Origin: a virus
Reading direction: 5' to 3' (one strand)
DNA length: 34,983 nucleotides
IMG/VR virus record: IMGVR_UViG_3300020196_000131
Location: 1-34,983 of that record
Made by a program: the position numbers and the translations under genes
The notes under the pieces: model-generated
What the model was told of the DNA's origin: nothing
The model's input: the letters and a program-made list of their open reading frames with translations, nothing else
The model's database searches: none
In this document: piece by piece, positions 1-34,983 of the stretch
How the letters are laid out: every line of letters starts with the position of its first letter
Position numbering within the stretch: the first letter of the stretch is position 1

Positions 1-51
1 AGCAATTGCGAACTAGGCGGCTAACTAAAACCAAATGGTTCTGCGCACTTT

Positions 52-68
52 AAGGAGAAGTGAAATGA
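52..68 (+). repeat. Gene-junction repeat, copy 1 (ribosome-binding site plus start)
   Basis: The 17 bases aaggagaagtgaaatga occur here and again at 369-385, and 16 of them at 621-636. Each copy holds a strong Shine-Dalgarno core (aaggag) eight bases before an ATG. This copy decides the start of the first gene at 65 rather than the ATG at 35, which has no such site. Confidence 0.8.
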
Positions 69-385
69 AAGTAAAAACATCTGAACTACAAGGGGCCGCT
101 CTTGATTGGGCGGTGAACCAAATCGAGGAATGCTGCGATGACCCGCATACGCCTTTTTTCTCCACCAACTGGGCGCAAGGTGGTCCGATTATTGAGCAGG
201 AACGCATTAGCGTAGAGCCTTGTTTTGATTGGCAGTGGGTCGCTACACTCACTGAAGGGCCTAACATTGCTTTTGAAGAAGAAGGCCCAACCCCACTCGT
301 TGCGGCAATGCGTTGTTATGTGGCAAGCAAGATGGGCGAAGAAGTAGAAGTACCCGATGAACTTATGAAAGGAGAAGTGAAATGA
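65..385 (+). CDS. NinX-family (DUF2591-like) phage protein
   Basis: This 106-residue protein begins MKVKTSEL and contains STNWAQGGPIIE and PLVAAMRCYVASKMGEEVEVP, the conserved blocks I associate with the phage NinX/DUF2591 family. Members are small proteins of unknown function in accessory regions of proteobacterial phages. The start at 65 is chosen over the in-frame ATG at 35 because an aaggag site lies just upstream of 65. The stop overlaps the next start (ATGA), implying translational coupling. The last residues, GEVK, are encoded by the next gene's ribosome-binding site. Family membership is recognition from memory; function is unknown. Confidence 0.8.
   Translation: MKVKTSELQGAALDWAVNQIEECCDDPHTPFFSTNWAQGGPIIEQERISVEPCFDWQWVATLTEGPNIAFEEEGPTPLVAAMRCYVASKMGEEVEVPDELMKGEVK
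369..385 (+). repeat. Gene-junction repeat, copy 2
   Basis: Identical over 17 bases to 52-68. It encodes the C-terminal GEVK of the upstream protein, its TGA stop, and the ribosome-binding site and ATG of the downstream gene, so one sequence serves both reading frames. Confidence 0.8.
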
Positions 386-636
386 GTAACGGAATACCTG
401 CTGGGTATGGGTCATGGAATCACAGAGTTGTTGATATGTCAACAGAGAACGATGGCGACCCGTTAGTTGAATTACGGGAGGTTTTCTACGACCGAAACGG
501 AATACCTGTTGGGCATGGTGGACCGAGCGTAATGTCCGAAACGATGGAGGGATTGCGAGAAGTAGTAGACCGCATGAAGGAAGCACTCGACCAACCCGTA
601 TTGACACCCGAGGACTTTAGAGGAGAAGTGAAATGA
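382..636 (+). CDS. Small conserved phage/bacterial protein (WNxRVV...EVFYD type)
   Basis: An 84-residue protein of unknown function. The pattern WNHRVV near residue 13, then LREVFYDRNG, then SETMEGLREVVDRMKEAL and PVL resembles a widespread family of short conserved hypothetical proteins (WNYRVV ... EVYYD ... geTleeL ... AL.kPVL). The segments NGIPAGYG and NGIPVGHG form an internal echo at residues 3-10 and 39-46. The start overlaps the previous stop by four bases and the protein again ends in GEVK, encoded by the next ribosome-binding site. No enzyme motif is visible. Confidence 0.75.
   Translation: MSNGIPAGYGSWNHRVVDMSTENDGDPLVELREVFYDRNGIPVGHGGPSVMSETMEGLREVVDRMKEALDQPVLTPEDFRGEVK
621..636 (+). 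repeat. Gene-junction repeat, copy 3
   Basis: Sixteen bases identical to the copies at 52-68 and 369-385. It again encodes GEVK plus stop for the upstream gene and the ribosome-binding site for the next one. A diverged relative (ggaggtgtgaaatga) lies at 929-943. Confidence 0.8.
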
Positions 637-938
637 GTGATATTTGGTGCGAACTTCTTGAACACTCGGTTCGTGATGTATTCAAGGATATGCAAGATGC
701 CTTGTGGGAATCACAGATAGAGAAATATCCCGAGTCGGTGCGGATGTCCATTGACGAGGTGTTTGCGTGGTGCGATGAAGCAAAAACTGAATTGGAATTG
801 GCCAGTCGCTATATGCAAATAGCAATGGCATTGCAGTATCCCGTTGTTGTGTTCTATCGAATCGAAGGCACAAAGTACCGAGGCTTTCGGTTTGGTGTCG
901 AGGGTAGTAAATACATGTCTTTATATTCGGAGGTGTGA
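633..938 (+). CDS. Hypothetical protein, 101 residues
   Basis: Starts at the ATG of the third gene-junction repeat and overlaps the previous stop by four bases. The protein is acidic and mostly helical in its first two thirds (EVFAWCDEAKTELELASRYMQIA), followed by a strand-like end (YPVVVFYRIEGTKYRGFRF). I do not recognise a family. The strong ribosome-binding site and coupled start support a real gene. Confidence 0.7.
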   Translation: MSDIWCELLEHSVRDVFKDMQDALWESQIEKYPESVRMSIDEVFAWCDEAKTELELASRYMQIAMALQYPVVVFYRIEGTKYRGFRFGVEGSKYMSLYSEV

Positions 939-939
939 A

Positions 940-1080
940 ATGAATTGGTTAAAGGAATTGTTCTTCTACGACGCTGAGACATTTACTTGGTCTCAATTCA
1001 TGCTCGACTTGTGCATGGCGGTTGGTCTGCTACTCATGATGTTCGTCGGCATTTGGTTGGCTTATCTCATCTTTGGCTAG
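940..1080 (+). CDS. Tiny single-pass membrane protein, 46 residues
   Basis: The ATG at 940 follows ggaggt by seven bases and sits directly after the upstream stop (936-938). The 46-residue product has a soluble, aromatic N-terminus (MNWLKELFFYDAETFTW) and one long hydrophobic stretch at about residues 20-45 (LDLCMAVGLLLMMFVGIWLA), so it should be an inner-membrane protein. An open frame extends upstream to 844, but no ribosome-binding site supports that start and it would overlap the previous gene heavily. Function is unknown. Confidence 0.7.
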   Translation: MNWLKELFFYDAETFTWSQFMLDLCMAVGLLLMMFVGIWLAYLIFG

Positions 1081-1088
1081 GGGGAAAT

Positions 1089-2066
1089 ATGTACGGTAAT
1101 AGCAACGCTAAAAATGGCTGGATGCCGGAAGGTCTACCGCATCTGCCCACGTACGAGAAGGCATTGGCGCATTGGGAATCGGTGCGTCCGTACACGAAGG
1201 GTGCAGACCAAGGCAAGCGACCAATGGGCGAGAAGCGTAGGTATTCACGCTCAATCATTCGCAAGGTCCAACAGTTAACCGGGGACGATGCAATCGTGCT
1301 TTCGTACTACAACAACGACGTAGTGCGACTGTATGCTGACGGGAGCAAGCGGTTCAGTACTTGTGGCTACCCAAGCATCTCGACCACGCACGTGCTCAAC
1401 GAGACGAGTACGACCAACGCTCTACGTTTCAGTAGGGAGAAAGGAAAGATCTATGCTGTTTACAAGGGCACTTTTTACTGCATGCCTGATCGTGGGTATG
1501 TGGAAGTATCCGCAAGCGGTGCGATCACAGGCTACGAGTGCGAGTCTCAGCACACCATTTGCTTTGATGCGATGAAAGCAAAGAGAGATAAGTACGCCGC
1601 GTTCACCACGTACATGAAGGACATCCTGACAATCAGTCAGCATGTCGATGAGAACCCTAACACCGAGGATATGGAAGCGGTGTTCGTCGATATGCTCAGA
1701 GAGTTTCGATACGTGCCGGCATTGAAGAGCAACATCAGATCAGAGCGTGGTGTTAAGAATAGCCTTTGGGCATTGTTCGACTTGATCGACGAGGCGATGG
1801 GGCTAGAGCAGGAAGAAATGCTCAAGCGGTTCTATGTGATAGCACACAAGTTCTTTCCGTCGGTGGTGCTGGATAACTTCAACATCTACAAATGGAACAG
1901 ACCCCCCAATGCGGGAGATCGGTACGTACTTGCAGAAGATGCAGTCAAACATTTCCACGAGGTAATCAAGTATCGCTTTGCCGACGAGGTCTTCGAGAAG
2001 AAGAATGTAGCACCGAGGGATAAAGCAGTTCACGATTCAAACAAGCACTACTTCATTTTTAACTAA
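1089..2066 (+). CDS. Conserved phage protein of unknown function, 325 residues
   Basis: The start at ATG 1089 is set by the purine-rich aggggga just before it; the open frame running back to 987 is unsupported. Residues about 65-110 (AIVLSYYNNDVVRLYADGS ... STCGYPSISTTHVLNE) resemble an N-terminal beta-rich block common in uncharacterised phage proteins, in which a nucleobase-free 'VVxxYxDG ... GGWxTxTTxxRLN' pattern recurs. The C-terminal two thirds are charged and helical. No catalytic motif is evident. It lies immediately upstream of the AAA+/VWA pair and is probably cotranscribed with it, which may or may not mean shared function. Confidence 0.75.
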   Translation: MYGNSNAKNGWMPEGLPHLPTYEKALAHWESVRPYTKGADQGKRPMGEKRRYSRSIIRKVQQLTGDDAIVLSYYNNDVVRLYADGSKRFSTCGYPSISTTHVLNETSTTNALRFSREKGKIYAVYKGTFYCMPDRGYVEVSASGAITGYECESQHTICFDAMKAKRDKYAAFTTYMKDILTISQHVDENPNTEDMEAVFVDMLREFRYVPALKSNIRSERGVKNSLWALFDLIDEAMGLEQEEMLKRFYVIAHKFFPSVVLDNFNIYKWNRPPNAGDRYVLAEDAVKHFHEVIKYRFADEVFEKKNVAPRDKAVHDSNKHYFIFN

Positions 2067-2084
2067 CAGGAAAGGAAACACCAA

Positions 2085-3146
2085 ATGGAAATCAATCTCA
2101 GATCAGAAATGACCCTCAAAGAAGCCGAGGAGTTTATTCTTAGCGTGGGCAACGAGGTCAGCACCCATCTTGTAGGTCAGCCGGGTGTGGGCAAGACTGC
2201 TATGTACGAGCGCATCGTGGAGAAAACGGGATTCCGTGGCATCTACATCGACACCCCCAACACCGAGTTAGGTGACATTGGCATCCCCATGCCCAACCAT
2301 GAGACTAAGACAACGTTGCTCTATCCCAACGAGTATTGGGGCTTCCAGCATGGCGACCCATGTGTGATCTTCATCGACGAGTTCACCAAACCGTCCTCAC
2401 CTGCTGTACAAAACATGCTTCATCCTCTGCTAGCAGAACGTCGGCTAGGCGGGTTCAAACTGCACCCGGACTCCATCGTGATAACTGCCGGTAACAACAC
2501 GACCGACGGGGTAGGTGATATGTTGAAAGATCACTCGATCAACCGACTAACCATCTGCCCGATTGCCAACCCGACTGCCGAAGAGTGGCTCGAGTGGGCG
2601 GCATTGAACGGAGTAGCGCCCGAGGTGATGGCATGGGTTAAGGCTTATCCGCATTGCATGGCATCGTACAAAGACCCTGCTCAAGCAGATAATCCGTATA
2701 ACTTCAACCCGAAGAACCCAAAACGGTCATACTTTTCTCCACGTTCGGGCTATCGTAGTAGCAACATCATTAAAAAGCGTTCGCTTATCTCCCGTAACGC
2801 ATTGGTGACTGCGTTGAGTGGGACCATCGGTGATGCGGCGGCTCGGGACATGACGGCTTACGTCGAAGTTGCGGATACTCTGCCCATGTGGGAAGACGTT
2901 ATTACTAACCCACAAACGGCAATCGTGCCGACTTCACCAGCGGCTCTGTGCATCATGGCTTATGGTGCGGTGCAGAGGATAGACCGGGGCAACGTGGGCA
3001 AGTGGTTCGAGTACCTCAAGCGGACACCGAAAGAGTTGCAGTCTGTGTTTTGCTTGACTGCCGGCAAGCACCCCGAGAAGAAGCAAATCATGATGACATC
3101 TGGTTCGTTTGTGAATTGGATGCGTGAGAACCAATACTTGTTCTAG
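2085..3146 (+). CDS. MoxR/CobS-type AAA+ ATPase
   Basis: A 353-residue AAA+ ATPase. Visible motifs are Walker A GQPGVGKT (31-38), Walker B VIFIDEF (94-100), a sensor-1-like ITAGNNTTDGVGD, an arginine-finger-like HSINRL, and a C-terminal SPRSG close to the TPRSW sensor-2 signature of MoxR proteins. MoxR ATPases form hexameric rings that remodel protein complexes, usually with a VWA-domain partner; such a partner is encoded just downstream (3341). Phage copies are often labelled cobS by similarity to the cobaltochelatase subunit, but no other cobalamin gene is nearby, so I prefer a chaperone-like role. The start follows aggaaagg. Confidence 0.93.
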   Translation: MEINLRSEMTLKEAEEFILSVGNEVSTHLVGQPGVGKTAMYERIVEKTGFRGIYIDTPNTELGDIGIPMPNHETKTTLLYPNEYWGFQHGDPCVIFIDEFTKPSSPAVQNMLHPLLAERRLGGFKLHPDSIVITAGNNTTDGVGDMLKDHSINRLTICPIANPTAEEWLEWAALNGVAPEVMAWVKAYPHCMASYKDPAQADNPYNFNPKNPKRSYFSPRSGYRSSNIIKKRSLISRNALVTALSGTIGDAAARDMTAYVEVADTLPMWEDVITNPQTAIVPTSPAALCIMAYGAVQRIDRGNVGKWFEYLKRTPKELQSVFCLTAGKHPEKKQIMMTSGSFVNWMRENQYLF

Positions 3147-3155
3147 GAGATAAAT

Positions 3156-3344
3156 ATGTGGCATGAAGTTTCGGTTCCAAAAACGAGCGAGATGCATGGG
3201 GTATTGCTCTACGACACTAAGAAGGAAGAAGGGAAGGTTCGACTACTCCCAACACTTCCCGATGGGGTGGTGGGGTTAGACATCCTTTTGGATTGGATAA
3301 ACGATCTGAAAGAGGAATACAACGAGAGACTGAAAGGACTATGA
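3156..3344 (+). CDS. Hypothetical protein, 62 residues
   Basis: A short protein between the AAA+ gene and its VWA partner, with a good ribosome-binding site (aggagat, six bases before ATG 3156). It has a beta-like first half (MHGVLLYDTKKEEGKVRLLP) and a helical acidic end (GLDILLDWINDLKEEYNERL). Its stop overlaps the next start in ATGATGA. No family is recognised. Position suggests it belongs to the AAA+/VWA module. Confidence 0.65.
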   Translation: MWHEVSVPKTSEMHGVLLYDTKKEEGKVRLLPTLPDGVVGLDILLDWINDLKEEYNERLKGL

Positions 3345-4618
3345 TGAAACTAACTGCTGAACAAAGAATTGAGCGTACGCACGTGACGCTCATGCGGCAC
3401 AAGGACTTCTGCTTATTTAGTGGGATGTTCATGATCGGCAAAGTCCAAGTGCTTGATGAGCCGATTACCGCAAGGACTAACGGGCGGGACGTTGACTACG
3501 GGCGCGAGTTCGTGGACATGCTCGATGACAAGATGCTTGCGTTCTTGGTGGTGCATGAGGCTATGCACAAAGCGTATCGCCACTTAACTACGTGGAAGGT
3601 ACTAGCGAAGGAAAACAAGCAATTGACCAACATAGCCGCAGATTACGTCATCAATCTTCAGATCCGGGACATGGACCCGGACGGGCATATGGTGATGATG
3701 CCGAGAGACAAAGACGGCAATGTGCTTGGCTTGATCGACGAGCAGTATCGTGGCATGGACACGAAGCAAGTCTATGATGCACTTAAACAGAATCAGGGAG
3801 GTGGCAAAGGTGAAGGACCGGATGGACCGACTGGAGAGAAGGGTGGAGGCGCGGGTCAAGGACAAAGTGACGAGTCGTCAGTATGTCCGGGTAAAGGGCA
3901 ACCGCAAGATTCCCTTGATGAGCATGACTGGGATGGGGCGGCAGAGTTGTCCGATGAAGAGAAGGACCGCCTAGAGAAAGAGGTCGATCATGGTCTGCGT
4001 GAAGGTGCTATCCTAGCAGGGAAGATGAAGGGGAATATTCCACGGGGTATCGAGGAAGTGCTTCACCCCCGAGTCGACTGGCGGGAAGCGTTGCGGGATT
4101 TCGTCAAGATCAATACCAAGGGTGGCGAGATCACTACATGGCGCAGACCCAATCGTAGGTTTCTCGGTGTCGACATCATTATGCCGAGCCTTCAGGGGCA
4201 AAAGGCAGAGACTATCGTGATAGGGACAGATACATCAGGGTCGATTGGTGGACCCGTCCTTGCTCAGTTCCTTGGCGAGATGGCGAACATCTGCGAAGAG
4301 GTTTCACCCGAAAGAGTTGAAATACTTTATTGGGACAGCCACGTGGCGAGCCATGAAACCTATGTTGGTTCTGAAGTAGCAATGATGATTAACTCAACCA
4401 AACCCCGTGGTGGTGGAGGCACCAACCCGGACTGTGTAGCGAAGTACATCATGGATAAGAAGATCGAGCCGCAATGCGTGGTCATGCTCACCGACGGGTA
4501 TTTCTACGGGCATGACGTACGTGTGTGGCAAGAGATGGGTGTGCCGGTGTTTTGGTGCGTTGTTAACAACAAAGCATTCAAGCCGGCGATTGGTCAATCA
4601 GTACTAGTGGAGATCTAA
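3341..4618 (+). CDS. VWA-domain protein with N-terminal metallopeptidase-like domain (CobT/DUF2201-like)
   Basis: A 425-residue protein with two domains. The N-terminal region (1-145) carries VVHEAMHKAYRH, an HExxH zinc-site signature at 72-76, matching the metallopeptidase-like domain found in front of DUF2201 VWA proteins. A glycine- and acid-rich linker (about 150-215) follows. The C-terminal VWA-like domain (about 290-420) has the metal-ion-dependent adhesion motif DTSGS at 297-301, then GGGGT (T361) and LTDG (D385). Such proteins partner with MoxR ATPases like the one at 2085. The start may be ATG 3341 or ATG 3344; both fall in the overlap with the previous stop. Its substrate is unknown. 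Confidence 0.9.
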   Translation: MMKLTAEQRIERTHVTLMRHKDFCLFSGMFMIGKVQVLDEPITARTNGRDVDYGREFVDMLDDKMLAFLVVHEAMHKAYRHLTTWKVLAKENKQLTNIAADYVINLQIRDMDPDGHMVMMPRDKDGNVLGLIDEQYRGMDTKQVYDALKQNQGGGKGEGPDGPTGEKGGGAGQGQSDESSVCPGKGQPQDSLDEHDWDGAAELSDEEKDRLEKEVDHGLREGAILAGKMKGNIPRGIEEVLHPRVDWREALRDFVKINTKGGEITTWRRPNRRFLGVDIIMPSLQGQKAETIVIGTDTSGSIGGPVLAQFLGEMANICEEVSPERVEILYWDSHVASHETYVGSEVAMMINSTKPRGGGGTNPDCVAKYIMDKKIEPQCVVMLTDGYFYGHDVRVWQEMGVPVFWCVVNNKAFKPAIGQSVLVEI

Positions 4619-4620
4619 AC

Positions 4621-4800
4621 ATGGAAACGAAGAATGCAGGAAAGAATGGTCGCGTGGGTGTCAGCCTCAGTAGCGATACAGCCAACGAGTTGCTCGAGAT
4701 CAAAGATGAGTTGGCGCAGAAACTCGGGGTAAACCTTTCGTTTACTCAGGTCGTCGAGTACTTGGTCAAGCAGTACAAGACAAGACAAAATGACCAATAG
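4621..4800 (+). CDS. Small ribbon-helix-helix-like protein, 59 residues
   Basis: A frame of 59 codons starts at ATG 4621, two bases after the VWA gene stop, and ends at TAG 4798-4800. The product has GRVGVSLSSDTANELLEIKD, then LAQKLGVNLSFTQVVEYLVK: a short strand followed by two helices, the pattern of CopG/Arc-type ribbon-helix-helix proteins, which bind DNA as dimers. A role as regulator of the surrounding operon is a natural inference, but no operator was identified. The upstream Shine-Dalgarno is modest (tggaga). It fills an otherwise empty gap of about 200 bases. Confidence 0.7.
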   Translation: METKNAGKNGRVGVSLSSDTANELLEIKDELAQKLGVNLSFTQVVEYLVKQYKTRQNDQ

Positions 4801-4832
4801 TCAACATGTCCCTATTAGCAAAGGAAACTAAA

Positions 4833-5693
4833 ATGGAATCAATCGGTATTGCAACAAGTTCGATGCTGGTCGAGTTGAACGTCTCATGCTGGACTGCCCG
4901 TAAGTTGGATAAGCGGGTGTCCGAGGAAGTCGATGCGGTCAAGAAAACCAAAGCGAGGGGCGGTAACTACCACAAGAATCTATTGGCTGGTAGCAAGAGC
5001 CTTGAGGATGTCAACAAGTATGCCGCTAGGATTCGCCTGTGGAATACGATGAACACCCTGCCTTGGTCCGACAAGGGTAGCCGACTCATCCCCATGAAGC
5101 ATTTCCTAGACTACAAGGCAGAGTTGAACAACCACGAAGCCGAGTTCAACAGACTTTGTCAGAAGTTTTTTGCTGAGTATCCAACGCTGATTTCTGCGGC
5201 GGCTTTCTCCTTGGGAGATATGTTTGACCGGGAAGAGTACCCCGAGGTAAATCACATCATTAACAAGTTTAGGTTCGTGTATTCGTTCTCTCCTGTGCCA
5301 ACGTCAGGCGATTTTCGTATCGACATCAACGAGGTAGCCAAAGCCGAATTGGTTGAGCAGTACGAGGCTAACTTCAAGAATCGTATCGAGGATGCCATGC
5401 GTGAGGTGTGGGACAGACTGCACGAGTGCCTCACACACATGAGTGATCGCTTGGCAAGCGACGAGGAAGGTAAGCGTAAGGGTTTCCACGCTACGATGCT
5501 AGGGAACGCTAAAGAGTTGATAGATCTACTTGATAAGTTGAACATCACGAAAGACCCGAAACTCGAGACCGCGCGTCGAGACTTGTCAACGGCTCTGCTA
5601 CTTGTCGATACAGACATGCTCAAGGATAGCGACGAGATACGCTTGCAGACTAAGAACAAGGTCGATGCAATCCTCTCCAAATTTAACTGGTAA
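4833..5693 (+). CDS. Conserved protein, possibly DUF3150-like, linked to the AAA+/VWA pair
   Basis: A 286-residue, mainly helical protein. The segment LNVSCWTARKLDKRVSEEV (about 14-32), followed by YHKNLLAG and a long C-terminal run of helices, recalls DUF3150-type proteins that sit beside CobS-like ATPase and CobT-like VWA genes in bacterial mobile elements. This assignment is from memory and tentative. Start 4833 is preferred over ATG 4806 because aaaggaa lies directly upstream of 4833, while nothing precedes 4806. It contains no catalytic motif and may be the adaptor or substrate of the AAA+/VWA machine. Confidence 0.8.
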   Translation: MESIGIATSSMLVELNVSCWTARKLDKRVSEEVDAVKKTKARGGNYHKNLLAGSKSLEDVNKYAARIRLWNTMNTLPWSDKGSRLIPMKHFLDYKAELNNHEAEFNRLCQKFFAEYPTLISAAAFSLGDMFDREEYPEVNHIINKFRFVYSFSPVPTSGDFRIDINEVAKAELVEQYEANFKNRIEDAMREVWDRLHECLTHMSDRLASDEEGKRKGFHATMLGNAKELIDLLDKLNITKDPKLETARRDLSTALLLVDTDMLKDSDEIRLQTKNKVDAILSKFNW

Positions 5694-5706
5694 GAAAGGG
5701 AATCAA

Positions 5707-6606
5707 ATGACATTACCAAACTTTAACAATCAGTTGTCACAACGGGTCGGGCTGTGCAAGCCACTTGAAGACTTGCTCAGTAACTATTTCTTGATGGACC
5801 CGACTGTGAAGTTCGTTGCTAACAACCGATCACGCAGATACAACGATGGAAACTTCCCTGATGACGAGCGCCCGATTGGCTCTGTGCATGCGTACAAAAA
5901 CTCTCAGCATCTCGGCTCTGTGCGAGTGTACAAGGACGACTATCGTGGGCTAGGTAGAATCGACGTTTATGCCGTCAGGTCGGAGGCGATCAACAAAGCC
6001 CGGGGGCGAAGTAGAGATGAGGTAATAACCAAGGATGCCCACAAAGCGATCAAGCACATGCAAGAGTATTTCAGATCCAAGAGCAACAACGTATTTCGGG
6101 ACAAGATACTTGGACTAGCCACTCACGAAATCAATAGCCTACAAAATACGGCTCAGTACAGAGTAAATTCCTTGATTAACAACAAACCTCATCAAGCCGA
6201 CACCGACGTTGCGTTGTACCTACTAGCGCAATACGAAGGCTTAGCGTCAGCTCTACCAGACTCTATAAATAAAATCTTCAGCAAGTCCGAAGATATACAG
6301 AGGTTCTACGATCTAAGAATTGCCAACAGCGTCGCCAAAGAGTATAAGAATGGAGGTGCGGTAGTCATCGAGTTCTCTGATGGTGGCATGTGGTATGCCG
6401 ACAAGAGTGAGATGTCGGACATTGCTAAGATAACAACAACCTACGACTTGCCCAAAAACTACCAAGAGAAACTTGCGTTGCTTAAGTTGTGTGAGCCATC
6501 GCAACCGGTTGAGAACATTGGGGTTAAGTTTAACCAAGAGATAGAGAACGACTCTAATGCCAAACTGTATTACTTGGTGGGGGGAGAAACAGTAACGCTC
6601 TGCTAG
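5707..6606 (+). CDS. Hypothetical protein, 299 residues
   Basis: The start at 5707 follows aaaggga and lies 13 bases after the preceding stop; the frame running back to 5602 overlaps the upstream gene and is not supported. The N-terminal half is beta-like with many aromatic and basic residues (GSVHAYKNSQHLGSVRVYKDDYRGLGRIDVYAV), the middle helical. No family is recognised. It is the last gene of the first transcription unit, followed by a strong terminator, so it is probably cotranscribed with the AAA+/VWA block. Confidence 0.75.
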   Translation: MTLPNFNNQLSQRVGLCKPLEDLLSNYFLMDPTVKFVANNRSRRYNDGNFPDDERPIGSVHAYKNSQHLGSVRVYKDDYRGLGRIDVYAVRSEAINKARGRSRDEVITKDAHKAIKHMQEYFRSKSNNVFRDKILGLATHEINSLQNTAQYRVNSLINNKPHQADTDVALYLLAQYEGLASALPDSINKIFSKSEDIQRFYDLRIANSVAKEYKNGGAVVIEFSDGGMWYADKSEMSDIAKITTTYDLPKNYQEKLALLKLCEPSQPVENIGVKFNQEIENDSNAKLYYLVGGETVTLC

Positions 6607-6634
6607 TTACCTAGTTTAATTTACTTTCCTACGA

Positions 6635-6672
6635 GGACATACTGACTGATCGTCAGTATGTCCTTTTTTTTT
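6635..6672 (+). terminator. Strong Rho-independent terminator
   Basis: A perfect 12-base-pair stem (6635-6646 with 6652-6663; arms ggacatactgac and gtcagtatgtcc) with a five-base loop is followed by nine T residues (6664-6672). It lies 28 bases after the last gene of the first unit and directly before a new promoter-like sequence. This is a textbook intrinsic terminator on the plus strand. Confidence 0.95.
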
Positions 6673-6683
6673 CGTCTACCCCC

Positions 6684-6711
6684 TTGCAATCCTTTTTAAT
6701 CAATGTATACT
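6684..6711 (+). promoter_or_regulatory. Sigma-70-like promoter for the replication operon
   Basis: TTGCAA (6684-6689) and TATACT (6706-6711) are separated by 16 bases. The -10 matches the consensus at five of six positions and the -35 at four. It lies between the terminator at 6635-6672 and the nuclease gene starting at 6740, where a promoter would be needed. Recognition by host polymerase is inferred. Confidence 0.65.
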
Positions 6712-6739
6712 GTGTCTACTTGCCTCTTGAGGAGATGCG

Positions 6740-7054
6740 GTGTCTACCCCCGAAACCAAAGTAAAACAACGAGTTAGGAAGATCTTAGATGATCATGGGG
6801 TCTATTGTTTTATGCCGGCAACGGGTGGCTACGGACGTAGTGGTATACCCGATATTGTAGGGTGCTATAAAGGATTCTTCTTTGCGGTAGAGTGCAAAGC
6901 GGGTCGTGGTACAACGACGGCTCTACAAGAAAAAGAACTACGCAAGATTAGAGAAGCCGGCGGTACGGCTTTCGTTATCAACGAAACGAACGTAGAGGAA
7001 TTGTCCCAGTGGTTGCGCGACAATTTTGCGATGACCGTTCCCAAGAAGGGGTAG
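6740..7054 (+). CDS. VRR-NUC domain nuclease (PD-(D/E)XK)
   Basis: A 104-residue protein with a GTG start preceded by gaggag. It contains GGYGRSGIPDIVGCYKGFFF followed by AVECKAG: the GxPD (D38) and ExK (E51, K53) catalytic residues of VRR-NUC nucleases, then a Q-containing helix (TTALQEKELRKI). Stand-alone VRR-NUC proteins are found widely in phages and are thought to cut branched DNA such as Holliday or replication-fork junctions. It fits as the resolvase or repair nuclease next to the DNA polymerase that follows three bases downstream. Confidence 0.9.
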   Translation: MSTPETKVKQRVRKILDDHGVYCFMPATGGYGRSGIPDIVGCYKGFFFAVECKAGRGTTTALQEKELRKIREAGGTAFVINETNVEELSQWLRDNFAMTVPKKG

Positions 7055-7056
7055 CA

Positions 7057-8883
7057 GTGATTTTGACAGTCGACTTCGAAACGTATTACGACAAAGAATT
7101 TTCTTTGTCAAAGATGACAACGGAAGAGTATGTGCGTGATGATCGCTTCGAGGTGATCGGGGTAGCAGTAAAAGTTGATGATGACGAGACAGTTTGGTGC
7201 GCCAACGGGGTAGACAAATTTCTTGCGCAGTTTGATTGGGACAATGCGTTCGTGCTTGCGCACAACATGATGTTCGATGGTGCGATTCTCAGTTGGAAGT
7301 ACGGCATCAAACCCAAAGCGTACCTCGATACCCTCTGCATGGCACGTGCGGTAGACGGTGTGGAAGTGGGTAACAGCCTAGCAAAACTTGCAGATCGTTA
7401 CGGGATAGGCAAGAAGGGTACAGAAGTCATCCTAGCGATGGGCAAACACAAGGCCGACTTTAGCGCACAAGAACTGCATCAGTACGGCGAGTACTGCCGC
7501 AACGACGTGGACCTCACCTACACCCTCTACAAAATTCTCCGAGAGAGTTACAGCCTCAAAGAACTGAAGTTGATCGACCTGACCATACGGATGTTTACGG
7601 ACCCAGTCCTACGTCTTGATCTCCCACTACTTGAACAGCATCTCGAAGATGTGCGAGCTAGAAAGGAAGAACTTCTTACAGCAGCCGGTGTGACCAAAGA
7701 AGTCTTGATGTCGCAACCGAAGTTTGCCGAGTTGCTTGAGAGCATGGGTGTGGACGTGCCGATGAAAGTTAGCCCCACGACAGGCAAGTTGGCCCCAGCT
7801 TTGGCAAAGAGTGATGACGGGTTTAAGTCCCTGCTTGAGCACCGTGACGAGCGAGTGCAAGTCCTTGCGGCGGCTAGGCTCGGGACAAAAAGCACACTTG
7901 AAGAGACACGCACCGAGAGACTTATATCGATAGCGAAGCGGGGTAGCCTTCCAGTCCCCTTGCGCTACTACGCCGCACACACAGGGCGTTGGGGTGGCGA
8001 TGACAAACTAAACTTACAGAACCTTCCGTCACGTGGCGAGAACGCTGGCAAGTTGAAGAAGTCAATACTGCCCCCTGATGGCTACGTGCTGATCGATGCC
8101 GACTCCTCTCAGATTGAGGCGAGAACTCTCGCTTGGCTAGCAGGGCAAAACGACTTGGTCCAAGCATTTGAGAATGGTGAGGACGTTTACAAGATCATGG
8201 CGGCGAGAATCTACGGCAAGCCAATCGACGACATCACTAAAGAAGAACGTTTCTTAGGCAAGACTGTGGTGCTCGGATGCGGCTATAGCCTCGGACATAA
8301 AAAGTTTATGTTGCACATGCGGTCAGTTGGTGTGGGCATGGAAGAGGGAACAGCCCAATTTATTATCAGGCGATACAGAGATAACTTCCCCTACATCCCG
8401 CAGTTGTGGGAGAGCGCTAGCCGGTGCTTAGAGGCGCTTGCATCTACTGATCTCAAAACGTACGACTTCTGCGCACAGCCACAAGCGGTAAGCCTACTGC
8501 CCGGAGTCGGGTTCGACATCCCAAGCGGCATGCCGATTCGGTATATGAATCTGCGGGAAACCGGAGAGCGGTTCTATGATGGCACCCCCCAATACATCTA
8601 CGACACTAGGAAAGGCGTGACCCGCATCTACGGCGGGAAAGTTGTAGAAAACATTTGCCAAGCAGTTGCCCGTTGCGTGATTGGTGAGCAGATGCTCCGT
8701 GTGGCTAAGCGTTACAGAGTTGTCCTGACAGTGCATGATGCGATTGTATGTATCGCACCAATTGATGAAAGAGAAGAAGCAGTTAAGTACGTTGAAGAGT
8801 GCATGCGTTGGAGACCCAAGTGGGCTGAGACTTTGCCACTAAATTGTGAAGTTGGATACGGAGATAACTATGGAGAGTGTTGA
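7057..8883 (+). CDS. polA: Family A DNA polymerase with 3'-5' exonuclease domain
   Basis: A 608-residue phage replicative polymerase. The GTG start at 7057 sits five bases after aagggg; the frame extending to 7009 overlaps the previous gene. The DEDDy proofreading exonuclease has VDFET (D6, E8), AHNMMFD (N70, D74) and YCRND (Y146, D150). The polymerase domain has motif A DADSSQIEAR (D349, E354), motif B RFLGKTVVLGCGY (R398, K402, L406, Y410) and motif C TVHDA (H560, D561, A562). L406 aligns with E. coli Pol I residue F762, and the usual HDE of motif C is HDA. There is no 5'-3' exonuclease domain, as usual for phage forms. It heads the replication operon with the VRR-NUC nuclease. Confidence 0.96.
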   Translation: MILTVDFETYYDKEFSLSKMTTEEYVRDDRFEVIGVAVKVDDDETVWCANGVDKFLAQFDWDNAFVLAHNMMFDGAILSWKYGIKPKAYLDTLCMARAVDGVEVGNSLAKLADRYGIGKKGTEVILAMGKHKADFSAQELHQYGEYCRNDVDLTYTLYKILRESYSLKELKLIDLTIRMFTDPVLRLDLPLLEQHLEDVRARKEELLTAAGVTKEVLMSQPKFAELLESMGVDVPMKVSPTTGKLAPALAKSDDGFKSLLEHRDERVQVLAAARLGTKSTLEETRTERLISIAKRGSLPVPLRYYAAHTGRWGGDDKLNLQNLPSRGENAGKLKKSILPPDGYVLIDADSSQIEARTLAWLAGQNDLVQAFENGEDVYKIMAARIYGKPIDDITKEERFLGKTVVLGCGYSLGHKKFMLHMRSVGVGMEEGTAQFIIRRYRDNFPYIPQLWESASRCLEALASTDLKTYDFCAQPQAVSLLPGVGFDIPSGMPIRYMNLRETGERFYDGTPQYIYDTRKGVTRIYGGKVVENICQAVARCVIGEQMLRVAKRYRVVLTVHDAIVCIAPIDEREEAVKYVEECMRWRPKWAETLPLNCEVGYGDNYGEC

Positions 8884-9364
8884 TAAATACAAAGAAAGAA
8901 GAAAAAAATACAACGCATACAGACGCACTGAAGAGTACAAAGCTAAACGAAGGGCTACTCGGGACTTATCTAAAGATCGTGAGCGGTGGAAAAAATACTA
9001 TGAGGCAAACAAAGAACAGCTAAAAACATATCACACAGAGTATATGCTCCGTCCCGGAGTTAAAGAACGCTATAAAGAACTACACCGTAAAGAATATATT
9101 GAAAAGGGTAAAAAAAGAGGCTTAGATAATATAAAAAATATTACAGATAGCTACGTAAAAATGGTATTAGTAAAACACACTAACTTAACTTACAAAGATA
9201 TCCCCAAAGAGTTAATAGAAGTTAAGAGGTTAGAAATGTTAATTAGGCGGGAATACTTAGCTAATACTACACCCTCTGAAAGATTTAAAGAGTCAAAGAA
9301 AAAATACTTATTAAAAAAACGTAAACTTTTAACCAAGGAGAACCAAGATGAAAAACGTAACTGA
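8870..9364 (+). CDS. AT-rich, lysine-rich protein, possible endonuclease remnant
   Basis: A 164-residue, very basic protein. Start 8870 follows ggag by six bases and overlaps the polymerase stop by 14. The first half is a run of charged, tyrosine-spaced helical repeats (RRKKYNAYRRTEEYKAKRR, KKYYEANKEQLKTYHTEY), like segments that precede the HNH or endonuclease VII core in some phage nucleases, but no catalytic HNH residues follow. The second half has YVKMVLVKH ... IPKELIEVKRLEMLIRREY, a motif I recall in small phage proteins. Hand counts give 14-21 G+C per 60 bases here against about 30 per 60 in the polymerase gene, pointing to separate acquisition. Confidence 0.75.
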   Translation: MESVDKYKERRKKYNAYRRTEEYKAKRRATRDLSKDRERWKKYYEANKEQLKTYHTEYMLRPGVKERYKELHRKEYIEKGKKRGLDNIKNITDSYVKMVLVKHTNLTYKDIPKELIEVKRLEMLIRREYLANTTPSERFKESKKKYLLKKRKLLTKENQDEKRN

Positions 9365-9581
9365 GCTAAGAGAGCAATTGTCACAAGTTTTTTACGAACT
9401 GCGTAACAACACAGTCAAACACACCGATGCCGCAGAACTAGCAAACATTGCCGGTAAGATGATTAATTCAGCTAAGGTTCAGTTAGAGTATTACGCATTA
9501 CGGAAAGAAACCCCAACGATTTCGTTTTTAGCTAGTGAAGAAGCGCTACTTCCACGAAAGGCAAAAAATGAAAGTAAGTGA
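9348..9581 (+). CDS. Conserved small phage protein, 77 residues
   Basis: Starts at ATG 9348 after aaggagaacc and overlaps the previous gene by 17 bases. It is helical (VTELREQLSQVFYEL; AAELANIAGKMINSAKVQLEYYALRKETPTISFL). The pattern of a helix rich in A, N and K followed by QLEYYALR and an I-F-L end is familiar from uncharacterised phage proteins. Function is unknown. Confidence 0.7.
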   Translation: MKNVTELREQLSQVFYELRNNTVKHTDAAELANIAGKMINSAKVQLEYYALRKETPTISFLASEEALLPRKAKNESK

Positions 9582-9741
9582 AGTAGTTGACTACGCTCCC
9601 CACATCGAAGAGATAAAGCGTTTACTACGAGACGTATATGATTTAGCCAATGAGCGTAAGCACAGGGAAGCCGAAGAGATAGCCCTTAAGTTGGCAGTTG
9701 AAGCCAAACTCTTATATGTAGCGATTCGCCACAATGGGTAA
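9568..9741 (+). CDS. Hypothetical protein, 57 residues
   Basis: ATG 9568 follows gaaagg by seven bases and lies inside the end of the previous gene. The 57-residue product is a pair of charged helices (EEIKRLLRDVYDLANERKHREAEEIALKLAVEAKLLYVAI), probably a small helical hairpin. The frame is open back to 9535 but that start has no ribosome-binding site. No family is recognised. Confidence 0.6.
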   Translation: MKVSEVVDYAPHIEEIKRLLRDVYDLANERKHREAEEIALKLAVEAKLLYVAIRHNG

Positions 9742-10405
9742 ATACACTTGGTCGTACAGTAGCATCTCGCTGTTCCAGCAGTGCCCTCGGAAGTATTACC
9801 GACTGCGGGTGCTAAAGGACATAGTTGAGCCGCCACAAGCACATCTCGATTACGGATCTGCGGTTCACAAGGCGGCAGAAGATTACGTCTGCGGTGGCAT
9901 CGACATCCCTGAAAAGTATGGGTTCATCAAACAGTCCTTGGATGCGTTGAAGGTTCTGCCGGGGGAGAAGCACTGCGAGTATGAGATGGGGCTGACCAAA
10001 GAATTTAAGCCTTGCAAGTTCCGTAACCCTGACGTGTGGTTCAGAGGCATCGCCGACTTGCTCATCCTCGACGGCGACGAAGCAAAAATAGTTGACTATA
10101 AGACTGGTAAGTCTTCTCAGTACGCTGACATTAAACAGCTAGAGTTGCTCTCTCTTCTGGTGTTCAAACATTTTCCAAAAGTCAAGAGAGTTAGAGCAGG
10201 GCTTGTGTTTCTTGTAGCCGAAGATTTAGTTAGAGCCGAGTTCACCGAGGACCAGCAGAGCGCCGCGTGGACTAAATGGCTTCCTGAAATTGAGCGCCTT
10301 GAAACAGCGCTTGATACCGACGTGTGGAATCCCAAACCAAACTTCACATGTCGGAAGTTTTGTGCAGTAGTAGATTGTGAACACAATGGAAAAAACATTT
10401 ACTAA
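9734..10405 (+). CDS. Cas4/RecB-like PD-(D/E)XK nuclease with likely Fe-S cluster
   Basis: A 223-residue nuclease of the Cas4/RecB superfamily. Motifs are YSSISLFQQCPRKYY (C17), GSAVHKAAE (H45), GIADLLI (D108), IVDYKTG (D121, K123), the QxxxL helix (Q135), and a C-terminal CRKFCAVVDC (C206, C210, C215). One cysteine near the N-terminus plus three at the C-terminus is the arrangement that binds a 4Fe-4S cluster in Cas4 and AddB. Family members are ssDNA exonucleases. No CRISPR or cas genes are nearby, so it is likely a phage recombination or end-processing nuclease. The start overlaps the previous stop by eight bases. Confidence 0.9.
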   Translation: MGKYTWSYSSISLFQQCPRKYYRLRVLKDIVEPPQAHLDYGSAVHKAAEDYVCGGIDIPEKYGFIKQSLDALKVLPGEKHCEYEMGLTKEFKPCKFRNPDVWFRGIADLLILDGDEAKIVDYKTGKSSQYADIKQLELLSLLVFKHFPKVKRVRAGLVFLVAEDLVRAEFTEDQQSAAWTKWLPEIERLETALDTDVWNPKPNFTCRKFCAVVDCEHNGKNIY

Positions 10406-10416
10406 GGAGAGTAACC

Positions 10417-10764
10417 ATGAGTGGACGTAAACCTAAGCATGACAGTCGTGTATTGCGGTATTTAACAAATAAAGGGCCGGTAACTCAGGCGGCGATTGCC
10501 AAGGGTTTGAAATTACCGGTTGCAAACATTTATCCGATTATTAAACGTATGGTTGAGCAGGATAAAGTGCGCATGTCCGGAAAGCTTGTTGATGTGCTTG
10601 ATGATAAACCAATTAAACAACCTAAGATCATCCCCAATGAGCATGTAGATCGTATTGCAATGCTCAAAGACGAGATCGACAACATCGACAACGGCATCCG
10701 CTCTCTGATGATCACTCGATCATACCTCCTACGCAGAACACAAGAAGAAACGGCAAATGTCTGA
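10417..10764 (+). CDS. Winged-helix DNA-binding protein with coiled-coil tail
   Basis: A 115-residue protein. Residues about 10-60 (SRVLRYLTNKGPVTQAAIAKGLKLPVANIYPIIKRMVEQDKV) match a MarR/winged-helix fold: two helices, a recognition helix and a basic wing. Residues 78-112 (RIAMLKDEIDNIDNGIRSLMITRSYLLRR) look like a coiled coil for dimerisation. The start follows aaggaga. It could regulate this operon or bind the origin; no operator was found. Confidence 0.7.
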   Translation: MSGRKPKHDSRVLRYLTNKGPVTQAAIAKGLKLPVANIYPIIKRMVEQDKVRMSGKLVDVLDDKPIKQPKIIPNEHVDRIAMLKDEIDNIDNGIRSLMITRSYLLRRTQEETANV

Positions 10765-10984
10765 TAAGTGCTTTTCGTATTATGAGGGTACTTGGGTCAC
10801 AGTAAAAGAGACTGGTAGGAAAGGCGTAGTCGTTAAAGCGGTTGCCGGTTTGGTTGAAGTTCGGGTTCCAAGCGACAACGACTGGCCTTTTCCTAGCTAT
10901 GTACACTGCCATCCAACCAAACTCATGCGGTACGAACCGCCCGACCAACCACAGGAGCCTGAGAATGAGCCTGCCCCATTCTGA
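10757..10984 (+). CDS. Hypothetical protein, 75 residues, SH3-like barrel possible
   Basis: Starts at ATG 10757, eight bases before the previous stop, with only a weak purine-rich upstream site, so it likely relies on coupling. The strand-rich middle (GTWVTVKETGRKGVVVKAVAG) followed by VEVRVPS resembles a small SH3/KOW-type barrel; the end is proline-rich. The family is unknown. Confidence 0.6.
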   Translation: MSDKCFSYYEGTWVTVKETGRKGVVVKAVAGLVEVRVPSDNDWPFPSYVHCHPTKLMRYEPPDQPQEPENEPAPF

Positions 10985-11174
10985 AGTTGATCGTATGAAC
11001 CAAGCTTGGACTGATTGGTTCGCTAAACGTGCGCCCCGCAACGAAGAAGCTTTCTACACATGCTTCAAAGAGGCGTGGGAATCTGCATACAAGCACTACG
11101 AGAAACGAATTGGTCTGCTTGAGCAGGAGGTGGCGTGGGCTGAGAACGGGTACAACAAGGAGAAGAACACATGA
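10965..11174 (+). CDS. Hypothetical protein, 69 residues
   Basis: The start at ATG 10965 follows aggag by about seven bases; the open frame to 10842 is a shadow of the previous gene. The product is helical and aromatic (MNQAWTDWFAKRAPRNEEAFYTCF; KEAWESAYKHYEKRIGLLEQ). It ends in KEKNT, encoded by the next gene's ribosome-binding site. Function is unknown. Confidence 0.65.
   Translation: MSLPHSEVDRMNQAWTDWFAKRAPRNEEAFYTCFKEAWESAYKHYEKRIGLLEQEVAWAENGYNKEKNT
11157..11174 (+). repeat. Second-type gene-junction repeat, copy 1
   Basis: The 18 bases aaggagaagaacacatga are identical to 11390-11407. They encode the last residues (KEKNT) and stop of the upstream protein, and the ribosome-binding site and start of the downstream gene. 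Confidence 0.8.
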
Positions 11175-11407
11175 ACGACGAACAAATCTTTGAACTAGCA
11201 GAGAAAATTGGGTTCCAAGATGACTTTGGTCGGTGGAACTTTACGAGTGAGAACTTGCTAGACTTTGTGTTCATGGTTCAGAAGGCAGAGCGTGAATGGG
11301 TTGGGCTGACTAAAGAAGAAGCCAAAGAAATCTCAATGGCAAATCGTCCCTATGTAATAGACATGATTGCCGCATTGGAAGCCAAACTAAAGGAGAAGAA
11401 CACATGA
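11171..11407 (+). CDS. Conserved small phage protein, 78 residues
   Basis: Begins MNDEQIFELAEKIGFQD and continues with FTSENLLDFVFMVQKAERE, a layout seen in many short phage proteins of unknown function that start 'MTDEEIxxLAxxxGF' and carry a conserved ER in the second helix. It overlaps its neighbours by four bases on each side (ATGA) and ends in KEKNT like the gene before it. Confidence 0.65.
   Translation: MNDEQIFELAEKIGFQDDFGRWNFTSENLLDFVFMVQKAEREWVGLTKEEAKEISMANRPYVIDMIAALEAKLKEKNT
11390..11407 (+). repeat. Second-type gene-junction repeat, copy 2
   Basis: Identical over 18 bases to 11157-11174, with the same dual use as an upstream C-terminus and a downstream ribosome-binding site. 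Confidence 0.8.
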
Positions 11408-11640
11408 AAGATAGAATAATACTAGCAACAGTTGTATCAGGAATGGTGATTCTTGTTGTAGCCATATTCTTGATCGGCGCACAGCATGGGTCCCGTGTTA
11501 AAGCCATGAACATCGTAGAAATATTTGAGGCTGGTAAGAAGGAAGCCCTACGAGTCTCACCCCGTCCATCCCTTGAACTTGAAATTACTTGCGCCAACGT
11601 ATGGGCTGGCAAAGTTGCCGCGCCGGAGGTATTGAAATGA
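11404..11640 (+). CDS. Small membrane-anchored protein, 78 residues
   Basis: An N-terminal transmembrane segment (about residues 5-25, IILATVVSGMVILVVAIFLI) is followed by a soluble domain of about 50 residues with one cysteine. No lipobox is visible. The start overlaps the previous stop in ATGA and the end overlaps the next start the same way. Family unknown; a spanin-like role is unlikely at this early position and is not claimed. Confidence 0.65.
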   Translation: MKDRIILATVVSGMVILVVAIFLIGAQHGSRVKAMNIVEIFEAGKKEALRVSPRPSLELEITCANVWAGKVAAPEVLK

Positions 11641-11873
11641 GTGACAAACCCGATATGGTCAACAAACCCCCTCACTACAACAAAGGTGGCATCGAGTGCA
11701 TCGACGCAATCAAAGCTGCATGCGAAGGGCTGGATGGATTTGAAGGCTATTGCACTGGCAATTCAATCAAGTATCTGTGGCGCTGGAAGCACAAGAACGG
11801 CGTTGAGGATCTGAAAAAAGCCGACTGGTACATTCGCAAACTGGCTAATGAGACTAAAAATGCGGACAATTGA
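11637..11873 (+). CDS. DUF3310 protein (T7 gp1.7 C-terminal-like)
   Basis: A 78-residue protein that is essentially a DUF3310 domain: VNKPPHYNKGGIECIDAI (8-25), FEGYCTGNSIKYLWRWKHKN (35-54) and GVEDLKKADWYIRKL. The domain is very common in phages and forms part of T7 gp1.7, a nucleotide kinase, though the short stand-alone versions are not characterised. The start follows ggaggt and overlaps the previous stop. A role in nucleotide metabolism is inference from T7. Confidence 0.9.
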   Translation: MSDKPDMVNKPPHYNKGGIECIDAIKAACEGLDGFEGYCTGNSIKYLWRWKHKNGVEDLKKADWYIRKLANETKNADN

Positions 11874-12051
11874 GGACAAGCTTCTTGATTACCTATGTGA
11901 GCATAAAAAACCTACTACGATCAAGCAGATGGCTAGGTACTTCATTGCCAGCGACAACGCCGTGCAAAGAGCGTTCACTAGCCTAGTCAATCGTGGGCTG
12001 GCTGAGGTCGTGCCTAAGAGTAAGCCATACCTATACAGGGCAAAGCTTTGA
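11860..12051 (+). CDS. Small winged-helix protein, 63 residues
   Basis: The sequence TIEDKLLDYLCEHKKPTTIK followed by QMARYFIASDNAVQRAFTSL and VNRGLAEV is a compact winged-helix fold with a recognition helix at about 32-46 and a wing ending in YLYRAKL. ATG 11860 gives a typical start; ATG 11848 is an alternative. Neither has a strong ribosome-binding site; both lie inside the previous gene. It is probably a DNA-binding regulator or accessory protein. Confidence 0.65.
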   Translation: MRTIEDKLLDYLCEHKKPTTIKQMARYFIASDNAVQRAFTSLVNRGLAEVVPKSKPYLYRAKL

Positions 12052-12085
12052 GCCTAAAATTGGTGGATCTATCTAGGAGAACAGC

Positions 12086-12394
12086 ATGCCTTACGTCAAC
12101 AAACCCCGGCCCTATAAGAAGGAATACGAGCAGTATGACGGCACCGAAAAGGTCAAGAAAAAGAGGGCCGAGCGCAACAGAGCAAGGCGGATCATGGAGG
12201 AAGCCGGCAAGGTGCGTAAGGGTGACGGCAAGGACGTCCACCATAACAAGGCGCTATCGAAAGGTGGAACCCATAAAGACGGACTATCAGTCATGGACGC
12301 CTCCGAGAACCGGTCTTTCAAACGCAATTCCAAACGCCAGCTAGTCAACGAAACCAGCACACAGGAAAAGAAAAAGAGTGCAAATAGTCGATAA
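12086..12394 (+). CDS. HNH-like small basic protein
   Basis: A 102-residue, strongly basic protein after aggagaa. The core RKGDGKDVHHNKALSKGG (44-61), then a conserved ENRSFKRN (74-81), matches a phage family usually labelled HNH endonuclease, with D50-V-H52-H53 as the likely betabetaalpha-metal motif and N75 nearby. It lacks the CxxC zinc pairs of larger HNH proteins. Nicking activity is plausible but unproven; the same fold could serve in packaging or junction cleavage. Confidence 0.65.
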   Translation: MPYVNKPRPYKKEYEQYDGTEKVKKKRAERNRARRIMEEAGKVRKGDGKDVHHNKALSKGGTHKDGLSVMDASENRSFKRNSKRQLVNETSTQEKKKSANSR

Positions 12395-13931
12395 CCACAC
12401 GTTAGTCGTACGAACTCGGAACCCAGCAAGGATCACCGAGACCATAAAAAACAGTAAGTTGCTACAAACGAATGGAGATGTAACTGAGATTGCCGTGAAG
12501 TGGGGTCTTGAGGAAGCACAAGTCCTGCGCAAGCTGAACATGAAAAATGTGCCTTCCCCGATACAGAGGGACTACAAGTGGCCCGGACTGTTCAGACCCA
12601 TGGCACATCAGATCGAGACTACGTCATTCTTAACGCTACATAAACGAGCTTTTTGCTTTAACGAGCAGGGCACCGGCAAGACTGCATCGGCTATTTGGGC
12701 ATCGGACTACTTGCTTGAGAAGAAGCACATAAACCGAGTGCTCATCGTCTGCCCGTTGTCGATCATGCAGTCTGCGTGGCAAGCCGACCTGTTTAAGTTT
12801 GCATTGCATCGTACGGTAAACGTCGCACACGGCGACCGAAACAAGCGCAAGGAAATCATCAACAGCATCTCTGACTATGTCATCATTAACTATGATGGGC
12901 TGGAGATTGTGAAGGACGACATCAAAAACGGCGGTTTTGACCTAATCATCATTGACGAGGCCAACGCATATAAGAACGCAAAGACCAAGCGGTTCAAAGC
13001 GATGAAAGAGGTCATGAACCACAACACGTGGATGTGGATGATGACAGGCACCCCTGCCGCACAGTCCCCTCTTGATGCTTATGGCTTGGCTAAGATGTGT
13101 GTCCCCGACACGGCCCCCATGTTGTTTGGTGGGTTCAGAGACTCTGTGATGTACCAGATTACAAGATTCAAGTGGATACCGAAACCGTCAGCAGAAGCAA
13201 CGATTCACAAAATGCTCCAACCCGCTATCCGCTTTACGAAGGCCGAGTGTTTAGACCTACCCGAAGTCACCTACACCTCCCGCTACGCCCCTCTATCTCC
13301 TCAGCAAACTAGGTACTACAAGCAGTTGAAGAGGGAGATGATGATCGAAGCGGCTGGCGAAGAGATCTCAGCAGTCAACGCCGCATCTAACTTGACTAAA
13401 CTACTTCAGATATCTTGCGGTGCTGTCTACACCGACATGGGCAACGTAGTGGAGTTTGACGTGGCAAGCCGGCTGTCTGCCGTGCTAGAGGTTATCGAGG
13501 AAGCCACACACAAGGTGCTGATCTTTGTACCTTTCACACACACTCTGGCGCTACTAAAAGATTTCCTATCCAAAAACGGAATCACCGCCGAGATCATCGA
13601 CGGAAGTGTGAGTGTTAACAAACGCACCGACACGTTTAAACGCTTCCAAGAACAACAAGATCCCAAAGTGCTTCTCATCCAGCCTCAAGCGGCAGCACAC
13701 GGAGTAACCCTAACTGCGGCAAACGTTGTGGTTTGGTATGCTCCTGTGACCTCAATTGAGTTTTACCTACAGGCAAACGCACGGGTGCATAGGCAAGGAC
13801 AAAAGAACCCTGTAACTGTGGTGCATATTGAGGGCAGTCCCGTAGAGTCCAAGTTGTACGGCATGCTTCAGAGCAAGTTGCATTTCCATAGCCGTATCAT
13901 CGACCTCTACAAAAACGAAATTAATACTTGA
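12378..13931 (+). CDS. SNF2-type superfamily 2 helicase/translocase
   Basis: A 517-residue helicase with a GTG start overlapping the previous gene by 17 bases. The Q-like region is RPMAHQIETTSF; motif I is NEQGTGKT (95-102), motif II IIDEAN (191-196, with DEAN in place of DEAH), motif III TGTPA (223-227) and motif VI RVHRQGQ (469-475), the last typical of SNF2 proteins. Phage members are thought to translocate on double-stranded DNA during replication or recombination. The first 65 residues form an extra N-terminal domain with an HTH-like stretch (VTEIAVKWGLEEAQVLRKL). Confidence 0.93.
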   Translation: MQIVDNHTLVVRTRNPARITETIKNSKLLQTNGDVTEIAVKWGLEEAQVLRKLNMKNVPSPIQRDYKWPGLFRPMAHQIETTSFLTLHKRAFCFNEQGTGKTASAIWASDYLLEKKHINRVLIVCPLSIMQSAWQADLFKFALHRTVNVAHGDRNKRKEIINSISDYVIINYDGLEIVKDDIKNGGFDLIIIDEANAYKNAKTKRFKAMKEVMNHNTWMWMMTGTPAAQSPLDAYGLAKMCVPDTAPMLFGGFRDSVMYQITRFKWIPKPSAEATIHKMLQPAIRFTKAECLDLPEVTYTSRYAPLSPQQTRYYKQLKREMMIEAAGEEISAVNAASNLTKLLQISCGAVYTDMGNVVEFDVASRLSAVLEVIEEATHKVLIFVPFTHTLALLKDFLSKNGITAEIIDGSVSVNKRTDTFKRFQEQQDPKVLLIQPQAAAHGVTLTAANVVVWYAPVTSIEFYLQANARVHRQGQKNPVTVVHIEGSPVESKLYGMLQSKLHFHSRIIDLYKNEINT

Positions 13932-13956
13932 CAGACTAAAGTTACGGGGTTACAGT
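13928..13956 (+). promoter_or_regulatory. Sigma-70-like promoter overlapping the helicase stop codon
   Basis: A perfect TTGACA (13928-13933) and TACAGT (13951-13956; four of six) are spaced by 17 bases. The helicase stop TGA (13929-13931) lies inside the -35 box. The 63-base gap to the next gene is one of the few in the rightward half, which supports a promoter for the ssDNA-binding/primase unit. Confidence 0.65.
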
Positions 13957-13994
13957 TGTAAAACGGACAACAGATCCGACAGATAAGGAGAGTT

Positions 13995-14384
13995 ATGGAC
14001 GTGTCAATTGAGAAGATCGTCACCACTTACATCAAGATGCGCGACACAAAGGATGCACTCTACAAAGAGTACACCGCAAAAGCTTCTGAGATCGAAGAGC
14101 AGATGACAATCTTGAAGCATAAGCTGATTGAGATCTCGAAAGAAACTGGCGTTACAAGCTTCTCCACGCCGAATGGTGTGGCGTACCGCACAGTGAAGAA
14201 TCGCTACTGGACTAACGACTGGGGAAGTTTCTACGACTTTATGCGTGAGAACGGTACGATGGAGTTGTTGGAGAAGAGGATACATCAGACGAACATGAAG
14301 GAGTTCTTGGAGAACAACCCCGATGCTCATCCTCCCGGCTTGAACATTGATAGTGAATATGAAATCACCATAAGGAGAAAGTAA
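13995..14384 (+). CDS. Conserved coiled-coil phage protein next to the ssDNA-binding gene
   Basis: A 129-residue protein after taaggag. The N-terminal half is a coiled coil (KDALYKEYTAKASEIEEQMT); then come TSFSTPNGVAYRTVKNRYWT, DWGSFYDFMRENG, MELLEKRIHQTNMKEFLE and PPGLN. This order (a short beta pair, a 'DW..F..F...N' helix, 'LLEKR' and 'PPG') is shared by phage proteins often found near recombination or ssDNA-binding genes. No enzymatic motif is visible. A structural or accessory replication role is inferred from position. Confidence 0.75.
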   Translation: MDVSIEKIVTTYIKMRDTKDALYKEYTAKASEIEEQMTILKHKLIEISKETGVTSFSTPNGVAYRTVKNRYWTNDWGSFYDFMRENGTMELLEKRIHQTNMKEFLENNPDAHPPGLNIDSEYEITIRRK

Positions 14385-14386
14385 CC

Positions 14387-15247
14387 ATGAGTGACATTGC
14401 TCTGTTTAATAAAAACGTCCCCGACTACCTCAAGGAAGTCGAACTTGATGACCTGACCAAATCCCTGTCAGGCAACACCGGTCTTAAGCGTATCTCGATC
14501 CGTGGCGGCGTGTTCCGCCTTATGGTTAACGGCGAAGAGATTGCTAAGAACGAAAACCGCGCCATGAATATCGTCATTGTGAACGGCGCACCCAAGGTAT
14601 CTCGTCAGTACTACGCTGGTAAGTACGTCCCCGGTGAGACTGCACCCCCCGACTGCTGGTCAAACGACGGAGAAACGCCCGACGCCAGCATCGAGAGTCC
14701 TCAGAACAAGACCTGTGAAGGTTGCCCTCAGAACATCAAGGGTTCGGGTCAAGGCGACTCACGTGCATGCCGGTTCCAGCAAAAGCTTGCTGTTCTCTTG
14801 GCTGACGACGTGCATGGCGACGTGTATCAGTTGACTCTTGCGGCTACCTCGATCTTTGGTCGTGGCGATACCGATAAGATGCCGTTCCAGCAATACGCTA
14901 AGTACGTTGGTTCGCAGGGTAAGAACATCAACACCCTTGTCACCGAGATGCGCCTTGACAGCGACAGCGCTACCCCCAAGCTTACCTTCAAGCCCGTGCG
15001 TTTCTTGGAGCGTGATGAGTGGGAGTCGGCACGTGATAAAGGTTCTAGTGCGGCGGCGAAGTCAGCTATTACTCAGACCCCTGCTCAGACTGACAGCAAA
15101 CCCAAGGCTATCTCTGCGCCTAAAGCCGAGGCGACTGAAGAAGCCATCCCCGAACCCACCAAGCGTCCAAGTAAAAAGAACGCTGAGCCAGCCCCAAAGA
15201 AAGACTTTGTGGACGTGCTTAATGAGTGGTCTACAGATGATGCGTAA
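14387..15247 (+). CDS. Putative ssDNA-binding protein
   Basis: A 286-residue protein whose build fits a phage ssDNA-binding protein. It has a beta-rich N-terminal domain (about 30-215), four cysteines that could hold zinc (C90, C110, C113, C128), a long P/A/K-rich flexible linker (about 222-270) and an acidic end (VDVLNEWSTDDA) like the partner-binding tails of SSB and gp32. It lies between a coiled-coil protein and the primase-helicase, with a strong ribosome-binding site (aaggagaaagtaacc). The assignment rests on architecture and context, not on an identified OB-fold. Confidence 0.7.
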   Translation: MSDIALFNKNVPDYLKEVELDDLTKSLSGNTGLKRISIRGGVFRLMVNGEEIAKNENRAMNIVIVNGAPKVSRQYYAGKYVPGETAPPDCWSNDGETPDASIESPQNKTCEGCPQNIKGSGQGDSRACRFQQKLAVLLADDVHGDVYQLTLAATSIFGRGDTDKMPFQQYAKYVGSQGKNINTLVTEMRLDSDSATPKLTFKPVRFLERDEWESARDKGSSAAAKSAITQTPAQTDSKPKAISAPKAEATEEAIPEPTKRPSKKNAEPAPKKDFVDVLNEWSTDDA

Positions 15248-15249
15248 CC

Positions 15250-15495
15250 ATGGACAACCGGGGTTACACATCACGAATCATCAAGGCTAATTTAGAGGCG
15301 AGTACCGACAACCCCGGTGTAATACTGGGGCGGTACTGCATCTCTAAAGAGATCCCTGTCAATGACGTCGCCGAGTATCTAGAGGTAAGCCGCATGACCA
15401 TCTACAAGTGGTTCACCGGTGACTGGATGCCACGTAGGCGTCAGACAGAAAAGATCTTTGCCATCTTGGAGCAAGTTGGCTTTAGCGTAGACTAA
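15250..15495 (+). CDS. Small helix-turn-helix protein (Xre/Cro-like)
   Basis: An 81-residue protein with a clear HTH: GRYCISKEIPVNDVAEYLEV followed by SRMTIYKWFTGDWMPRRRQ. The recognition helix is at about residues 48-57 (SRMTIYKWFT). It starts two bases after the previous stop with no obvious ribosome-binding site, so it probably depends on coupling. A Cro-like regulator or replication-site binder is possible. The structured element at 15497-15561 follows its stop immediately. Confidence 0.75.
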   Translation: MDNRGYTSRIIKANLEASTDNPGVILGRYCISKEIPVNDVAEYLEVSRMTIYKWFTGDWMPRRRQTEKIFAILEQVGFSVD

Positions 15496-15496
15496 C

Positions 15497-15561
15497 AGGG
15501 CGTCTAGTTCGACGGAACAAAGAGGGGTACCGCCGCGCCCCCTGACGCCCTACCTTTTTTT
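15497..15561 (+). terminator. Branched RNA element ending in a T-run: probable terminator or attenuator
   Basis: An eight-pair outer stem (agggcgtc 15497-15504 with gacgccct 15544-15551) encloses two hairpins: gttc/gaac (15507-15510 with 15515-15518, loop gacg) and agggg/cccct (15523-15527 with 15539-15543). Seven T residues follow at 15555-15561. The gap is only 88 bases and the primase gene starts 23 bases later. A partial terminator that lowers primase relative to the ssDNA-binding protein is the simplest reading. Confidence 0.6.
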
Positions 15562-15583
15562 AGCGTGGCGCACAAAGGCGGCT

Positions 15584-18430
15584 ATGGCAATGAAGGATTT
15601 ACTGTCGGCAGTGCTATCCACACAGGGGTGGTACTGCGTAGTAGCACTAAAAAAGACAGGGATGCCGAAACAAATTTTCGTGCAGACCCTAGACGAAGTA
15701 GAGACAGTTGCACAAGATTTACTATCCAAACACTACGACGTTTATTTTGCTTGCTCCAAATACGAGACTAACTCCACCCGCACCACCGATAACGTAAAGG
15801 CCATCAAGGCTTTTTGGCTCGACATCGACTGCGGCCCCGGCAAGCCATACGAAACCCAAGCCGAAGGTCTATCTGCCTTCAAAGACTTCTGCGCTGAAGT
15901 CGGCTTACCTAAACCATCGTTGGTCAATTCCGGTCGTGGACTCCATGCTTACTGGGGGATCAACAAAGAACTTACTAGGCAAGAATGGAAACCAATTGCC
16001 GATCAGCTCAAGCGTGCTTGTCATTTAAAAGGGCTTGAAGCCGACCCCGCTAGAACAGCAGATGCTGCATCCATACTGCGCATCCCTGACACGAAAAACT
16101 TCAAGGGCGACCTACCGCTTGATGTAACCCTGATGTGCGTCTCCCCCGAGGTGGACTTGGAGGTGTTCAAGAACGCAATCGGTGTGACAGAGATGCCCGA
16201 GGCACCTGACTACGGACCCTCGACGCTAAACGAGTTAACTAAGTCTCTGATGGGCAACAAGCAAAACCGGTTCTCCGTCTTGTGGGCTAAGGTCGAAAAC
16301 GGGAATGGCTGTGCTCAGATAGAGAAAGCAGTTAAAGAACAAACAACCATTGAAGAACCATTGTGGAGGGCGGCACTATCCATAGCTGCCTATTGTGTAG
16401 ACCGAGATTCTGCTATCCATGAGGTGTCCAAAGAGCATGAAAAGTACTCGCCACAGGAAACCGAAGACAAGGCTAACAAGATTAAAGGGCCGTACACGTG
16501 CGATGCGATTGAAAAGATCAACCCCGGAGGATGCGACAACTGCCCCCACAAAGGCAAACTTTCCTCCCCAATAGTCCTTGGGCAAGAGATCCTCGAGTCC
16601 GAAACAAACGAGATCGAATTCAAAGCCGAGGACGTCTCAAAGCCTGTCACCTACACCATACCTGAGTACCCCTTCCCCTACTTCAGAGGGCGTAATGGTG
16701 GGGTGTACCGCAGGGGAGAAGATGAGGAAGACGAACCTACGCTGATCTACGAGCATGACTTGTACGTGGTCAAACGGATGAAAGACCCACAGCACGGCGA
16801 AACTATTTGGATGCGTCTGCACACGCCCAAAGACGGAGTGCGGGAGTTTGCACTACCAGCAGTTGACCTATTGACCAGTGACAAATTGAGGGAAAAACTT
16901 GCTTGGTATGGGATTGTGGCGTTAAAAAAGCAGATGGAGTCAATCATGGCTTACATCGTCAGATTCGTAAAAGAACTACAGTGCAGAGAAGGAGCAGAGA
17001 TTATGAGGATGCAGTTTGGATGGACGGAAAAGAACGGCTCGTTTGTGATTGGCGACCAAGAGATTTGCCCCGACGGAGATCGCTACAGTCCCCCTTCAAG
17101 TTACACATCTCAGGCATCTCCGTACTTTGAACCGGCAGGATCGCTCGAAGAATGGAAAAAAGTCATTAACACCTACAACATGCCGGGGTTCGAACCACAT
17201 GCGTTTGGGTTCTTCACTGCTTTTGGTGCTCCGCTACTAAAACACCTGAACCTCAAGGGCGCCATCATTAACCTAATTAACAACACCTCGGGTACCGGCA
17301 AGACCACAACCCTCAAGGCTATGCACAGCGTCTTTGGGCATCCGGAAGAACTGATGTTGATCGAGCGGGACACTTTAAACACCCGCCTCCACAGGCTCGG
17401 CGTTATGAACAATATTGGCCTTGGGTGCGACGAGATCACCAAGATGAAGCCCGACGAAGCATCTGACTTTGCCTACGCAGTCTCACAAGGCCGAGGCCGT
17501 GGGCGGATGAAAGCCTCTGAGAACGCCGAGCGTATCAATCTGACCAAGTGGCAAACCATACTTTTGTGCTCATCAAACGCCTCATTGGTCGACAAACTGA
17601 AGTCCCTCAAGGGTACCCCCGATGGTGAGTTGATGCGGATTATCGAGTACAGCATCCCTGAAACCAAGCTACTGACCAAGGCCGAGGCCGATGACTTGTA
17701 TCCGAAGCTATACACAAACTACGGACACGCAGGGCGTATCTATATTCGGGACTTGGTGTGCAACCTAGAAGAGCGAGTAGCTGAAGTCAAGGAAGTTCAA
17801 AAAGTCATCGACAAGAAGATCGGATTCACCAGCCGGGAGCGGTTTTGGTCGGCAATCGCAGCATGCAACATAGCAGGTGCCTTGTTTGCTAGGCGGCTAG
17901 GAATAATTGATATCGATGTCGGCCGGATCTTTAAATGGATGCTCAAGGAATTCAGCCAAATGCGGGAGGAGATCACCCCACCTGTGTCCGACTATGCCAG
18001 CGTGGTAGGCGACTTTTGGAACAAACACCGGCAGAACACCTTGGTTATTAACGATGAGGTCGACAAGCGTACCGGGGTAGAAATGTTGCCCATCCTAGAG
18101 CCTAGGGGAGAACTACTACTGCGGATGGAGCCTGACACGATGAAGCTGTTTATTGTCGCCAAAGACTTCCGGAAGTACTGCACCGAGAACCAAATCACCC
18201 TCAAGGATGTTCTTAACGGGCTGACTTCCGACGGCATCTACGGGGGCATCAAGAAGAAACGCATGTCCAAGGGCACCAAGTTGAGTGCCGTACCACCAGT
18301 GGATGCGTACGTTTTTGACTGCTCGAGGGGCGACTTCATTGATCCTGATGCCTACATCAACGCCGCTCAAGCCGATGCGGCTGAAGATCCTGAAGCAGAA
18401 GAGCCGGTAAATGAGGGTGAACCAGCTTAG
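15584..18430 (+). CDS. Primase-helicase (AEP-like primase plus DUF927-type ATPase)
   Basis: A 948-residue bifunctional replication protein. The N-terminal domain has AFWLDIDCG (D80, D82) and VNSGRGLHAYW (S116 to H121), the DhD and sGrGxH motifs of archaeo-eukaryotic-type primases, and then ILRIPDTKN as the third motif region. A CD...GGCDNC cluster (C306, C317, C320) may bind zinc. The C-terminal half is a DUF927-like helicase: INNTSGTGKTTTLKAM (Walker A 567-574), GLGCDEIT (Walker B) and a downstream SSNAS. An acidic tail (EDPEAEEPVNEGEPA) closes it. It should prime and unwind at the phage fork with the PolA at 7057. The start follows aaagg by five bases. Confidence 0.92.
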   Translation: MAMKDLLSAVLSTQGWYCVVALKKTGMPKQIFVQTLDEVETVAQDLLSKHYDVYFACSKYETNSTRTTDNVKAIKAFWLDIDCGPGKPYETQAEGLSAFKDFCAEVGLPKPSLVNSGRGLHAYWGINKELTRQEWKPIADQLKRACHLKGLEADPARTADAASILRIPDTKNFKGDLPLDVTLMCVSPEVDLEVFKNAIGVTEMPEAPDYGPSTLNELTKSLMGNKQNRFSVLWAKVENGNGCAQIEKAVKEQTTIEEPLWRAALSIAAYCVDRDSAIHEVSKEHEKYSPQETEDKANKIKGPYTCDAIEKINPGGCDNCPHKGKLSSPIVLGQEILESETNEIEFKAEDVSKPVTYTIPEYPFPYFRGRNGGVYRRGEDEEDEPTLIYEHDLYVVKRMKDPQHGETIWMRLHTPKDGVREFALPAVDLLTSDKLREKLAWYGIVALKKQMESIMAYIVRFVKELQCREGAEIMRMQFGWTEKNGSFVIGDQEICPDGDRYSPPSSYTSQASPYFEPAGSLEEWKKVINTYNMPGFEPHAFGFFTAFGAPLLKHLNLKGAIINLINNTSGTGKTTTLKAMHSVFGHPEELMLIERDTLNTRLHRLGVMNNIGLGCDEITKMKPDEASDFAYAVSQGRGRGRMKASENAERINLTKWQTILLCSSNASLVDKLKSLKGTPDGELMRIIEYSIPETKLLTKAEADDLYPKLYTNYGHAGRIYIRDLVCNLEERVAEVKEVQKVIDKKIGFTSRERFWSAIAACNIAGALFARRLGIIDIDVGRIFKWMLKEFSQMREEITPPVSDYASVVGDFWNKHRQNTLVINDEVDKRTGVEMLPILEPRGELLLRMEPDTMKLFIVAKDFRKYCTENQITLKDVLNGLTSDGIYGGIKKKRMSKGTKLSAVPPVDAYVFDCSRGDFIDPDAYINAAQADAAEDPEAEEPVNEGEPA

Positions 18431-18608
18431 TTACAACATAGACTGGACCAAGTTTAAGATCGGATGGTCTTTTTTCCTGCCGTGTTTACGCACGGAAGAA
18501 GGCAAACAGGAAGTCTTAAAGGTCACTAACCGATTCGGATTCGAAGTTACTATCAAGGTAGTAATTGAGGATGGCATACGCGGGTTGCGCATATGGAGGG
18601 TTAGGTAG
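18411..18608 (+). CDS. Small conserved phage protein, 65 residues
   Basis: The frame overlaps the primase-helicase end by 20 bases. The sequence YNIDWTKFKIGWSFFLPCLR, then VTIKVVIEDGIRGLRIWRVR, matches a short protein I recognise from many phages ('W..F..G.SFF.PCL ... VIEDG.RGLR.WR'); its function is unknown. It is the last gene read rightwards before the convergent terminator. The start is not marked by a clear ribosome-binding site. Confidence 0.75.
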   Translation: MRVNQLSYNIDWTKFKIGWSFFLPCLRTEEGKQEVLKVTNRFGFEVTIKVVIEDGIRGLRIWRVR

Positions 18609-18653
18609 TACCATGGGCCTGTGACTTCTACTCATGGTCACTCTCCTTCTTCT

Positions 18654-18678
18654 CCCCGCCTAGTGCGGGGAATTTTTT
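18654..18678 (+). terminator. Terminator of the rightward genes at the convergence point
   Basis: A six-base-pair GC stem (ccccgc 18654-18659 with gcgggg 18665-18670, loop ctagt) is followed by aatttttt (T-run 18673-18678). It ends on the last base of the leftward giant gene's stop codon. On the minus strand the hairpin has no T-run after it, so it should act mainly on plus-strand transcription. The 69-base gap also holds a weak accatg/catggt inverted repeat (18610-18638). Confidence 0.85.
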
Positions 18679-21600
18679 CACTCCCTCCCGTACCTCATCA
18701 TCTGTAAAGCCTCAGGTATAAATTTCTTGCTGACTCTAGCGCCGATGTTATTGGCTTGCGCTTGATCCTCTGCTCTTTGATCAAAAGATTCTTGTATAGC
18801 CTTAGCGTCAATAGCAAACAATGGGTACTTTGCTGAAAATTCATTAGCTTCCTCTAATACGTCATTAAACGTATCAAAGTTATTCCTTTCCATCCACAAA
18901 CGGTTCATTAGAGCTTTTCTGCGGTTTTCAAGTTTTTGCTCTCTTTGAACCACTTCTATTGACCTCTTTTGTGCGGTGTTTAATCTTACTGGCTGAAGCC
19001 CAATACTTTGCATAGCTATTTCCCACGCCGAGAACTCATTAACTAGCACGTCACCCTTAGTAGTTTTACCACCTTCTTCTGCTAATCTTGCTGCTGTAAC
19101 AGGTTTAGCAAATAATGCAGGCGCTGATTTTTCAAAAGCACGCTGATATTGCCCTTCCTGCATAAGCCTATAAGCTTCAACCCAATTGAATGCTAGACCC
19201 ACAGTTGGCCCTGCGTTAGCAATCATCGCCTCTGTAAGGCTTTCCCGAACATCCGGTGAATATCGACCTTCTCGATAAAACATGGTTACAGGGTCAAGAC
19301 TGACGCGATCAGCAAAGTTACCCCCGGTTATTGTTGAAACCACTCCTTTTTGAATTGAGTCGCCGATAAAATCTCCTAAACTACCTGAGACTTCAGGGTT
19401 CATACCCATCTCAGCAAATAAATCACCGGCAGCACCACCAAGTTCTACTTGAACGTAGTTCTTTACCCAGTTTTCCCAGTCAAAGAACTCATCATCTTCG
19501 TCATCTGCAAACATATTTACTAGCACTCCAAGTCCAATACTGTAGAACGGGGATGCTTCATTCCCCCCTAGTAAATACGTGACGGCTAAAATTCCAGCCA
19601 GTCTACGTCTAGCCTCTTTACCAATTGCTTTGTGGTGAGCCTCGTATTCCCCCACTCTTTGCTTGATCACTGCCGGAGACACTTTGTCGTTAATTAGCTG
19701 CTCTTCATATTTTGCTAATAATTTTTTTCGTTCAAAAGGCCTATACAGACTAAATCCAAGCTTTAAGTTTCTGAGGAGAATGTAGGTAACAAGCACCGGG
19801 TACTGCTTAAATTTAAATATTATTGAACCAACGGGGCCTACAAAGTAGCGAGGTTTCATCTGACGACTAAAATCACCAAGGGAAGCCCTGACCATGTCTT
19901 TGGCTTCTGCCATCGCTAACTGAAATGCTTCTTCCGGAGTGTTCATGACGGGGTTACCTTGTGCATCCCTTTCAACAACACCCCGTGTGTCTTTCTTAGG
20001 CTCAGTAGTAAACTTCTCGTAAGCCATTTCAAACACCGTTATGGACACAACTTCACGGTTTAGCCTTTCTGTTTGGTGAAACAGCGAAGACATTATCTTT
20101 TTAACTGTCGCCATGTACCCCGTGTATAACGCAGATGGGGCTTCAGCGAGCATCATGAAGTCGTTCACCAGAGATATTTCGTATTGGCCCTCTTGTGCTA
20201 ACTCAAAAGCTGCTCGGTGTAGCACTGGTTCATTTTTAAAGCTATAGCCTTCTGCCAAAGAGGGAAACTTAACTTCTAAAAAATCTCCTTTTGCTAAAGG
20301 TTTAATCGTTCTAGTCGGAACCGTGCTGGTGTACCGAAGTATATTTTTAGTCATTAGCTTCGCTGTTCTATCATATCCGTACGTACCGCCGATGTATGGC
20401 AATGCAATCTGAGCCATACCTATAGTGTTTAGCATTGCGGAGAACGGGGCCGACAGCATAAAAAAGAACGTAGTTTCAGACAACCTACCAGCAACTTTTG
20501 CAGCAAAGCTAGTGTCCTCAGCGCTGAGAATCACAGGCATCCGTTTTTCTAACTCAATAACAAAGTCCCTGTACACTTCTTTTTCGGACCTGCTAAGTAA
20601 CGGGTTGTTTCTAATGTCGTCAAGAGCATTAGTAATATTATTATGCAACTTGTCAGAAAATTTAAACCGTGATTGCTGGTAGGCACTGTGAATCGCTGAC
20701 GTAGAAAACACGCGAAGCATGTCTTCGCTAGCACCTTGAATATTTTTACGATTAATAAACATCTTGCGCATACTTTGTTGCGGCAAGAGGACATAAAGCA
20801 GTTGATTAATATTATCTTTTAGTTCTTTTTTAATTTCATCTCTCTCAAACCTTTTTTCAACCTCTTCTTTTGTAGGCGTGCGATTTAGTTCTTTTTGCAA
20901 GACTTTTTCAGCCGCGTCGTATTGAGCTTTAGTGGGGGGAGTTGTTATATTTCCTATAGAATCTACAAGGTCTTGTACTTCTTTTAACACTCCTGGAGCA
21001 TCACGATTTTTTGAAAATATTTCTGAAACTCCATTGCCGGGGTAAACCGAACCGACTAAGGCTCGCTGTTGTGCGTTACCCTCACTTAGCTCATTAACGC
21101 GGTTGTTCATCGCTAAGTTTCGTGCGTCAGCACTTTCATACTCGTAAAACTCTTTAAAATTACCAGAGCCAACTTGGAAAAAGAATTCTCCAAACCTACG
21201 CAGAGGGAAATAAGGCGAAACAAGTTTGTCTGGGCCAAACTGCGCAGCAATCTCTGCTAACGATTTTTCTTTTTCTTGTTGAGACAGAGAGCTATTGTTT
21301 ACCCGGTCTTCTAACTCCTTAATCATCCGCTCAACTGATTTTTTATAAAAGTCACGAACGTCACGGTATATTTGTTTAAACTCTGGTTTAAGAATAGCCC
21401 ACGCCTGTAATAGTGCAGCGTTTACAGGTTGGCCTTTAGGGTTATCAGGATCAAGACTTCGCATTGTTGCTTCAAGCATAATCCTAGCCATAATCTGTGA
21501 CTGCTTTGGATTCTTAAATTGAGCAACTGTCCACCGCCTAGATATGTCAGCTGCTTCATTCAGTATGCTTAATCTATATTCGATCATTTTTTCAATGAGT

Positions 21601-24600
21601 CGAATCGTACCGATTATCTGTGGAAACTTGTCTTTGGTTATTTCGGCAAGATGGCTGAGGTTCATAAATCCCAAAACAACTTGTCTAAGCTGAGTATTCC
21701 TAGCGTCCCAAAAACTACTACCCATTATTTTAATTGCTTTGCTCCACGTCATACGCCCTGTAAGAGCGAGATTTGCGGTGCCAATATAACTTTGGGTGGT
21801 TTGTTCTTGGGTACGTGAAGTTTGGGGGGTACTAGTAGGACCCTGCACTCTTTTACCCCGCTTACCCCCGGCAAACCTCGGCTGCGCTGCAAAGGGTGCT
21901 CCAGTACGCACCGCTGAGAAAATCTTAGTTGCTTCCGCCATGGCGTTGCCCGCCAAGTTATCTAAGCCAAACGCTCTGAGGATTGCTTTTACCAATCTAC
22001 TTAAAAAGGGCGTTTTCTTAGGCTCGTACTTAAGGCCTTTAAGAAGCTCTTGGAACTTCTTGTTAGTAAATACTTCTGAGATAAATTCGTAGATGTTGGT
22101 CATGCCGTATGGCTCTTTGCCAAGCTTTTCTACGGCGTAGTTATACATCTTGGTGAGTTCTTCTACGGCTTCGCGTTGGCCCGGAGTTAACTCTTGTTTG
22201 TTAGTGCCATAAGTATTTAGAACATATTCGGTCGCGGCGTGGACAACCTCGTGCAAAAAGACCCGGTAGCTTTTACCTGTCCGCGTATTGGTATTAAGAG
22301 TGATCTCGTCAAATTGGGGGGAATAAGCACCGGGGGCTGTTAAGCCCTCAATGGATTTGTCGTACGCTTCAAAAACTGTTTGGAATTCGGCGGCGACAGG
22401 GCCAAGGTTGTAGTTTGGTTTCTGTAGTTCCGCAAGACCTTTTGACACAGCCTCTAAAGATTCAGAACGGTCATAATTCTTGAAGTACTTATCGTAGACC
22501 TGCGGATAATGCATTTCCACGTAACGAAATAAACGCTTCTGTTGCTGCGCTGACACACTATCAATCGAGCGGCGAACCAAGTCACGCCCGTTGTTAAAAC
22601 TTATGTTTGTTGGTAGCTTAAGGTCTAAAAGCGCTTTTGCTAGGTCAGCAGAAAAACCAGTTAGCTTCTGAGACGCAATCCGTAACGCACCATTTAGGTC
22701 ATTGTTGGATATAGCCGAGACCATTGTCGGGTGGATGTCCCCGACTTTAAACTCTAACAAAGCAACCTTTTGGTCTAAATCAGCTATCGTGTCGTCAACG
22801 TTAGCAAGAAAATCAACCGCTTTTGCGGAAAGTAAATAGTTGACAAGGTCTACGCCATCTCTAGGTGCCTCCCCTTTTAGTAAGTCGTCAAGGGTTTTGT
22901 GTACCGCATAATTATTGTCAAACCCAAAAGTATCTTTTAAAGCTTCAAACAACTTACGCACAGCGGATTTAAACCTTTCCCACCCACTTCCAAGTTTAGC
23001 GGCAAAGAGTTTTTCAGCGTTAACCGCCCAGAACTCTGATGGGTTTACGTATTGATAGAACTCATACGAAGGCATCGCTTTAACAGCAACAGCCAAAGAC
23101 TCTGGACTAGGATTGTCTAAAAAGTTCATCACCTTGTGGAAAAACGCTTGGCTTTTTAGATCGGTGTGCTTTTGAATAGCTTTTTGAAACGCTCTATGAT
23201 AAGCGTTTATTATGGCTTCTTTCGCTTCCTTGGTCATCATCTGCTCAAGGGAGTGCATCAATTCATGGCGTATGGTGGAAGGATTAAACGCACCTTTTGT
23301 GCCAATATAAAGACGAACTAACCTTTCAACCGGGATATACATACCGGCTATATTATCTTGGCCTATCCCTGGAGATACGACAGATAAACGAAGTCCCTCA
23401 AGAACTTTTGGAAATCTACTATAAACTTTTTGAATTACTTCAAATACTTGAGAAGAAATAGCTGGTTCTCTGAAAACACCAGTCCCATCCATAGCGTTTC
23501 GGCCATGATTAAGAAAGTTTTCAGCAGATACTACTTTATCGCTATACGCTCTAAGAGCAGCTTTTAAGTTTTTAATTAACCTATTTAATTCATTAAGAAG
23601 CCGTTGTTTTTCAATGCTCGACCCATAGTTGCGAATACTTTCTACCAACGATGCTTTCTTTTGACCTAGGGAAGCTAACTCTTCAATGATTTGGTTTTTA
23701 GAGTCCTTAATACCGTCATCAATTTGTTCTTGCGTTACAGTCGGAACTTCACCTGTATCGATATCTTGTAGAGAGATGTCTTCATCTCTAGCCGGACGGA
23801 TCCCACGTTTTTGTTTTGGGATTGAATAAAACTCTGCTTTTTCAAAAAGCTCTTCGGCTAAAGAGTCAAATTCTTCTTTTGTTGTAGGCTGAAAAACATC
23901 GTTGTCAACAACAAAAAAGACATCTGAGTCTCCGTCAATAAAAACTTCTTCAGCCTCAACATCATTTGAAAGGCGAGTTCCTCTTTCTCTTACCTCTTTA
24001 GCTTCAATTTTTTGAGTTGCATCCAGTACAGTAGCGCCGCCTTTTTCAGTCAACAGCGATTGCTTACCTTCTCGGCGTTTCTCAACTCCACGGATGCGGT
24101 TCTCTATTTTTTCAACTTCTCCAAGAGCTTCCCTAAACGCCTGTTCGCTGCCCAACCCATAAAAGAATTTAATTCGTTCCGCTTCTCGTTTGCGCAAAGC
24201 CTGTACATAATCATCAGCAACTTTTTTGCTTACGTTGCGGGATTCTTGGATTTTCTTAGAAGCTTCATTAGGGTTATCAAGCCCTTTACGCTTATAATCT
24301 TCTGCAAGGGCTTCTTCGTACGTCTGTGTTGGTTCTTCCGTTGTTCCTTCAGGTGCAGTAGTTGCTGCTGGTGCCGTTTCAGCAGTTTTTGCTTCAGTCG
24401 GCGCTGCTTCTTTCTCTTTAGTTAGCCTAGGCAATAACCTCCGAGCAAACATCTCTGCATCAAATTTGTTATCTAGGTTCTCATTGATCGCATCTTTTGC
24501 TAGTCCTAAGCTATCGTGGCTCGTATCGCCCCTACCAATTCTATTGAGCGCTTGGTTCTCAGGGCTTTGGGCTTTCCAAAAAGTCTCGGAGCCTTCTTGT

Positions 24601-26477
24601 ACTTTATAGAATTTGAACCCCTTGTAGCTTTTTACATCGCCTACGATGTTCCCCGAAACACCCTCAACGTTTAAAGGCTGTTTGGATATATCAGCCATCA
24701 TTTGCTTGGCTGTATTTATTTGATCTTTTGGTTTTAATGCACCTGTTGTTGGCTCTTCTCGTGCTCCAACGCTAGCAGCAGCCCCGACACCCTCACCCAA
24801 TCCTGTTGGTTCAGTTCTTGCAGGTGCTCCGGTAACTCCTGCGGCAGCTTCTTCTCCGCTAGGCACAGAAACAGGAGGCTTACGTCCTCCAGACTCAGCT
24901 CGTAAACGTCGGGTTTTCTCTTGGGTAAATTCATATAGCGCCTCTAACGTTTCAATATCAGTTGGCGGTCGACCTAATTTTTTCTTAAGCTTTATGTCTA
25001 TTAATTTTTTAGCTTCGAGGGGAGTAGCTTGGGCTTCTTCGGGGAACTCAGCGATTGCCTTTTGAAGTTGTTCTTTTTTAGCAGTCTCTTCAGCAAACAA
25101 ATCTTTTTCGCCGGCAAGCCCAAGATCGACCCCACCTGCCTCAGGCTTATCCTCAACTAATTCAAACCTAGCCCGTGCATATGCATCATCCATCGAGATG
25201 GTTTGGCCGTCATCGCTAAACTCGCCTATGATTTCATTCGCACGGGCTAGTATGGACTCTTCTAATTCAATCTCTTCGGCGTTTAGTTTGTCGAGATCGG
25301 CGATTGCCTTATCTTCTTCAGAAAGCTTCTTGATCTCCTTGACTCTTTGGTAAGTGCCGATTGCTTCAAACGGGCCAGTTACTGTTTCACCTGCCATCTC
25401 TGCTATTACAGCAGCAGGATTAGGAACTTCTCCGATAGCCAAGGATCCCGCAGCCTCACCCGCACCGCCAAGACCAGCTTGGGTACCGACTTCTTTGACA
25501 AACTCTTTGGCAGCGACAAAAGCAGGCTTGCCAGTTTTAAGTGCTTCAATAATTTTGTTGGCAGCAGAACCCGCAGTCTTTAAAGACACCGCATCAAAGA
25601 CGCCAATGACTCCTGACCTAATGGATGCGTTTTTCCAAGCTTCGTCATGGCTTTCGCCTTTCTGCAACCGGTCAACATACTCGTTACCGAACTGAGTAGC
25701 AGCCGATCCTAGACCTCCAGCCTGTGCCGCCGCTGTTGGGTTTTGCGCAGCGAGCCTACCTATCAAAGCAGTAGATACCATGTACGCCATCGCCGGTAGA
25801 GACTCAGCGCCCAAGTCGGCAATAACTCCAACCGGATTAGAAAACAACGCCGCCCCAGCCTCTTTAGCAGACTCCATAAACGTGAGGTCATCCCCCATCG
25901 CTGCTTTAAGCCGTGCGGTTTCGGGGCGCAAGGGGCTTGCAAGTTGTCTTTCCTGCGCTTGTTTTTGGAATTCAGCGATATCTTGAGCGTACTGTCCAGC
26001 CTCTCGCTTATTACGCTCGTATCTTTCTCGGACTTCTGGAGGAGCTAAGGGTACTCCGGGGCCACCATATTCTTCTTCATCCTTAAGCATCGCCCCACGG
26101 GAAATGGCGAACGCCTCACCTTTGGTATTGGCACGAAAGCTCTCATATCCAGAAATCAAAGCGTCTTTGGCGTAGCGGTAGTTCCTAGCAAGGAAGCCCT
26201 CGTCTTCAGAAACAGTTGACGCTACCGGTGCTACCGGCAGTTGTGGGATTACTGGTGCGGGTTTACCCTTAGCAACCGGACTTACAGTCGGCTCGGTTTC
26301 TTCCTGTGGTGGAGGTGCCGCAACCCCAAACCGTTGACGTATTGCTTCCTGTGTTGCTGGATTAGCGGTTACAAAATTTTCATCTTGCGGAGCATACCTC
26401 TCAAATATAGCTCGTTTAGTAGCTTCGTTTGCATTAATGTAGTTTGGATCATTTAAGATCTCACGTAAACTAAGCAT
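18678..26477 (-). CDS. Giant polyvalent inner-virion-type protein with two zincin modules and LPD38-like end
   Basis: A 2599-residue protein. The N-terminus repeats 'Y..AN.AT..AI..R' (residues 11-50), a pattern at the front of phage polyvalent proteins. Regions about 400-850 and 860-960 are charged and coiled-coil-like. Two metallopeptidase-like modules follow: RHELMHSLEQ (HExxH 1071-1075, SEF at about 1147-1149) and HEVVHAATEY (1409-1413, YEFISE at about 1463-1468), each trailed by a short helical segment. Hydrophobic helices occur near 230-285, 1990-2025 and 2270-2320. The end (IIFKFKQYPVLVTYILLRNL onward, about 2215-2599) resembles LPD38. Such proteins are carried in the capsid and ejected with the DNA. 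Start ATG 26477 follows gaggg and overlaps the upstream stop (TAATG). Confidence 0.88.
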   Translation of the reverse strand: MLSLREILNDPNYINANEATKRAIFERYAPQDENFVTANPATQEAIRQRFGVAAPPPQEETEPTVSPVAKGKPAPVIPQLPVAPVASTVSEDEGFLARNYRYAKDALISGYESFRANTKGEAFAISRGAMLKDEEEYGGPGVPLAPPEVRERYERNKREAGQYAQDIAEFQKQAQERQLASPLRPETARLKAAMGDDLTFMESAKEAGAALFSNPVGVIADLGAESLPAMAYMVSTALIGRLAAQNPTAAAQAGGLGSAATQFGNEYVDRLQKGESHDEAWKNASIRSGVIGVFDAVSLKTAGSAANKIIEALKTGKPAFVAAKEFVKEVGTQAGLGGAGEAAGSLAIGEVPNPAAVIAEMAGETVTGPFEAIGTYQRVKEIKKLSEEDKAIADLDKLNAEEIELEESILARANEIIGEFSDDGQTISMDDAYARARFELVEDKPEAGGVDLGLAGEKDLFAEETAKKEQLQKAIAEFPEEAQATPLEAKKLIDIKLKKKLGRPPTDIETLEALYEFTQEKTRRLRAESGGRKPPVSVPSGEEAAAGVTGAPARTEPTGLGEGVGAAASVGAREEPTTGALKPKDQINTAKQMMADISKQPLNVEGVSGNIVGDVKSYKGFKFYKVQEGSETFWKAQSPENQALNRIGRGDTSHDSLGLAKDAINENLDNKFDAEMFARRLLPRLTKEKEAAPTEAKTAETAPAATTAPEGTTEEPTQTYEEALAEDYKRKGLDNPNEASKKIQESRNVSKKVADDYVQALRKREAERIKFFYGLGSEQAFREALGEVEKIENRIRGVEKRREGKQSLLTEKGGATVLDATQKIEAKEVRERGTRLSNDVEAEEVFIDGDSDVFFVVDNDVFQPTTKEEFDSLAEELFEKAEFYSIPKQKRGIRPARDEDISLQDIDTGEVPTVTQEQIDDGIKDSKNQIIEELASLGQKKASLVESIRNYGSSIEKQRLLNELNRLIKNLKAALRAYSDKVVSAENFLNHGRNAMDGTGVFREPAISSQVFEVIQKVYSRFPKVLEGLRLSVVSPGIGQDNIAGMYIPVERLVRLYIGTKGAFNPSTIRHELMHSLEQMMTKEAKEAIINAYHRAFQKAIQKHTDLKSQAFFHKVMNFLDNPSPESLAVAVKAMPSYEFYQYVNPSEFWAVNAEKLFAAKLGSGWERFKSAVRKLFEALKDTFGFDNNYAVHKTLDDLLKGEAPRDGVDLVNYLLSAKAVDFLANVDDTIADLDQKVALLEFKVGDIHPTMVSAISNNDLNGALRIASQKLTGFSADLAKALLDLKLPTNISFNNGRDLVRRSIDSVSAQQQKRLFRYVEMHYPQVYDKYFKNYDRSESLEAVSKGLAELQKPNYNLGPVAAEFQTVFEAYDKSIEGLTAPGAYSPQFDEITLNTNTRTGKSYRVFLHEVVHAATEYVLNTYGTNKQELTPGQREAVEELTKMYNYAVEKLGKEPYGMTNIYEFISEVFTNKKFQELLKGLKYEPKKTPFLSRLVKAILRAFGLDNLAGNAMAEATKIFSAVRTGAPFAAQPRFAGGKRGKRVQGPTSTPQTSRTQEQTTQSYIGTANLALTGRMTWSKAIKIMGSSFWDARNTQLRQVVLGFMNLSHLAEITKDKFPQIIGTIRLIEKMIEYRLSILNEAADISRRWTVAQFKNPKQSQIMARIMLEATMRSLDPDNPKGQPVNAALLQAWAILKPEFKQIYRDVRDFYKKSVERMIKELEDRVNNSSLSQQEKEKSLAEIAAQFGPDKLVSPYFPLRRFGEFFFQVGSGNFKEFYEYESADARNLAMNNRVNELSEGNAQQRALVGSVYPGNGVSEIFSKNRDAPGVLKEVQDLVDSIGNITTPPTKAQYDAAEKVLQKELNRTPTKEEVEKRFERDEIKKELKDNINQLLYVLLPQQSMRKMFINRKNIQGASEDMLRVFSTSAIHSAYQQSRFKFSDKLHNNITNALDDIRNNPLLSRSEKEVYRDFVIELEKRMPVILSAEDTSFAAKVAGRLSETTFFFMLSAPFSAMLNTIGMAQIALPYIGGTYGYDRTAKLMTKNILRYTSTVPTRTIKPLAKGDFLEVKFPSLAEGYSFKNEPVLHRAAFELAQEGQYEISLVNDFMMLAEAPSALYTGYMATVKKIMSSLFHQTERLNREVVSITVFEMAYEKFTTEPKKDTRGVVERDAQGNPVMNTPEEAFQLAMAEAKDMVRASLGDFSRQMKPRYFVGPVGSIIFKFKQYPVLVTYILLRNLKLGFSLYRPFERKKLLAKYEEQLINDKVSPAVIKQRVGEYEAHHKAIGKEARRRLAGILAVTYLLGGNEASPFYSIGLGVLVNMFADDEDDEFFDWENWVKNYVQVELGGAAGDLFAEMGMNPEVSGSLGDFIGDSIQKGVVSTITGGNFADRVSLDPVTMFYREGRYSPDVRESLTEAMIANAGPTVGLAFNWVEAYRLMQEGQYQRAFEKSAPALFAKPVTAARLAEEGGKTTKGDVLVNEFSAWEIAMQSIGLQPVRLNTAQKRSIEVVQREQKLENRRKALMNRLWMERNNFDTFNDVLEEANEFSAKYPLFAIDAKAIQESFDQRAEDQAQANNIGARVSKKFIPEALQMMRYGRE

Positions 26478-27847
26478 TATCGCCCTCGAAGTAGAGGATT
26501 AGAAAGATCTACTTGTCCAGCACCATCTCTAGCAGCACCGCCTCTAGGAGCATCGCCTCTAGGAGCACGTAAGTACCGATTAGCGGTCTCTGGATTCATA
26601 CCAATATCACGGTACGCTTCTTTGAGGTACTCTTCTCTTATCCTTGTAAGTTCCTTTTCGGCCTGTTCTTTGGTCATACCAAGTCGTTTTTGAGCCTCTT
26701 TAATACCACCCGCTGCCTGGGCTAAAGAAAAATTACCACCAGATCCACCAATACTATCTGCAAATCTTTTACTAGCAGCGTCATATGCAGACTTAACCAA
26801 CCCCGCTGCCGCATTATATTGGTCTTTAGTGCTTGTTATGTTGGCGAATCTAGACAGAGCATCTTCTAATTTTTCACCCGGCATCATAATTGCCCTAGCG
26901 CCACGAACAACATCCGGCGGAAGATTAGCAATAGCCAACCTATTCTTGCGATCCAACGCAGACTCACCAGCCCTAAAACTCTGCTCAGCACTAAGTCTAT
27001 TTCTAGCTTGAAGCTCTTGAAGCGCTTGGGTAAATGATTTTTCATCTTCTGCACGGGCAGCAGCCTTAGCCGCAATTGCAGCTTTGCTCCGTGCTTCTTT
27101 AGCAGCTTCTTGCTTTTCAACGTCTCCCATATAACCTTCAACAGCGGGAGCCATTTTTCCTAAGTTAACACCAAAATATGGAGAATCCCCACTAAGCCCT
27201 AATAAACCAGCTTGAAGTATCCGTGCTCCCGTTTGCTGACGTGCACGAGCTTCCGCACGTTTTTCAGCGGCTTCGTTATAAGCAAGCAAGTCTGCAACTG
27301 ATTGATTAGCCCCTAAAAATTCTTCTCTTGCCGCTTTAATAGCTGCTGCATCTCCACTTAATCCACTGTATATACCTGAATAGGACGGCATTCTTCCACT
27401 TGCTGTATCAATACCACGAGTAGCAGCTTTGTAATCAAACTCATCGACCAAGTCTCCAGTCTTGAACGCCACAATCCCGCCACCTGCATACTCAGGAACT
27501 ATACTTTCATCCACAGGCAACGCAGCAATCCCACTATCCTCGGGCATTTGCATTGGCATTTGTTGGGCCATTGGTGGCATAGCGGGCATAGCCGCTTTTG
27601 CTTCGTTGGCAGCGTTTTGAGCAATAATTCTTTCTATTTCTGTGCCGGGAGGCATTTGTTCTTGTGCAGCCATAGCAGCTATTTCAGCCCCGGTTTGGGC
27701 TTGTTCGGCTTTTACTTCAAGAATGGGCGCTACATACGCAACGGGAATCTGCCCCATCTGAGCCATCTGCATGATGGTCTCTTGAGGCAACATAGCCAAC
27801 TCAGCAATTGGCTTGTTTAGAAGCTTGAGGTTTTGTGCGATGCTCAT
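26477..27847 (-). CDS. Glycine/alanine-rich inner-virion-type protein, 456 residues
   Basis: The N-terminal third is methionine-, glutamine- and proline-rich (AMPPMAQQMPMQMPEDSG), followed by PEYAGGGIVAFKTGDLVDEF, a GGGIVAF motif common in virion proteins of aquatic phages. The middle (about 200-300) is a long alanine/lysine/glutamate coiled coil (AAEKRAEARARQQTGARILQ; EAAKEARSKAAIAAKAAARA). The tail has a short RGDAPRGGAARDGAG repeat. It sits directly upstream of the giant protein, with a one-base stop/start overlap, so it is probably part of the same internal complex. Start ATG 27847 follows gaggggg. Confidence 0.8.
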   Translation of the reverse strand: MSIAQNLKLLNKPIAELAMLPQETIMQMAQMGQIPVAYVAPILEVKAEQAQTGAEIAAMAAQEQMPPGTEIERIIAQNAANEAKAAMPAMPPMAQQMPMQMPEDSGIAALPVDESIVPEYAGGGIVAFKTGDLVDEFDYKAATRGIDTASGRMPSYSGIYSGLSGDAAAIKAAREEFLGANQSVADLLAYNEAAEKRAEARARQQTGARILQAGLLGLSGDSPYFGVNLGKMAPAVEGYMGDVEKQEAAKEARSKAAIAAKAAARAEDEKSFTQALQELQARNRLSAEQSFRAGESALDRKNRLAIANLPPDVVRGARAIMMPGEKLEDALSRFANITSTKDQYNAAAGLVKSAYDAASKRFADSIGGSGGNFSLAQAAGGIKEAQKRLGMTKEQAEKELTRIREEYLKEAYRDIGMNPETANRYLRAPRGDAPRGGAARDGAGQVDLSNPLLRGR

Positions 27848-27850
27848 TGA

Positions 27851-28792
27851 TTACCCCCTCGGGTTCAGCATGTTGTAAATGCCAAGCCCCGATAAGCCAA
27901 GTCCAGCAAGCTGGCTAGCAAAACTAGGCGGTGGAGTCGTAGTTGTGGTTCTTTGATCCAATGGAATACCACGAATAAACTCACTGAGTTTGCCCAGTTG
28001 AGACTCGGGGAACTGAATCTGACGCATGATATTTTCGTAGTCAATATCTTTTTGTTGCTGTGCAATAGCACGCTCAAGGTCGCCGTATGCGCCAAGAGTC
28101 TTAAGCCGATCAATGTCTGCTGCCTGTTGCGCCACACCGAGTTGACCATATTGTTGACCAAGCGTACCGAGAGTCTGAGCTTGTTGGAGTTGTGCGGTAC
28201 GCTCGGCCTCAAGACCTCTCTGACCTGCTTCAAATGCGGCTTGAAGACCACGAGCCTGAATATCACCAAGCTGCTGCCCAAGCGCACGTTCGCGTTCTGT
28301 CTGGGCTAAAAGCTGTCGAGCACCACCATAAGTTCCTTGACGCGCTGCACCAAGGTTTGCTCCTAGTTGGGCTTTCTGTGCGTCCTCAATTGCTTTCTGT
28401 TTCTGAACGTCAATTACGTTCTGAGCATAAGGAGACGTGTACTTTAATAAAGTAGCGGAGTCAGTAATACTTGGCAATCCAGTTAAAGCGGTTACGCCTG
28501 AACCAATAGCTGTTGCTCCAGAAGCAAATTGTCCGGGGGTAGTCATACCCCTTAATTCTGTGCCTATACTAGTTTGGTCTGTCGTTAATCCACTTATACG
28601 ATCCGCTCCACTATATAAATTCGCTGCTTTAAGCGGATCCATATAAATAGTTTTGTAGGCAGCGGGAGTCCCCTGTCCAAAAAGCTGGAACGCTTGGGGG
28701 ATTAAACCCTTTTGACCCTCAGCACCGCTCGTATAAAACGTCTCAAACGCGGCGGGTAGCTGACTGGTTACGACTTGTGATGTAGTTGCCAT
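27851..28792 (-). CDS. Virion protein with glutamine/alanine coiled coil, 313 residues
   Basis: The central block KYTSPYAQNVIDVQKQKA, then LGANLGAARQGTYGGARQLL, followed by QQLGDIQARGLQAAFEAGQR, is a conserved signature in structural proteins of many tailed phages, where the gene lies just before internal virion genes. The protein is dominated by Q/A/L helices (about 120-270) and ends in a proline-rich stretch and a short hydrophobic tail (FASQLAGLGLSGLGIYNML). Start ATG 28792 follows aaagga. A DNA-ejection or head-completion role is inferred from context only. Confidence 0.8.
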   Translation of the reverse strand: MATTSQVVTSQLPAAFETFYTSGAEGQKGLIPQAFQLFGQGTPAAYKTIYMDPLKAANLYSGADRISGLTTDQTSIGTELRGMTTPGQFASGATAIGSGVTALTGLPSITDSATLLKYTSPYAQNVIDVQKQKAIEDAQKAQLGANLGAARQGTYGGARQLLAQTERERALGQQLGDIQARGLQAAFEAGQRGLEAERTAQLQQAQTLGTLGQQYGQLGVAQQAADIDRLKTLGAYGDLERAIAQQQKDIDYENIMRQIQFPESQLGKLSEFIRGIPLDQRTTTTTPPPSFASQLAGLGLSGLGIYNMLNPRG

Positions 28793-28802
28793 GTTCTATC
28801 CT

Positions 28803-30215
28803 TTACGCTGGCATGTAGCGGTCGGCACTGACCTCGGGGGCTTGCCGTCTTTTTCCGGTTCTGGCCCTGCGGATGTTGTCCATCATCTTGTAAAGCTTCT
28901 TTGCACCAGCACGGGAAGACCCATTGCCTAAGTGTGAGACTACGTCGGCAGGAATAACAAACTCACCATCTGATAAACGAGCTTTTTGCCGACCACCAAT
29001 CGTGGCAGGAATATCGTCAGACATCCCATCACCGCCACCCTTCAAAAACCGAGGATTACCACCAGACTTAAATGCGTTCAAACTAGCCAACCCGCCGCCA
29101 GCCATGCCTTGTTGGGCACGAACATCTTCTGCGGTCAGGCGCCTGTAGTTAATTGGGTAGTCACGAAGAACACCTTGCGCCCATGCAATGTCTTCTTGTT
29201 TTTTACCTTCCTGTGCAGCTAAGATCCGCTCGGCTTCTTTTTTCTGATCTTCCAGTTCTTGCAAAGACTTGATTGATCCATACGCCGTCGTTGCCAAGGA
29301 AGCTGTTAATAAAGCATCTTTTGCGCTAGTGGGAGTAAGAACATCAATTGCTTTACCGGGCAGGCTAGAAAGACCTTCTAATGCACGATCAACAAAAGTT
29401 GCTGGTGGCTGTGCGCTTGCATCGGCAATTTTAGCCGCTTCAAGATTGTAGTTAAATCTATTTGGATCAGCCGCCTCACTCATCGCAATGTCTGCTCCCG
29501 CTCCGCTTTCAGAAGGAATAAATTGTCCGGGGATTGGTTGAGCTGCTTGGGAGTAATCAGCCGCAGTCGAACCATAAACATACGGGTCTCCGCCAACAGC
29601 ATCTACCACTGAAGGCGCGGGTGTGGGGGGAGGAACATCAGTAGATGGCACTGTAGTAGGTGCAGTACCAAATGTACCCGAGTAGTCAAATGATGGTTTC
29701 AAAGTGCCAGTTGTTGCATAAGTCAATCCACCAGCTAAAGCTGCTTTTTTGACATCAAAACTACTACCGGGGGCAGCAAGACCTTGGTATAAAGCCGCAC
29801 CGATTGGTCCACCAAAGTAAGCAGCAGCAATAGATCCAACGGGGCCAAGAGCCTTGGCAATGGACTCAACACCTCTTTCAATTGCTTTACCAAGGGAAGA
29901 AATCGGCTTATAGATTTCTTTAGGAACAACTTTCTTTAATGTTTTTCTAACATACTCAGGTTGTCCTGTCTTGGGATTGATCGTTCCAGATCCACCGAGC
30001 AGTTGAAGAATCCCGGCCTCTTCAGGAGTAATGTGAGCCAGAATCGTGTCACCTCCACGCCCAGCAGCTTCAACTCGTTCTGCCATTTCAGGAAGGGACA
30101 AAGAGGCTAATCCACCCTTATTGAAGTTCATCAATGCAGGGGGGGTGTCGTACATACCGGGAGGCATGGTCGGGCCGAAGCCATATTGGGGTTGGGCGAT
30201 GGTTGGATATTGCAT
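28803..30215 (-). CDS. Virion protein with GGLASL motifs and conserved DGEFVIPADVVSHLGNG end
   Basis: A 470-residue protein. The ATG at 30215 is chosen over an in-frame TTG at 30242 because aaggat lies between them. NKGGLASLSL near residue 32 and MAGGGLASLNAFKSGG near 380 repeat one motif. The C-terminus has GMSDDIPATIGGRQKARLSD followed by GEFVIPADVVSHLGNGSS and AGAKKLYKMMDNIRRARTG, a conserved block I know from structural proteins of many phages. A glycine/alanine-rich, weakly hydrophobic region (about 135-175, LGPVGSIAAAYFGGPIGAAL) could insert into membranes. It is probably an inner-virion or tail-tip protein. Confidence 0.8.
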   Translation of the reverse strand: MQYPTIAQPQYGFGPTMPPGMYDTPPALMNFNKGGLASLSLPEMAERVEAAGRGGDTILAHITPEEAGILQLLGGSGTINPKTGQPEYVRKTLKKVVPKEIYKPISSLGKAIERGVESIAKALGPVGSIAAAYFGGPIGAALYQGLAAPGSSFDVKKAALAGGLTYATTGTLKPSFDYSGTFGTAPTTVPSTDVPPPTPAPSVVDAVGGDPYVYGSTAADYSQAAQPIPGQFIPSESGAGADIAMSEAADPNRFNYNLEAAKIADASAQPPATFVDRALEGLSSLPGKAIDVLTPTSAKDALLTASLATTAYGSIKSLQELEDQKKEAERILAAQEGKKQEDIAWAQGVLRDYPINYRRLTAEDVRAQQGMAGGGLASLNAFKSGGNPRFLKGGGDGMSDDIPATIGGRQKARLSDGEFVIPADVVSHLGNGSSRAGAKKLYKMMDNIRRARTGKRRQAPEVSADRYMPA

Positions 30216-30234
30216 GGCAGTATTATCCTTGATT

Positions 30235-31068
30235 TTAAGCAATAGTTACAGTAGGAGCGGCTCCAGTCAAGCCCAAAGAGGCAACCGGCGGTATGCCGAC
30301 CGTTCCACGAATCAGACTTGGTGCCACCCCTGCCAAGACCAGCCTTCGGGTTGCCGGGATTGGGAAGTTTGTCATGGCAGAAATAAAGTTAGCCGTTAGG
30401 ATTACAGATGGAATAGCAGGTCTGGTTGGACTCGTCCCAGCGGCGTAATGTTCTAGATACACATCCGTCGATTCTGACCACCAAGCAACTTCTAAATACT
30501 CTGTTTCTGGGTCATGGACTGCAAATATTGAGGTTATGGCTGGAACGGCGTGACCCCAGATGCTGACACTTTTGCGGGCTGGAATATCAAAACGGGTATT
30601 ACTAGAGTCAATGTTTGTCCCGGTATCTTTCAACCAGACTTCAAACTCTTTAATGGCGTTTGTTTGATTGGTAACTTGCAAGGTAAAAGTAATTAAGTAG
30701 TAACCAGCATTTGGAAACCGAATCTTTGACCCTTCAAATGTAACCCCGTTACTTTCCTCCACACTGCTGTATGTAATAAGATTCTCTACCGTTGTTCCTG
30801 CTGAAGATTGATCTTGATTAGAAATCAATATCCCAAAAGGTAGATTAATCCCACTACCAAAACCTGCAATTGTTCCGCCGTATAAATCGCCACGAAAAAC
30901 ACCACCAAAAAACTCGTCTGCTCTGTAAGACTGCGCCTGATTCGGGGTAAGCGAATCTAACTGACTGAAATAAATCCCCAACACACGGATGAGTTGGAGC
31001 ATGTACTGTTGGTCGTATTCAGCCCCCGGTATCGGTAATGGCGAAGCACGAAACTTTTCCAGTGCCAT
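30235..31068 (-). CDS. C1q/TNF-like jelly-roll virion protein
   Basis: A 277-residue beta-rich protein. Residues about 110-225 (IRFPNAGYYLITFTLQVTNQ ... FEVWLKDTGTNIDSSNTRFD ... YLEVAWWSESTDVYLEHYAA) follow the C1q/TNF-like pattern: a 'GxYxxxFxLQ' strand, then 'W' strands with a closing hydrophobic pair. The ending SLGLTGAAPTVTIA is a tail motif shared by structural proteins of aquatic phages. It probably forms a trimeric decoration or tail-appendage element. It begins directly after the previous stop (adjacent TAA and ATG). Confidence 0.75.
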   Translation of the reverse strand: MALEKFRASPLPIPGAEYDQQYMLQLIRVLGIYFSQLDSLTPNQAQSYRADEFFGGVFRGDLYGGTIAGFGSGINLPFGILISNQDQSSAGTTVENLITYSSVEESNGVTFEGSKIRFPNAGYYLITFTLQVTNQTNAIKEFEVWLKDTGTNIDSSNTRFDIPARKSVSIWGHAVPAITSIFAVHDPETEYLEVAWWSESTDVYLEHYAAGTSPTRPAIPSVILTANFISAMTNFPIPATRRLVLAGVAPSLIRGTVGIPPVASLGLTGAAPTVTIA

Positions 31069-32919
31069 TTATCTTCTACCATCGGGTCTAGCATCCAGCC
31101 TCGGCGCTCCCAGTTGCCACTGAACATTTAACTCATCAGACTGTATCTTGAACGCCATCTGGCGGGCACGGGCACGGATAAATACCTGCTCTGTGTACTG
31201 TTCCACTGGGACGGTTGTAGACCGGTCAACGTCAGGCTCATTGGTCGTGATGTAGTTAGAACCGGGGAAGTTACGAGGACGCATGGTCATCATTACCCTT
31301 GGAGTCGCAGCCGTCGAGCCATTAAAGTCAACGTCAGGGATAATGCGCTTAATCAGCATAAGTTGATCCCCGTCCTGAATATCAGTGTCGTTGGTCTGTA
31401 TAAACGCTGTCATCGGGCTGGTGTCGTCGTTCGTACCCTGCTCATGGTTATACAGTAAGTAACCACCAACCGCTTGAGGATACTCACGCAACGGAGAGTC
31501 AAGCCATGCAGTTCTCTCAATATTTCCGTAGTACCAGATCTTTTCAAGATAGTTATAAATAACGTACCGATCATTTGTTTCTGAATCAGCACTTGGATAG
31601 AACCACCAGACTTCATTCCAGCCTTCATTCGTACCGCAGATAATCTGTTCTACTTGGTTCAGGTTAATGTCTTGGAAAACGTAGTTACGAATGGTGCATG
31701 GGAGCGTTTCAACCCGACCAGCGTAGATATAGAACTTGTCCAGTCCCATCCAGTAGGTGACGTTATTAGCCGAGATACAGGCACGAGGACTAATAATTGA
31801 GATGTTGTCGGCATACTCTTGCAAGGAGAATACATCGGTAGTGCCTGTGAACTGGAGGGTGTATAAGTGCGAATCTGTCCAAACTAATATTTCCTGTCGG
31901 GTTGGTAGCGCCCTAACAATCCTTGATCCACGAGATATTCGTATAAACCCCGCAGAGTTTGTCGGGGACGGAGTCCAGTTTGTAGGCTCGTCTTGATTAG
32001 CCCAACGAATAAGCAATGGATCAAAAGAACCGCCACCAAAAGGAGTTGCCCCAAAACATAACAAATGCTTATCGTTTTGAGAAACAAGAATTTGCATCGC
32101 CTCATCTGGAACATCGCTGGCTCCTGCTAAAGATGACAACAAAACTGCTCGGCTGGTAAATGTGCCGTCATACTCCCAGTAATAAATAGCATCGTTTCTA
32201 ATATTTGCGACTAAATCGTTATCAAAGTTGTCCATGAACCAGTCACGCTGGAAAATAGTGATAGGCGTTAATCCGCTAGTACCCCATCCTTCGGCACCCC
32301 ATCCTCCAGTACCCCAGCCGTATCCGTAAATAGTTGTGTCTTCACCAACTGTAATTTCAAACGAAACAGTTATCCCTGTCCCGCCGCCAGAGCCTGTACT
32401 GGTTGCCGCTGTAGTTGTAGCAATTGTGAATGAGTTGTTATTTGGCGCAGTCAGAATCTCGTGGTTCCCGTTGATCTCAGAGGCAGGGATGCCATTGACC
32501 GTAGTTGAACCGGAAATCTGTACGTAGTTTCCAACAAGTGCTGTACAACCACTGATTGTAATTGTTACCCCTGTCTGCCCGTTTGTAGTACTAACGCAGT
32601 TATCTGTTGCCGAGGTTGTATATGTTGGATCAACCGGTCGAAGGGGGGTAATGTTGATTAAGTTTGTTGCAATATCAAGGTAGAGTTTGGCGCTTGTCCC
32701 CAAGGCCAAGATATTGTCAGAGGAACTCGTAATGTAGTTGTACATCTGACGGCATATACCAATCAGTGTAAACACCCCGTAGCGCAGCCAACCGCCTATT
32801 TTCTGCGGGAAGCCAGAACGGAACCGGATCTTGTCGCACTCATAAAAACCACCCTCGCCAGCGTAGTTGGTCTGGTCTCGGTTAAGCCCCGGTTTAAACT
32901 GAATACGTGAGAGCGGCAT
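31069..32919 (-). CDS. Tail-nozzle-like (beta-propeller) structural protein
   Basis: A 616-residue protein starting MPLSRIQFKPGLNRDQTNYA, continuing with GGFYECDKIRFRSGFPQKIG. This N-terminus and repeated short beta blocks (DKHLLCFGATPFGG; LPTRQEILVWTDSHLYTLQF; TYWMGLDKFYIYAGR; DRYVIYNYLEKIWYYG) fit the beta-propeller nozzle proteins of podoviruses (T7 gp12/P22 gp10-like). An inserted Ig-like block (about 100-195, VQISGSTTVNGIPASEINGN) and a WG repeat (about 199-214) interrupt it. It begins directly after the endolysin stop, with ggag inside the end of that gene. The family call is by pattern, not by a single diagnostic motif. Confidence 0.75.
   Translation of the reverse strand: MPLSRIQFKPGLNRDQTNYAGEGGFYECDKIRFRSGFPQKIGGWLRYGVFTLIGICRQMYNYITSSSDNILALGTSAKLYLDIATNLINITPLRPVDPTYTTSATDNCVSTTNGQTGVTITISGCTALVGNYVQISGSTTVNGIPASEINGNHEILTAPNNNSFTIATTTAATSTGSGGGTGITVSFEITVGEDTTIYGYGWGTGGWGAEGWGTSGLTPITIFQRDWFMDNFDNDLVANIRNDAIYYWEYDGTFTSRAVLLSSLAGASDVPDEAMQILVSQNDKHLLCFGATPFGGGSFDPLLIRWANQDEPTNWTPSPTNSAGFIRISRGSRIVRALPTRQEILVWTDSHLYTLQFTGTTDVFSLQEYADNISIISPRACISANNVTYWMGLDKFYIYAGRVETLPCTIRNYVFQDINLNQVEQIICGTNEGWNEVWWFYPSADSETNDRYVIYNYLEKIWYYGNIERTAWLDSPLREYPQAVGGYLLYNHEQGTNDDTSPMTAFIQTNDTDIQDGDQLMLIKRIIPDVDFNGSTAATPRVMMTMRPRNFPGSNYITTNEPDVDRSTTVPVEQYTEQVFIRARARQMAFKIQSDELNVQWQLGAPRLDARPDGRR
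32279..32323 (-). repeat. Three 15-base tandem repeats encoding xGWGx
   Basis: On the plus strand the units are gtaccccatccttcg, gcaccccatcctcca and gtaccccagccgtat. On the coding strand they give YGWGT, GGWGA and EGWGT inside the tail-nozzle-like protein. The repeat lies just after the inserted Ig-like segment and looks like a short aromatic-glycine loop. Confidence 0.75.
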
Positions 32920-33288
32920 TTAGTAACTCCAGACCGTTGGTCTGTTATTGTCCCAGTCGTCTAGGTGGATGAACCGCCCAGTGCCTTTTTGTTGAACCCC
33001 GATTCCTTTGAAGTTCATATCCAACGCAAGCATCAAAATTTTGTGGGCCTCGGCTCCCTGCACCGCAATATCCGCAGCCTTACCCGTAGTATGCGCTCCT
33101 GAAGAGGTTTTTTTAACCTCTATCGGATGTTGTGGGCATCGATAGCCAGATGAGATGGTGAGGGGTTTGTTATACCGAGCACGAAGAAGTTGAAGCCGAA
33201 ACATGAAGTCTGCATCCATCTCGGTTTTGCCACAGTGACTACAGGCAAACTCAGATTCCTTGAAGTTTGGGTAACGGCTCCAATCCAT
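32920..33288 (-). CDS. M15-family peptidoglycan peptidase (endolysin)
   Basis: A 122-residue Peptidase_M15A-type enzyme. Motifs are ISSGYRCPQHP (46-55), SGAHTTGKAADI with H66 and D73 as zinc ligands, and RFIHLDD with H108. These enzymes cut peptide bonds in the peptidoglycan cross-bridge or stem and serve as compact phage endolysins. There is no signal peptide, so it needs the holin encoded immediately upstream. A CSHCG motif (C16, C19) at the N-terminus is typical of this subfamily. The start overlaps the holin stop (TAATG), with aaaggg ahead. Confidence 0.93.
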   Translation of the reverse strand: MDWSRYPNFKESEFACSHCGKTEMDADFMFRLQLLRARYNKPLTISSGYRCPQHPIEVKKTSSGAHTTGKAADIAVQGAEAHKILMLALDMNFKGIGVQQKGTGRFIHLDDWDNNRPTVWSY

Positions 33289-33677
33289 TACTTAATCCCT
33301 TTCCACTTCTCTGCTGTACGCAGACCACCAAGACCTAAAAGACCAAGCAACACCGTCATCAACGTGTCCATGTCGAAGGCGACAACAATTTGCTCTTGCC
33401 CCGCACTGGCTAGGAAGAAGTTGAGAAGTGGGAACAACACAAAGTGCAAGGCAAACGCAATTCCGCATGTCCACCCCACGGCTGGTCGCCAGCCTCCTCG
33501 GAAGAGATCCATCTTGGCCTCTTCTTTATTCAACTCGATCTGGGCCATGTCCCGCTGGAAGTCCTGATCCTGCGAGGCTTTTATCAGTTCGGCCTTGGCT
33601 CTATCCCGTGCGTCTTTATCCGGGATGATCTTGTCTAAAAGCCTTCCTCCGATCTCAACGAGGGCGAGAGGTGTCAC
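33288..33677 (-). CDS. Holin of the gene-transfer-agent 3TM type
   Basis: A 129-residue membrane protein with a GTG start six bases after aggggta. A charged, helical N-terminal half (DARDRAKAELIKASQDQDFQ) leads to RGGWRPAVGWTCGIAFALHF, a hydrophobic segment at about 66-92, and a second one at about 103-122 (DTLMTVLLGLLGLGGLRTAEK). The GWRP and GLGGLRTxEKxKG motifs mark the 3TM holin family first described for gene transfer agent release. It would open the inner membrane for the M15 endolysin that follows. Confidence 0.9.
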   Translation of the reverse strand: MTPLALVEIGGRLLDKIIPDKDARDRAKAELIKASQDQDFQRDMAQIELNKEEAKMDLFRGGWRPAVGWTCGIAFALHFVLFPLLNFFLASAGQEQIVVAFDMDTLMTVLLGLLGLGGLRTAEKWKGIK

Positions 33678-33680
33678 AAC

Positions 33681-34262
33681 TTACCCCTGTTGGGCGGGTT
33701 CTTCACCCTCAACACCCTCGTCCTGAACATTTAAAGCCTCTTGAGCAGCGATTTGAGCAAGTTGTTCAGGGCTAGGAGGCCATTGGATAGAGGGAAGGTT
33801 AGCAAGTTCGTCCACCGTGGTACAGGCTTCTACTGCGGCCCTTGACTCGTCAGCAGTTGTGCGGATGCTTTGCCGCCATGTGTTCCAGTCCGGCTCGACC
33901 GTGCCTTGGGTTTCGACTGCTTTGACCACCATCCAGTCCGTGGGGAGCAGGATTGTGTAAGCGGTTTGGTTGATCTGAGCGGCCTGTTGAACCTTGAGTT
34001 GATCCAAGTCCTTGGGCGTGGCGGTGTAGTTGATGTCAACCGTGTTGGTCTGAGCGTTGTAAACCGGCTCGTCTTGGCTTACCCAGTAATACTGCTGGTT
34101 GGCTTGTGGGCCGTAGACAACATCGACCAGACCGAGTTGGTTTCTCTGCGCTTGGGTTGACTGTGCAATCCACTGGGGTGGGTACTGAACGCCGTTATAA
34201 GTCCACGACGTGCCCGCTTGCACATACATGATGATGATTCCGTTTTGAACGATTGCAAACAT
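33681..34262 (-). CDS. Tail-fibre-assembly-like protein
   Basis: A 193-residue protein. An N-terminal beta domain (VQNGIIIMYVQAGTSWTYNG, then VQYPPQWIA) is followed by a helical segment with LLPTDWMVVKAVETQGTVEP and WNTWRQSIRT, the 'L..TDW..VKA.E.g....W..WR..iR' pattern of tail-fibre assembly chaperones. The C-terminus is acidic and repetitive (EALNVQDEGVEGEEPAQQG). It sits next to the tail fibre gene, as such chaperones usually do. ATG 34262 follows aaggaa. Confidence 0.75.
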   Translation of the reverse strand: MFAIVQNGIIIMYVQAGTSWTYNGVQYPPQWIAQSTQAQRNQLGLVDVVYGPQANQQYYWVSQDEPVYNAQTNTVDINYTATPKDLDQLKVQQAAQINQTAYTILLPTDWMVVKAVETQGTVEPDWNTWRQSIRTTADESRAAVEACTTVDELANLPSIQWPPSPEQLAQIAAQEALNVQDEGVEGEEPAQQG

Positions 34263-34285
34263 GATTAGTTCCTTGTGTTAAATGC

Positions 34286-34983
34286 TCATCGGGCGAGGGA
34301 ATATTTGAAGGGGTTTTCAGCAAAACAGGCGTACACAAAAGTTCCGCCATTAGCGTTATAGTCTGCGTCTGTTCTGCGGAGTTTGAAGCCGTTTGAAAGA
34401 ATATCTACTGACCGAGTACCACCAGTATCTTCTGCGCCAGAACCATCCGCATACAGCCAATTAAAGACCACATTGCTAGTTCCCCTAGCCGTGTCATAGA
34501 GCCACCAGTTACTCGTTGAATCAGTGCGCTTAATCATGAGCCATCTGGGGCGAAAGTTCGTAAAAATGAACGGCCCGTCCGCACTTCCATTGCCCGTGTA
34601 ACTCCCGAAGGCAGAATACCCAGCGACAGGGGCGAAGCAGTACATGACATAAGTCCGTGTATTGCTATTAACCGAAGAATCCGTACCCAAAGACACCACA
34701 GTAGACGATGGACTTGAAGGCCAAAATCCAGATGAAGCCTGTGCCGCTGTAGTGTTTAATGTAAGTGTTTGACCGCTGGTAAGAGATGTGTGCCATACAC
34801 GCCAGTTATCGGAGTTGCTTCTTGTTTTGATAATCACCATGCCGGGAGCAACACCCAACCCATGCCCCACTGTCTGGCTACTAGAGCCGTTGCCTGTGTA
34901 GGTTGCAATGCTAAACCCACTGGTCGTATTCACAGACACAGTGCTAGTGATTGACCCTGCAGTGTTGCTAGACCCTGCTCCCC
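34286..34983 (-). CDS. C-terminal part of a tail fibre protein (cut by window edge)
   Basis: The frame is open to the right edge of the window, so the gene starts outside. The visible 232 codons hold two related beta modules: YTGNGSSSQTVGHGLGVAPG ... VIIKTRSNSDNWRVWHTSL, and GSYTGNGSADGPFIFTNFRP ... LMIKRTDSTSNWWLYDTARG. The end DILSNGFKLRRTDADYNANG ... AENPFKYSLAR is a familiar C-terminal domain of phage tail fibres (DUF7483-like, from memory). The apparent GTG at 34939 is not a credible start because the similar low-complexity coding sequence continues upstream. It is likely a host-receptor-binding fibre. Confidence 0.85.
   Translation of the reverse strand, partial: GAGSSNTAGSITSTVSVNTTSGFSIATYTGNGSSSQTVGHGLGVAPGMVIIKTRSNSDNWRVWHTSLTSGQTLTLNTTAAQASSGFWPSSPSSTVVSLGTDSSVNSNTRTYVMYCFAPVAGYSAFGSYTGNGSADGPFIFTNFRPRWLMIKRTDSTSNWWLYDTARGTSNVVFNWLYADGSGAEDTGGTRSVDILSNGFKLRRTDADYNANGGTFVYACFAENPFKYSLAR

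Follow-up and report, generated by a model that had tools for sequence, protein, structure and literature searches.

The window analysed here is the whole of the 34,983-nt virus record IMGVR_UViG_3300020196_000131, which is classed as linear and is probably a fragment. Its + strand carries the following features:

1089-2066, + strand, p326, an accompanying phage gene (about 325 aa) upstream of the ATPase gene
2085-3146, + strand, AAA+ ATPase gene (353 aa)
3156-3344, + strand, 62-aa ORF, an optional gene
3341-4618, + strand, VWA protein gene (425 aa)
4621-4800, + strand, 59-aa ORF, ribbon-helix-helix-like, optional, a possible local regulator
4833-5693, + strand, gene of the DUF3150-like helical third protein (286 aa)
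5707-6606, + strand, p299, an accompanying phage gene (299 aa) downstream of the third gene
6633-6673, + strand, intrinsic terminator 3' of p299, formed by a 14-bp stem and T-run

In agreement with the first-pass annotation, which described five tightly packed genes at 2085-5693 separated by at most 32 bases, the intergenic gaps are 9, −4, 2 and 32 bases, and the ATG of the VWA gene overlaps the stop codon of the 62-aa ORF as ATGA. The gene list given there was incomplete, with both p326 and p299 overlooked. For the third gene, a longer frame opens at 4806; the start is most likely 4833, because a ribosome-binding site is present there and the starts of relatives match it. Given the terminator after p299, the transcription unit probably spans p326 or the ATPase gene to p299. 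An identical GGACA-CTGAC hairpin is found 3' of p299 in several relatives as well. Past the terminator lie genes for a Holliday-junction-resolvase-like nuclease, a family A DNA polymerase (PolA), an exonuclease, a helicase and a primase-like protein. The block shares its strand with these replication genes, and the head, tail and lysis genes occupy the opposite one. Since the terminator intervenes, the unit is probably transcribed separately from the replication genes rather than together with them. At the DNA level, the phage records searched contain no match to the window.

The ATPase contains an AAA_5 domain (E 8.7e-8, above the Pfam cut-off) and is matched over its full length by phrog_1297 (E 2.5e-51), the family of N4 gp24; an alignment of N4 gp24 with the window ATPase is consistent with this membership. 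When its profile is compared with solved structures, midasin ranks first (E 4.5e-35), and the protein is assigned from its sequence to the MoxR/midasin clade of AAA_5 ATPases. The Walker A (GQPGVGKT) and Walker B (VIFIDE) motifs are intact, and the P-loop is kept, by a strict pattern, in 143 of 158 relatives. MoxR ATPases work together with VWA partners. The partner encoded here matches DUF2201_N (E 8.8e-28, 98.1 bits against a cut-off of 23.2), DUF2201 (E 2.1e-13, 50.9 bits against 26.4) and, over its full length, phrog_1314 (E 5e-79), the N4 gp25 family. An HExxH metallopeptidase-like domain is followed by a Gly/acidic linker and a VWA (MIDAS) domain. The MIDAS motifs (DTSGS, GGGGT and LTDG) and the HEAMHKAYRH segment (HExxHxxxxH) are intact; His73, Glu74, His77, His82 and the MIDAS residues are invariant in the alignment of the protein, and HExxHxxxxH is present in 160 of 162 full-length relatives. 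An AAA_5 ATPase gene with both Walker motifs thus adjoins a VWA gene with a MIDAS, the arrangement expected of a MoxR/VWA pair, and with all three Pfam matches above their cut-offs the original assignment of the pair is upheld. A CobT domain (PF06213) is absent from the VWA protein, whose Pfam matches at E ≤ 0.1 are DUF2201_N and DUF2201 only, and cobalamin genes were not recognised in the window, which bears out the earlier caution that the names cobS and cobT would mislead.

The third protein scores 17.0 bits against PF11348 (DUF3150; E 0.0039), below the curated cut-off of 24.9. The same family is matched by 27 of 36 diverse relatives, with a best E of 5.9e-7, and an AlphaFold2 model of the protein (pLDDT 87.4) superposes on a viral DUF3150 protein with a TM score of 0.80 (E 7.7e-19). 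Because its own family and predicted fold match while its own Pfam score is sub-threshold, the protein is named DUF3150-like, as it had been in the first-pass annotation, and is taken on sequence and model to be a distant DUF3150 relative. Among solved structures, Foldseek returned no resemblance (best E 0.4), and the best VIA-align score, a Z of 8.8 over a helical part, is ordinary for helical bundles. The C-terminal residue is Trp or Phe in 149 of 173 relatives, as part of a conserved F-x-W/F motif, and this end may serve as a docking tail. Relatives of the protein are encoded by at least 588 uncultured viral contigs, and no mention of DUF3150 was found in the literature searched.

To determine how consistently these genes travel together, about 175 loci were gathered in four viral-contig scans. 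Some contigs were fetched twice, so the loci were grouped at 90% identity of their anchor proteins, and loci truncated by a contig end were excluded from the cluster counts. In ATPase-anchored clusters, the VWA gene and the third gene are each present in 38 of 38; in clusters anchored on the third gene, the VWA gene is found in 50 of 50 and the ATPase gene in 45 of 45. The core is therefore the trio of ATPase, VWA and third genes, which is obligate in close relatives. Three gene orders are observed: ATPase-VWA-third in 144 loci, ATPase-third-VWA in 7 (4 of these from plasmids) and third-ATPase-VWA in 6. That the trio stays together when its order changes favours a functional unit. Within the trio, distance matrices correlate with r of 0.78-0.90, versus 0.58-0.67 with the neighbouring PolA, both ranges being descriptive. 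Relative to locus L016, dN/dS is 0.04 for the ATPase, 0.09 for the VWA protein and 0.12 for the third protein. In line with the earlier view that the intact Walker, MIDAS and HExxH residues, which relatives also keep, speak against decay, the block is real and under purifying selection, neither a chance assembly nor a decayed one. Across 186 sequences (the loci and the window), the Holliday-junction-resolvase-like nuclease is found in 132 and PolA relatives in 121; some permuted loci have neither inside the fetched flank. The phage gene context owes partly to shared descent.

The two small genes behave differently from the trio. The 62-aa family is present in 5 of 35 and 13 of 47 loci, at times between the VWA and third genes, and the 59-aa family, mostly in that same position, occurs in 9 of 27 determinable ATPase clusters and 17 of 34 third-gene clusters (90% identity). 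Both genes are optional and lie outside the core, so that the five-gene module originally proposed holds as a trio and not in its two small members. The ribbon-helix-helix assignment of the 59-aa protein stands as a pattern recognised by eye, with no profile match in Pfam or PDB sequences; the protein is possibly a local regulator. By comparison, the overlooked flanking genes are kept in most clusters at 90% identity: p326 is near the trio in 28 of 32 determinable ATPase clusters and 33 of 37 third-protein clusters, as well as in the permuted loci L082 and L089, and p299 is retained in 34 of 36 and 48 of 50. Neither protein has a Pfam match. The AlphaFold2 model of p299 has a pLDDT of 88.8; a sensor-domain-like assignment was considered for it and not used, as the structural matches were weak (best Z 5.5).

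Beyond these relatives, single-sequence searches of 50,697 phage records yielded an ATPase match in at least 547 and a third-protein match in at least 4. Whole-genome profile searches of N4, VBP47, CRP-7 and RHph_TM3_14A recovered the ATPase-VWA pair and no third gene; a very diverged homologue in these four may have escaped the profiles. Retention of the ATPase without the other genes of the block, a pattern at odds with the first-pass annotation, is thus seen in part, with the third gene missing from four phages that keep the VWA gene and all 38 close clusters complete. N4 gp30 was considered as a hidden third component and ruled out, being a ThyX-type thymidylate synthase. Conversely, Tunturi_3 has a relative of the third gene and lacks the pair. 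These exceptions run counter to a view of the three proteins as one machine, and suggest either that the pair predates the trio or is more self-sufficient, or that the third partner has diverged past detection.

The third protein is also encoded in 44 plasmid records. In each of four neighbourhoods inspected, all from Burkholderiales, adjacent genes follow the order ATPase-DUF3150-VWA, an order shared by 55 of 73 loci in bacterial and archaeal genome records. All three components of the Burkholderiales AAA_5/DUF3150/DUF2201 trio are homologous to those of the window; the plasmid trio differs in its order, in having neither p326 nor p299 and in its PRTRC/T4SS context. Plasmid copies differ in their neighbours, among them PRTRC, T4SS and methyltransferase genes, and a search around the Burkholderiales copies turned up no relatives of bet or exo. 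In the IncA plasmid pRA1, bet and exo are surrounded by genes for a NorQ/CbbQ-type (CobS-like) ATPase, a CobT-like VWA protein and a DUF3150 protein (E 7.9e-89). The three roles are those of the window, and the CobT-like protein likewise combines an HExxH site (HEAAH) with a VWA domain; the ATPase and VWA classes are different, however, the set is split by bet and exo, and its sequence relation to the phage trio is only distant. The CobS-like/DUF3150/CobT-like trio attributed to conjugative elements in the first-pass annotation is therefore found in pRA1, and the neighbourhood analysis it called for places the trio in both phages and such elements. Literature on SXT/R391 regulation and recombination leaves these genes unmentioned.

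Several known systems resemble the block in part. Schitoviridae phage N4 encodes the same ATPase and VWA families (gp24/gp25) in a replication-side location, a pair given as function unknown in a roseophage paper (PMC2784036). In contrast to the window, a DUF3150-like gene is undetectable genome-wide in N4, and a gene for a large virion RNA polymerase, as in N4, was not recognised in the window, itself probably a fragment; the sole very large ORF, a 2599-aa gene considered for that role, was rejected as DarB-like. NorQ-NorD and RavA-ViaA similarly pair a MoxR-clade ATPase with a VWA adaptor, but do so without DUF3150 and on known targets that are respiratory enzymes. In NorQD, ring activity remodels the linker of the VWA protein (PMC13036017), and the window VWA protein shares this layout of functional domain, flexible Gly/acidic linker and VWA domain. 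A virus-encoded MoxR ATPase with a VWA partner is known from the Acidianus two-tailed virus (p618/p892; PMC4124505), an archaeal virus in which p618 is a virion protein tied to tail development. Finally, MoxR-VWA ternary conflict systems (PMC7159879) also add a third protein, although this is VMAP or iSTAND rather than DUF3150, and the systems are cellular, not phage-borne. The ATPase-VWA pair is thus already known, whereas the trio was found only as annotation; it ties an unexplained phage gene pair, N4 gp24/gp25, to an unexplained plasmid gene set.

Taken together, the sequences make it very probable that the ATPase, the VWA protein and the third protein act as a single remodelling machine. 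On balance, we lean towards one ATP-driven machine whose target lies in the element's own replication, recombination or establishment. As family knowledge would predict, the MoxR/midasin-clade ATPase would assemble as a ring on which the VWA protein docks, and ATP-driven motion would pass through the flexible linker to the N-terminal zinc-site domain; the active residues of the VWA protein are intact in the window. The obligate presence of the DUF3150-like protein suggests a third subunit or an adaptor dedicated to this machine, which would pick or present the substrate. The least secure step concerns the substrate, which would be a complex, of protein alone or of protein and nucleic acid, that serves the element's own DNA replication, recombination or establishment and is taken apart or matured in the early to middle phase of infection. 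Gene context, namely the resolvase and PolA in phages and bet and exo in pRA1, favours a target in DNA replication or recombination specifically, which is proposed tentatively. Two observations speak against such a target: the terminator stands between the unit and the replication genes, and neither bet nor exo was found close to the Burkholderiales copies. With a three-protein core, its order variants and two accompanying genes defined, the function can be tested directly.

Hypothetical roles put forward in the first-pass annotation were remodelling of a host complex, protection of DNA ends and counter-defence. The main rival is counter-defence or host takeover, in which the machine would take apart a complex that the host uses for defence or regulation, shortly after the DNA has entered. 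Genes for counter-defence tend to be patchily distributed, and the presence of the trio in every close phage cluster tested therefore counts against this reading, as does a search of a defence-protein library that gave no match. Phages and conjugative plasmids, which share the trio, both meet defences on entry, and among the divergent DUF3150 loci, L259 has a methyltransferase and an ArdC-like anti-restriction gene close by; ArdC was nevertheless seen near one divergent locus only, where the ATPase is of another class. MoxR-VWA ternary systems do operate in conflict (PMC7159879), and overall counter-defence is considered unlikely without being far-fetched.

Weaker still are enzyme activation and virion assembly. 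Among characterised MoxR-VWA pairs, the closest ones serve in metal insertion (PMC13036017), and the zinc-type site is nearly invariant, as might be expected if an HExxH site handled metal for a phage or host enzyme in a NorQD- or chelatase-like manner. No candidate metalloenzyme accompanies the trio in the phage and plasmid loci examined, however, and neither cobalamin nor porphyrin genes were recognised in the window, which leaves this activity improbable. A virion assembly chaperone would have a precedent in p618/p892, where the ATPase is reported to bind its VWA partner and virion proteins and is thought to be active in tail development (PMC4124505). The window block is instead on the replication strand, opposite the head, tail and lysis genes, and the same trio occurs in plasmids that have no virion; such a role is very unlikely. 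Equally slim is the chance that the ATPase and VWA protein form the machine alone, with the third gene an unrelated hitchhiker. N4, VBP47, CRP-7 and RHph_TM3_14A have only the pair, which suggests that it can work without the third gene, but that gene is obligate in close relatives, sits beside the pair in plasmids and persists through permuted orders, and DUF3150 pairs with other AAA classes too.

This last point concerns more distant loci. The DUF3150 relative is the only trio member in 14 divergent loci; in the four of these that were scanned, it sits after a classical AAA ATPase (PF00004), and by sequence DUF3150 appears to partner other AAA classes as well. DUF3150 proteins might, more speculatively, be general third subunits of mobile-element-specific AAA+ machines of varied ATPase and VWA classes, remodelling the nucleoprotein complexes with which invading DNA recombines or replicates. 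Such a reading, itself doubtful, would cover phages, megaplasmids and IncA plasmids.

DUF3150-like genes are also found apart from the trio of AAA_5 ATPase, VWA protein and DUF3150-like third protein. The complete genome of phage Tunturi_3 encodes one (L002:7803-8762, labeled 'HNH endonuclease'), and neither the ATPase family nor the VWA family was detected in that genome. In four loci from bacterial or archaeal genome records (L246, L252, L258 and L259), a classical AAA (PF00004) ATPase is followed by a divergent DUF3150 protein; at L259, the neighboring genes include one that is ArdC-like and one for a DUF6094 methyltransferase.

In phage N4 (L006), the VWA protein gp25 (L006:6165-7307) and its family, phrog_1314, are annotated as 'HNH endonuclease'. 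This label looks wrong: the domains of gp25 are DUF2201_N and DUF2201, corresponding to HExxH and VWA. N4 gp30 (L006:8844-9785), annotated simply as 'gp30', matches Thy1 (E 1.5e-10), the family of ThyX-type thymidylate synthases.

Three further features of the window are listed here.

6633-6673 (+): terminator hairpin GGACA..CTGAC-loop-GTCAG..TGTCC-TTTTT, 3' of the 299-residue p299 gene
13995-14384: relative of a PHROG 'minor head protein', also weakly Pam3 gp33-like
18678-26477 (-): protein of 2599 residues that matches DarB-like antirestriction proteins (phrog_10089)

The hairpin is seen again in relatives with an altered stem, and it may be a recurrent element of these phages, because a loose version of the pattern occurs 70 times in the 3.6 Mb of fetched loci searched. 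The 'minor head protein' label may be incorrect; the gene is flanked by helicase and primase-like genes inside the replication block. The DarB-like protein is possibly virion cargo that enters the cell together with the DNA.
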